50,870 nt of DNA from Candidatus Kapaibacterium sp. (GTDB taxonomy: Bacteria > Bacteroidota > Ignavibacteria > Kapaibacteriales > NICIL-2). The notes beneath the pieces are model-generated. The model was given only the letters and a program-made list of their open reading frames with translations. It had not been told where the DNA came from and did not search any database. The stretch lies in assembly GCA_025055755.1 (NCBI GenBank), contig JANWWF010000009.1, forward strand, positions 1 through 50,870. Reading direction: 5' to 3'. Both the position numbers and the translations under genes were made by a program. Of the stretch, positions 1-50,870 are shown in pieces. Numbering within the stretch: position 1 is the first letter of the stretch; each line of letters starts with the position of its first letter.

Positions 1-558
<558 letters not shown>

Positions 559-636
559 AGCTTTTATTACTGCCTTTCTACAGGTGGGTTCTTGCGAGCG
601 GTGCTCTATCGCCACAACAAAGCTATCGGACGCTGT

Positions 637-754
<118 letters not shown>

Positions 755-763
755 CTTTCTGTT

Positions 764-804
764 GCACGGGCTGATGCTTTCGAGCGTCAGCCCGTGCGTG
801 TTTT
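764..804 (+). terminator. Rho-independent terminator of the rRNA operon
   Basis: A perfect 11-bp stem (GCACGGGCTGA at 764-774 with TCAGCCCGTGC at 787-797) extends inward by three more pairs around a short loop, and is followed by a TGTTTT tract at 799-804. It sits 10 bases after 5S. The T tract exists only on the plus strand, so it ends rRNA transcription and does not serve hutH, whose stop codon (803-805, minus strand) touches it. Confidence 0.88.
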
Positions 805-2326
805 AGCTCCAACACCGACGACCAATCTGTCCAATAGTCCCTCGCTCGAGCAACTGCTGGACCGCCTGAATGTCTCGGTAGATCACGCGCTCTGCTCCTG
901 TCCATGGCACAACCTGACGAATTGCCTGATAAATTTCCTCCAACGTGTCTGACGTCCGTAGAGGACGTAAAAATTCCAGCGCCTGTGCCGCACATAAAAG
1001 CTCGATGGCAAGAACTGCAGTAGCGTTAGCAACCACTCGCCCTGCCTTCCATGCACTGATGCTCCCCATTGCGTTGTGGTCCTCCTGGTTTGCACTGGTG
1101 GGAATTGAATCTACGCTGGCGGGATGCGCAAGCACTTTGTTCTCGCTGACCAGTGATGCTGCAGTGTACTGCGCGATCATCATGCCACTGTGAAGCCCAG
1201 GTCGGACGGCAAGAAACTTCGGTAGCCCGTTGCTTAGTGCGCCGTTGACCATTCGCTCGATGCGCCGCTCGCTGATGTTTGCCAGCTCTGCCACTGCAAT
1301 TGCAAGGGTGTCGAGTGCTACTGCCAGTGGTTGGCCGTGGAAGTTACCACCCTCGAGATGTTCACCATCGGGAAAAATCAGGGGATTATCGTTTGCGGCA
1401 TTGAGCTCCGCTTCGATGACGGACTGAACGTAAGCAAGCGCATCGCGACTGGCACCGTGCACTTGCGGCATACACCGAATCGAGTAGGCATCCTGCACAC
1501 GCGGATCGCCTGTCCGATGGGACTCACGAATTTGACTTCCTGCCATAAGAGCGCGCAGATGCGCAGCGACAAGTTGTTGTCCTTTCATGCCCCGGGCAGC
1601 ATGAATGCGTGCATCGAACGCACGGTCGGTACTGCGGAGTACATCTGCAGAAAACGCGCCTGCAATGTCTGCAACATCGGCTAATTCGATTGCACGAGCA
1701 AGAGCAAGGGCACCTGCTGCACATTGGTACTGCGTGCCATTGATGAGAGCCAATCCTTCCTTTGCCTGTAGGCGCAGTGGGGGCAACCCTTTGAGTGCCA
1801 GAACCAGCGCACTTGGCTGCACGCCGCGCTCAGTCAGGCACCAGCCCTTGCCTATCAGCGCAAGGGCGATATGCGCAAGTTGCACCAGGTCGCCACTTGA
1901 TCCGACAGAGCCTTGCTCGGGCACTGCTGGAATAATCCCCCGATTGAATGCTGCAATCAAGTGCTCGACAAGCTCTACTCGAACTCCGGAAAGCCCTTTT
2001 GCCAGTGCATTGATGCGAAGGAGCATAATGGCGCGGACATATTCCGGCGGTAAATAGGCGCCGGCTCCAGCACTGTGAGAAATGATGAGATTTTCTTGCA
2101 GCTGTGCTACTTCCTCAGGGGAAATTACAACCGAGGCAAGCTCGCCAAAACCAGTGGTGATGCCATAGACGACTTCTCCTGCTTGCACCCACCGATCTAC
2201 CCATTGGCGAGTTGCGGCGATGCGTTCCCGAGCTGATACTGCAAGCGCAAGCTGTACCTCGCCACGCGCTGCATGCACGACATCATCGAGAGTCAGCGAA
2301 TTACCATCGAGAACAAGAGTGCGCAC
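803..2326 (-). CDS. hutH: Histidine ammonia-lyase
   Basis: Cytoplasmic enzyme that removes ammonia from L-histidine to give urocanate, the first step of histidine degradation. The 507-residue length is normal. Family motifs are present: YGITTGFGELA (about 54-64, with the catalytic Tyr), QDAYSIRCMPQVHG, NDNPLIF, GNFHGQPLAVALD and SIPTSANQEDHNAMGS. Ser83-His84 in LIISHSAG is the pair expected for histidine rather than tyrosine or phenylalanine substrates. The triad that would cyclise to the MIO cofactor reads Ser-Ser-Gly (143-145) instead of the usual Ala-Ser-Gly. No other hut gene is nearby, so the rest of the pathway must lie elsewhere if present. An aromatic amino-acid lyase is the alternative, but the Ser-His pair argues against it. 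Confidence 0.93.
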   Translation of the reverse strand: MRTLVLDGNSLTLDDVVHAARGEVQLALAVSARERIAATRQWVDRWVQAGEVVYGITTGFGELASVVISPEEVAQLQENLIISHSAGAGAYLPPEYVRAIMLLRINALAKGLSGVRVELVEHLIAAFNRGIIPAVPEQGSVGSSGDLVQLAHIALALIGKGWCLTERGVQPSALVLALKGLPPLRLQAKEGLALINGTQYQCAAGALALARAIELADVADIAGAFSADVLRSTDRAFDARIHAARGMKGQQLVAAHLRALMAGSQIRESHRTGDPRVQDAYSIRCMPQVHGASRDALAYVQSVIEAELNAANDNPLIFPDGEHLEGGNFHGQPLAVALDTLAIAVAELANISERRIERMVNGALSNGLPKFLAVRPGLHSGMMIAQYTAASLVSENKVLAHPASVDSIPTSANQEDHNAMGSISAWKAGRVVANATAVLAIELLCAAQALEFLRPLRTSDTLEEIYQAIRQVVPWTGAERVIYRDIQAVQQLLERGTIGQIGRRCWS

Positions 2327-2532
2327 AGAACCTGCAACGGTGGTTCTACATCAGAACGGCGAAGATAGGGCAATCGGCCTTGCCTCGAAGTTTTAGCATC
2401 CGCAGCTCTGCATCGGAAGAGCCCCTATGGTAAGCATACAGGCTTTGTTCCTTTACAAAACTTTCTAGCCTAGTCCTTGATGTCTACTGGATGCAGTAAG
2501 AGGGAGTAGTGGTTTTTTCCCCTTCTGCTCTT

Positions 2533-3972
2533 TTACTGTTTTGTTGACAGGGTGAAGATGCGGGACAATGGTATTTGCCATAGTTCAACTGGTTTACGCT
2601 TCCACTGGTAGAGCAATGCCATCGTAGCGTTGCTAATTCCGCAGTACTGCACGTTTTGAAGTTCATCATCTACAAGGCAAGGAGTCACAAATAAGTACCC
2701 TCCTTCTCGGGATGCCCAGTCGTAATATTGGCATACGACAGCTCGATGTGCTAAAGTCGGAGGAGTGTCTTGGCTATCAGTAACACGCACATGCACGAGA
2801 ATACAGGTGTCACCGCGCATGCTCCCACCAATGCATATCCACCGCTCTTCCGGACCCTTTGAGAAAGGACGCCCAAGCTTCAAATAAGTAGGCGTGCCGC
2901 CAGAGGAAAGGTCGAACCGAAAAAGCGAGGCACTTGCTTGGCTGTAGAAAACTACCCCCGACGATGAATGTCGCAGGAGAATTAGTTTTTCATTCGGTGA
3001 TGGACTTTGCACTTCAATAACATTTGGTGGCAAACGAGAGGCTCGATCGAAAATTGCTATGATTGGGACAGATTCTGTCGCTGATTCTGTGTAGCGCTTG
3101 CCCGTAGTGATAATCCATGGTGGTGCGTAATAAAAGTGCTCGTAGGCGAACTTGGTCAGGGTGTCCGAGGGAGAAAGAAAAAATGCGTTTTTCCATTCGA
3201 TACTGTCATTGACAGGCACAAGGTAGTAGCCATACTCGGCAAGATTCCCGTCAAACTCTTTTACTGCGGAAAGGCAAAGCAGAGGTGCATCATTTTCTGC
3301 AGATGCCAGAGCAAATAGCGCCAGAGGATAGATTTTTTGTCTACGTAGTGCGGCTGCTCTTGTGGGATCAGTTTGTTCCAGAAAGCGATAGCTGTCGGTT
3401 GGGGAAATAGGGTACACTCGTTCCGTTTTCGATGCAATATCAATTTTAGTGATTGCGCTCATCCAAGGGTCTAGTGTCCACACATATCCTTTCCAGAGAA
3501 CCGATGAGATGATGCGACCAGCCTCAATTCCAAGCTCTTGTCGATGGGCTTGCAGAGTAGCAACGATACTATCGCAGACTTGTTTAGTTGGGATGCGCTG
3601 AACAAAATGGAGCCCTACACCGCGCAAAATTTCTGCACCGGTCTCGTCGAATTCAATCATCGAAGGATACGTTCCTACATTGTATCGTCTGCTAAGTGAG
3701 CGGTACATATCTGGAATGATCGTATCCACCGCAAACCATGCCGATTGTGCTTTAAGGAGGGCAAGTTCTCGTTCATTGTCCAGTGCAACGCTCATGATAG
3801 TACGGCGGGGTGGCGACTGTTTGCGGTAGAGTTCGGCATAGAAGTTGATCTCAGTATTCTGGCAGCTAAAAAAGTGTAGCTTGCCAATAAAGAAGACAAC
3901 ACAGGATTTGAAGACTTGGGCGTGAACGATGTTTAGAGCTACTATAACCGTCCATATTATGCGCAGAGTCAT
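2533..3972 (-). CDS. Secreted thioredoxin-like plus propeller-like protein
   Basis: Unrecognised 479-residue protein. The start at 3972 was chosen because MTLRIIWTVIVALNIVHAQ then forms a signal peptide; a longer reading frame to 4041 adds an unlikely leader. Residues about 20-130 read like a TlpA/thioredoxin fold: a beta strand ending in FFSCQNTE, then SVALDNERELALL, then RRYNVGTYPSMIEFDETG, which resembles the strand after the cis-proline. Only one Cys stands where CxxC would be, so redox activity is doubtful. The remainder (about 150-470) is rich in short beta-strand repeats such as GYVWTLDPWMSAITKIDIAS and SASLFRFDLSSGG, suggesting a beta-propeller. No sorting domain is seen at the C-terminus. 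It lies 87 bases after the Cys-rich protein gene on the same strand and may be cotranscribed. The fold assignment is inference. Confidence 0.65.
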   Translation of the reverse strand: MTLRIIWTVIVALNIVHAQVFKSCVVFFIGKLHFFSCQNTEINFYAELYRKQSPPRRTIMSVALDNERELALLKAQSAWFAVDTIIPDMYRSLSRRYNVGTYPSMIEFDETGAEILRGVGLHFVQRIPTKQVCDSIVATLQAHRQELGIEAGRIISSVLWKGYVWTLDPWMSAITKIDIASKTERVYPISPTDSYRFLEQTDPTRAAALRRQKIYPLALFALASAENDAPLLCLSAVKEFDGNLAEYGYYLVPVNDSIEWKNAFFLSPSDTLTKFAYEHFYYAPPWIITTGKRYTESATESVPIIAIFDRASRLPPNVIEVQSPSPNEKLILLRHSSSGVVFYSQASASLFRFDLSSGGTPTYLKLGRPFSKGPEERWICIGGSMRGDTCILVHVRVTDSQDTPPTLAHRAVVCQYYDWASREGGYLFVTPCLVDDELQNVQYCGISNATMALLYQWKRKPVELWQIPLSRIFTLSTKQ

Positions 3973-4059
3973 TGTTGAGATTAGAGTGTGAGACTTATAA
4001 AACAAAGGGGAAGTGAGGAAAGAATGTTCCCCACCTCCCAAGATAATGCTTAATCCTGG

Positions 4060-4482
4060 TTATTCGCATGGTGGCTGGTAGTTTACAGCGCTAGCCCACG
4101 AAGCAAAGTCTCGAAAGCATTGACTGTCAGGTAGTATTTCATACCCGATCCTAGTGGTCCCGCCTATTTCCTCGTAAAGATGAAATCGGACTCGAGAAAA
4201 TCCAATTCCTGAACATTGATTGGGATTTCCATTATCGAAAAAGAAGACTGCGAAAATATTACCCTCTATTTGCTGCATCGTTGCGTAGAAGCTCATGCAC
4301 ACAACATTATACGGAGGAAGGCAAACCACCCATTCGCTACAGTCGGTATTAACAATTACCGACTTTTTGCCCATTATTAAGACCGCCTTTTTGCAGTCAC
4401 ATTCTGCCGTCGGTGTAGAGGCTTTTAGTTGAATCCCTTGCATAATTAACGCAAGAAGTGCTAACTGGATAATTCTCCTCAT
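4060..4482 (-). CDS. Small secreted Cys-containing protein
   Basis: Unrecognised 140-residue protein. The start at 4482 gives a clear signal peptide (MRRIIQLALLALIMQGIQLKAS); the longer frame to 4521 only adds a polar leader. The mature part has about eight cysteines (CDC, DCSEWVVCLPP, VVCMS, NQCSGIG, QCFRD, PPCE), suggesting disulfide bonds in the periplasm or outside. No lipobox and no T9SS domain are seen. Its leader contains the long inverted repeat described separately. The partner downstream is the thioredoxin-like/propeller-like gene, an arrangement similar to the Cys-rich plus T9SS pair at 46.7-49.2 kb. Confidence 0.6.
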   Translation of the reverse strand: MRRIIQLALLALIMQGIQLKASTPTAECDCKKAVLIMGKKSVIVNTDCSEWVVCLPPYNVVCMSFYATMQQIEGNIFAVFFFDNGNPNQCSGIGFSRVRFHLYEEIGGTTRIGYEILPDSQCFRDFASWASAVNYQPPCE

Positions 4483-4517
4483 TTTACAACCTGCATATTG
4501 GTTTGACATACCACTTT

Positions 4518-4612
4518 GCAAGTGCGCCGCAGTCGAGTGTTCACAAAATGCACTAAATAGCAGCGACTGCGGGAACTACCATATAGTGCACTTTTGTGAA
4601 CAAAACACTTGC
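4518..4612 (-). other. Long inverted repeat with alternative pairing in the leader of the Cys-rich gene
   Basis: Read on the minus strand, arms at 4601-4576 and 4560-4539 form a hairpin of roughly 20 pairs (GTTCACAAAA/TTTTGTGAAC, then TGCACTA/TAGTGCA with a bulge). Outside it GCAAGTG (4612-4606) can pair with CACTTGC (4524-4518). The hairpin loop also holds CCGCAGTCG (4572-4564), a perfect 9-bp match to CGACTGCGG (4535-4527) downstream of the hairpin. Three nucleotides cannot bridge a 20-bp helix, so the long hairpin and the 9-bp helix should exclude each other, as in an attenuator or switch. It lies 36-130 bases upstream of the Cys-rich gene start. Function is unknown. Confidence 0.55.
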
Positions 4613-4665
4613 TTTCCAAAAGGAATATTCCATGACTGCGTAAAGATGTTACATTTAGGTTCTGC

Positions 4666-5025
4666 TTACTTCTCTGAACCACCCAGCAACGACACAATCG
4701 TTTCTACCTGCTGCTTTGAGGAGCATCCTGCGTTGTAGAGAATTTTTCCCTCTGCAATGACGACAACCGTTGGAAAGCCCTGGATTTTGTAGCTCTGCAT
4801 AATCTGGGGCGTCAGTTTGCCATGGGAAAATGGCACCACTGCAGCGGCTGGGAGAAGAGTGCTCCCATCAGCACGCAGGAGGATGATTGTTGCTTTTTTT
4901 GCTCGGCAGCAATGCGATCAAGAAGCCGAGGATACCATAGTTTGCATAGGCTGCACGTGGTGCATTCACAAAGGATGCAACGCGGACTGCGTTGCAGTAA
5001 TGCAATGGAGCAATAAAAGAAAAGT
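4666..5025 (-). pseudogene. Frameshifted thioredoxin-like gene
   Basis: Conceptual translation across three frames gives a thioredoxin-like domain. VRVASFVNAP (to about 4958) leads into CSLCKLWYPRLLDRIAAEQKK (from 4955), then ATIILLRADGSTLLPAA, and finally SYKIQGFPTVVVIAEGKI down to a stop at 4668-4666. CSLC is a CxxC redox motif and GFPT carries the cis-proline of the fold. Each of the two breaks would be repaired by one extra base: one near 4956, the other in a run of seven A at 4900-4894 (minus strand). No convincing ATG is present. It could be a true pseudogene or an assembly with two indel errors; the A-run position makes error or slippage possible. Plus-strand reading frames in this stretch are shadows. 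Confidence 0.62.
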
Positions 5026-5026
5026 G

Positions 5027-5527
5027 TTACAGTACTGCAGAACGAAGCTTAGAAAGTATCCGGTGGTGCCGGACCCGTATGCTGCACTCGCTTAGAGATT
5101 GCTCGGTTGTGCTCAAACGCTGTGCTATTTGACCGAAAGTCAGTGCTTCCCAATAGTGGAGATAGAGTAGCAATCGTTCAAATTCGGTGAGCTGGCGAAA
5201 AAGGGCTTCAAGGGTGAGTGCTGCATCCAATTGTTCAGTAGGATTGTAGGTGGCTTCGGGGCAAAGCCCACATGCTCTGTCTTCGAGAGAGGATTTTCCG
5301 CTGTTGTCCAGATAGCTGAAGTTGTCATCAAGTTTGAATTCCCATCTTCCTTTGGAACGGAGGGTGTGGAGAGTACAGTTTTTTAGCGTGTCCCACATCC
5401 ACTTTGATTCATCAGTCCCGAACGGAACGTTGCGAGAAGTGAAGGCTAAGCTCGTCACTCAATCCAGTTGTTGTGACCATACATATAGCCAGCGCTGTGT
5501 GTTGAATGCAGTGCATGCATCGGACAT
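5027..5527 (-). pseudogene. ECF sigma-factor-like remnant
   Basis: The C-terminal half resembles sigma-70 region 4: ALFRQLTEFERLLLYLHYWEALTFGQIAQRLSTTEQS has the usual helix-turn-helix pattern. Ahead of it WMWDTLKNCTLHTLRSKG recalls region 2.4. Most of region 2.1-2.2 is missing. The frame opens at ATG 5527, meets a TGA at 5461-5459, and restarts at GTG 5458, so either a 143-residue product is made from the GTG or the gene is dead. A full ECF factor is usually about 160-190 residues. It sits just upstream of the broken thioredoxin-like gene, supporting general decay of this segment. Assignment to sigma factors rests on one motif region. Confidence 0.45.
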
Positions 5528-5531
5528 TTTG

Positions 5532-5693
5532 TTAGCCAGATATGGGTGGATGTTTCACTACGAGCATTACACAAGAGTCTCCAGTGTATATGCCAAATTC
5601 TCCTTCTTTCGTTACATACAATTTTATATCCCACACCGGTCGCAGCACTCCTGCGATAGTTTTGCTATCGGTACGTGCCGTTACTTCCGACAA
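5532..5693 (-). CDS. Short reading frame of unknown nature
   Basis: A frame of about 53 codons from TTG 5693 to a stop at 5534-5532 contains RTDSKTIAGVLRPVWDIKLYVTKEG followed by GIYTGDSCVMLVVKHPP, which looks more like a folded protein fragment than random sequence. It ends 5 bases before the sigma-like frame on the same strand. No ATG is available except far inside the divergent copper-chaperone gene. It may be the 3' remnant of another decayed gene. Very uncertain. Confidence 0.2.
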   Translation of the reverse strand: MSEVTARTDSKTIAGVLRPVWDIKLYVTKEGEFGIYTGDSCVMLVVKHPPISG

Positions 5694-5698
5694 GACTA

Positions 5699-5923
5699 AT
5701 GGCCAAAGTTGTTGAACAAACATTCCCTGTTCGCGGCGCACATTGCAGTAACTGTCTGCGGACAATCGAGCGTGCCCTTGCGATGGTGGAGGGAGTTCGC
5801 CGTGTCAGCGCTACGCTCGACGATGGCGGACGTGTTACGGTCGAGTACGACGCCGAGGTAGTAACGCCGCAGGGGCTCCGTGCTGCGCTGGAGCGTGTTG
5901 GTTATGAGCTGGTCATTCAATGA
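5699..5923 (+). CDS. copZ: Copper chaperone with heavy-metal-associated domain
   Basis: A single 74-residue HMA (ferredoxin-like) domain that binds Cu(I) and delivers it to the adjacent ATPase. The metal site is GAHCSNC (Cys16, Cys19); the usual GMTC has become GAHC but both cysteines remain. The typical VEGVRRV and VTVEYD strands follow. The start at 5699 (MAKVVEQTFPV) was preferred to 5675, which only adds eight residues before the first strand. The stop overlaps the copA start in ATGA, so translation is probably coupled. No CsoR or CueR regulator is adjacent. Confidence 0.88.
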   Translation: MAKVVEQTFPVRGAHCSNCLRTIERALAMVEGVRRVSATLDDGGRVTVEYDAEVVTPQGLRAALERVGYELVIQ

Positions 5924-8151
5924 CAACCACTACCGCGGCAAAAACATCAGCAGGCGCAACGCTGCCGACCGTTGTTGAGACCTTCCCTGTCGTTGGCATC
6001 ACCTGTGCTGCCTGTGCCCGATCCATCGAGTCGCTTTCCCGGTCAGTCCAAGGAGTGTATCGCGCCGAGGTCAATAGTGCAGCTGCAACGGTAACGCTTG
6101 AATACGATCCGCTGCAAGTCCAGCCAGACGATGTTGCGGCAGTGCTTCGCCCCTTTGGGTATGAGCTGGTGCATGCTGCTGTTCCTGCAACCGCACTTGC
6201 CGAGGCTGCAGAGCGCGAGCAGCACATACATCGCAAGATGAGAAACAACGCCATCGGTGCTGCGTGTGCAACACTACCAGCAGTCGCACTGGCAATGAGC
6301 CCGTGGCACATGGAGCGGTGGGCTGTCGTTGTAAGCGCGCTGAGTGCAACAATTGCGGTCATAGGCTTTGGACGAGATTTTTTCATCCGCGCGTGGTCGC
6401 AGGTGCGCACCGGTGCCCTGGCAATGGATACCCTCGTTGCCCTTAGTACGGGTATTGCCTGGGGCTGGAGTATGATTGCCACTGTTGCAGCTGATACTCT
6501 TGCCGCCAGAGGGATTGAGCCGCACGTGTACTTTGAGTCTGCTGCAACGATAGTCACCTTTATCCTGGTGGGCAAGTACTTGGAGCACAGGGCTCGATTG
6601 CGCACAAATGCAGCGCTGACGGCGCTGGTAGCTCTGCAGCCGCAGGTAGTACATCGCGTTGAAGACGGACAGACCAAGGATGTGCCTCTTGCCGAGGTGC
6701 AGCGGGGCGATTGGATTACGGTGTTGCCCGGCGAACGGATACCAGTTGATGGCATCGTTCTCGATGGGCATTCGTGGATTGATGAACAGATGCTCAGCGG
6801 TGAGTCGTTGCCTGTCGAGAAAGGACCAGGCAGTCGCGTCTATGCAGGGACGCTCAATGGTGATGGCACAATAACAATCGAAGCACGGGCAGTCGGCGCT
6901 GGAACATTTTTGGGGAGTATGATCCGTGCTGTCGAGCGTGCACAGTCGAGCAAGCCTCCTATCCAACAGCTTGCCGACCGCATTGCAGCAGTCTTTGTGC
7001 CTGTGGTACTGGTGATTGCTGCGCTAACGTTGGCGGGATGGATTCTCCTTGCACCGGATAAAGCAAGCACTCTTGGTTTACTTTCAGTGATTTCGGTGCT
7101 CGTGGTTGCATGTCCCTGTGCACTGGGTCTTGCAACGCCGACAGCAATTGCTGTTGCACTCGGGCGTGCGGCACGCCAGGGAATCTACGTTCGCGATGGG
7201 CGTGCATTCGAGGCGCTTGCACGTGTGCAGCATGTAGTCTTCGATAAGACGGGAACACTCACGCGCGGACAGCCATCGGTCGTCGAAGCTCGCTGGTATG
7301 TCGGCGAACAAGAGCACCGGTATGTGGCTTTTATTCAATCGGTGCTCCAGCGGTCTACACATCCGCTTTCTCGTGCCCTTGCACAGTGGCTTGGCGGTAA
7401 TGCTGAAGGTGACTTTGCAGTTGAGCAACATCGCGGGTTAGGATTGCGCGGATGGAATGCAGAGCATACTCTGCTGGTGGGCAATCGTGCATTTCTCGAA
7501 CAGCACGGTGTTGCGTTGCCCCCGTTGGAGGAAATAGCAGCTTCGGAAGTGCTCGTTGCCCTCGATGGCAAGCTCATTTTCGCTGCATGGCTGCGCGATC
7601 GCGCGCGAGAGGACGCAGCAGCTACTATTCGTATGCTCCGTGAGCATGGAATCACGACGCACCTTGTCAGTGGGGACCGTCGCCAGTCGGCAGAGCAATT
7701 GGCTGCAGAGCTGGATATCGAGCACGTCTATGCTCCTGCGCTCCCGCATCAGAAGCAAGAGTACATTCGCTCTCTTCGTACGCAAAGCGACGGTGCTGTT
7801 GTCATGGTGGGCGATGGAATCAACGATGCGCCCGCTCTTGCCGAAGCAGATACAAGTATCGCCTTAGGCACAGGAAGCGACGTCGCCGTTCACGCCGCGG
7901 ATGTTACAATCGTCGGGGAGCAGCTGATGCCAATTGTTCATCTTCTTGCTCTTTCGCGGCGCTTGCGGCGAACAATCCGACAGAACTTTGCATGGGCGTT
8001 TCTGTACAACCTGGCGCTCATCCCAATTGCTGCAGGCGTGCTCTATCCTGTTGCGGGCATCCTGCTCCATCCCATGTTTGCCAGCATTGCGATGGCAGCA
8101 AGTTCGATTTCGGTCGTCACAAATAGTCTCCGTTTGCAGCAAGGAGGATGA
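5920..8151 (+). CDS. copA: Cu(I)-exporting P1B-type ATPase
   Basis: Inner-membrane pump that uses ATP to move Cu(I) out of the cytoplasm. In order, the 743-residue protein has one N-terminal HMA domain (GITCAAC, Cys29 and Cys32), transmembrane helices, the actuator-domain LSGESLPVEK, the ion-binding CPC of CPCALGLATPTAIAVALG, the phosphorylation site DKTGTLT, the hinge GDGINDAPALAEAD, and final helices with FLYNLALIPIAAG and MAASSISVV. The YN and MxxSS residues in the last helices are the family's Cu(I) selectivity signature. It overlaps copZ by 4 bases, giving a two-gene copper-resistance operon. Confidence 0.95.
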   Translation: MTTTTAAKTSAGATLPTVVETFPVVGITCAACARSIESLSRSVQGVYRAEVNSAAATVTLEYDPLQVQPDDVAAVLRPFGYELVHAAVPATALAEAAEREQHIHRKMRNNAIGAACATLPAVALAMSPWHMERWAVVVSALSATIAVIGFGRDFFIRAWSQVRTGALAMDTLVALSTGIAWGWSMIATVAADTLAARGIEPHVYFESAATIVTFILVGKYLEHRARLRTNAALTALVALQPQVVHRVEDGQTKDVPLAEVQRGDWITVLPGERIPVDGIVLDGHSWIDEQMLSGESLPVEKGPGSRVYAGTLNGDGTITIEARAVGAGTFLGSMIRAVERAQSSKPPIQQLADRIAAVFVPVVLVIAALTLAGWILLAPDKASTLGLLSVISVLVVACPCALGLATPTAIAVALGRAARQGIYVRDGRAFEALARVQHVVFDKTGTLTRGQPSVVEARWYVGEQEHRYVAFIQSVLQRSTHPLSRALAQWLGGNAEGDFAVEQHRGLGLRGWNAEHTLLVGNRAFLEQHGVALPPLEEIAASEVLVALDGKLIFAAWLRDRAREDAAATIRMLREHGITTHLVSGDRRQSAEQLAAELDIEHVYAPALPHQKQEYIRSLRTQSDGAVVMVGDGINDAPALAEADTSIALGTGSDVAVHAADVTIVGEQLMPIVHLLALSRRLRRTIRQNFAWAFLYNLALIPIAAGVLYPVAGILLHPMFASIAMAASSISVVTNSLRLQQGG

Positions 8152-8160
8152 GCATCCCTG

Positions 8161-8217
8161 CTTCCCCCGCAAGGCATTGCTCGCCGGATTGGGAGCAAAT
8201 GCCCTGCAGGGGGAGAA
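8161..8217. terminator. Large imperfect inverted repeat between convergent copA and sqr
   Basis: The arms CTTCCCCC-GCAAGGCATT-GCTC (8161-8182) and GAGC-AAATGCCCTGCA-GGGGGAGAAG (8193-8217) pair over nearly their whole length with small bulges, around a loop of about 10 bases. It fills the 85-base gap between the two convergent stop codons. There is no T tract on either side, so it is either a Rho-dependent or processed 3' end for both genes, or simply a shared transcription block. The structure is seen directly; the role is inferred from position. Confidence 0.5.
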
Positions 8218-8236
8218 GGAGGAACCACATCGAACG

Positions 8237-9463
8237 TCACCCTTGCATTCTGCCGTGCAGAATAGCGTGCCAATAAAGGCGCGGCAACACTTCCTTTTTG
8301 AGGAGCCACATGCTGAAACGCTCTTTCCCTTGGTCGAAGGGGAATGTTTCCTGCGGTTGGTTGTTGTAGTCGAATTCTGCCAGCATCAGCTTGCCGTAGC
8401 CAGTGATAAGCGGACAGGAGCCGTAGCCGTTGTAGGTCTTCGGTTGGGGAATCGTTGTTGTCTTGTGCTCGATACAGTAGAGCAAGTTCTCCACCAGCAC
8501 GGGGTTCTGCTTTCGGATAGCGGCACCGGTCTTAGCGTTTGGAGTGTTCGTAACATCGCCAATACCAAAGACGTTCGGATATCGTGGATGCTGGAGCGTG
8601 TGTTTATCTACCTCCATCCAGCCGAGCGGATCGTTCGGTACTGCAAGGGGGCTACGCTTGATGAAATCTGGCGCACTTTGGGGCGGTGTCAGATGAATCA
8701 TCTCAAATTCCACTGCAACGCGCTCGACGGTGTCGCCCTGTTTTGCTTCGAAGTAAGCGACTTTGTTGTCGCCATCTACTTCGACGCAGTTGTGGAGGAA
8801 GTGCAGGCCGATCTGATAGCGATTGCAAACTTTTAAAAGCGTTTCTGCATACTTCTGAACAGAAAAAATGATGCTTCCGCCGGAGTAGAAATGCACCATG
8901 TCAGGGCGAAGAATACCGCGCCGGCGGAAGTTATCTGATGCAAGGTACATGATTTTCTGGGGAGCGCCACCACACTTGATCGGTGTGTTCGGAGCAGTAA
9001 AGAGCGCTTTTCCTTTACCTGTAAAGGAGGTGATGCATTGGTGCGTGTAGGGTGCAGTCTTGAACGTGTACACGCTGGTGATGCCATTTGTCCCAAGCCA
9101 GCGGTCCGCTCCTTTGATTTTGTGCCAGTCCAGCTGAATTCCTGGGCATACAACCAGGTAATCGTACGTGTAGCGATCGCCGCTGCGGGTGACGACAGTA
9201 TTCTGGTCCGGCAGAATTTCCTCGGCGTAGTCTTTGATCCAGTCGGCGCCCTTCGGCATGTATTTTGCTTCGGGCTGAACGGTTTTATTGATGTCGTACG
9301 CGCCACCGCCGACCAGAGTCCATGCAGGCTGGTAGTAGTGTTTGTCACTTGGCTCGATAATACCAAGCACTAGCGAGGGCTTCCGGCGTAAGAGATGGGC
9401 AGCAACAGAAAGACCTGCATTCCCACCGCCGATAACTAACACTTGATAGTGAGTGCGTGGCAT
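8237..9463 (-). CDS. sqr: Sulfide:quinone oxidoreductase, type II (SQOR-like)
   Basis: Membrane-associated flavoprotein that oxidises sulfide and passes electrons to quinone. The 408-residue protein has the FAD-binding VLVIGGGNAGLSVAAH (about 9-23), GIGDVTNTPNAKTGAA near the C-terminal FAD contact, and a close match to the human SQOR pattern: TPIKCGGAPQKIMYL (Cys164) and SCPLITGYGKLMLAEFDY. These two cysteines correspond to the redox pair of human SQOR. The end (FPFDQGKERFSMWLL, then PRLYW) also matches, but the final membrane helix is shorter than in animals. A strong GGAGG lies 6 bases before ATG 9463. It is last in a minus-strand cluster behind a Crp/Fnr regulator, which suggests regulated sulfide detoxification or use. 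Confidence 0.93.
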   Translation of the reverse strand: MPRTHYQVLVIGGGNAGLSVAAHLLRRKPSLVLGIIEPSDKHYYQPAWTLVGGGAYDINKTVQPEAKYMPKGADWIKDYAEEILPDQNTVVTRSGDRYTYDYLVVCPGIQLDWHKIKGADRWLGTNGITSVYTFKTAPYTHQCITSFTGKGKALFTAPNTPIKCGGAPQKIMYLASDNFRRRGILRPDMVHFYSGGSIIFSVQKYAETLLKVCNRYQIGLHFLHNCVEVDGDNKVAYFEAKQGDTVERVAVEFEMIHLTPPQSAPDFIKRSPLAVPNDPLGWMEVDKHTLQHPRYPNVFGIGDVTNTPNAKTGAAIRKQNPVLVENLLYCIEHKTTTIPQPKTYNGYGSCPLITGYGKLMLAEFDYNNQPQETFPFDQGKERFSMWLLKKEVLPRLYWHAILHGRMQG

Positions 9464-9484
9464 TGTGCCTCCATACAGAAGTGA

Positions 9485-9495
9485 AACGGACCGTT
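9485..9495. promoter_or_regulatory. AACGGACCGTT palindrome upstream of sqr
   Basis: An 11-base palindrome (five-base arms AACGG/CCGTT around one central base) lies 22-32 bases before the sqr start codon, between it and the GTAAC-N4-GTTAC repeat. The position would suit a repressor site in the sqr leader. No regulator can be named from the sequence. Confidence 0.3.
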
Positions 9496-9526
9496 CCGAA
9501 CATACAGCGTGCGGCTTGACACAACG

Positions 9527-9540
9527 GTAACATTAGTTAC
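9527..9540. promoter_or_regulatory. Candidate Crp/Fnr-type operator GTAAC-ATTA-GTTAC
   Basis: Five-base inverted arms separated by four bases have the same 5-4-5 geometry as Crp/Fnr family sites (the half sites GTA and TAC are also 8 bases apart). It overlaps the stop codon of the Crp/Fnr-type regulator gene and lies 64-77 bases before the sqr start, the right distance for activation or repression of an sqr promoter by that regulator. The link between protein and site is inference. Confidence 0.4.
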
Positions 9541-10154
9541 ACTTCGATAACCTCGATTGTGCCGCGATGGAGTCGGACAATTCCTCGCCGTTCGAGTTCT
9601 TTGAGCAAGCGGGAGACTACTACTCGCGAAGTGCCTAACTCGTGTGCAAGTTCTTCATGGGTCAGGTGAACGTGGGATGATTGGGTCAGCAGTACTTTCC
9701 GGGCAAGGAAGCTACGGAGTCGGTCTTCCATGCGTGCGAACTTGAGAGTGCCGATAAGGTCAAGCAATTCCTCCATGCGCTGGTGATAAACTGAGAGCAT
9801 GTGTTCCAAGAGCACAGGGCTATTAGCCAGTGTTCTCAGGAATGTATCGGTAGAAATGTAGGCAATTTGGCAGCGAGTCTCTGCAACAGCATACACGCGG
9901 CTTGGAACCTGTCGAACCGATGCAAGAAGAGACATCGTGCAGTATTGACTTGGTTGCAAAAAGTAAAGCACCAGCTCCTCGTTGTGCAGGTGATAGAAGA
10001 CCTTGACCACTCCCTCAACGACATAGGGAATGGTGTAGGGCAGCTCTTCAGGGAAGGTAATGAGCATTCCCCGGTCATAGGTGCGAACGACTGCTCGCTG
10101 AAGCAGTTCCTCAATCACCGTTGCGAGGGGAGGGGGAGATGATGTCTCTTTCAT
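9537..10154 (-). CDS. Crp/Fnr-family transcriptional regulator
   Basis: 205-residue DNA-binding regulator. The N-terminal part is a cyclic-nucleotide-binding-like beta-barrel (VVEGVVKVFYHLHNEELVL, then CTMSLLA and AYISTDTFLRTLA), followed by a dimer helix and a winged helix-turn-helix (LTHEELAHELGTSRVVVSRLLKELERRGIVRL). It lacks the N-terminal Cys cluster of FNR, so it does not look like an iron-sulfur oxygen sensor; the signal is unknown. Its ATG overlaps the stop of the aminotransferase gene (ATGA), and sqr follows 73 bases later, so it probably controls this operon, sqr in particular. Confidence 0.88.
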   Translation of the reverse strand: MKETSSPPPLATVIEELLQRAVVRTYDRGMLITFPEELPYTIPYVVEGVVKVFYHLHNEELVLYFLQPSQYCTMSLLASVRQVPSRVYAVAETRCQIAYISTDTFLRTLANSPVLLEHMLSVYHQRMEELLDLIGTLKFARMEDRLRSFLARKVLLTQSSHVHLTHEELAHELGTSRVVVSRLLKELERRGIVRLHRGTIEVIEV

Positions 10155-11335
10155 TGCACTTGCAAAAGGGTGGCTATGAACTGGTTGAGCCGCTCGATAG
10201 CTTGATGCAATTGCTCTTCACTGGTTGCGAACGAGAGGCGAATAAAGCCCGCCATACCGAATGCTTCGCCTGGCACGGTTGCCACGTACTGCTTTTCCAG
10301 CAGCTGTTCAGCAAAGGTGTGTGAATTCCAGGTAGGAGGCAAGACACTCCGGATGTCGAGCCACACGTAGAAAGCGCCATCGGGCGGATATGCCTGCACA
10401 CCGGGAATAGCTGCCAGCAGATCCAAGAGCAATTGCCGACGGTGGGCAAAGCGCTCACGCATACGTGCTACATCCTGCTCGGCGCAGCTCAGAGCAGCAA
10501 GTGCAGCATACTGCGCAATCGAGGTGGGGTTAGATGTATCCTGGCTCTGCACCTTTGCCGCTTGTACGATAAGCTCACGGGGTCCGGTCATAAATCCAAT
10601 GCGCCAGCCGGTCATCGCGTAGGCTTTCGAACAGCCATTGACCGTGATAGTGCGCTCAGCGACTGCATCGAATGCACCTATGCTCACGTGTTCATGGGTG
10701 TAGGTGAGCTTTTCGTAGATCTCATCGCTGATGATGTAGCAATCGTGTGTTGCCAGCACTGTAACGAGATCAGCAATTTCATCGCGGGTGTACATCGCGC
10801 CTGTGGGGTTGCAGGGCGAATTCAGTATCACACAGGCAACACTGTCGTCCAAGTGTTGCTCGAGCTGCTCAGGAGTCAGTTTGAAGCCATTTTCCGCACG
10901 AGTAAAAACAATGCGTGGCTGCGCGCCTGCCAGCATCGCCATCGCAGGATAGCTCACCCAGTATGGCGCCGCGATGAGAACACTATCGCCTGGATTGCAA
11001 AGAGCATGGAGAGCATTCATAATGCTGTGCTTCGCACCGCACGAGATGAGCACTGTCTCCTCGGTAGCATGCGGCAGATGGTTCTCTCGGCGGAATTTTT
11101 CGGCGACTGCACGGCGAAGCTCTGGTATGCCTGAGGACTCAGTGTATCGTGTTTTTCCTTCCTCGATAGCGCGGATTGCTGCTTGACAGACGCACGGCGG
11201 TGTTGGGAAGTCTGGCTCACCGACCGCCAGCGAGATAACATCATAGCCGCACCGTGCAAGCTCCTTTGCCCGAGCAGCAATTGCGAGTGTTTGGGATTCG
11301 CTGGCAGCCGTGACGCGGTCCGACAGTCTACGCAT
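10151..11335 (-). CDS. aspC: Class I/II aminotransferase, aspartate aminotransferase type
   Basis: PLP-dependent cytoplasmic enzyme, most like bacterial subgroup Ib aspartate aminotransferases that move the amino group between aspartate and 2-oxoglutarate. The 394 residues contain ISLAVGEPDFPTP, ILNSPCNPTG (the Asn that holds PLP), ISDEIYEKLTY, and the Schiff-base lysine in NGCSKAYAMTGWRIGF. A C-terminal Arg that would bind the substrate carboxylate lies in FIRLSFATS. The start at 11335 (MRRLSDRVTAASESQTLAI) is the family's usual N-terminus; the frame runs open to 11530 but that extension lies in the upstream gene. It begins 5 bases after the M1 peptidase stop and overlaps the Crp/Fnr gene. 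Another substrate is possible. Confidence 0.9.
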   Translation of the reverse strand: MRRLSDRVTAASESQTLAIAARAKELARCGYDVISLAVGEPDFPTPPCVCQAAIRAIEEGKTRYTESSGIPELRRAVAEKFRRENHLPHATEETVLISCGAKHSIMNALHALCNPGDSVLIAAPYWVSYPAMAMLAGAQPRIVFTRAENGFKLTPEQLEQHLDDSVACVILNSPCNPTGAMYTRDEIADLVTVLATHDCYIISDEIYEKLTYTHEHVSIGAFDAVAERTITVNGCSKAYAMTGWRIGFMTGPRELIVQAAKVQSQDTSNPTSIAQYAALAALSCAEQDVARMRERFAHRRQLLLDLLAAIPGVQAYPPDGAFYVWLDIRSVLPPTWNSHTFAEQLLEKQYVATVPGEAFGMAGFIRLSFATSEEQLHQAIERLNQFIATLLQVQ

Positions 11336-11340
11336 AACTT

Positions 11341-13413
11341 CTACGGCACAATGACCAAGGGATAATGCTGGCGCTCTGTGCCGCGATACACCTCGAGGAT
11401 GTACACACCTGCAGCAAGATCGCCCGTGGGAATTGGGGTGAGTGCATCGTGGCTGGCTAAGGTACGAACCAGTGTGCCATCGCTTCGCCACAGACGAAGC
11501 TGCACGCCTGATGGATGCGATTCTGCCCACACAATTACAGATTCTCCGCGTTGCACAGGATTAGGCAGAAGGCGAATTTCTGCCGCATGTACTTGTGGCT
11601 CCGCCTGAAGAATGAGTGCTGCCGTGTCTTTTTCGCAGAGAATTTCATCGAGCGGGTCGAGCTCAACAGTGCGGGGGAGGAATGGAACAGTGAGATCAAC
11701 AAGTTTCTCCCGCTGTGCCATCAGCACGATGGTGTCGTGTGGAGAGCCCGACCAATACTCGCGCACACGTAACCGAAGCGGAACGACATACACCGGCAAA
11801 AACACACCAGTGTCCTGCGTCTGAGCAAGGCGCAGGCGCACGCGATACCCGCTGGCTGTTGGCTCCAGAGCAAGAAGGTCTGTGCGCAGAACGGGATGGC
11901 CAACGCTATAGACCCACTGATCGAAGAATGTTCGCCAAGGCACCGGTGGATTCGGGATAGTGTGCTCGAAAAACTCCCGCATGTCCTCTGTTTCCAGGGC
12001 GCTGTAGGCAAAGGTATTCATGTAGCGTTCCATGAGTGCAAAAAATGCACTGTCGCCAAGCATGGTTCGCATCATGTGGAAAATCCAACCGGCTTTGACA
12101 TATGTGGTGCCGGTATTGAAAAGATTGGTGCCGGTGGTATTGTACACCGGTGGCTGCGATCGGCCACCATCGCGGCGGAGATAGTCGCGGTCGCGTCGGG
12201 CGGCAAAATATCGTCGGGCAACAGAGTCGCCATAGGCGTATTCAAGCCACAGTCGCTCGCTATATGTGGCGCCTCCTTCGTTGAGCCAGATGTCATTCCA
12301 GGTTGCACAGGTGACCAGGTTCCCCAGCCAATGGTGCGCCAGTTCGTGGGCAACGACCGTTTCCCACCGCTGCACAAGTGCGTTGCGGTGATGGGTTGTC
12401 ATGGTTTGGTGCTCCATTGCCCCCATGAAGTAGGGGAAAAGCAGCACCTGCCCATACGTCGAGAAAGGGTATGGCACAAAGTAGTGCTCATAAGCGCTCA
12501 TCATCGCAGCAGTCGCATCCAAAAGCCACTGCGCATTAGCCGAATAACTCAGCGAGTCTTGGTGCCATAGAAACAGTCGCAACGGAATGTGGCGCACAGA
12601 GTCACGCGACGCGTAGCTGCGTTCCATCTGCGCAAAGCGAGAAGCAACAGCAACCATCAGGTAGGTGGAGATTGGCTCTTTGCTCTGGTAGCGGTATGCA
12701 GAAACACGTTCCCCATTGAACCAGACGTGCGTGAGTTCGGGAATGCCATTAGAGAGCGTCGTAAATCCCTCCGGGGCAAGAATTGTAATCGAAGCGAGAG
12801 CTTTGTCGTAAGGGCGATCGTTGCAAGGCATCCAGCGACGAGCATTATTCGGCTGGCTCATCGTGTATGCAAGGGGAGCAGGCAGCGGTGTTGTATCGTT
12901 TGCCTGCCAGTAGCGGTTGTAACCGCCGTAAAACTCGTTTCGGTCCGAGTCAACCGAAAGATTCCGGTACATCATCTCTATCGTGAGTGTATCTCCCCGG
13001 TGAAGGGTCCATGGAAGCTGGATGTTGAGCCGATCACCTACTCGCGTGATGGGGAGGGCGTTGGTGTACAGCAGGTCTGTGTAGAGCAGTGTGACCGTGT
13101 CAATTACCAGTGTTGGATGCGCATCGAGTTCAATATGGCGGAGCTCAGTGGTGTCAACGCGCAGAGTGATAGTCTGACGTGCACGGTAAGAGCGTGCTCG
13201 CTCGCTGGAGTCCTGCAAGGGTTGTCGCCAATCGAGCACCAGATCGTAGCGAAGGACATCGTATGGTCGCCGTTGGAGCGCAGATTGAGGGGCAGGCAAG
13301 GGACGAGTGCAACTTCCGGCGACTGCTTGATCCCAGCCATAGTGCAGCTGGGCAGCGGTCGTGCCTACAAGCAGCAGCCAGAGAAAGAAACCGGCCATAA
13401 TCGCTTGGTGCAT
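11341..13413 (-). CDS. Secreted M1-family aminopeptidase with T9SS sorting domain
   Basis: 690-residue zinc metallopeptidase removing N-terminal residues from peptides outside the cell. A signal peptide (MHQAIMAGFFLWLLLVGTTAAQ; an alternative start is 13398) leads to the M1 N-terminal beta domain. Next come the exopeptidase motif GAMEH and the zinc site HELAHHWLGN with the third ligand Glu in WLNEGGATY. The last 80 residues (IRLLPNPVQRGESVIVW, then LAAGVYILEVYRG) are a type A T9SS sorting domain, so the protein is probably exported across the outer membrane and held on the surface. It is first of the minus-strand cluster with the aminotransferase, regulator and sqr, although a functional link is not obvious. 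Confidence 0.92.
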   Translation of the reverse strand: MHQAIMAGFFLWLLLVGTTAAQLHYGWDQAVAGSCTRPLPAPQSALQRRPYDVLRYDLVLDWRQPLQDSSERARSYRARQTITLRVDTTELRHIELDAHPTLVIDTVTLLYTDLLYTNALPITRVGDRLNIQLPWTLHRGDTLTIEMMYRNLSVDSDRNEFYGGYNRYWQANDTTPLPAPLAYTMSQPNNARRWMPCNDRPYDKALASITILAPEGFTTLSNGIPELTHVWFNGERVSAYRYQSKEPISTYLMVAVASRFAQMERSYASRDSVRHIPLRLFLWHQDSLSYSANAQWLLDATAAMMSAYEHYFVPYPFSTYGQVLLFPYFMGAMEHQTMTTHHRNALVQRWETVVAHELAHHWLGNLVTCATWNDIWLNEGGATYSERLWLEYAYGDSVARRYFAARRDRDYLRRDGGRSQPPVYNTTGTNLFNTGTTYVKAGWIFHMMRTMLGDSAFFALMERYMNTFAYSALETEDMREFFEHTIPNPPVPWRTFFDQWVYSVGHPVLRTDLLALEPTASGYRVRLRLAQTQDTGVFLPVYVVPLRLRVREYWSGSPHDTIVLMAQREKLVDLTVPFLPRTVELDPLDEILCEKDTAALILQAEPQVHAAEIRLLPNPVQRGESVIVWAESHPSGVQLRLWRSDGTLVRTLASHDALTPIPTGDLAAGVYILEVYRGTERQHYPLVIVP

Positions 13414-13592
13414 ACGCAGTGACAGAAATGTTTATTGCGCTACAAACTTACTTTGTCACTTGGTGATAGAACAGTGGCGGAAAACTTGCTGCCTCGGGCG
13501 TTTACATGACAGGTTCGTGTGCTATCAAAGGCAGCATTCGTAGCAGTGTGCCTCAAAGACCTCCAGCAGTGGAGTTGCACACTGCACAATGA

Positions 13593-13967
13593 CTAAGAAC
13601 GAGACCGTTGCCGAAAGGTCACCAACAAACCAATGATGATAACCGTTCCTACTCCCACTGTAGCAACGGTTCCGAAGGACACAGCCCCCTCGACTAATGA
13701 CGCAAGAGCGGAAACGAAGGGAAGCGCAACAAAGCTCAATACAAGCGCATGAATCGCCATGCCAATATGGACAAGACGCAGGGGGTGTATTGCGCTTACC
13801 GAGCCCACCGCCATGCCAAATTGAGCAAGACCACCAACAATTGCAGCAGCAAGGACAAGCCCAGGTGTCCTTGGCAATTCATCTTCTGGTCCAAGCCGCA
13901 GTGCGGTAAACACCATGCCCGCAAGCACCAGAAGGACAAAGCCGCTGACCAGGCGAAATCGAATCAT
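13593..13967 (-). CDS. Small four-helix membrane protein
   Basis: Unrecognised 124-residue integral membrane protein with about four transmembrane segments: VSGFVLLVLAGMVFTAL, GLVLAAAIVGGLAQFG, LVHIGMAIHALVLSFVALPFV and VATVGVGTVIIIGLLV. The C-terminus is basic (FRQRSRS). It is divergent from the thioredoxin-like lipoprotein gene, 74 bases apart. The pattern of short loops and Gly-rich helices is ordinary and does not identify a family. Confidence 0.6.
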   Translation of the reverse strand: MIRFRLVSGFVLLVLAGMVFTALRLGPEDELPRTPGLVLAAAIVGGLAQFGMAVGSVSAIHPLRLVHIGMAIHALVLSFVALPFVSALASLVEGAVSFGTVATVGVGTVIIIGLLVTFRQRSRS

Positions 13968-14041
13968 CAGTAGCCTGTTTGGTTTGTGCGTTCTTGGATG
14001 CGATATTTGTACCGGTTTACCACTGTTCGTAAAGCAAATCT

Positions 14042-14539
14042 ATGAAGTGGTTAAGTGGTGTCGCAGCTATTGTTGTGGTGTTCCTAGTCGGTTGTAGCGA
14101 AACGCCCGTTGAATATGTTGCCGAGGAGTTTACGGTGTATGGCATTGCACGGCAGCCAGGGTATGCATGGTTTATGCAGGAGAAAGACACGTACCAACCC
14201 GATGCTGCTAAGGTAGCGCAAATTCAAGCGAAAGTCGGCGAGGTTAGCCGCTGCTACTTGTTTGTTAATCCATCGTGCACGTGCAGCGGCACACAGAAGC
14301 ATTTCCCGCACTTTGTCCGCTGCATGGAGCTGGCTGGCTTCCCGCTGGATAGCATGACGATTCTCTCTATGCGGAGTGCCTCTACAAAGCATCCCTACAT
14401 GAATAGATTCCAGGTCAGTCGGCTGCCTACGTTCTTCCTTGTGCTCCGTAGTGGTAACGAACGTAAGATAGAGCCACCGGAGCATGATGCAAACACGCGG
14501 ATAGAAGACCTTATCATCCAAGCACTCCAGGGACAGTAG
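14042..14539 (+). CDS. Thioredoxin-like lipoprotein
   Basis: 165 residues with a lipoprotein signal (VVVFLVGCSE, lipid-modified Cys at about 18). The mature part follows the thioredoxin pattern: YLFVNPSCTCSGTQKHFPHF (strand, motif, helix) and RLPTFFLVLRSGNE with the cis-proline before the next strand. The motif is Cys-Thr-Cys rather than CxxC, which is unusual for a dithiol oxidoreductase and may point to a different redox potential or to metal binding. It probably acts in the periplasm. The same type of domain occurs in the broken gene at 4666-5025. It is followed 5 bases later by the EVE gene. Confidence 0.7.
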   Translation: MKWLSGVAAIVVVFLVGCSETPVEYVAEEFTVYGIARQPGYAWFMQEKDTYQPDAAKVAQIQAKVGEVSRCYLFVNPSCTCSGTQKHFPHFVRCMELAGFPLDSMTILSMRSASTKHPYMNRFQVSRLPTFFLVLRSGNERKIEPPEHDANTRIEDLIIQALQGQ

Positions 14540-14544
14540 TAACA

Positions 14545-14952
14545 ATGCAGTATTGGCTAGTCAAAAGCGATCCCGACGAATATTCTCTGGCAGATTTAGA
14601 GCGGGAGGGAACAACCGCGTGGACGGGAGTCCGCAATTACCAGGCGCGTAACTATCTCCGGCAGATGAGTGTTGGCGATAGGGTGCTGGTCTATCACAGT
14701 GGTGCTGAGCGTGCAGTGGTTGGTACCGCCCAGGTTGTCCGCCCAGCCTATCCTGATCCGACAGCAGAGAGTGATGAGTGGGTGTGCGTGGATCTGCGCT
14801 TTGAGCGCAAGTTGCCGCGTGCAGTGTCACTGGAAATCATCAAGGCTACACCGACGCTTCGCACTCTACCGCTGCTGAAGCAATCTCGGCTGTCTGTGAT
14901 GCCTGTGGCCAAGGAGGAATACGAGGAGATTCTCCGCTTAGCAGCGGCATAG
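14545..14952 (+). CDS. EVE domain protein
   Basis: A single EVE domain of 135 residues, related to PUA-like folds that read modified bases in nucleic acids (THYN1 type). Motifs: MQYWLVKSDPDEYSLADL at the start, TAWTGVRNYQARNYLRQM, VGDRVLVYHSG and the aromatic-cage region around DEWVCVDLRF. The end overlaps the 3' end of the convergent ABC transporter gene by 15 bases. The biological target cannot be told from the sequence. Confidence 0.9.
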   Translation: MQYWLVKSDPDEYSLADLEREGTTAWTGVRNYQARNYLRQMSVGDRVLVYHSGAERAVVGTAQVVRPAYPDPTAESDEWVCVDLRFERKLPRAVSLEIIKATPTLRTLPLLKQSRLSVMPVAKEEYEEILRLAAA

Positions 14953-17900
14953 TTCCTTCTGGGTGCGAATACGAGCAATAGTGCCGCTATCAAGCTCGAT
15001 GATCATATCGGCATCTGCCACGGAAGCAGGACGATGGGCAATGGTCAGCACTGTAATGCCACGGCAATGCTCCGCCAAGGTTCGCCGTATCGCAGCATCG
15101 CTTTCAACGTCAATGCTTGCGGTTGCTTCGTCAAGCACGATAACGGTAGCCCCCACCAGTAACGCGCGTGCAAGACAAAGCAACTGCCGCTGTCCTTGGC
15201 TTAGATTCCCGCCCTGCTCACCAATTGGTGCATCCAGTCCGCCCAGCTCAGCGATTGTTTCCGCCAGCGTGACTTGTTCAAGGACACGCCATAGAGCAGC
15301 GTCGGAGTAGCGTCCCCATCGGTCGAGATTAGAGCGCACCGTGCCCAGCAGAAGAATTGGATCTTGCGGGACAATGCTCAATGCCGATCGCAACCGTTCC
15401 AAAGGAATGCGGCAATGCTCAATGCCACCGATAAGCACACGTCCACGCTCCGGCTCGACAAAGCGAAAGAGCGTTTGGAGCAGTGTTGTTTTGCCCGAGC
15501 CGGTGCGCCCAACGATACCGACATGCATTCCAGGCTCGATACGGAAGCTCACATCGCGCAGTACCCAGGGCAAGTTTGGTGCATAACGCACCCACACATG
15601 GTCAAACACGATGTCTGCACCTATGCGGTGGCTGCCGTTGATGCGAGGCGTATCAATCCATGGCGCGTCGGAGGGCAGCGCAGGAGTGCAGGTTACCGCT
15701 GGCTCTGGTGAAACGCTTGCCAATGCATGGACGCGCTCGAGCGAGGTCATCCGCGATTCGACTTCACTGAAGGCACGAACGCACCAGTTCAAGTTTCCCC
15801 AGAAGGTGATCGTGTAGGTGAGCACAACGCCTGCTACGCCGGTTGAAATAGCCCCTTGTGCTACACCAAAGACAAGAACAATAACAGTCGCCAGCGCGAT
15901 GACGCTACTGACAATCGGTGCCCGCGTCGAGAACCAACGGTTGATGAGGATGTTGCTCCAGTACATCCGCAAGTAGTGGCGTAGAGCGTTAGTGAAGCGA
16001 TCCATGAACGCGCTCTGCTGCCCGAACGCACGAATCGTCAGCAGACCATGGAGTGTTTCCTTGAAGAGCGCATAGCGAGGCGATCGGGCGATGCTCTCGA
16101 AACGCTTTGCTTCGCGGGCAACGCGCCGGTAATCTCGCTGCACGCGGTAGTACACCACCAGAGCTGGCGCAGAAATCAAGAGCACAAGCGGTGCTACGAC
16201 GGTGATGAGGACAATTGTTCCCAGCATTGATGCAAACGAGCGGACTGCACTTTCGAAGTTCCACGCCAGCTCGTCGTCAATGGCTTGGATATCGCGGGCA
16301 AAGCGGTTCAAGATTCGACCGCTCGGGGTGGTATCAAAAAGGCGCAGAGGTGCCCGCAGGACAGCATGGAGCAGTCGCGCGTGAATGCGTCGGCTGGCGA
16401 CAAGAGCGCGTTCCATCCAGACGCGCCGCTCAGCGTAGTGAGCTGCCAAAATTCCAAGCCCCAAAATGCCAAAAACCGAAAGCACTTCCACTGGATGCCG
16501 AGGCTGGGAGACATTCCACCCCAACCAAAGGCTCTGCAGAATCGGCAATGCAACAATTGCTATTGCCAACAGTGCCATGCCCGTAAGGATGGCAGCTGTT
16601 GCCAAAGGGCGCTCTCCACCAAACAAGCGCAGGTAGTACCAAAACAGCTCTGCTTTGACGACACCAACGGAGCGATCCTCCTCTTCGGTGAGCTTGCCAT
16701 TCGATTGAGCTGGCAAGTGCGAATCTTTCGTCTGCTCTGCGCGAGGTGTCTGGGTAGGAGTATGTGCCTTTCGATGCTCAGCGATAAGAGCACGGAAGCG
16801 CTCGGACGTGCGGAGAAGTTCCTCGTAGGTGCCTACTGCTTCGATAGTGCCCTCCCCCAGAACCACGATACGGTCAAAGCGCGGTAAGTGCTCAAGCCGA
16901 TGGGTTGTGACAATCCGCGTGATATTGTGCCAGCGACCAAAAAGCAAGCGTTCGATGAGCAGCGCTTCTGTCCGAGTATCAACAGCGGCCAGGGGATCAT
17001 CAAGCAGCACCAACGTTGGCTCTGCTGCTGCCGCACGCGCCAGGGCAATACGCATTTTTTGCCCACCCGAAACAGTAATGCCACGCTCGCCGATTTCAGT
17101 ATCGAGTCCCGCGGGGAATTGGCGGATGTCTTCATCGAGTGCGGCATCGAAAATGAGAGAGCGCAAAGTGTGCTCATCGAGCGTGCGGCCAAAGGCAATG
17201 TTCTCGCCAGCGGTGGCATTCAAGATGAACGGCTCTTGAGCGACGTAGGCAATCTTTGGTGTACATGGCTTGCCGCTGCTGGTGCGAAAGGCAATTGTGC
17301 CTTCGATTGGTACTTCGCCGAGTAGAGCCAGCAAAAGAGAGGTTTTGCCGCTTCCCACTGGTCCAACCAGCGCAATTGCTTCGCCTGCGCCAATGGTGAG
17401 CGTGCAGTTATCGAGGACGGTGGAATCTCCGTAGCGAACGCGAAGGCGCTCGATAGTTACCGCGGGTGGCTCCGCGCATGGTGGCTGAGAGGGCTTTGCT
17501 GTTTGCACCGGCAAGTCGAAAAATTCCTTCAAGCGCTCTGCTGCAACGTAGGCGTGAGCGGTGTTCTTGATGAAGTGGGGTAGATGACCAACAGGACCTT
17601 CCAGCTGCCCAAGCAGTAGAAGCGTTGGGAAAACCACTGCAGGGCTTAGCGTCCCTCCGAGAAGAACATATGCGCCAAAGCCTACAAGAGCGACCACCAT
17701 TGTTGACGCAAGGAATAGCACGGTGCTGAGCGCTTCGTTGCGGACAAGGTGAGCAGCAGCACGCAGTTCTTTTGTGCGTGTGTCGGCGATCTCTTGCTCA
17801 ATCGAGCGCTCCCAGGCAAAGTACTTGACCAGACGAATCGCACTAAGAATTTGAGAAACCAACGAAACACGTCGGTCACGCAATTGCCAGAGCTGATCAT

Positions 17901-18606
17901 CGGTGCGGGCAAAACGCCGTGCAGCAGCATGTGCCAACGGAACCAGCAACAGCATTGATCCGAAGGCAACCACCGCGGCAGCACCAAGAAACGTCCATAG
18001 CAGAACAAAGCTGCATGCAATCAAAAGCAGGCTCGAAAGAACCTCCGGCACGACAAACGATAATTCGGCGATTCCTTCGGTGTCGCTTGCCATGTGGTTG
18101 ACAATGTCGCCCGTGTGCCGATGAGCCAATCCGCGGCGGTCGAGCTGAAGGGCGTGGCGATAGATACGCATGTTCAGTCCGCCGCTAATCCGTGCATATG
18201 CCCACAAGCCGTTGTAGTAGTAGTGCTGCACAACAATGCCATCGAGCGCAACGCTCAGTGCGACACTTACGCCAACAGCAAGACTCGGCAGGAGAAGACT
18301 TGGATCAAGCGGTAAGTGGGCGAACAGGTCAAGGAGCCAACGCAAGAGCAACGGACTTGCCAACACAATTGGAAGTCGCACCAGAGCGATCACAACAGCG
18401 CGGCGGGAAGGTGCTCCTGCAGCCCAAAAGCTGCTCCAAAGCATCCGCCACGGTGTGGAGAGTTGAATCCGTTGAAGTTGTTGTTCTGCATCCCAGGGAT
18501 CAAGTCGTGGATCGAAGGGGAGCATGTCGTCCGGCGTAACCGGGCGGGAGCGCCCCAGGCGGATGATAGGTTCTGCGTGGGAGAAAAGAAGCTCGCGCAA
18601 TCGCAT
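14938..18606 (-). CDS. Full-length MRP/ABCC-type ABC exporter
   Basis: 1222 residues with two membrane domains and two ATPase domains in one chain (TMD1-NBD1-TMD2-NBD2). TMD1 has MRP hallmarks: GDIVNHMASDTEGIAEL and the coupling segment IRLVKYFAWERSIEQEI (compare IKLYAWE of MRPs). NBD1: Walker A GPVGSGKTS (about 415-423), signature VSGGQ, and Walker B VLLDDPLAAVD with Asp in place of the catalytic Glu. NBD2: Walker A GRTGSGKTT, signature NLSQGQRQLLCLARALL, and Walker B with catalytic Glu (VLDEATASID). Such asymmetric ATP sites are typical of eukaryotic ABCC proteins; bacterial exporters are usually half-transporters. Substrate unknown, likely a conjugate or drug. It follows phoD by 86 bases on the same strand. 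Confidence 0.9.
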   Translation of the reverse strand: MRLRELLFSHAEPIIRLGRSRPVTPDDMLPFDPRLDPWDAEQQLQRIQLSTPWRMLWSSFWAAGAPSRRAVVIALVRLPIVLASPLLLRWLLDLFAHLPLDPSLLLPSLAVGVSVALSVALDGIVVQHYYYNGLWAYARISGGLNMRIYRHALQLDRRGLAHRHTGDIVNHMASDTEGIAELSFVVPEVLSSLLLIACSFVLLWTFLGAAAVVAFGSMLLLVPLAHAAARRFARTDDQLWQLRDRRVSLVSQILSAIRLVKYFAWERSIEQEIADTRTKELRAAAHLVRNEALSTVLFLASTMVVALVGFGAYVLLGGTLSPAVVFPTLLLLGQLEGPVGHLPHFIKNTAHAYVAAERLKEFFDLPVQTAKPSQPPCAEPPAVTIERLRVRYGDSTVLDNCTLTIGAGEAIALVGPVGSGKTSLLLALLGEVPIEGTIAFRTSSGKPCTPKIAYVAQEPFILNATAGENIAFGRTLDEHTLRSLIFDAALDEDIRQFPAGLDTEIGERGITVSGGQKMRIALARAAAAEPTLVLLDDPLAAVDTRTEALLIERLLFGRWHNITRIVTTHRLEHLPRFDRIVVLGEGTIEAVGTYEELLRTSERFRALIAEHRKAHTPTQTPRAEQTKDSHLPAQSNGKLTEEEDRSVGVVKAELFWYYLRLFGGERPLATAAILTGMALLAIAIVALPILQSLWLGWNVSQPRHPVEVLSVFGILGLGILAAHYAERRVWMERALVASRRIHARLLHAVLRAPLRLFDTTPSGRILNRFARDIQAIDDELAWNFESAVRSFASMLGTIVLITVVAPLVLLISAPALVVYYRVQRDYRRVAREAKRFESIARSPRYALFKETLHGLLTIRAFGQQSAFMDRFTNALRHYLRMYWSNILINRWFSTRAPIVSSVIALATVIVLVFGVAQGAISTGVAGVVLTYTITFWGNLNWCVRAFSEVESRMTSLERVHALASVSPEPAVTCTPALPSDAPWIDTPRINGSHRIGADIVFDHVWVRYAPNLPWVLRDVSFRIEPGMHVGIVGRTGSGKTTLLQTLFRFVEPERGRVLIGGIEHCRIPLERLRSALSIVPQDPILLLGTVRSNLDRWGRYSDAALWRVLEQVTLAETIAELGGLDAPIGEQGGNLSQGQRQLLCLARALLVGATVIVLDEATASIDVESDAAIRRTLAEHCRGITVLTIAHRPASVADADMIIELDSGTIARIRTQKELCRC

Positions 18607-18692
18607 AAAGGCTTATTAGCGTGCGAAAGGAACAATTAGGACGAACTTTCAAGGATTCTGATTGCACAGGCACCGGCATTACTGGAAAGGAG

Positions 18693-20009
18693 CTATTGAT
18701 ATTGCGCCTCGATGATTCGCTCCCATTTAAGCACGCCATTGCTATCAAACACACGGACACGAAGGCGACGGTTGCGGGCGGGTCCTTCGACGTCAACAGT
18801 TGCGAAGTTGCGCTCAGTGACAATAGTGCCCTCGACACGAAGAGTGTTTGGCTCAGCTGCGGCATTCGTGTTCGGTCCAGAGGTAAGAGGGGAAACAGTC
18901 AAGTCGTAGAGTACCAGACTATCTCCCTCTGCATAGCGGGTCAGCTCTGTATGATGGCGATCACCAGTCAAGAAGATGACGTTGCGAATGCCTTCCTGGC
19001 GGATTGCCTCAATCAAGCGGCGGCGTTCTTCCGGGTAAGTGGCGTAGTTTTCATATCGTGCAACAGGATTGAGCACTTGTCCCCCAATGCAAACGAACTT
19101 GAATGTTGCGGTCGAAGACACAAGATTGTCTATGAGCCACCGGAACTGCTCCTGCCCGAGAATTGTCCGCTCACCACTTTTACGGTTGTTAGGGCTGCGC
19201 CACCAGCGATCGTCGAGCAGAAAAAAGTCGCAATCTCCCCACGAGAATTTTGTGGTGATACCGCCTTGTAGCGCAGAGGGAGGATTTGCCCAGAACAAGT
19301 CAAATGCGCGGCGTGTTTGCTCTTTGTTCCAAAATCCGCGGTCTGAGTCGTTTGGACCATAGTCATGGTCGTCCCAGATAGCGATGTTGGAGCAAGCGCC
19401 CAGCAATGGCTGGAGCTCTTCAATTGCGCGATCGTGGCTATAGCGGTGCAGGATTCCGGTCCAGGTGTTCCAATCTGGTTCCCGCAAGTACACGTTGTCA
19501 CCCAACCACAGAAACAGAACAGGCTGCTGTGCAGCGATTGAGCGAAAGATGTGATAGTCACCTCCGTAGGGCTTCCCAGGGCGGTCGTATGGGGGATCGT
19601 TAATGTAGGCACAAGAGCCAAGTGCGAAGCGAAATGGGGGCGGATCGCTACGCCATTGCCATAAGGGTGGAGTGCGGAATAGAAGGGGATAAGGTCGCTC
19701 CACAACTTGTCCATTCAGATACACCTGGTAGCGATAAACTTTTCCGGGCTCTACACTGTCAGCAACAAGACGTGCAGTGAAAGCTTCTTCTTTGCGAGTA
19801 GTTTTCTCTAATGTCCAAAACCAACGGGTTGGCTGTGCTGTGTCAGCGTATCGAATTGTTACTCGACAGGCGGAGGTAGTTTGTACCCACAGGTGCACTT
19901 CCCGCATGTCAGCAAAGCCAACCATTGGTCCAGCAGCGATCTTGACCTGTGCTATCGTTGGACCTGCACTCAGCAGAAAGAGAATGAGGAGAGCTACCAT
20001 AGTCGCCAA
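18693..20009 (-). CDS. phoD: PhoD-like alkaline phosphatase/phosphodiesterase
   Basis: 438-residue secreted metallophosphoesterase that frees phosphate from organic esters. A signal peptide (VALLILFLLSAGPTIAQ) is followed by an Ig-like N-terminal domain (VHLWVQTTSACRVTIRY; GKVYRYQVYLNG) and the catalytic domain with FALGSCAY, LFLWLGDNVY, AIWDDHDYGPNDSD and FLTGDRHHTEL, the metal ligands of the PhoD family. It is divergent from the pstCAB-phoU operon across 237 bases, supporting a phosphate-starvation role. A start at 20000 is equally possible. Confidence 0.9.
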   Translation of the reverse strand: MATMVALLILFLLSAGPTIAQVKIAAGPMVGFADMREVHLWVQTTSACRVTIRYADTAQPTRWFWTLEKTTRKEEAFTARLVADSVEPGKVYRYQVYLNGQVVERPYPLLFRTPPLWQWRSDPPPFRFALGSCAYINDPPYDRPGKPYGGDYHIFRSIAAQQPVLFLWLGDNVYLREPDWNTWTGILHRYSHDRAIEELQPLLGACSNIAIWDDHDYGPNDSDRGFWNKEQTRRAFDLFWANPPSALQGGITTKFSWGDCDFFLLDDRWWRSPNNRKSGERTILGQEQFRWLIDNLVSSTATFKFVCIGGQVLNPVARYENYATYPEERRRLIEAIRQEGIRNVIFLTGDRHHTELTRYAEGDSLVLYDLTVSPLTSGPNTNAAAEPNTLRVEGTIVTERNFATVDVEGPARNRRLRVRVFDSNGVLKWERIIEAQYQ

Positions 20010-20246
20010 AAAGGAACGTTACCATGATTCAGTTTGCAAAAATCACTGGTGACACGCCTAGGAAACTGTGAAACAGTGGTAATACCTCTCTTTTGATTGG
20101 TGAAAAAGTCTGGCATCCTGACAATCTTTGTATTGAGAGTACACAGAATTAATGGCTGTGTTACGTAAACTTTATGGCATCTTGTCAGGGGGGAGAGGTA
20201 GTGGCAAGTAATTTTGCGCACGGCGATTGTCCGTCAACAAAAACCA
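20010..20246. promoter_or_regulatory. Divergent phoD / pst promoter region
   Basis: 237 bases between the divergent starts of phoD and pstC. It holds a small inverted repeat ACTGT-GAA-ACAGT (20065-20077) and the palindrome TTACGTAA (20161-20168) within GTGTTACGTAAAC. The same extended motif stands upstream of yceI (29488-29499). No classical enterobacterial Pho box was recognised. Which of these elements controls the genes is unknown. Confidence 0.45.
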
Positions 20247-21218
20247 ATGTCCACCCAGCCAACGGTCTCTACGGCGCCAACGCGGCGGATTTCTCTTGCA
20301 TGGCGAGGCGCAACGGGTAACACAGTGTTTTCCCTCCTTAGTGGAGCTGCAGGTTTTGCGGTGATGGTGCTGTTGGGTGCCATTATTGTGCAGCTTATAG
20401 TCGAGTCTGCTCTCTCAATCCGCACTTTTGGAATCAGTTTTTTGGGGTCTGAGCAATGGGATCCAGTAGCAGAACAGTTTGGCGCGCTGCCGTTTATTTA
20501 CGGTACTGTGGTGTCTTCGTTGCTGGCTATGTTGATCGCAGTGCCCCTGAGCGTTGGTGCCGCGGTGTTTCTTGTTGAGGTTGCGCGGGGATGGGTGCGA
20601 GAGGTTCTTTCCTTTTTCGTGGAAGCATTAGCAGCAGTGCCCAGCGTTGTGTATGGTGTATGGGGCATCTTCGTGCTTGTGCCATGGTTGCATGAACATG
20701 TTGCTTTACCATTGGCAGAGGGATGGGGAGAGGTATTGCCAATATTTGCACCGCCTGCGGTGGGACCGAGCATGCTTAGTGCTGCAGTTATTCTGGCAAT
20801 TATGACAATTCCAATCATCACCTCTGTTACACGCGATGTGTTGCGGACCGTTCCCCGTGCGCAGCGGGAAGCGGCTTTTGCGCTGGGCTCAACTAAATGG
20901 GAGGCGATTCGGACTGTGCTCAACACTGCCCGGTGGGGGATTTTCGGCGCAATTGTACTGGGCTTGGGGCGAGCACTCGGGGAGACAATGGCTGTTACGA
21001 TGGTCATTGGCAATGATCCAACGATCCATACAAGCATTCTGCAGCCGGCCTACACTCTTGCCTCTGTCATTGCCAATGAGTTCACCGAAGCGACCAGCCC
21101 GCTTTATGTAAGCGCTCTTGTCCAACTGGGGTTGGTCTTGCTTTTAGTAACGCTGGTGGTTAATATCGTTGCTCGTCTGCTGGTTTGGAGTTTAGCACGA
21201 CGTTATCAAAGGTTCTGA
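20247..21218 (+). CDS. pstC: Phosphate ABC transporter permease PstC
   Basis: 323-residue inner-membrane permease, one of the two channel subunits of the high-affinity phosphate importer. It has six or so helices beginning with VFSLLSGAAGFAVMVLLGAIIV, and the binding-protein-dependent transport EAA loop REAAFALGSTKWEAIRTVL followed by GLGRALGETMAVTMVIGN, typical of PstC. The start at 20247 (MSTQPTVSTAPTRR) was preferred to 20214. The stop overlaps the pstA start (TGATG). First gene of pstCAB-phoU; no pstS precedes it. Confidence 0.93.
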   Translation: MSTQPTVSTAPTRRISLAWRGATGNTVFSLLSGAAGFAVMVLLGAIIVQLIVESALSIRTFGISFLGSEQWDPVAEQFGALPFIYGTVVSSLLAMLIAVPLSVGAAVFLVEVARGWVREVLSFFVEALAAVPSVVYGVWGIFVLVPWLHEHVALPLAEGWGEVLPIFAPPAVGPSMLSAAVILAIMTIPIITSVTRDVLRTVPRAQREAAFALGSTKWEAIRTVLNTARWGIFGAIVLGLGRALGETMAVTMVIGNDPTIHTSILQPAYTLASVIANEFTEATSPLYVSALVQLGLVLLLVTLVVNIVARLLVWSLARRYQRF

Positions 21219-22087
21219 TGGAAGTGGTAATGCTTTCCCGCTGGGTGTACATCCGTCGCCGCTTAAGCAATGTGCTTGCCCTTGGCGGTGTAACAATGGC
21301 GCTAATAATTGTGCTCCTTCCTCTTGGTGCAGTGTTGTGGTACACACTGGTGGAAGGATTAAGCGGCCTTTCATGGGAATTTTTCACTGCACTTCCAGCT
21401 CCTGTCGGGGAGCCAGGGGGAGGAATGGCTAATGCCATTGTCGGCAGTGGGATTGTCGTTGGGTGTGCCTCGCTTGTTGCTGTTCCTCTCGGCGTGCTTG
21501 CAGGAATTTTTATCAGCGAGTATGCCAGCAACCGTCTTGCTGCCGGGATTCGCTTCATTACCGAAGTCATGCTCGGCTTGCCATCCATCATTCTGGGCAT
21601 CTTCGCCTATAGCGTTGTTGTCAAACCAATGGGGCACTTTTCTGCGCTGGCGGGAGCATGTGCACTGGCGATTGTAATGCTACCAATCGTGACAAAGACG
21701 ACCGAAGAGATTCTTCGTCTTGTCCCCCTGCACATCCGAGAGGCGGGGTTGGCACTTGGTATTCCGCAGTGGGTAGTTATTACCCGGATTGTCCTCCGGG
21801 CTGCAGCGCGCGGAATATTGACAGGCATATTATTGGCAATTGCCCGTGCAGCAGGGGAAACAGCTCCCTTGCTCTTTACTGCATTGAACAATCGTTTCTG
21901 GAGTGTGGCACTTGATCAGCCTATTGCAACATTGCCTGTGCAGATTTTTACGTATGCGGTCGCACCATACGAAGATTGGCATCGGCAAGCATGGGCAGGA
22001 GCAGTAGTGCTGATTAGCTTGGTGCTCCTTTTAAGTTTTGTGCTGCGAGTGGTTGTTACACGAACACAACTGGATACAGAGCACTGA
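21218..22087 (+). CDS. pstA: Phosphate ABC transporter permease PstA
   Basis: 289-residue partner of PstC in the membrane channel. It shows [35 protein letters not shown], the EAA-type loop [29 protein letters not shown], and [20 protein letters not shown], the family's closing motif. The ATG at 21218 shares one base with the pstC stop, and the stop overlaps the pstB ATG the same way, so translation is coupled through the operon. Confidence 0.94.
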
Positions 22088-22923
22088 TGGATACAATGCG
22101 CCAGCATAGTGAGACCGTACAGACACCCCCTGATCCCACGGTATCGTCGCACGGCAGCGACGACCAGAAAGAACGTTACCGCATAGTGACGGAGAACCTG
22201 TCGGTCTTTTTTGATGGCAAAGCAGCCATCCGCGATGTCTCGATGGCTATCCGTACAAATCGTGTCACTGCAATTATTGGTCCGTCGGGATGTGGAAAAT
22301 CCACTTTCCTCCGTGCTCTAAACCGCTTGCATGAGATTCAACCGAATGCCCGGGTAGAGGGGCGTATCATGCTTGATGGGGAAAACATCATGAATCTTGA
22401 CCCTACGCTCGTGCGTCGACGGATCGGGATGGTCTTCCAAAAGCCGAACCCATTCCCAGGGATGAGCATTTTCGACAATGTTGTTGCGGGGCTTCGCTTC
22501 AACGGCATTCGGAAGCGTTCCTTGCTTGAGGAAGTCGCCGAAGAAGCACTGCGTCGTGCGGCGCTCTGGGAGGAAGTCAAGGACCGTCTGCGTGCACCAG
22601 CAACATCGCTCTCCGGAGGGCAACAGCAACGGCTGTGCATTGCTCGTGCATTAGCCATTGAGCCAGAAGTGCTGCTAATGGATGAACCAACCAGTGCACT
22701 CGACCCAATCGCAACAGCAAAGATCGAGGAGCTTATTTACGAGCTCAAACGTACGTACACAATTGTTATCGTGACGCACAACATGCAGCAAGCAGCACGC
22801 GTGAGCGATTACACAGCCTTCATGTACTTAGGCGAGCTTATCGAATTCGACAAAACACGAAACATATTCACCAATCCGTCCAAACGCCAGACAGAAGAGT
22901 ACATCACCGGTCGTTTCGGCTAA
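22087..22923 (+). CDS. pstB: Phosphate ABC transporter ATPase PstB
   Basis: 278-residue ATPase that powers phosphate uptake. Walker [18 protein letters not shown]-loop [19 protein letters not shown] (the PNPFP sequence is characteristic of PstB), signature [16 protein letters not shown], Walker [13 protein letters not shown] and switch [24 protein letters not shown] are all complete. The first 30 residues form a polar extension. ATG 22087 overlaps the pstA stop. Confidence 0.96.
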
Positions 22924-22981
22924 GAGCTGAAAATCCCTGCGTGTGTGTGACACTGATGTGTCACTGTATGGTGGCGCTGCA

Positions 22982-23728
22982 ATGCATTCACCAATGGACG
23001 AGGCAAGAATGTACCGTCAATTTGAACAGGATTTCGACAAGCTCCGTACAAGACTTATTCGTATGGGGTCGCTCGTTGAAGAACAGGTGGAGTATGCCTT
23101 CCGTGCGCTCCTGACAGGGAATACCACGCTGGCTGATCTTGTGATCGAGCGTGATGACAAAGTCGATAAGCTTGATTTGAAAATTGACAAACAAGTGCAG
23201 CGCATTTTCGCCCTGTCTCAGCCAGTGGCACGTGACCTACGCCTTCTTCTTGCCGCTGTCAAGATCAACAATGAATTTGAGCGCATCGGCGATTATGCGG
23301 TAATTGTGGCACGCCTGGCTTACGATTCGGCTGCGCATCGGATTGCGGAGCTCGTTGGCTTTGAACGCATCACGAAAGCAACCTGTACGATGGTCAAAGC
23401 TAGTCTCGATGCTTTCATTGGCAATGATCCAGAACTTGCAAAGCATGTCCTTGCAACCGATGACATCGTTGATATGCTCGAGCGAGAGCTTTCAACGGCA
23501 ATCATTGGACAGATGAAGGCAGATTCCAGTTTAGTCGAAAGCGGAGTGCGGTTGATTATCGGGCTGCACAACATCGAGCGGATAGCAGACCGGGCAACAA
23601 ACATTGCAGAAAACGTCATCTTTCTTGCAGAAGCACAACTGGTTCGCCATCAGCAAGTACAGGGGGATGTAACGCCGCTTCAGCCGGAAGAACCCGATGA
23701 ATCTTCCCGTGAGGATGAACGCGAGTAG
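22982..23728 (+). CDS. phoU: Phosphate signalling/transport regulator PhoU
   Basis: 248-residue all-helical protein with two PhoU repeats. Each holds the metal-binding E/DxxxD pattern (VIERDDKVDKLDLKIDKQV and VLATDDIVDMLERELS) and the following ERIGDYAV and ERIADRATNIAENVIF segments. It acts between the Pst transporter and a PhoR-type kinase to limit phosphate uptake. The start at 22982 (MHSPMDEARMYRQFEQDFDKL) fits the family; 22943 would add 13 residues. The 3' end overlaps the convergent DMT transporter gene by 49 bases. Confidence 0.93.
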   Translation: MHSPMDEARMYRQFEQDFDKLRTRLIRMGSLVEEQVEYAFRALLTGNTTLADLVIERDDKVDKLDLKIDKQVQRIFALSQPVARDLRLLLAAVKINNEFERIGDYAVIVARLAYDSAAHRIAELVGFERITKATCTMVKASLDAFIGNDPELAKHVLATDDIVDMLERELSTAIIGQMKADSSLVESGVRLIIGLHNIERIADRATNIAENVIFLAEAQLVRHQQVQGDVTPLQPEEPDESSREDERE

Positions 23729-24540
23729 CTCAGGATGGCGCGGGCACCAGTTGCGCCAATTACGAGCACACCTCCAACGGCAGACCATACGGTTGGATGC
23801 TCTCCAACGATCAGCATAACCCACAGTGGATTAGCAATTGGCTCCAGCATTGCCAGCATGACTGCTTCAATTGCACGGATGGACGCTAAAGCGTGAGCGA
23901 AGAGAATGTACGGTATGCCCAGTTGTACAATCCCTAAAATCCCCAGTACAGCAAGTGTCGAACTATCCAGCCGCACAAGCTCATGCCATGTAGCTATTCC
24001 TGTGAGAGCAGCTATCACATTTCCCATCACCAGTGCTTCCGTTGCAGAAGCATGCTTCTGCAGAACGCGGACAGCCAGAGTCATTATTGCCATTCCAATC
24101 CCGCTGCCAATAGCAAGGAGATTGCCCACCATTCCACTTGGCGATAGCTGTTCACCGAAAAACAGGAGAATGCCGGTCATCATTAGTCCGAGCAATAACC
24201 ATTCGGCCGAACTAAGCTTTTCGCCTAAAACAAGCCATCCCAGCAGAGCAACATAAAGCGGTGCACTATACTGGAGTACGATTGCATTTGCAGCGGTGGT
24301 GAGCTTTGTTGCCCACACAAAAAGGATTACCGTTGCCGCATAGCCAAAGGCGGCAAGCCATTCCGCTGGTTGTCGCGGCACAAGACGAGGCACTCGTCCC
24401 CATCTCCACCAGTAGTATGTGCTGATAATCACTGCAGCGATTGCGCTCCGAAGAGAGGCTATGCCGAGTGGGGACCAGTTCGCGAGCTTGATGAGCACAC
24501 CCCCGCTGCTCCATAGCAATGCTGCCAACAGCACGTACAC
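23680..24540 (-). CDS. EamA/DMT-family transporter
   Basis: 286-residue inner-membrane protein with about ten transmembrane helices in two EamA repeats: LLAALLWSSGGVLIKLANWSP opens the first, GNLLAIGSGIGMAIMTLAVRVL the second. LEPIANPLWVMLIVGEHPT near the end is the conserved EamA segment (ExxxxPLxxxLxxGE). Such proteins export amino acids, nucleobases or other metabolites; the substrate cannot be predicted. The start is GTG 24540 since an in-frame TAG lies 57 bases upstream with no ATG between. The polar Ser-rich tail overlaps phoU. Confidence 0.85.
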   Translation of the reverse strand: MYVLLAALLWSSGGVLIKLANWSPLGIASLRSAIAAVIISTYYWWRWGRVPRLVPRQPAEWLAAFGYAATVILFVWATKLTTAANAIVLQYSAPLYVALLGWLVLGEKLSSAEWLLLGLMMTGILLFFGEQLSPSGMVGNLLAIGSGIGMAIMTLAVRVLQKHASATEALVMGNVIAALTGIATWHELVRLDSSTLAVLGILGIVQLGIPYILFAHALASIRAIEAVMLAMLEPIANPLWVMLIVGEHPTVWSAVGGVLVIGATGARAILSYSRSSSREDSSGSSG

Positions 24541-24597
24541 AATTGCACGAGCGCGGGGTAAGGCTGAGTGTGAGGCTGAGCTTTTCAGAGCAATGCG

Positions 24598-24888
24598 CTA
24601 CTTGTTGTCAAAAATGATATCAGCCTCCTTGACGTACCGCTTCCGCCCTTGAGGAGTAATCACGTAGTAGCCGCCTTTTTTCCCGCGATAGACCACCTTG
24701 CCGCCTTTTGTTACCCCAACTCGTGGGTCGCCTGATTCTGCTGCTTGAGTCGTTGCATGAGAGGTGCTCGGCGATTGCATGACTGCTGCCGCGGGAGCTT
24801 TTTTCTTGCGCGGCTTTGTAGTATCTGTTGCGCTTAGTGTGCCCGCAACTAATCCGAGCACAACAACGATGCACACCAGTGAACGCAT
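24598..24888 (-). CDS. Small secreted basic protein with KGGYY motif
   Basis: 96 residues: a signal peptide (MRSLVCIVVVLGLVAGTLSA), a Lys/Pro/Ala-rich linker, and a C-terminal YRGKKGGYYVITPQGRKRYV unit. That unit resembles the PBCV-type basic adaptor repeat (GPRGGRYYI-x-GKKxYV) found on proteins with cell-surface or nucleic-acid-binding roles. The start at 24888 is supported by the signal peptide and a preceding GGTGAGGG. It ends 57 bases before the DMT transporter start and may be cotranscribed with it. Function unknown. Confidence 0.6.
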   Translation of the reverse strand: MRSLVCIVVVLGLVAGTLSATDTTKPRKKKAPAAAVMQSPSTSHATTQAAESGDPRVGVTKGGKVVYRGKKGGYYVITPQGRKRYVKEADIIFDNK

Positions 24889-24963
24889 GATACCCTCACC
24901 ATCAATTCGACACTCCGCTGCAAACATAGCACATGCGGCAGTGTTAATTGTGCCGGTACCAAC

Positions 24964-24998
24964 AAAAAGCGCCCCTTCCCATCGGCAAGGGGCGCTTT
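24964..24998 (-). terminator. Rho-independent terminator after the large T9SS protein gene
   Basis: Perfect 12-bp stem AAAGCGCCCCTT (24966-24977) with AAGGGGCGCTTT (24987-24998) and a 9-base loop; on the minus strand the stem is followed by a TTTTT run. It lies 32 bases past the stop of the minus-strand gene at 25030. Confidence 0.9.
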
Positions 24999-25029
24999 GT
25001 TAAGGGGAGGTTGACCTGCCAAATTACCG

Positions 25030-28000
25030 TTAGCGTTGGATAGTAAAGGATGCTACCCACACAGTTGTTTCCCGCTGCAGTCGAACAAAGTATGTTCCGC
25101 TTGCCAGCTGCGATAGATCCACAAGACGCTGTAGCTCGATTTGTTGTTCGGTAACGCCATTCTGCATCCCAACGATACGCCCACGTGCGTCGAAGATGAC
25201 AATCTGATCGATTATTTGTCCCGGTGGCAGTAGCAGAACTGCTGATTCGTTTCGATCGAGTGGATTAGGGAAAATGCCCCATGTGCTATTGGTAGATAGT
25301 TCCACCGTGCTGACAAAGTCAACCACACACGGACGCGAAGTTGCTGTTCCGCAGTCATTTGTTGCACGGCAGAAGTAGGTTCCACGCGTTGATGCATCCA
25401 GTGTGAAGCTATATCGAGGCTGTGTTGCTCCACTGATAATTGCGCCATTACGGTACCACTGGAACTGTGTTGCAGCAGGAGCTTCCACACGGAGTTCAAC
25501 TTGCTCCCCGCGATCAGCCACGATTTGGGGAGGTAAGTTTACCGTAAATGCGGGGAATGCAGTTTGCTCGACTCGCTGAGAGTATTGCTCGCGACCACAC
25601 GAATTTGTTGCTACGAGCGTGTAGATACCTGCAGCTCCCACACTAATTCGATTTGTCGTAGCATTGGGGATAGGAACATTATCCCGATACCACTGAAGAG
25701 TGACTGAATCACCACGAACGGTTGCGACCAGATCGGTACTTCCTTCTGGGCAGAGAGTGCTGCTTTGCGAGATACCCTGTATTTGCACTGGAGCAAGGAA
25801 AGCAATCCGAAACTGCCCGATAGTGAATTCCGCTGTGTCATTCTGCAGTGTCATCACCACGATAACCGTATATGTTCCCGTGTCTTGTGCTGTGAGGCGA
25901 TCGAGTTCGAATCCAAGCGAGTTCGGGGTAAGCACAAGGGGCAGTATTCGCTGGCGATTGACAGCGCGGGCAGCTATCAGAGGAATGGAAGGTGCACTTT
26001 GCAAGGAGAAGCTGCGTTGCAGAGGCTGACCTTCACAACCAACTACGACGGGCTGAATAGTTGCGTGCGGTGGTGTGGGGATAAGTACTCTGCTTGGGGA
26101 CGTCTGCAGCGTGCCACAAGCGGAGAATATTACGCATGTGTACACTCCTGTGTCTGAAGGAGTAACCGCTGCAATGCGGAGTAAGGAGGTACGCACGCCG
26201 CTTATGCGGGAGGATTCTGTCAGCGGCTGTCCGTTGCGGAGCCATTGGTAGCGGAGCAAGGGTGACTCGTGGCTGACCTCAACACTGAGTTCCACCCGAC
26301 GTCCTGGAAGAGCAGCGACTGTGGCAGGTGGTTGTCGAAGGATAGTAGCTGGAGGAGTGACAACAACGGTACACCGTCCTGCATCGAGAGGACGAGAAAG
26401 ACCCGCTGTTGGGATTACTGTACAGGAATACACACCGGCAGCATTCCAGGTTGTTGCAGCTACTGCATACGATGGACCTGTTGCACCACTGATGGGCTGT
26501 CCATCCTTGAACCATTGATATTGCAAGCTTGGTCCTGTTGCTGAGACTTCCAGGACAAGGGTATTCCCATAGCAGATGTACTGTGTCGGTGGTAAGCGGC
26601 GAACAACTTCGATTGGCTCTATGCCGTAGATCGCTACTGTTCCACTAATTTCATTGGCAGTAATAACGAGCGTTTGCTTGTTCGGACTCATTGATGATGG
26701 AATAACATACACGACCTCCGGTCCTAAGTCACCACCTGTTCCTGGTCCCGGTGTCTGAGCAAAGTTGCGGGTGTTGAGGTAGTCCACAAATCGCACCGCA
26801 GAAGGGTTGGTGATGTTGTACATCGCCACCCCACCAATCCGTTCAAAGCAAATAAATGCATAGGTGCTATCCCCAATAGTGGTGATAGCGACTCCTTCTG
26901 GCTCGACCCCGCGGTTGGGACTGCGTGCATCGAAGGTGTTATTGGTATTCGAGCAATTGTAGAACTGTGGGAAGAGAGCAGCGGTAATCCGGTCGAATTC
27001 ATCGCCACTGTCGAATACAAGTGAGCCGTCGGATGCAAGGATGGAAAACGAACGTGTGCCTGAGCAGTAAAGCTCATCATAATCTCCATCTCCATCGAGA
27101 TCTCCGCTGGTTCGAACAGCTTGGAGACGTCCCCATAGGGAGTCCCGGCGTATTTGGGTCGCTACTGCAGAGGGGAATGCGACTGGATCGAGCGGGAATG
27201 CACTTGTTGAGTTCAGACGGGCTTGCTCATTGTATGTGCCGTACTCACGGGTGTCCCCTTCATTCGCGGTTACCAGATAAACATTGCCGTCACTTGCGCG
27301 GTAGGTTGCGATTGCATCGGGCTGGGGCAAACCAAATACTGGTCCGGGTGCATAACGGAGCCGGATTGCATTGTCGCGGTCGCTTGGATCTATCCGCTGA
27401 GAGCGAGTAAAGCGAAGAACGCCAACAGTGATTGGTCCACCTGCAGGATCGAGCTGTATCGTACCGTTGCCAGGAATTGTTGTTGCAACTACACCGAAAT
27501 CATTGTCATTGATGATAACGAATGTGCTATCGTTGACTCGTGCTAAGCCTTCCAGTTTTTCTGGTTCGAAGCCTAACGTGGCGACATTGGCAACAAGACG
27601 GCATGCAGCAAGCCGGATACCCTGGTTGATCAAACCTTGTATGCCAAGGGATTCAAAAGTTGCTCCTGATGGAAGATTCACCGGCGCAGTTAGGGTGTTC
27701 GTAGCAGTGCGGATATTGACTTCATAGAGCAGTTTTTTCGATTGGCGCCCCTGACGAGAATCGCGAATCGCAACAAGGAACTGCCCATTGCCCAGGGCCA
27801 CAGCATCTCCAATCTTGTCAACAAGATCGGCACTCCGAAGCTGCAGTAATGGGAGGAGATACTCCCCTGTCACTGTTGCGGTGGTGTAATCAAATTCGAG
27901 GATACGGACAATGCTGGAGTTACGAGAGATTGCGTTGGTTGTTGAGTTTGGATTGTCAAGCGGGCTTTGGACAAACAGGTAGAGTTTATTTCCTTCGACC

Positions 28001-29433
28001 GCGATTGCTTCAAATCCACGGTTCGGGCGGCGCCGTGCATAGACAGCAGGGAAGACCTCCTGTCCAAATGTTCCTGGTGCTGCACCAACTGCTGCTGCTG
28101 TTCCGATAGGAACATAGCGTGCAAGGAGAACACCACTGGAGTCGAAACGGTAAAGCGCAGGACGGTATTCATCACATGCCCAGAAGTCACCATTTGGTGT
28201 GCGAACAATGCCTTCCAAATCAGCCCCAAGCGGATCATTCGGAACAGGATTGCCAAATAAGTCGCATGCAAATTCATCAGTGTACGCAAGGTTCTGCGCC
28301 TGTGCTTGCATATTCGGCAGTCCCGTCAAAGGAGTAGTGCCATTGCTGCGGTAGAGGAGAATCTGCCGGTGGGTGCGGATTTGCCCAGTGGAAGGATTCA
28401 GATGGAATTCGACAATTCGCGGCTGAAACGACGGGAGAGCAAATGGGCGATATCGCACCGAGCCGAATTGGGTTGGCTCAGCATTTGGTCCCCGATCGGT
28501 AACAGCATAAAAACGCCACCATCCATCGGGAGTAGTGCCATCATACCAGAGTCCTGAAAGCCCACCCAATAGAATAGTTTGCCCGCCTGGAGTTGTTCCC
28601 AGCGGAGGACGCTGGCTGATTGGATACTCGTGAAGAGTGAGAGTCAAACCCCCTTTGCGGTAGTCCGTTGGTGCAATAGGCAAAAGCTCGCGCACTGTCG
28701 CCGAGGGGATGTCAATCACTGCTATCGCATTGTTTTCTTGCAACGTCACATATGCTGTCTGTCCGTCCGGTGACACAGCGATGTATTCTGGCTCCAAGTC
28801 TTGCGCAACAGTGGGATTGTTCGGTGCCCCAATCCGGATGCCGCAGAGTCGGAGGGAGTCACGCCGTGCGTTGAACGCACTAAATGTTACCGTGCGGACA
28901 GTGGGAGCAGAAACATTCTGCACATCAATGATGCTTACGGAGCCTTCAGGGTCAATCGTGTAATCATCACTGGGTTCTCCCTCGTTTGCCACTAAAACAT
29001 AGCGTCCATCGGGGGTAAAGGTGACCATATCAGGCACGCTTCCGACTGTGACCATCGAGAGAAGGCGTCCATTAGTGTCCAGCAAGAGCACTTTCCCGGG
29101 ATTTGTCCGAATAGTGTCCTCGATAGCGACAGCAAGGAGTGAACGGTAGACAGCAACAGAGTTGACGATGCCTCCATAGCGGATGAGGCTGCTGTCGAAG
29201 ACTAAGCGAGGTAGGTTAGGAGTACGAATATCGAGCGCTATGAGGCGTGAACCTTGGGCGCAGGTAAGAAAGAGTCGCTTACTGGCAGAGTCGTAGGCAA
29301 CTGTTTCTGCCCCTCCGACATTGTACAGCCCGGTTGCATAGCGGCCCAGGAACCGCATCACACGACCTTGCTGATATTGAGCGATAAGGAGGACACTACT
29401 GGCTATGAACCATGCGATAATCCGGTATATCAT
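25030..29433 (-). CDS. Large T9SS-secreted protein: choice-of-anchor-I propeller, phytase-type esterase, Ig-like repeats
   Basis: 1467 residues. After a signal peptide (MIYRIIAWFIASSVLLIAQ) comes a choice-of-anchor I-like propeller (VPDMVTFTPDGRYVLVANEGEP). An esterase-like domain of the phytase family (GGLSGLWYDG, YAVTDRGPNAEP, ADLEGIVRTPNGDFWACDEYRP) then appears inserted, after which the propeller resumes (GTRSFSILASDGSLVFDSGDEFDR, RGVEPEGVAITTIGDSTYAF, RIGGVAMYNITNP). Several Ig-like domains follow, each with YQW and GVYTC-type motifs, and a C-terminal T9SS type A domain (WGIFPNPLDRNES, LASGTYFVRLQR). It likely works on the cell surface or is released. The esterase-like part suggests action on phosphate or organic esters, but catalysis is unproven. 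Start 29433 was chosen for the signal peptide. Confidence 0.82.
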   Translation of the reverse strand: MIYRIIAWFIASSVLLIAQYQQGRVMRFLGRYATGLYNVGGAETVAYDSASKRLFLTCAQGSRLIALDIRTPNLPRLVFDSSLIRYGGIVNSVAVYRSLLAVAIEDTIRTNPGKVLLLDTNGRLLSMVTVGSVPDMVTFTPDGRYVLVANEGEPSDDYTIDPEGSVSIIDVQNVSAPTVRTVTFSAFNARRDSLRLCGIRIGAPNNPTVAQDLEPEYIAVSPDGQTAYVTLQENNAIAVIDIPSATVRELLPIAPTDYRKGGLTLTLHEYPISQRPPLGTTPGGQTILLGGLSGLWYDGTTPDGWWRFYAVTDRGPNAEPTQFGSVRYRPFALPSFQPRIVEFHLNPSTGQIRTHRQILLYRSNGTTPLTGLPNMQAQAQNLAYTDEFACDLFGNPVPNDPLGADLEGIVRTPNGDFWACDEYRPALYRFDSSGVLLARYVPIGTAAAVGAAPGTFGQEVFPAVYARRRPNRGFEAIAVEGNKLYLFVQSPLDNPNSTTNAISRNSSIVRILEFDYTTATVTGEYLLPLLQLRSADLVDKIGDAVALGNGQFLVAIRDSRQGRQSKKLLYEVNIRTATNTLTAPVNLPSGATFESLGIQGLINQGIRLAACRLVANVATLGFEPEKLEGLARVNDSTFVIINDNDFGVVATTIPGNGTIQLDPAGGPITVGVLRFTRSQRIDPSDRDNAIRLRYAPGPVFGLPQPDAIATYRASDGNVYLVTANEGDTREYGTYNEQARLNSTSAFPLDPVAFPSAVATQIRRDSLWGRLQAVRTSGDLDGDGDYDELYCSGTRSFSILASDGSLVFDSGDEFDRITAALFPQFYNCSNTNNTFDARSPNRGVEPEGVAITTIGDSTYAFICFERIGGVAMYNITNPSAVRFVDYLNTRNFAQTPGPGTGGDLGPEVVYVIPSSMSPNKQTLVITANEISGTVAIYGIEPIEVVRRLPPTQYICYGNTLVLEVSATGPSLQYQWFKDGQPISGATGPSYAVAATTWNAAGVYSCTVIPTAGLSRPLDAGRCTVVVTPPATILRQPPATVAALPGRRVELSVEVSHESPLLRYQWLRNGQPLTESSRISGVRTSLLRIAAVTPSDTGVYTCVIFSACGTLQTSPSRVLIPTPPHATIQPVVVGCEGQPLQRSFSLQSAPSIPLIAARAVNRQRILPLVLTPNSLGFELDRLTAQDTGTYTVIVVMTLQNDTAEFTIGQFRIAFLAPVQIQGISQSSTLCPEGSTDLVATVRGDSVTLQWYRDNVPIPNATTNRISVGAAGIYTLVATNSCGREQYSQRVEQTAFPAFTVNLPPQIVADRGEQVELRVEAPAATQFQWYRNGAIISGATQPRYSFTLDASTRGTYFCRATNDCGTATSRPCVVDFVSTVELSTNSTWGIFPNPLDRNESAVLLLPPGQIIDQIVIFDARGRIVGMQNGVTEQQIELQRLVDLSQLASGTYFVRLQRETTVWVASFTIQR

Positions 29434-29487
29434 CGGTGATGACTCGAAATAGTCCAACTCTATTCGCTTGCGAAACTCCCTGTTCGG

Positions 29488-29499
29488 TGTTACGTAACC
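29488..29499. promoter_or_regulatory. TTACGTAA palindrome upstream of yceI
   Basis: GTGTTACGTAAC contains the palindrome TTACGTAA (29490-29497) about 180 bases before the yceI start, in the gap between two divergent genes. A nearly identical extended motif lies between phoD and pstC. The shared motif may be an operator for a common regulator; this is inference from two sites. Confidence 0.3.
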
Positions 29500-29680
29500 A
29501 TTACCGTAATCTTAGCATGTTGTTGCCTCCATGTGGCATTATCGCAGTGCCAGAGGTGATTAGTATTACAGTTCTCCCCATGGGTGATCTTTTGCAGAGC
29601 TCTTCTTACACTACATGGGCAGATTGCCCGTCATGCAGCCCATCTGCTGTTTTGATGTTACACCATTAGTTGGATGTTCT

Positions 29681-30277
29681 ATGAAACGTATGCTTGCTCT
29701 TCTGTTGGCCGCAGTGCTACCATTGTTTGCACAACAAAGTTCATGGAAGGTAGATCAAAGCCATTCAAACGTGCTTTTTACCGTTGACCACCTTGTTATT
29801 TCAGAAGTGACGGGATACTTCAAGGTGTTTGATGGAACTGTAACTGTGAGCAAGCCAGACTGGAGCGATGCCAAGATAGAGTTCACAGTGGACGTCAATT
29901 CTATAAATACGGATAATGAAAAACGGGACAGCCACCTCCGCAGCGAGGATTTCTTCGATGCCCCCCGTTATCCGAAGGCTACATTCACAGCGACAGGCAT
30001 GAAGAAGGTCGGCACCAATAAGTACAAGCTTACGGGAGACTTAACGATTCGTGGAGTGACTAAAAAAGTTACGTGGGACGTAACCTTCAAGGGACAAACA
30101 AAGGATCCCTGGGGGAACACGCGGGCTGGATTTGTTGCGGAAACTACGATCAATCGTTTTGACTATGGGTTGAAGTGGAATAACTTAACTGAGACTGGCG
30201 GACTGGTTGTGGGTAAAGATGTGCGGGTCCGTATCAATATAGAATTGATAAAATCGTCTTCATCATCGGGTAGTTGA
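29681..30277 (+). CDS. YceI-family periplasmic protein
   Basis: 198 residues with a signal peptide (MKRMLALLLAAVLPLFAQ) and a lipocalin-like YceI barrel: WKVDQSHSNVLFTVDHL at the start, then FFDAPRYPKATFTATG, GDLTIRGVTKKVTWDVTF, and GFVAETTINRFDYGLKWN. The family binds long-chain isoprenoid or lipid molecules and is often stress-induced. The start at 29681 was chosen for its signal peptide. A terminator follows, then a MarR gene, a pairing often seen for yceI. Confidence 0.9.
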   Translation: MKRMLALLLAAVLPLFAQQSSWKVDQSHSNVLFTVDHLVISEVTGYFKVFDGTVTVSKPDWSDAKIEFTVDVNSINTDNEKRDSHLRSEDFFDAPRYPKATFTATGMKKVGTNKYKLTGDLTIRGVTKKVTWDVTFKGQTKDPWGNTRAGFVAETTINRFDYGLKWNNLTETGGLVVGKDVRVRINIELIKSSSSSGS

Positions 30278-30306
30278 GGGGTTGCATTACCTCCGGGTTT
30301 TCATCC

Positions 30307-30340
30307 ATGCGGGCGCTATCTTTGCGCTCGCATTTTTTTT
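30307..30340 (+). terminator. Rho-independent terminator after yceI
   Basis: Stem ATGCGGGCGC (30307-30316) with GCGCTCGCAT (30324-30333), one G-T pair, a 7-base loop, then seven more T. It lies 30 bases past the yceI stop and 25 before the MarR start. Confidence 0.88.
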
Positions 30341-30364
30341 ACCACTCGCATTTTTTACGGAAGC

Positions 30365-30835
30365 ATGGTGCGCGTAGAAGAAGAACTTCTGCAACAGCAT
30401 TTGTACCGTTCAGATAAAGAACGATTATTAGTCACCATCCTCCGGACAAGTGCGTGGATAGGAGAGCAATTTCAACGGGTGCTAGAACCCTACAGCATTA
30501 CTCAGCAGCAGTACAACGTTCTTCGGATTCTGCGAGGTAGCAAGGAGCCACTTTCTACCTGCGACATCCGACGGCGGATGATTGATCGTGCCTCGGACAC
30601 CTCGCGCATTGTCGATCGGCTGATTGAAAAAGGATTAGCGCAAAAGACACCCTCATCGGTGGATCGACGGCGTATCGAGGTGCATATCACTGAACAAGGG
30701 AGAAAACTACTCGAAACGTTGGATCCTGTCGTTCGTCGGTTCCATCGGCTTGCTGATGTGCTCACGCAGGCAGAGCGGATGGTTGTTGTCGAATTACTCG
30801 ACCGTCTGCGTAGTCAGTCCGATGCTGACCATTGA
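30365..30835 (+). CDS. MarR-family transcriptional regulator
   Basis: 156-residue winged-helix dimer regulator. ITQQQYNVLRILRGSKEPLSTCDIRRRMIDRASDTSRIVDRLIEKGLAQKTPSSVDRRRIEVHITEQG is the classic MarR domain with the wing DRRR. It lies directly after yceI but separated by a terminator, and its 3' end overlaps trmB by 14 bases. In related bacteria MarR genes next to yceI commonly control it; here that is inferred from position only. The ligand is unknown. Confidence 0.9.
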   Translation: MVRVEEELLQQHLYRSDKERLLVTILRTSAWIGEQFQRVLEPYSITQQQYNVLRILRGSKEPLSTCDIRRRMIDRASDTSRIVDRLIEKGLAQKTPSSVDRRRIEVHITEQGRKLLETLDPVVRRFHRLADVLTQAERMVVVELLDRLRSQSDADH

Positions 30836-31496
30836 CTTACGGAAGTATCCTCAGCCGCGAATTCGCCATCATACGAATCCGCAGGTATATTTGCCACGGC
30901 ATCAGCTCCATGTAGTGCCGCCGTCATACCCCCCGTGCATTGAACGCCTCGATTGGCACCATCTTTTTTCTGATGGCCGTCCCCCGACCATAGTTGATAT
31001 CGGGTGTGGAATGGGACGGTTCTTGCTTTCCTATGCTCTCAACCATCCTGAACAAAACATTCTCGGCATCGAAGTGCGGAAACCAGCTGCCGATTGGATA
31101 ACAACTGTCATCAATGGAGAGGGCATCAAGAATGCTGCAGCGCTTTGGTATTCGGTGGCAAATGGGCTGCCGTTTCTCGACGATGCCTCCGTCGAAATGG
31201 TAACGTACTTTTTCCCTGATCCGTGGTTCAAAAAGCGCCACATCAAACGTCGTGCTTTTACTCCTGCACTTGTTGCCGAGATTTACCGTATACTACGTCC
31301 TGATGGTGCTTTATACCTCATGACTGATGTCCCAATGGTAGATGAATATCAGCGTGAAATTCTACACCAGCACGGGGGATTTTCAATCGAAGAAGTGCAT
31401 TCCGATGATGAATGGTTTGCTGAACGTACAGACCAGGAGCTTTTTTGCCTGAGCAAGGGGATTCCGTATGTTCGACTTCGCTGTCGGAAACGATAG
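30822..31496 (+). CDS. trmB: tRNA (guanine-N7)-methyltransferase
   Basis: Makes m7G46 in the variable loop of tRNAs from S-adenosylmethionine. The 224 residues contain the cofactor site VDIGCGMGRFLLSYA, LGIEVRKPAADW, and the family signature TYFFPDPWFKKRHIKRR. Start 30822 (MLTIDLRKYPQPRIR) overlaps the end of the MarR gene; the frame is open to 30750, but that extension lies inside the MarR coding region. Confidence 0.92.
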   Translation: MLTIDLRKYPQPRIRHHTNPQVYLPRHQLHVVPPSYPPCIERLDWHHLFSDGRPPTIVDIGCGMGRFLLSYALNHPEQNILGIEVRKPAADWITTVINGEGIKNAAALWYSVANGLPFLDDASVEMVTYFFPDPWFKKRHIKRRAFTPALVAEIYRILRPDGALYLMTDVPMVDEYQREILHQHGGFSIEEVHSDDEWFAERTDQELFCLSKGIPYVRLRCRKR

Positions 31497-31506
31497 GAAT
31501 AGCGTC

Positions 31507-32322
31507 ATGCTTCGTCCGTCGCTTCCTCGTCGCATTGTTTGCCTGACCGAAGAGACTACTGAAACACTTTACGCGTTGGGTGCAGATGATCTGATCGTTG
31601 GCATTTCAGGATTTACCGTTCGTCCACCCCAGGCACGCAAGACAAAGCCCAAAGTGAGCACTTACCTGGAGGCTAATATCGAAAAAATTCGGGCACTTGA
31701 GCCCGATGTGGTGTTGGCATGGTCAGACCTTCAAGCTCCTATTGTCGAGCAGCTTGTGCGTGAGGGCATCGAGGTTGTGTGTTTCAACCATCGGTCTGTG
31801 GAAGGAATTCTCAGCATGATTCTTCGCCTTGGTGCACTGATAGGGAAGTACGCAGAGGCGGAACTGTACGTTGCTCAGTTGATAAGGAGCCTGGAGCAAT
31901 ACCGCCAACACGGACTGCAACGACAGCGCCATCCCCGTGTGTACTTTGAAGAATGGTACGATCCAATTATCACGGGGATCCGATGGGTTAGCGAGCTTAT
32001 TGAACTTTGTGGAGGGGAGGACATCTTTGCTGAACATCGGCAATACCCTGATGCAAAACGGCGTATCGTCGCTGATCCTCTGGAGGTTGTTCGCCGTCAG
32101 CCCGATATCATGATTGCGTCATGGTGTGGAAAGGGATTCAAACCAGAAAAGGTTCGCCAGCGTCCTGGATGGGACCAGATTCCTGCCATTGCCAATGGAG
32201 AGCTCCATGAAATTCACTCCGCGATTATACTGCAGCCTGGACCAGCTGCATTGACTGACGGCATTGCTGCAATCAATGCGATTTTGGACCGATGGGAAGA
32301 GCGGCAGACTGCTCATAGCTAA
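31507..32322 (+). CDS. Substrate-binding-protein-like (BtuF/FhuD fold) protein without signal peptide
   Basis: 271 residues of the periplasmic-binding-protein fold used for cobalamin and iron-chelate uptake: RIVCLTEETTETLYALGADDLIVGISGF at the start, then KVSTYLEANIEKIRALEPDVVLAW, and VVCFNHRSVEGILSMILRLGALIG. No signal peptide or lipobox is present, so it may be cytoplasmic or exported by another route. No permease or ATPase gene is adjacent. It starts 10 bases after trmB with AGGAAT ahead of the ATG. Start 31468 is possible but lies within trmB. Cobalamin is a plausible ligand but unproven. Confidence 0.75.
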   Translation: MLRPSLPRRIVCLTEETTETLYALGADDLIVGISGFTVRPPQARKTKPKVSTYLEANIEKIRALEPDVVLAWSDLQAPIVEQLVREGIEVVCFNHRSVEGILSMILRLGALIGKYAEAELYVAQLIRSLEQYRQHGLQRQRHPRVYFEEWYDPIITGIRWVSELIELCGGEDIFAEHRQYPDAKRRIVADPLEVVRRQPDIMIASWCGKGFKPEKVRQRPGWDQIPAIANGELHEIHSAIILQPGPAALTDGIAAINAILDRWEERQTAHS

Positions 32323-32346
32323 GCAGAGGCTGGGTGCCCTGGTGTT

Positions 32347-33882
32347 TCAGTGACGAAAATGCCGCATGCCTGTGAAGATCATGGCAATGTTTCGCTCGTT
32401 GGCGGCACGAATAACCTCTTCGTCACGGATTGAGCCGCCAGGCTGAATGATGGCGGTTGCTCCGGCTTCTGCGCACTGGATAACTCCATCGGCGAAGGGG
32501 AAAAATGCATCGCTGGCTACTGCAGAACCACGAAGGTCTAAACCAAACTGTTGCGCCTTCCATGCCGCAATTCGTGCGCTATCCACTCGCGATGGTTGTC
32601 CTGCTCCAATGGCAAGAGTACGATCGGCGCGGGCATACACGATGGCGTTTGACTTCGCGTGCTTTGCTACCTTCCAGGCAAACATCATTGCCTGAAACTC
32701 TGCATCGGTTGGCTCTCGTTCAGTGACCACTTGCAAGTCTTGACTACGTAATAGCTCGACATCTGGCGTTTGAATGAGGAGTCCAGCAGTGACACTGCGA
32801 ACGACGCTATAGCGGCGATACTGCTCTATTGCCTCAGTGTTGAACCGTATCAGGCGCCGATCTTTCTTTTTTGTCAGCACACCAAGTGCTGCTTCACTGA
32901 ATGCAGGGGCAGCAATAAGCTCGATGAAAAGGGGATGAATGGATGCCGCAAATTCCTCGTCTATAGGAACGTTCGTCGCAACGATGCCCCCAAATGGCGA
33001 GACAGTGTCCGTTGCATATGCTTTTTCCCATGCTTCGGTTAGCGTATCTCCTGAACCCACTCCACAGGGATTGGTGTGCTTGACGATCACAACGGTTGGT
33101 TCGGAGAACTCCAAGACAAGCTGCACGGCAGCGTCTAAGTCGAGGATGTTGTTGTAGGATAGTTCCTTCCCGTGAATGTGAAGAAACGCTTGGTCGAATG
33201 CGCCAAAGAGTGCTGCCCGTTGGTGGGGATTTTCTCCGTAGCGCACATCGAAACGGCGTGGCTCGCTCAGAGTGCAATAGGTGTGCTCCACCAGCGAAGG
33301 TTCGAAGTACTGAGCAACTTGGGCATCGTACCATGCAGTGTATTGGAATGCCTTTGCAGCAAGCTGACGTCGGAGAGGGAGAGGAACTGTTCCTGTTGTG
33401 CGGATGCTCTCAAGCACCGAAGGATAATCCTCCGGTAGCACAACAGGCACAACCCAGCGGTAATTCTTGGCTGCGGCGCGGAGCATTGCTGGTCCGCCGA
33501 TGTCAATCATCTCGGTGATGTGCTCTTCGTCGCTGCTATGAGCTGCTGCTTCTGCAAAGGGATAGAAGTTAACGCAAACTAAGTCGATTGGCGTAATTCC
33601 ATGTTGGCGAAGGTGCTCCATGTGTTGCAGATTATCGCGCTGCGCAAGTAGTGCAGCATGGATAGCGGGGTGAAGCGTTTTAACCCGTCCATCGAGCAGT
33701 TCAGGCATCTGCGTAACAGTCTCAACTAATGTGACGGGAATTTCCGCTTGCCGTAGGGCACGTGCTGTACCACCTGTGGAGAGAATTTCAACGCCGAGTG
33801 CGCTGAGTTCTCGAGCAAACTCAACTATCCCAGTTTTTTCCCATGCACTCAGCAGGGCACGCTGAATTGGAGGTGTTTCCAT
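32347..33882 (-). CDS. purH: Bifunctional AICAR transformylase / IMP cyclohydrolase
   Basis: Catalyses the last two steps of IMP synthesis: formyl transfer to AICAR, then ring closure. The 511-residue protein has the N-terminal IMP cyclohydrolase domain ([54 protein letters not shown]). The transformylase domain has [29 protein letters not shown], and [12 protein letters not shown] with the catalytic Lys-His. The end [28 protein letters not shown] is typical. Start 33882 ([18 protein letters not shown]) fits better than 33909. Convergent with the binding-protein-like gene. Confidence 0.95.
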
Positions 33883-33921
33883 GGAAAGAAAAGGCAACGG
33901 TAATGCCACGAAATTAGAGGT

Positions 33922-36066
33922 CTACTTGAGCCAGAGCATTTGTTGGTACGTAGGCAAGTTCCACAAGTGCTCTGGCACAAGACGCTCAAGCTGATCAGCA
34001 ATCGCACGAACTGCATTCATAGCGGGCAGGACGTTTTCTGCCATGTGATGTGCTTTTTGCCGTGCAGTGCTGCCACCTAACTCACGGTTTTGCTGCCGCA
34101 GTTCCATGAGCGCTTGCACAAATTCATCGGTTAAATGGGCAACGTCGCGCTCTACAATGCTTGCTGCGTGGTGAGCATTGGTGCGGCCAAGGAGGTCCAG
34201 GTAGCTAAAGCAAGCTGGCAGCAAGTGCGTCATTGCAATTTGTTCGGTAGTTTCTGCCTCGATGTTGATGGTCTTGAAGTACTGTGCGTAGGCAATTTCT
34301 TGGCGTGCAGCGATCTCGCGTTCGTTGAGGATGCCGTAGGAAGAAAGCAGAGCGATATTCTTTGGGTCTGTCAAGCGAGGTAAGACGTCGAGCGTAGTAC
34401 GCAGGTTCAGCAATCCCCGCCGTGCTGCTTCTTGATGCCACTCTGGAGAATAGCCGTCGTCGTTGTAGATGATTGCCCGGTGGCGTGTAAATACGTCGGC
34501 AATGACCTGTTCCAAGGCACGCTCCAGCGGCATACCTGCATTGAGATTGCGCTCCAATTCTGCTGCCAGCTGGTCAATCGCTTCTGCGGCGATTGCATTG
34601 AGAATAGTTGCAGGGAGAGACACACTCTGTGATGCACCGACGGCACGAAACTCAAACTTTGATCCGGTGAATGCAAAAGGCGAGGTACGATTGCGATCTG
34701 TTGCATGGCGGGGAAGACGTGGCAGCACCGTTGCTCCCAGATGAAGCAAGCCACCATCTGTTGAACTGCTGCCTGGCTGTCCCTGGGCGATGTGTTCGAA
34801 CATATCGGTCAGTGCTTCGCCCAGATACATCGAGATGATAGCAGGGGGAGCTTCATGAGCACCTAAGCGATGGTCATTTGCTGCCGATGCAACGCTGTAG
34901 CGGAGAAGGTCCTGATGCTGGTGCACTGCTTTGATCATCGCTACACAGAAAAACAGGAATGCCATGTTCTGCTGTGGTTCGGTGCCAGGATCGAGGAGAT
35001 TGAGCCCTGTGTCCGTGGCAATAGACCAATTGAGGTGTTTCCCACTGCCGTTGACACCAGCAAATGGCTTTTCATGGAGCAAGCACACCATTCCATAACG
35101 GCGTGCTGTTGCACGCAGGACGTTCATGACTAAGTGCTGATGATCGGCAGCCGCATTGACGTGCTCAAAGACAGGAGCAATTTCGTACTGTGCGGGTGCT
35201 ACCTCGTTGTGCCGAGTTTTGACAGGTACACCAAGCCGGTAGAGCACATGTTCCACTTCGGTCATGTACGACAGCACGCGGTCTGGAATCGTGCCGAAAT
35301 AGTGGTCTTCGAGCTCTTGCCCGCGCGGTGGCTTTGCACCGAAGAGAGTGCGACCAGTCAAGTAGAGATCAGGGCGGCGGTAGTAGAATGTCTCGTCAAT
35401 GAGGAAGTATTCTTGCTCGCATCCCATCGTTGCATACGCGCGGTTTGCGCGTATGCCAAGCAGTGCAAGAGCACGCAACACACTTCGATTGAGTGCTTCA
35501 AGTGAACGCAAAAGGGGAAGTTTGGTATCGAGAGCCTCGCCTGTCCACGAGGCAAAAACAGTTGGGATGCAGAGAGTAGCACCATTGGAGTGGCGCATGA
35601 TGAATGCCGGTGAGCTTGGATCCCATGCAGTGTATCCGCGTGCTTCAAAAGTTGCACGGAGTCCTCCGCTAGGGAACGAAGAAGCATCAGGCTCTCCTTG
35701 GATGAGGTCTTTGCCAGAGAATTCCGTAACAGCACCACCGGTGGGTAACGGAGTGACAAAGCTTTCGTGTTTTTCTGCGGTCGAGCCGGTCAGGGGCTGA
35801 AACCAGTGGGTATAGTGGGTTGCCCCGCGTTCGGTTGCCCATTCTTTCATCGCCAGCGCAACTGTATCGGCAATTGCTGGGTCCAGAGGCATTCCCTGCT
35901 CGATAGTTGCCATCAGCGAGCGAAACACTGGTTTGGAGAGCCGCTGCCGCATTTGCTCTATAGTGAACACATCGCATGCAAATGCTTCGTGGATTTCATC
36001 CGAGGAAAGCAATGGAGAGCTATTCGGACGCCATTGGGATACAGAAGGGGAAGGATGAGCTGTCAT
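33922..36066 (-). CDS. glnN: Type III glutamine synthetase
   Basis: Makes glutamine from glutamate and ammonia with ATP. The 714-residue length matches the large GSIII class found in Bacteroidota, cyanobacteria and some others. Motifs include [50 protein letters not shown] and [20 protein letters not shown]. The ATG at 36066 overlaps the stop of the Lrp-type regulator (ATGA), so regulator and enzyme are made from one transcript. Confidence 0.95.
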
Positions 36067-36560
36067 GATGTATGGGAAGCAGGTAGTGAGACATTCCGAA
36101 GCAAGCACGTGGTTTCAATGGGAGTCGAGAGCACAAGACTTGTTTGAGTGCGCTGCACACCTTTCCACCGCTGAATTGTCGAAAGAAGCTCTTCCAGTGC
36201 CGCTGTGTTAGGCACCCGGACTTTCAGCAGATGAGAAGCTTCTCCTGTAATTGCGTGGCACTCGAGAATGGCAGGAACTTTTCGGCATTGTGCAATAAAG
36301 TGCGGGTAATTACTGCTTCCCTCAACCCAGACGAACACAAAGGCAGTAATGTCCAGTCCAAGCGCTGCAGGAGAAAGGTGTGCATGATAGCCGGTGATGA
36401 CGCCGGCGCTTTCTAACTTGCGAATGTGGTCACTGGTGGCTGTGACCGATAGTCCTATCTGTTCGGCAAGCTCTGTTAGACTTAGACGAGCGTTTACCTC
36501 AAGTAAGCGACAGAGAAGGCGGTCAACATCGGAAAGCTGATAAATTTTGCCTGCAGCCAT
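36063..36560 (-). CDS. Lrp/AsnC-family regulator
   Basis: 165 residues: winged helix-turn-helix [48 protein letters not shown], then the RAM ligand domain ([17 protein letters not shown] through [27 protein letters not shown]). The ligand is usually an amino acid. Its stop overlaps the start of glnN, which strongly suggests control of glutamine synthesis and perhaps sensing of glutamine or a related amino acid. Confidence 0.9.
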
Positions 36561-36610
36561 TGATTTGTTGAAAGTTTCAAGAATTTGACACTAAAATACG
36601 GAAATATTCC

Positions 36611-37315
36611 ATGCTGCGAACTGCAATAGTATGGATAGCGCGAATTATTCTCGGCTGGTTCATCGTAACGAGCCTTTGGGTTCTGCTTTATGCCGTAGTA
36701 CGGCCACCTCTAACGCCGATCATGGTAGGTAACTTGATTGCTGATGCGTTCGAGGGCAAGTGGTATGGGATTGACAAACGATGGGCTAATCTGGACGACA
36801 TCTCCCCCCACCTTGTGCGCGCAGTGATTGCGGCCGAAGATATGCGCTTTTTCGAGCATCGTGGCTTTGATTGGGATGCTATCGAGAAAGCCCAACAGCT
36901 CAACGAGCGCTTTAAAGGGCGACGGCTCTATGGTGCTAGCACGATCTCGATGCAAACAGCAAAGAATGTTTTTCTCTGGCATGGGCGGAATTACGTTCGG
37001 AAGGCGCTTGAGGCATACTTTACCGTTCTTATCGAGGCAGTCTGGGGTAAACGACGTATCCTCGAAGTGTACCTCAACGTCGTAGAGTTTGCGCCTGGAG
37101 TCTATGGCGCCCAAGCGGCAGCACAACGGTATTGGCACACCTCTGCTCGAAATCTGACTCCTCAGCAAGCTGCGTTAATGGCTGCAGTGCTGCCTAACCC
37201 TCGGCGCTGGAAGTTTTGGCAACCAACCGGCTACATTCGCAAGCGCCAAGCGATTATCCTGGCGCGGATGAGCGATGTGCGTTTGCCTGGTGAGTGGTTC
37301 CAGCGGCGTCGCTAA
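36611..37315 (+). CDS. mtgA: Monofunctional peptidoglycan glycosyltransferase
   Basis: Polymerises lipid II into glycan strands at the outer face of the inner membrane. 234 residues with one N-terminal membrane anchor (AIVWIARIILGWFIVTSLWVLLYAVV) and a GT51 domain: AAEDMRFFEHRGFDWDAIEKA (catalytic Glu), GASTISMQTAKNVFLW, KRRILEVYLNVVEFAPGVYGAQAAAQRYW. No transpeptidase domain follows. Start 36611 lies 51 bases from the divergent Lrp gene. Confidence 0.93.
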   Translation: MLRTAIVWIARIILGWFIVTSLWVLLYAVVRPPLTPIMVGNLIADAFEGKWYGIDKRWANLDDISPHLVRAVIAAEDMRFFEHRGFDWDAIEKAQQLNERFKGRRLYGASTISMQTAKNVFLWHGRNYVRKALEAYFTVLIEAVWGKRRILEVYLNVVEFAPGVYGAQAAAQRYWHTSARNLTPQQAALMAAVLPNPRRWKFWQPTGYIRKRQAIILARMSDVRLPGEWFQRRR

Positions 37316-37349
37316 TTTTGTAGCGGTTTTTTCGCGGGTAGAGGTAGGA

Positions 37350-38039
37350 ATGAATTTGACATACTACGGACACTCATGTTTTGCTGTTGAGCTTCCCAGT
37401 GGCGAACGATTGCTGTTTGATCCCTTTATCACGGCAAATCCCTTAGCAGCGGGGATTGATATCGAAACAATCACGGCAGATTACATCCTCATCTCTCATG
37501 GCCACGGCGATCACATTGCTGATGCGGTCACAGTGGCAAAGCGAACGGGAGCGCTGGTGATTTGCGTGTGGGAAATATCCGAGTGGCTTGCCAAGCAAGG
37601 AGTAACAAACGTGCGACCAATGAACACCGGGGGTAGCTGGCGTGCACCGTTTGGAACTGTGCAGTGCGTAGTTGCACAGCATTCAAGCATGCTTCCCGAT
37701 GGAAGCAATGGTGGTAATCCGGTGGGATTTGTCGTTGCAACACCGCATGGGACGTTCTACTATGCTGGTGATACTGCCTTGACGCTCGATATGCAGTTAA
37801 TTCCGCGTCGCTATCGCCTCGATGCTGCAATTCTGCCTATTGGGGATAACTTTACCATGGGAATTGAGGACGCAGTCGTGGCAGCAGAGTTTCTCCAGTG
37901 TTCGAATATCATTGGCGTACACTTTGACACGTTCGATCTCATTCGTATTGACCACGAAGCGGCGCGTCGCGCCTTTGCAGAGCGCGGTTACACGCTGCGA
38001 TTGCCATCGGTCGGGGCGACACTACCGCTTCTTTTGTAA
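37350..38039 (+). CDS. UPF0173-type metal-dependent hydrolase
   Basis: 229-residue metallo-beta-lactamase-fold protein. MNLTYYGHSCFAVEL starts the fold; the metal site HGHGDHIADA, QHSS and YAGDTALTLDM are conserved. UPF0173 members act as hydrolases of unknown substrate (related to UlaG). Start 37350 was chosen because the family begins MxLTYYGHS; the frame is open upstream into mtgA. GTAGGAA precedes the ATG. Confidence 0.88.
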   Translation: MNLTYYGHSCFAVELPSGERLLFDPFITANPLAAGIDIETITADYILISHGHGDHIADAVTVAKRTGALVICVWEISEWLAKQGVTNVRPMNTGGSWRAPFGTVQCVVAQHSSMLPDGSNGGNPVGFVVATPHGTFYYAGDTALTLDMQLIPRRYRLDAAILPIGDNFTMGIEDAVVAAEFLQCSNIIGVHFDTFDLIRIDHEAARRAFAERGYTLRLPSVGATLPLLL

Positions 38040-38066
38040 ATGTTTCACTTATCGTGGTGGTGTAGG

Positions 38067-38279
38067 ATGAATGCAAACATGGGTACTCTCGATCGCGGCC
38101 TCCGGACGGTGATTGCCATCGTCATTGCTATTCTGATTGCCGCGCAAGTGGTGACCGGTACATGGGCATGGGTGCTGGGTATTGTAGCGGCAGTCCTCCT
38201 TATTACCAGCCTGGTAAGCGTGTGTCCTTTGTACTCATTGCTGGGAATTAGCACTTGTAAAGTGGACACTACGCAGTAA
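38067..38279 (+). CDS. Small YgaP-like transmembrane protein (DUF2892)
   Basis: 70 residues with two membrane helices (TVIAIVIAILIAAQVVTG and WAWVLGIVAAVLLITSLVSV), an N-terminal NMGTLDRGLRT motif and CPLYSLLGISTCK at the end. This is the stand-alone form of the YgaP membrane domain, in other bacteria often fused to or near rhodaneses. A Cys-less rhodanese is encoded about 900 bases downstream. The role is not known. Confidence 0.85.
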   Translation: MNANMGTLDRGLRTVIAIVIAILIAAQVVTGTWAWVLGIVAAVLLITSLVSVCPLYSLLGISTCKVDTTQ

Positions 38280-38362
38280 GCACATTAATCTGTGCGTAGA
38301 GGTCTGGGCCTCAGTAGTTTGCTCGCGGTCAAAGAGTGATGTAGTTTTGTAGCAGAGTTTCT

Positions 38363-38392
38363 TCCTCTCGGGAAGAGAGGATATTGCTTTTT
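38363..38392 (+). terminator. Probable terminator between the YgaP-like and FKBP genes
   Basis: Stem TCCTCTC (38363-38369) with GAGAGGA (38375-38381) and a 5-base loop; six bases further on a run of six T begins. The short gap before the T run makes this weaker than the other terminators here. Confidence 0.45.
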
Positions 38393-38413
38393 TCACTTTT
38401 CCAGGTATTCCTC

Positions 38414-39148
38414 ATGAGATCCTTCCTTTGTAGTGCACTTTCGGTGCTTGCGGTTGCAGGTACTATCTTGGCGCAGCAGGTACAAAAGAAGAGCGCGCCG
38501 CCACAACAGCCTGCCGGGCAGAGCATGCAGCTGCGAGACTTTGCAGACAGTCTCAGCTATGCACTCGGAATGAACATCGTCGAAATGGTTAAGGAGCAGA
38601 ATTTGCCTATTCGTCGTGAGGTTCTTCTTCGGGCGTTGACCGATGGATTTGATGCAAAGCCCTTTGCTATCACACAACAGGACATGGTCGCTGTATTCCA
38701 GCAATACCAACAGCAAAAGCAACAAGAGGAACAAGCAAGACAAGCCGCGGAGGCCGCAAAAAACCGCGCTGAAGGTGAACGCTTTCTCCGAGAAAATGCC
38801 AAGCGTCCTGGTGTGAAGACCACCGCTAGCGGCTTGCAATACGAGGTACTTCAGCAAGGTACTGGACCAAAGCCCTCGGGTCCTGCTGCAACGGTGAAGG
38901 TGCACTACCGCGGGACACTCCTTGATGGTACAGAATTCGATAGTTCATACAAACGAGGTGAGCCGGCAGAGTTCCAGCTTGACCGTGTCATCAAGGGATG
39001 GAGCGAAGCAGTACAGCTCATGAATGTCGGATCGAAGTACAAGTTCTACATCCCTGCAGACCTTGCTTATGGAGATCGGGGAGCAGGATCAGTTATTCCG
39101 CCGGGCGCCCTTCTCATTTTCGAAGTTGAACTGCTGGAAACCAATTAG
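38414..39148 (+). CDS. Secreted FKBP-type peptidyl-prolyl isomerase
   Basis: 244-residue Mip/FkpA-like periplasmic chaperone that speeds proline isomerisation. A signal peptide (MRSFLCSALSVLAVAGTILAQ) leads to the N-terminal dimer domain (FADSLSYALGMNIVEMV through FAITQQDMVAVFQQY), a Gln/Ala-rich long helix, and the FKBP domain (TVKVHYRGTLLDGTEFDSSY, FQLDRVIKGWSEAVQLMNVGSKYKFYIPADLAYG, IPPGALLIFEVELLE). The rhodanese-like gene begins one base after the stop. Confidence 0.93.
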   Translation: MRSFLCSALSVLAVAGTILAQQVQKKSAPPQQPAGQSMQLRDFADSLSYALGMNIVEMVKEQNLPIRREVLLRALTDGFDAKPFAITQQDMVAVFQQYQQQKQQEEQARQAAEAAKNRAEGERFLRENAKRPGVKTTASGLQYEVLQQGTGPKPSGPAATVKVHYRGTLLDGTEFDSSYKRGEPAEFQLDRVIKGWSEAVQLMNVGSKYKFYIPADLAYGDRGAGSVIPPGALLIFEVELLETN

Positions 39149-39149
39149 G

Positions 39150-39623
39150 ATGCTGCGTTGCTGGGCTGTTGCAATTGCCCTGGCTGTCGTTCCAGGGGGT
39201 GCACAGACGAAAGCCCCTCAATTGGGCACCACAGGACAGCAGCCTCGCATTCATTACCACTTTCCGGGTGAAGAGGACACTCTCGAGTTCCGCTATGGTT
39301 TTACTGTAGAGGAAACTGTTGAGCTTGTACGAATTGACACGCAGCTGGTGATTGTTGATATTCGCTCACCGCAGCAATACGCTACTGAGCATCTACCGGG
39401 GGCTGTCAATGTTCCAACAAACACTATCAAGCGACAGTTGAAACTCTTCCGAGGGTGGGAACATCAACAACGGAATATGCTGCTGGTGTCAGAGGATGGC
39501 CAAGAGGCACGGAAGTGGACATCATGGCTCCATCAGCGGGGAGTATCGCGCGTGTGGTACATCCGAGGGGGTATCCGTGCATGGGCGGCTGCAGGACAAC
39601 CACTCGAGCGGCAGGGGAATTAG
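39150..39623 (+). CDS. Secreted rhodanese-fold protein lacking the catalytic Cys
   Basis: 157 residues: a signal peptide (MLRCWAVAIALAVVPGGAQ) and a rhodanese domain with IVDIRSPQQYATEHLPGAVNVP and YIRGGIRAWAAAGQPLE. The active-site loop, normally CRxGxR, reads VSEDGQEARK, and the mature protein contains no cysteine at all. It cannot carry out normal sulfur transfer and probably has a binding or structural role in the periplasm. It starts one base after the FKBP stop, so the two are surely cotranscribed. Confidence 0.85.
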   Translation: MLRCWAVAIALAVVPGGAQTKAPQLGTTGQQPRIHYHFPGEEDTLEFRYGFTVEETVELVRIDTQLVIVDIRSPQQYATEHLPGAVNVPTNTIKRQLKLFRGWEHQQRNMLLVSEDGQEARKWTSWLHQRGVSRVWYIRGGIRAWAAAGQPLERQGN

Positions 39624-39696
39624 CGCATCCCTTGCATTGAGTGTACCCATTCCAAATGGAAAATGCGGCCCCATAGTATTCACCGTGGGGCGTGTG

Positions 39697-40878
39697 CTAT
39701 TTGCTCCTTGTAGAGCGAGCTATTCCCTGGGTGCCGTACTCAAGCGAGACGATGGTGATATCGTCAGGGAGAGCCGGAGAGAGCCACTGTGCAGATAGCT
39801 CAGAGATTATCGCTGCCATGAGATCGCCCCCATGGGCTATTGCGCGATCGAGAAGTTGCTCCCACCGCTGCTGTTGTTGAGCAAGATCGGTGCTGAGCGT
39901 ATCGAGTACGCCATCGGTGAAGAGAATGAGCCGATCGCCGTGCCGTAGCTGCGCAGTAGTGACATAGTAGCTGCTGGTTTCCAATGCACCAAGGGGCATG
40001 CCCGGCTGTGTTGGCAGGCGTTCAACAGTACCATCTGCTGTGACGCGATACGGTGCTGGATGGGCAGCACTGCTGAGCGTCACTATGCCAGTCGAAGGCT
40101 CAAAAACTGCAACCGTTGCTGTTACAAAGTACGCCTGCGGATTGTTGGATGAAAGTGCGCGATTTGTTGCCTCCAGTGCAGCAGCAGGCGAAAGGAGCTG
40201 TTCCATGTGGGATCGCAGGAGGGTCTTTGTGACTGCCATCCATAGTGCTGCACTAATCCCTTTGCCTGAAACGTCGCCGATGCTAAGCACTAACTGCCTA
40301 TCGGTGGTTTGCCAGTGATCGTAAAAATCACCAGCAACATGACGGGCGGGCATCAACACAGCAGAGACGCGATAGCGAGCCGCAGGGTCTTCATCGAGCG
40401 AGGGAGGAAGCATGTGCCGCTGAATCTCAGAGGCAATCGCCAGTTCACGCTCGTACTGATGCAGTTGCTCGCGAATTTTCACTGCCCGCTCCAGCTCTGT
40501 GTAGCGAGTAATGGCGCTGGCAAGAGCACTTTCCAATTCCACAAGTGTCGGAGGCTTGAGGATGTAATCAGTTGCGCCTGCACGCACAGCTTTAATCACA
40601 GAAGCTCCATCAGTGGCACCCGAAAGCACAACCACTTGGAGCAAAGGATACCGCTGACGGCAGTGGGCAATTAGCTCCAATCCGTCCATTGTCGGCATTG
40701 CAAGGTCTGTCAGCAGGACCATGGTCGATGGGTGAGTTTCGAGTAATGACAGAGCTTCTTCCCCACTGGTGGCGTGCAAGATGCGGAGATTATTCTCCGC
40801 CGCAAGAGGCTCGAGTGCAAGCTCGACCATTGCCAGGAACTCCTGGCTATCGTCAACAACAAGCAGTGTCCGTTCCAT
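39697..40878 (-). CDS. Response regulator with PP2C/SpoIIE phosphatase domain
   Basis: 393 residues. Receiver domain (TLLVVDDSQ, phospho-acceptor Asp in LLTDLAMPTMDG, Lys in YILKPP), a coiled linker (ERAVKIREQLHQYERELAIASEIQRHMLPP) and an RsbU-type PP2C domain with metal-binding Asp in HVAGDFYDH, GDVSGKGISAALWMA, LFTDGVLD and LPDDITIV. Such proteins dephosphorylate anti-anti-sigma factors in response to a histidine kinase. No kinase, anti-sigma or STAS gene is adjacent. Start 40878 was chosen as the usual start of a receiver. Confidence 0.9.
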   Translation of the reverse strand: MERTLLVVDDSQEFLAMVELALEPLAAENNLRILHATSGEEALSLLETHPSTMVLLTDLAMPTMDGLELIAHCRQRYPLLQVVVLSGATDGASVIKAVRAGATDYILKPPTLVELESALASAITRYTELERAVKIREQLHQYERELAIASEIQRHMLPPSLDEDPAARYRVSAVLMPARHVAGDFYDHWQTTDRQLVLSIGDVSGKGISAALWMAVTKTLLRSHMEQLLSPAAALEATNRALSSNNPQAYFVTATVAVFEPSTGIVTLSSAAHPAPYRVTADGTVERLPTQPGMPLGALETSSYYVTTAQLRHGDRLILFTDGVLDTLSTDLAQQQQRWEQLLDRAIAHGGDLMAAIISELSAQWLSPALPDDITIVSLEYGTQGIARSTRSK

Positions 40879-41032
40879 GGAAAGCCCAGCGTGCGTCCAT
40901 GCAAAAATCGCTTGCACAGGCAGCTTTTAGCATGTGTAACTCAATCGTTATGCCAAGTGCTCTTTACCACCACTTGTTACAGCCCAAGGGTACAATTTTT
41001 TGCCAGGGATAGGTGGAAGTCTCGAACGGTTC

Positions 41033-41089
41033 TGCACCATGGCAGCCTGTATTTTTGAATGCCAAGTGTTGAGAGGCTGCGCCGGTGCA
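41033..41089 (+). other. Possible structured leader before the mauE-purC-rodA-pdxA operon
   Basis: TGCACC (41033-41038) pairs with GGTGCA (41084-41089), and GCAGCCT (41042-41048) with AGGCTGC (41074-41080), separated by a symmetric 3 x 3 internal loop, around a 25-base apical segment. It lies 65 bases before the first gene. The sequence matches no riboswitch class that was recognised; it could equally be the end of an upstream transcript. Confidence 0.35.
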
Positions 41090-41153
41090 TTTGTTGCATA
41101 GGAAGTGCACCAAGCAGTCAGGTGTGGTCATACTGTAGCTCAGCCGAGATCGT

Positions 41154-41624
41154 ATGCGCTCAATAGTTCTTCATCCGCTGGTTGGTCTTGCCGCACGGAT
41201 TGTTGTTGGCAGCATATTCGTGATGTATGCATTGGACAAAATCAGCGCACCAGCAGACTTTGCGCTCAACATCGAACGCTACGAGATTTTGCCCCTGGCA
41301 TGGGTCAACCTTTTTGCGCTTATTCTGCCATGGGTAGAATTGATTGTGGGCATATTCTTGTTGTTCGGGGTACGTTTGCGTGCCAGCGCCAGTGTTGCCG
41401 CAGTGTTGTTGGTGGTTTTCATCGTGGCAATTGGCTCAGCCATGGCGCGTGGACTTCAGATTGACTGTGGCTGCTCAGCGCATAGCGAGCCTGTTGGATG
41501 GGGGAAAATCGTCGAAGATATGCTCTACCTACTGCTGGCATTGCGGATTACATATTGGCCCAATCCGGAGTGGACCGTGGAGACGCTCAGCAGGGCGGAG
41601 ATTCCCACGGCTGCAATGCAATGA
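41154..41624 (+). CDS. MauE/DoxX-like membrane protein
   Basis: 156 residues with four membrane helices: LVGLAARIVVGSIFVMYALDKI, WVNLFALILPWVELIVGIFLLFG, ASVAAVLLVVFIVAIGSAMA and IVEDMLYLLLALRITYW. The IDCGCSAHSEPVGW segment between helices 3 and 4 matches MauE-type proteins, which work with thioredoxin-like partners in the periplasm. No MauD is adjacent. First gene of a tightly packed plus-strand operon; its stop overlaps the next ATG (ATGA). Confidence 0.8.
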   Translation: MRSIVLHPLVGLAARIVVGSIFVMYALDKISAPADFALNIERYEILPLAWVNLFALILPWVELIVGIFLLFGVRLRASASVAAVLLVVFIVAIGSAMARGLQIDCGCSAHSEPVGWGKIVEDMLYLLLALRITYWPNPEWTVETLSRAEIPTAAMQ

Positions 41625-42370
41625 TCCTGTGGCTGTTGCTGGTGTTGAGTGCCCTTGTGCACTCTGCTTTTGCGCAAGGGAGCGCAGGCGAACTTGCGCT
41701 CTACGAGTCCCAGCGCATCGTGGATATGCCGACCGCAGGAGTACTCCCACCCGGAGGTTTTTTACTTCGCCTGCTGATGTTTGAGCAGGGGGGCATGTTG
41801 GGGGAGACGTTGTGGTCGCCTCTGTCGCGTGTACAAGTAGGCATAGGATATAGCGGCAGTAGAGTCATTGGAAGCCTGCCTGTTGAGTGGCAAGGAGTGC
41901 CAGCAGTGCAAGTCCGCTGGCGAGTTGTTGATGAAACCCTCACATTTCCTGCTGTAGCGATTGGTCTGGAGACGCTCGGTCGGGGCAATATCATAGCGCA
42001 TGCATTCGCGACGCCAGCACCAGGAGCTTTTCTGGCATTGAGCAAGCAATTCCGATGGGCACTGGGTGGGTGTGCAGTACATCTCGGGGCAGGGTATAGT
42101 TTTGACCTGCGCTTTAACGGTCGGGATATGAACGCATGGGTAGGGCTTGAACAGTCGCTCGGTCGCTCGGCGGCGCTAAGTGTTGAACTCAATCCGCAGT
42201 CAGTGGAACGGGATTTGCCTTTGCTGCTCAACGCGGTCGTGCGGTGGTCGGTTCTGCGCGGAGCAACGCTGGAGCTGTATGCTCGCGACATGCTTGTGCG
42301 AACAGCACCCCAGCCTATTCGTTCGATTGGTGTGGAATTTATTGCGTTAATCTCTCAGCTTGTGTGGTGA
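41621..42370 (+). CDS. Probable outer-membrane beta-barrel protein
   Basis: 249 residues, not assigned to a family. After a signal peptide (MILWLLLVLSALVHSAFAQ) the protein is a run of short amphipathic strands (GGFLLRLLMF, RVQVGIGYSG, VQVRWRVVDETL, GAFLALSKQFRWALGGCAVHLGAGYSFDL, AWVGLEQSLG) ending in a hydrophobic Trp (ISQLVW), as in outer-membrane barrels. Its start overlaps the stop of the MauE-like gene and its stop overlaps the purC start (TGATG). Confidence 0.65.
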   Translation: MILWLLLVLSALVHSAFAQGSAGELALYESQRIVDMPTAGVLPPGGFLLRLLMFEQGGMLGETLWSPLSRVQVGIGYSGSRVIGSLPVEWQGVPAVQVRWRVVDETLTFPAVAIGLETLGRGNIIAHAFATPAPGAFLALSKQFRWALGGCAVHLGAGYSFDLRFNGRDMNAWVGLEQSLGRSAALSVELNPQSVERDLPLLLNAVVRWSVLRGATLELYARDMLVRTAPQPIRSIGVEFIALISQLVW

Positions 42371-43257
42371 TGGAAACGGTGACTCCTGTTTTGCGTATTG
42401 ACTTGCCGTTGCCAGTAGTGCACCGCGGGAAGGTGCGCGATGTGTTCGCTGTTGGCGACGATGCATTACTCATCGTCGCTACTGACCGCATCTCTGCATA
42501 CGATGTAGTCATGGACGATCCAATCCCAGGAAAGGGAATTGTGTTAACCGAGCTGTCAGTATTCTGGTTCGAGCGGACACGGCACATTGTGCCCAATCAT
42601 TTGCTTAGTGCTACGGTGGAGGAATTCCCTTCTGATGTGCAGCCCTGGCGGGAGCTGCTGGCGGGACGTTCGATGCTTGTTCGCCGAACTGAACCGATCC
42701 GGTTCGAGTGTGTTGTCCGTGGTTACTTAGCAGGGTCAGCATGGCGGGAATACCAGCACTCTGGCACAGTGGCAGGGATTCCGCTGCCAGCAGGTATGCG
42801 CATTGCCGAGCAACTTCCCCAGCCGCTCTTTACGCCTGCGACAAAGGCAGAGCATGGGCATGATGAAAACATTACCTTCGAAGACTTGTGCAATCGCATA
42901 GGTATTGAACTGGCAGCATTTTTGCGCGACCGTTCAATAGCGCTTTACAAGTTCGCTCACACCTATGCGCTTGAGAGAGGACTGATTGTGGCTGATACCA
43001 AGTTTGAGTTTGGTGTACTTCCTGATGGCACTGTGCTCCTGATTGATGAAGTCCTGACGCCGGACTCATCGCGTTTTTGGCTTGCGGAGACCTACCAGCC
43101 TGGTGTTCCGCCTCACGATTTTGACAAGCAAGTGCTTCGCGATTGGCTCGATGCCCAAGAGTGGAACCGCACCTATCCACCTCCGCGCCTTTCTCCTGAG
43201 ATCATTGCGCAAACGGCTGAACGCTACCGTCAAGCCCTTGTCCGTCTTACCGCCTGA
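42370..43257 (+). CDS. purC: SAICAR synthase
   Basis: Joins aspartate to CAIR in purine synthesis. 295 residues, the longer yeast-like bacterial form. Motifs: HRGKVRDVFAVGDDALLIVATDRISAYDVVM, PIPGKGIVLTELSVFWFE, FECVVRGYLAGSAWREYQHSG, TPATKAEHGHDENITFED and LIDEVLTPDSSRFW. ATG 42370 shares a base with the preceding stop. The neighbours (outer-membrane protein, rodA, pdxA) are unrelated in function, so this is a mixed operon. Confidence 0.95.
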   Translation: METVTPVLRIDLPLPVVHRGKVRDVFAVGDDALLIVATDRISAYDVVMDDPIPGKGIVLTELSVFWFERTRHIVPNHLLSATVEEFPSDVQPWRELLAGRSMLVRRTEPIRFECVVRGYLAGSAWREYQHSGTVAGIPLPAGMRIAEQLPQPLFTPATKAEHGHDENITFEDLCNRIGIELAAFLRDRSIALYKFAHTYALERGLIVADTKFEFGVLPDGTVLLIDEVLTPDSSRFWLAETYQPGVPPHDFDKQVLRDWLDAQEWNRTYPPPRLSPEIIAQTAERYRQALVRLTA

Positions 43258-43276
43258 GCATTTTCGAGTTTGTTCC

Positions 43277-44566
43277 ATGAGCTACACGGCGAGTATTTAC
43301 GACGACAGCGAACCGCTCCACACCACGCGGCTGGATGCCTACGAGCTTCCCACCATCATGGCAATGGTGGCGCTGGTGAGTGTTGGGCTCATTTCGATTT
43401 ATAGCGCAACGTACCAGACCCCGATGGCGTCCTACTTTACCAAACAGCTTCTGTTTGCGATCGTTGGCAGTGGAGCGTTTCTGATTGCCTTTTGGATGCC
43501 GGTCCATTTGCTTCGCGTTGCAATTCCGTTGATCTACGGAGTTGCCCTTGTTCTGCTTGTTGCGGTCCTGATCCCGGGAATTGGGGTCAAGATTCACGGG
43601 CAGCGCTGCTGGATAGCTATCGGCAGCTTCCAATTTCAACCGTCAGAGTTCGCAAAGCTTGCGACGCTGCTCATGGCAGGACTGCATGCTGCCCAACAAC
43701 GGACCGAGGAGTGGCGAACGGAGGAAATCGCTCGGTTGCTCGGCATCGTGCTCCTTCCGATGGTGCTGGTGGTGCTCGAAAAGGATGCGGGGACTGCCTC
43801 GGTCTTTGCAGCGATGGGATTAGGGTTGCTCTTGTGGGTTGGAATTCGACTTGTTGTTATCCTTTCCCTTGTGCTGGTGCCAGTTACCGCGATCACCGCT
43901 ATCCATGCGACAATGTATCACACGTGGATAGGGTTAGCAGTGCTGGTGCTCCTTGCTGCACTGATTGCTTTTGTAGTGGAGCGTCAGTGGTGGGCACCGC
44001 TGGTTGTGCTGGCAGTTATAGGAGTGGTTGCGTATGGCTCAAGTATCGCATTCGAGCACTTACCGGAGTACCAGCGCGGTCGTATTCGCACGTTCTTTGA
44101 GCCTGAAAAGTATCCCAAAGACGAAGGTTATCATGTGCTCCAATCGCTTATCGCGATTGGAAGCGGCGGCATAACGGGCAAAGGGTATCTGCAAGGTACC
44201 CAGACACAGCTCCGCTATATCCCCGAACAGTGGACCGATTTTATCTTCTGCGTGCCTGCAGAAGAATTTGGCTTCGTAGGCGCGGTGATTGTGCTGCTGC
44301 TGTATGGTTTTCTCCTGCTGCGACTGGAGCGCATTTACCGCTATGCGCGTGATCCTGTTGCTTCGGTGTTGACCTTTGGTTTTGCAGTGGTGCTGCTTTA
44401 TCACATCTTTGTCAATGTAGGCATGACAGTAGGTCTTGTGCCAGTGATGGGAATTCCGCTGCCCTTCATGAGTGCAGGGGGTACTGCATTAGTTGTCAAC
44501 ATGACCACACTGGGTATTGTGTTGAATTTCCACCGGCGTGCTCGCTTGGTTGAACGTTTGCGGTAG
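43277..44566 (+). CDS. rodA: Rod-shape SEDS glycosyltransferase
   Basis: 429-residue polytopic membrane protein that polymerises peptidoglycan during cell elongation with a class B PBP. Ten helices; SEDS motifs SIYSATYQT, FQFQPSEFAKLATLLMAG, VLLPMVLVVLEKDAGTASVF (catalytic-region Asp), EQWTDFIFCVPAEEFGFVG, and IPLPFMSAGGTALVVNM. The QTPMASYFTKQ opening and spacing fit RodA better than FtsW, but FtsW cannot be fully excluded. Start 43277 lies 19 bases after purC; a longer frame lies inside purC. Confidence 0.9.
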   Translation: MSYTASIYDDSEPLHTTRLDAYELPTIMAMVALVSVGLISIYSATYQTPMASYFTKQLLFAIVGSGAFLIAFWMPVHLLRVAIPLIYGVALVLLVAVLIPGIGVKIHGQRCWIAIGSFQFQPSEFAKLATLLMAGLHAAQQRTEEWRTEEIARLLGIVLLPMVLVVLEKDAGTASVFAAMGLGLLLWVGIRLVVILSLVLVPVTAITAIHATMYHTWIGLAVLVLLAALIAFVVERQWWAPLVVLAVIGVVAYGSSIAFEHLPEYQRGRIRTFFEPEKYPKDEGYHVLQSLIAIGSGGITGKGYLQGTQTQLRYIPEQWTDFIFCVPAEEFGFVGAVIVLLLYGFLLLRLERIYRYARDPVASVLTFGFAVVLLYHIFVNVGMTVGLVPVMGIPLPFMSAGGTALVVNMTTLGIVLNFHRRARLVERLR

Positions 44567-44570
44567 GATC

Positions 44571-45596
44571 GTGCGGATTTTAATAACCTGTGGTGACACC
44601 AACGGCATTGGTCTGGAGCTGTTTCTCCGTGCAGCGGGTGCGGGGCGGCTGCAGCCGTGGAATGGCATGCTTTGGCTGTGTGCGCCGCGGCAGGCAGTCA
44701 GTGCGTATGCCCAGATGCTTGCAGCACGGGGGCTTTTGCCGTCGTGGGAAGTAGGTAGCTCCTTGGTCCGCATTGGCGGTGCAACCATTCCCCTTGTGCC
44801 CATCGAGGAGGGCGATCCTGCCGTCGAGTTTGGAATGCCCACGGCTGCCTCGGGGCGTGCGGCCTATGCTGCACTTAGGTATGCAGGCGAGGCATTAGTC
44901 CGGGGAGAATATCAGGCAGTTGTAACGTTGCCTGTGTCCAAACATGCTCTTCGGCTTGCGGGATTTCCTTATCCGGGGCAGACGGAATTTTTCGGTGCGG
45001 TTGCAAGACAGGAGCCGTTGATGATTCTTGCGTGTCCGGTACTGCGGGTTGCGCTGGTGACCATCCACGAGCCGATTGCTCGGGTGGCTGCGCGTATTTC
45101 CCACCGCCGTGTTGTCGAGACGATAGAGCGCTTTGCCACTTCGTTGCGGCAAGATTTTGCGGTCGCAACGCCACGAATTGCAGTGCTGGGACTCAATCCG
45201 CATGCGGGGGAGCAGGGTGCGATTGGAACCGAGGAAGAGGAGGTTATCCGCCCTGCCATTGCGCAATGTCGCCAGCGTGGGATTGACGTGGATGGACCTT
45301 ATCCGGCGGATGGTTTCTTTGCGCGCCAGCAGTGGAGGGCATTCGACGGAGTGCTGGCGCAGTACCATGACCAAGGACTTATTCCGCTGAAGATGCTTGC
45401 CCAGGGGCGAGGGGTCAACATTACGGCAGGATTGCCGTTTGTTCGAACCTCGCCCGATCATGGCACTGCGTATGATCTTGTGGGCACAGGCCGTGCAGAC
45501 GATGCAAGCTTGGTGGAAGCGATTGGCATGGCGCAGTATCTTGCGTATAATCGGCAACACTTTTTGAGGCATGTTTCACCTTTGCACAGTTGCTAA
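44571..45596 (+). CDS. pdxA: 4-hydroxythreonine-4-phosphate dehydrogenase
   Basis: NAD-dependent metal enzyme of pyridoxal phosphate synthesis. 341 residues from a GTG start at 44571 preceded by TAGGAT; the frame is also open to a GTG at 44538 inside rodA. Motifs: RILITCGDTNGIGLEL (usually GDPAGIGPE), VVTLPVSKHAL, GFPYPGQTEFFG, LGLNPHAGEQG, YHDQGLIPLKM (metal-binding His) and RTSPDHGTAYDLVGTGRADDASL. The 77 bases 44572-44648 recur exactly at the right end of the window. hbd starts 3 bases after the stop. Confidence 0.93.
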   Translation: MRILITCGDTNGIGLELFLRAAGAGRLQPWNGMLWLCAPRQAVSAYAQMLAARGLLPSWEVGSSLVRIGGATIPLVPIEEGDPAVEFGMPTAASGRAAYAALRYAGEALVRGEYQAVVTLPVSKHALRLAGFPYPGQTEFFGAVARQEPLMILACPVLRVALVTIHEPIARVAARISHRRVVETIERFATSLRQDFAVATPRIAVLGLNPHAGEQGAIGTEEEEVIRPAIAQCRQRGIDVDGPYPADGFFARQQWRAFDGVLAQYHDQGLIPLKMLAQGRGVNITAGLPFVRTSPDHGTAYDLVGTGRADDASLVEAIGMAQYLAYNRQHFLRHVSPLHSC

Positions 45597-45599
45597 GCA

Positions 45600-46457
45600 A
45601 TGGCTGAGATACGAAACATTCTCGTTGTGGGGGCAGGGACGATGGGCAATGGCATTGCCCATGTTGCAGCGCAAAGTGGCTATGCGGTCACGCTGGTGGA
45701 TGTCGCATCGGAGCAGCTTGAGCGTGCCCTTGCCACTATCCGCACTAATCTCGAGCGTCAGGCGAAAAAGGGGATAATCGCCGAAAGGGAGATTGACACC
45801 ATCGTAGGTCGCATTACGACCAGCACTGAGCTGGAGAAAGCAGCGACCAGTGCCGACATTGCTATCGAAGCGGCCACGGAAAACATGCAGGTCAAGCGCA
45901 CCATTTTCCAGACACTTGATGCGCACACGCCAGCTCATTGCATTTTGGCAACGAACACGTCCTCGATTTCGATCACTGCAATTGCTGCTGCGACGACGCG
46001 AGCTGATCGGGTCATCGGCATGCACTTTTTCAATCCCGTGCCGGTGATGAAGCTCTGCGAGATTGTGCGCGGGCAGGCAACCAGCCAGGAGACTTACCAA
46101 GCGACCTTTGCCTTGGCACAAGCATTAGGCAAAACGCCCGTGACGGTGCAGGATTATCCCGGCTTTGTATCGAATCGCATCCTGATGCCGATGATCAACG
46201 AAGCGATCTACTGCCTGATGGAGGGGGTTGCATCGGCAGAGGACATTGACACGGTCATGAAGCTTGGGATGAACCATCCGATGGGACCACTGCAGCTTGC
46301 CGATTTTATCGGACTTGATGTGTGCTTGGCAATTATGGAGGTGCTGCACGAAGGACTCGGTGACGACAAGTATCGCCCATGTCCACTGTTGCGGCGGATG
46401 GTTGCTGCGGGGTACCTCGGACGAAAAACGGGACGAGGGTTTTACAGCTACTCCTAA
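45600..46457 (+). CDS. hbd: 3-hydroxybutyryl-CoA dehydrogenase
   Basis: Converts 3-hydroxybutyryl-CoA and acetoacetyl-CoA using NAD(P). 285 residues: Rossmann motif [57 protein letters not shown], the catalytic His-Glu in [19 protein letters not shown], and the C-terminal dimer domain ([39 protein letters not shown]). Last gene of the plus-strand operon. Confidence 0.95.
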
Positions 46458-46527
46458 ACATGCTCGCTTGAGCAGGTATTGACTCCCGGTATTCATGTTC
46501 CGAGTTTGTTCGGCAAGATGTAGAGCC

Positions 46528-46602
46528 GGGCGTTTGTTAAGTTCACCTCGTGGGGGGCATCGTGTGCTACGGCGGCTGGTGACGGTGATCGAGTAAGGAG
46601 CA
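46528..46602 (+). pseudogene. Relic of a T9SS sorting-domain 3' end
   Basis: Translation of the pieces gives P-G-V-stop-VHLVGG, then after a one-base shift VLRRLVTVIE and a stop, matching PAGVYQVHLVGGRHVLRWLVTVIE at the end of the intact T9SS gene at 47517-49166. DNA identity is very high from about 46565 and continues past the stop codon (GAGTAAGGAGC). It is therefore the tail of a lost or rearranged T9SS cargo gene, with one stop and one frameshift. Confidence 0.7.
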
Positions 46603-46685
46603 ATGAGGGAAAAACTTTCTTGGATAGAGAGAATTTGTTGTGTATATTAGAAACAGATTTGTCTGATATCTTGGATCGAGCAAAC

Positions 46686-47500
46686 ATGAAACGTATAGGA
46701 CAGGGTGAAATTCTCTTCTCTTCTCTTCTCTTCTCTTCCTAACAGTAGTGATGTCAGTGGTTGCCCAACCGCCATGTGATGTCTATTTGTACGACCCCTC
46801 AATTACACCGTGTGATACTGCGGGGCCCTGGGAGTTTCGTGGGACTGATACTATTAAATTGCCACTTCCTCCTAATTACGATAGCTGTGACATTGAGGTA
46901 CACTTCAGCAGGAGGGTGTATGACGATACTTGCACTGGGGAGCAAAGAGAGGAAAATCGCATTGGATATTGGGTATTCCTAAACTGTCCGGTCTATCAAC
47001 AATATGCCGATAGCCTACGACTCGCAGACCCAAACCAATATCGGTATTTGATTCGTAGTCTGCACATTGAGCTAACGAATAAATTGACGGAGTTGAGGTT
47101 CATAGAGGCTTATAGATCTGGTGGGCGGGATTCGCTTCTTTGTACTGCACCACCTCCGAGCTGTGAGAAGAGGAGGCGCGATCACCATTACATTACATCA
47201 TTTATATCCAGCTGTGTCGAATATATCGAAGTTCGATCTTTCAATCCACTAATGCAAACAGGCTGCTGGTATTGCTTTATTGCTGAGTGTACGGTATCGA
47301 AGTGCTGTTTTCTTCATCGAGTGTATTGTTGGGATGAGGCAACCAACGCTCCACGAGTATGCTCTTGGTGGACGGTGTCAGGCGATACTATCCAGTGTGG
47401 TGGAGTATCGAACTTTGATCCACAGGAAGCAATGCCAGATTGTCCGCCACCCTATATGGTGATCTGGCGATCTGGATGCGCAGTGTACGAGTGTAACTAA
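46686..47500 (+). CDS. Phase-variable candidate: secreted Cys-rich protein, out of frame as assembled
   Basis: No family recognised. The ATG at 46686 starts MKRIGQGEILFSSLLFSS and stops at 46740 because of the TTCTC tract at 46711-46738. The main frame resumes at GTG 46748/ATG 46751 and runs to 47500 (SVVAQPPCDVYLYDPSITP to YMVIWRSGCAVYECN). With one TTCTC unit fewer the two parts fuse in frame: MKRIGQGEILFSSLLFLTVV then MSVVAQ, an excellent signal peptide, giving about 269 residues with roughly twenty cysteines and no sorting domain. The downstream frame is closed by a TGA at 46706-46708, so as assembled only a form without a signal peptide could start, at 46748/46751. The T9SS gene follows after 16 bases. 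Confidence 0.7.
46711..46738 (+). repeat. TTCTC pentanucleotide tandem repeat
   Basis: Five perfect TTCTC units plus TTC lie inside the signal-peptide codons of the Cys-rich gene. Because the unit is 5 bases, each gain or loss shifts the frame; tract lengths of 1, 4 or 7 units keep the gene in frame and the observed 5 does not. Tracts like this mutate by slipped-strand pairing in known phase-variable genes. Confidence 0.93.
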
Positions 47501-47516
47501 CTGCAGAGGTGTTCAC

Positions 47517-49166
47517 ATGATATTTCTGGTGGTGTTAATGGTTGCTGTTTCTCTCTGGGTGCAGGATACACGAGGCCAGGATACGGTTGTTGGTAATCTA
47601 CAGCTGGAGTGGATGAGATACCCTGTCCGAAGTGTGCCTAATATGGACCCGTACGTACTGCTGCCCGGTATTCTTCCTCCTGGCACCTCATACGGCTGGC
47701 ACTGGCCAACTACTTTACAGTGGATAAGCAGCGAGCGATTAGCTGTAATCTATCCTTTCGATTTGGGAGCGGCAATCGAGTTGTATGACACAATCGGTTA
47801 TGCTCAGCTTCATGGCTATTACTATAAATTTGACACTATTTGGGCACCAAACAGATGGTATACAGCGCAGGCACGCAGATTGAATAATGGTCAGATTGGT
47901 CTGTGGGGGTGTGGTTACGACAAAAATGCGTTGCGGGTCTTTGATCGTCAAACCGCACCTTATCCCCTCCATTTTCAGCTTGATACAACCCTTACGCTTG
48001 ACAGTGCATCTTTTTGCACTGATACTGTGCTACGTCGCCAAACCCAAGCACGGACGTATTATCGAGAGTACGGTTATGAAAATAGTAACTATGCAAAAGA
48101 CTATGTTCTCAGTCACGATGCCCTGACATTCAGCGGACATGTATGCTATATATTGCCCCACGTCTCATCAGCATCGTGGACACTGATACTTTATTCGGAA
48201 GACCTGCAAAGGAAAATACTGTCGCGTCAGTATCTGTTACCCTTTTCCGCAACGATCCAAGATTCTATGAACCACACCAGTAGTATCTTCATCGCGCGCC
48301 CGCCCTATGCGATTCAGAATACCGTCCGTGGTATTGCAGGACGCTCATATAGTGTTGATGGAGAGCGGGTAATTGTCTTTTTCGGTGGGGAAAATCTTGA
48401 AGAAGTGCGCGCAGTTCGTCTCCCACCAGCAGATTTGAATATTGACTACTATGTCGAGGATGGATACATTGTTGATTTTGCGATCAGCGGGCAGCAGTTA
48501 GTCATATCAAAGGTTTGGGAAAATGGTGTAGTTGAATGGCAGCGTCGGCCTATAAACCCATTTGCATTTGGCTTATACTCTCCAGAATATGGGATGTACA
48601 GGGTTCGGAAATCCCGGTGGGGTGGGTGGTATATAACTGTGTACACTGAATCACCTACAGAATCTAAGATGATTTCTATAGTCGTTCGCCTCAACGATTA
48701 CGGGGATATCACCGGTTATTATCGTCAACAGGGACCTCATGGTCACACTATTACTGACATTGCTGAACATTTTTCTGATAGCAGTTTTTATGCGTTAGGA
48801 ACACGCGAAAAGAAGTTGGTTTTGATGAAGTTTCGCTTCAGACCTTCTGACACAACAAGCATCAACGGAGGAGATAATTCCACCGACACGACGGTGACAG
48901 TAGATGAAAGGATAGAGAACGTGCCGGCAATGGTATATCCGCAGCCGGTGCGTCGTGGCGAGGAATTACGTGTTATGGTACCGGAGAAGATGGAATCGGC
49001 AGCAGTGGAGGTGTACTCGCTTGAGGGACGGCGTATGGACGTCGATCTGCTGGCGATGGATCCTGGTCAGTTACGAGTGTTGATGAGGATGCCGGCAGGC
49101 GTCTATCAGGTCCACCTCGTGGGAGGGCGTCATGTGCTACGGTGGCTGGTGACGGTGATCGAGTAA
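47517..49166 (+). CDS. T9SS-secreted protein of unknown function
   Basis: 549 residues. Signal peptide MIFLVVLMVAVSLWVQDTRG, a long beta-rich middle without a recognised family (many short strands with Tyr/Trp; possibly a beta-propeller), and a C-terminal type A T9SS sorting domain from about 470: MVYPQPVRRGEELRVMVPEK, AAVEVYSLEGRRMDVDLL, MPAGVYQVHLVGGRHVLRWL. It should cross the outer membrane and be anchored at the surface. GAGGTG lies 6 bases before the ATG, 16 bases after the Cys-rich gene, so both are likely cotranscribed. Its 3' end is nearly identical to the relic at 46528-46602. Confidence 0.75.
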   Translation: MIFLVVLMVAVSLWVQDTRGQDTVVGNLQLEWMRYPVRSVPNMDPYVLLPGILPPGTSYGWHWPTTLQWISSERLAVIYPFDLGAAIELYDTIGYAQLHGYYYKFDTIWAPNRWYTAQARRLNNGQIGLWGCGYDKNALRVFDRQTAPYPLHFQLDTTLTLDSASFCTDTVLRRQTQARTYYREYGYENSNYAKDYVLSHDALTFSGHVCYILPHVSSASWTLILYSEDLQRKILSRQYLLPFSATIQDSMNHTSSIFIARPPYAIQNTVRGIAGRSYSVDGERVIVFFGGENLEEVRAVRLPPADLNIDYYVEDGYIVDFAISGQQLVISKVWENGVVEWQRRPINPFAFGLYSPEYGMYRVRKSRWGGWYITVYTESPTESKMISIVVRLNDYGDITGYYRQQGPHGHTITDIAEHFSDSSFYALGTREKKLVLMKFRFRPSDTTSINGGDNSTDTTVTVDERIENVPAMVYPQPVRRGEELRVMVPEKMESAAVEVYSLEGRRMDVDLLAMDPGQLRVLMRMPAGVYQVHLVGGRHVLRWLVTVIE

Positions 49167-49399
49167 GGAGCGATAAGCCGAAAAAAAACTTCCTTTGTGG
49201 AATCATTATTCCAACGTACACCAGCGGTGCCAATCCTGCAGAGGTTGGGTACTGCGTCACCGATCGCATTCACCAATGGGGTGAAATAGTGCCTCGGCAT
49301 TTATAGCTCGAGATGGTGCTGTCGGGCGATAATGATCGTACCTGGCATATGGGGGGCTGCTGCCGGAGCAAACGTTCTTGATGGCTATCCGACCCAATG

Positions 49400-49510
49400 G
49401 CCGAGGTTGTACTGTTTGATGTCAATGGGCGTTGATATCGGGTGCCAGGGGATGTAGTGCCTGATGGTAAACGGATGCAGTTTCGTATGGACCTTGTAGT
49501 CGCGTGCTAA
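49400..49510 (+). pseudogene. Decayed T9SS sorting-domain fragment in a gene-poor stretch (49167-49568)
   Basis: The 402 bases after the T9SS gene hold no intact gene. Within them AEVVLFDVNGR (49400-49432), a TGA, then YRVPGDVVPDGKRMQFRMDL with a further stop reads like the middle of another T9SS sorting domain. Farther left (about 49200-49305) only weak coding-like pieces such as ANPAEVGYCVTDRIHQWGE are seen. This looks like the remains of one more T9SS cargo gene. Confidence 0.45.
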
Positions 49511-49568
49511 CACGCGGGCATACGCTTATTCGTCAATGCTGCTCCGAACCACTTGCGAGTAGCACACT

Positions 49569-50796
49569 ATGCAGACCGAGATACAAACAGCTGAGTCAGC
49601 CGCTACCGGTGCTGAACTGATAACCTGGGACTTGTCAGACCTGCACCCAACGATTGGTGAGGGACAATTCTCAGCTGATTTTGAGCGCATCACAAACGAT
49701 GCTGACACATTCGCACAGTCGTGGCGTGGGCGACTTGCTACGTTGAGCGATGATGAATTCCTCTCGATGCTTCAGTAACTTGAACACATCTATACAACTG
49801 CTGGGCGCCTATCTTCCCGCGTGTGTTTGGAGTGGACAACGCGTTCTGACGACGACCAACTCATTGCGTGGTTGCATCGTGTCGAAGAACGTCTGGTCCA
49901 TGTTCGACAGGAGCTCGTGTTTGTTCCGATCGAAATTCGGACGATGCCTCTGCAGGCATTTCAACGATTGCTCGACTCACCGCTATTGGGACATTACCGC
50001 CATTGGTTGGAGTTCAATCGTTCGTTTGCCGAGCATACGCTGAGCGAAGCTGAGGGCGTCTCGAGGCCGAACTTGACGTTGTCGGTATCAATGCATGGAC
50101 CAAGCTGTTCGACCAGGTCCATGCACGGCAGCGATACAATATTGAAAACGAATATGTACCCTTGCAGCGCATTCTTCGACAGCTTCAGGATGCAGACCGT
50201 CGTCGCCGTAACATTGCTGCTGATGCACTCTCGGCGGGATTGGAGCAGCAAGTACCGCTACTCAGCTATATCGTCAACATGGTGCTGACCGACGAGCGAC
50301 CAGCGCCGTCACTATTCCACGTGGATTAGCCACCGCACAAAGCCAACAAAATCAGCGACCACGCTGTTGAGGCACTCATTACTGCTGTCAGTGTAGTTTA
50401 TCCATTAGCCGCTCGCTACTACACGCTCAAGTGTCGCGTTTTAGGACTCCAGAACTTCTACGAGTGGGATCGGAATGCACCGATTGCGACGAACGAGCCA
50501 CTTATCGAATGGAATCGAGCATGTTTGATGGTACTTGGTGCTTTCGATTCGCGATTGAGCAATGTCGCAACGACATTTTTCGACAATCGCTGGATCGATG
50601 CCGCAGTCAAGCCGGGCAAGCAATCAGGGGCATATTCAGCACCGACAGTGCCAGATGTACATCCGTACATCATGCTCAACTACGCCGGCACTCCGCGTGA
50701 TGTGGCAACGCTCGCGCACGAACTCGGTCATGGTGTGCACCACTACTTAGCGCGTCGGCAGGGATATTTCAATGCTGGTACGCCACTGACGATTGC
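49569..50796 (+). pseudogene. Broken M3B-family oligoendopeptidase (pepF-like)
   Basis: Pieces in two frames give a zinc oligopeptidase of the M3B family: ELITWDLSDLHPTIGEGQFS at the start, LEHIYTTAGRLSSRVCLEW, RLEAELDVVGINAWTKLF, NFYEWDRNAPI and the zinc motif LAHELGHGVHHYLARRQGYF near 50715-50770. Damage: TAA at 49776-49778 (likely once CAA), a one-base deletion near 50054, TAG at 50327-50329, and truncation at about 50796 where the frame runs into the copied pdxA start (reading ADFNNLW and stop). Intact relatives are about 550-600 residues and continue with ETAS after PLTIA. Either a real pseudogene or a low-quality contig end. Confidence 0.8.
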
Positions 50797-50870
50797 GGAT
50801 TTTAATAACCTGTGGTGACACCAACGGCATTGGTCTGGAGCTGTTTCTCCGTGCAGCGGGTGCGGGGCGG
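50794..50870 (+). repeat. Exact 77-base copy of the pdxA 5' end
   Basis: The last 77 bases of the window are identical to 44572-44648, starting one base inside the pdxA GTG start codon. The base before the match differs (T at 50793, G at 44571). TGCGGA at the joint also fits the natural continuation of the peptidase (ATT GCG GAR for IAE), so there is a short microhomology. The length of 77 equals a common de Bruijn assembly word size, suggesting an assembly-graph end. Confidence 0.92.

Follow-up and report, generated by a model that had tools for sequence, protein, structure and literature searches.

A structured and probably functional element of no recognized class before small secreted-protein genes of Candidatus Kapaibacterium sp. 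and a sister species

The window, that is, the whole stretch of 50,870 nucleotides analyzed here, carries a real, constrained and unclassified element of which two members are known, one in the window and the other in a sister species, and which is probably functional. It combines a defined anatomy, a constrained core, and arms whose pairing has been maintained, with the same position before small secreted-protein genes in two species. Most likely, it is a structured leader hairpin that presents an invariant recognition site made of a loop and a bulge, its main rival being a site that works as folded DNA. In its full form, the preferred reading is that the operon of a small secreted protein carries in its 5' leader a structured element that is functional and restricted to the genus; it is put forward tentatively, at slightly less than even confidence.

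The gene behind the element is on the minus strand, with its ATG at 4482, and for this reason the minus strand is the leader strand of interest; the features are collected in Table 1. The initial annotation had described a hairpin of about 20 pairs, a 9-bp helix, and a 7-bp closing helix, and an inverted-repeat search recovered all three: a perfect 7-bp closing helix (4518-4524/4606-4612), a perfect 9-bp helix (4527-4535/4564-4572) that competes with the long hairpin, and the long hairpin itself, which starts with 11 perfect base pairs (4538-4548/4592-4602), followed inward by a one-base bulge and 7 further pairs. On the minus strand, wobble pairs raise the long hairpin to 26 pairs, and the 95 nt fold at -40.4 kcal/mol into an 8-pair closing helix enclosing this hairpin, with a 10-nt loop. 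The two segments named core 1 and core 2 in Table 1 contain, respectively, the 5' and the 3' half of the competing 9-bp helix. Upstream of the element, at 4634-4640, there is a third copy of the core 7-mer (CGCAGTC on the minus strand), which can pair with the 3' core segment and is not conserved in the sister species.

Table 1. Features of the element and of the gene module behind it, in window coordinates
Feature	Positions	Strand	Basis or remark
Whole structured element, 95 nt	4518..4612	-	Fold z -4.3; one relative; single copy
Closing helix P1, 5' arm (gene-sense)	4606..4612	-	Wobble pair no. 8 adds 4605
Closing helix P1, 3' arm	4518..4524	-	Wobble pair no. 8 adds 4525
Long hairpin P2, 5' arm	4575..4602	-	Inverted-repeat search, folding
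Long hairpin P2, 3' arm	4538..4564	-	Inverted-repeat search, folding
Core 1, apical loop, TCCCGCAGTCGC	4563..4574	-	Identical in G003
Core 2, 3' bulge / 3' strand, CTCGACTGCGGCGC	4524..4537	-	Identical in G003
Small Cys-rich gene, signal-peptide-like start, 140 aa	4060..4482	-	ORF; 35 nt behind element
Second gene of module, 502 aa	2533..4041	-	ORF; no Pfam family above cut-off

Taken singly, the perfect arms are unremarkable, because the window holds four inverted repeats of at least 11 bp within 90 nt and a shuffled sequence about one; it is the combination of helices, rather than the single arms, that exceeds chance. A 131-nt region around the element folds at -45.3 kcal/mol on the minus strand (z -4.3), a value that none of 200 shuffles reached, and at -39.4 kcal/mol on the plus strand (z -3.8). 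When the core was held fixed, 2 of 1000 shuffles of the element folded equally well (z -3.6), and 1 of 1000 in the case of the relative (z -4.4).

This relative was found with a covariance model that had the window sequence as its single input, which returned one full-length match among 61 genomes, with a score of 29 bits, in G003, another species of the same genus (G003:C100:6218-6314; record JAOAEV010000006.1, Chlorobiota bacterium SKW269). As in the window, histidine ammonia-lyase and rRNA genes are found nearby, at a distance of about 4 kb from the match, and genes for an ECF sigma factor and a thioredoxin-like protein lie in the interval; this shared chromosomal position is evidence, independent of the score, that the match is real. 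Orientation and position are also common to the two copies, which precede the ATG of a signal-peptide gene by 35 and 44 nt, and the stretch from the element to this ATG has a weak similarity in the two species, equaled by 59 of 5000 shuffles.

Between the window and G003, not one of the 26 letters of the two core segments differs. By comparison, the neighboring ammonia-lyase is 84% identical at the protein level and only 36.5% identical at its fourfold sites, so that the core is strongly constrained; given this fourfold-site identity, the chance of a 26/26 match is about 4e-12. Of the 71 aligned columns that lie outside the core, the two sequences share about 30.

The arms have diverged in sequence while their pairing has been kept. 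All eight pairs of P1 are present in G003, three of them with changes on both sides, and in a slide control P1 was 100% paired in register versus 24-54% when slid, with the caveat that the structure under test derives in part from the same sequences. The P1 covariation value was reached in 53 of 500 letter shuffles; being based on two sequences, it involves few events and cannot be statistically strong, and of the two tests the slide control carries more information. The inner half of P2 adds further two-sided changes, with an internal mismatch at the same place, as read by hand from an alignment of two independent folds. The outer half differs in architecture (11 pairs in one copy, 5 plus 4 with internal loops in the other), and the long hairpin of G003 has been rebuilt with new sequence. 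The initial annotation had proposed a covariance search in relatives, with compensatory changes in all three helices before homologous genes as support for a regulatory RNA. Such changes were found in the closing helix and, after realignment, in the inner part of the long hairpin; the 9-bp helix is invariant, and the downstream genes are not homologous.

Further members were sought widely. In the element's own 2.33 Mb genome, blastn and covariance models found no copy besides the element itself; one blast match overlapping the 5' arm (on contig C103) falls inside a coding gene and was dismissed as chance. No convincing DNA-similarity match was obtained in 60 relatives, plasmids, and phages beyond the element itself, and covariance models gave no further member in 123 genomes of the order or in 395 sampled from the phylum. 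A search with the core pattern over 85k species produced 96 matches, and only that in G003 fits the models; the same pattern had 59 matches in viral contigs, none convincing under a covariance model, and the exact-arm pattern had no match in the viral and genome collections. With Rfam 15, nothing reached the gathering score in the window and nothing convincing appeared up to E 5 for the element or its relative, in agreement with the earlier view that no recognized class applies. Together with the compensatory changes, the absence of scattered copies supports the initial proposal of a structured element before the gene. As for other palindromes, a group of 40-60 kb phage contigs carries a recurrent 41-nt palindrome, CCGCAGTCG...CGACTGCGG, accompanied by ACTGCGGTAAGG repeats (e.g., L125:11304-11344 and L135:4748-4788), which has only the 9-mers in common with the element.

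Regarding the genes behind the element, the 140-aa Cys-rich protein belongs to no Pfam or NCBIfam family and has a weak homologue in G059, there too before a second gene, and the 502-aa protein looks propeller-like by eye. No homology links the genes behind the two copies, both of which encode small secreted proteins: that of the window is part of a pair made of a small-protein gene and a second gene, also present in G059 and resembling the arrangement in G001, and that of G003 is part of a pair of small-protein and thioredoxin-like genes seen in G016 as well. Where homologues of either gene occur elsewhere, the element is absent. The element models matched nothing in G001, G059, or G016, and the examined leaders of G016, and those of G001, where a small secreted gene also precedes a second gene, fold no better than shuffles; G005 has the ammonia-lyase in its neighborhood and no convincing match to the element. 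Since the genes behind the copies differ and their homologues elsewhere lack the element, the latter is tied to a locus within the genus and not to a gene family.

The surroundings of this locus have features of their own. Immediately upstream of the element, the window contains two decayed-looking remnants on the minus strand, one thioredoxin-like (4663-5000; C-terminal part, 50% identical to a 656-aa protein of G003), and the other of an ECF sigma factor (5027-5458; region 4). In G005, the copper ATPase is separated from the ammonia-lyase by a second heavy-metal P-type ATPase (L188:6917-9085), so that the gene content of the region varies across the genus. In G003, a DUF3078-like gene (L019:3204-3219 region, around minus 3250) appears to be split into two frames at a C run, the cause being a genuine frameshift or a mistake in the assembly.

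If the element is a leader RNA, it would be transcribed and would act at the RNA level, with the transcript folding into a closed rod composed of P1, P2, the apical loop TCCCGCAGTCGC, and a 3' asymmetric bulge CTCGACTGCGGC. The arms would need only to pair, which would leave their sequence free to change, and the two single-stranded core segments would need their exact letters, as expected of the part that is recognized. The simplest partner would be an RNA-binding protein or a trans-acting RNA, which would set mRNA stability or translation. For a little-studied group of the Chlorobiota, this would mean a candidate class of regulatory elements linked to operons for secreted proteins.

The strand that folds better is not the same in the two members. 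In the window it is the gene-sense strand, with five G-U pairs; in G003 it is the antisense strand (-52.7 vs -46.1), with four G-U pairs there. The strand test is thus contradictory and does not prove an RNA, and the argument for a sense-strand RNA from G-U pairs was dropped, as G003 shows the reverse. The leader reading is also weakened by the lack of homology between the genes behind the two copies and by the absence of the element before their homologues elsewhere. A promoter scan placed no promoter immediately before the element and gave a weak promoter-like match on its downstream side. G003 also contains a perfect 37-nt direct repeat (L019:2179-2215 and 6295-6331) that spans the 5' flank, the 5' arm of P1, and part of P2, with one copy falling within the element, at the end of the contig, and the second preceding the ammonia-lyase, on the opposite side of a 4-kb module.

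The differing downstream genes and this repeat leave room for a role at the DNA level, which we consider a serious alternative of clearly lower probability. The element would then be a folded or palindromic DNA site, such as a recombination site, the end of a mobile element or a replication hairpin, at which downstream gene modules would have been exchanged; the inverted CCGCAGTCG copies would be protein contacts, and the arms would form a hairpin in single-stranded DNA. In accordance with such a site, the two copies share a chromosomal neighborhood and have different gene modules behind them, the strand preference is inconsistent, the 37-nt repeat of G003 recurs on the far side of the module, and the two loci have the sigma factor and thioredoxin-like genes in a different order. 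Against it, no recombinase gene is seen beside either copy, each genome has a single copy, and the conserved ends of attC sites are absent. Moreover, the window has no counterpart of the 37-nt repeat, nor a partial copy of the element before its ammonia-lyase, and the repeat of G003, lying at a contig end, could be an assembly artifact. If such a site exists, it would represent a new way of exchanging secreted-protein modules, and under either reading the invariant pair of loop and bulge provides a short core that is directly testable.

Pairing in the arms may also be kept by a process other than selection on structure, because template switching can both create and repair stem pairing (PMC8794818). 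In this case, only a short core of two inverted 9-mers would be functional, and template switching at a replicating quasi-palindrome would maintain the complementarity of the arms, as would fit the lack of a strand preference and the different architecture of the outer half of P2 in the two copies. We regard this as unlikely, since at saturated divergence two separate helices have stayed in register around a core that is invariant, for which selection on the fold is the simpler explanation.

The initial annotation had also taken the competition between helices as the mark of an attenuator, a riboswitch, or an anti-terminator. In the 9-bp helix, the apical loop pairs with the strand that follows the hairpin, and with a rod of at least 20 pairs and almost no linker, geometry suggests that this helix and the long hairpin are alternatives and do not coexist; the same geometry led to the rejection of a loop-to-strand pseudoknot formed within one molecule while the long hairpin persists. 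A bistable switch agrees with the use of the apical loop by both helices, which makes them mutually exclusive, and with the invariance of both 9-bp halves in two species. However, the fold with the 9-bp helix forced is less stable than that with the long hairpin, by 11.9 kcal/mol for the window sequence and by 9.1 kcal/mol for G003, and prefix folds have the rod complete before the last strand is transcribed. The pairing of the start-codon region is unchanged between the two states (0.45 vs 0.44; 0.56 vs 0.56), and terminator prediction gave no call within the element or behind it. In addition, the 9-bp helix, being invariant, has no covariation by which its pairing can be judged, and Rfam has no match. 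The energy gap of 9-12 kcal/mol, the unchanged accessibility of the start, and the missing terminator make, in silico, a bistable attenuator improbable, and an internal riboswitch or attenuator is neither needed nor supported.

Nevertheless, the invariance of both 9-mers calls for a reason: a protein or a second RNA may recognize them, or they may pair across two molecules. In a more speculative scheme, to which we assign a low probability, the loop and the basal bulge of the rod would be displayed as invariant single-stranded segments complementary to each other, able to pair between two molecules and not within one; the element would act through a head-to-tail RNA-RNA dimer, or through the synapsis of folded single DNA strands, marking the site where secreted-protein modules are exchanged, and would be of a previously undescribed kind.

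Lastly, the element can be placed beside systems already known. The SAM-II and preQ1-II riboswitches are H-type pseudoknots, in which the hairpin loop pairs with the 3' strand; the element likewise has a loop complementary to the strand just 3' of its hairpin, but it has no Rfam sequence match, and with a hairpin of at least 20 pairs and almost no linker, its geometry implies that loop and 3' strand cannot pair while the hairpin stands. MITE and REP-type repeats are short intergenic palindromes with a terminal inverted repeat, a description that the element shares; unlike them, it occurs once per genome, its arms are strongly diverged between copies, and no clear target-site duplication was noticed, and an assignment to MITEs or dispersed palindromic repeats was rejected because blastn and covariance models found no multiple copies in the genome. 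Integron attC sites, defined by AAC and GTT conserved at the two boundaries (PMC2727003), are imperfect palindromes of similar length whose arms are complementary with little sequence conservation, as is the case here; the element instead ends in GC...GC, has its conserved letters in the loop and the basal bulge, and exists as one copy outside any array, and attC identity was rejected because the AAC and GTT boundaries are absent in both sequences. Finally, comparative genomics has uncovered unclassified structured motifs in 5' leaders, such as Chlorobi-1, Chlorobi-RRM, and Lnt (PMC2864571). The element differs from these in standing outside all Rfam families, in having two members only, and in a strand preference that differs between these members, and it resembles them in being a short intergenic structure of narrow phylogenetic range with no known ligand.
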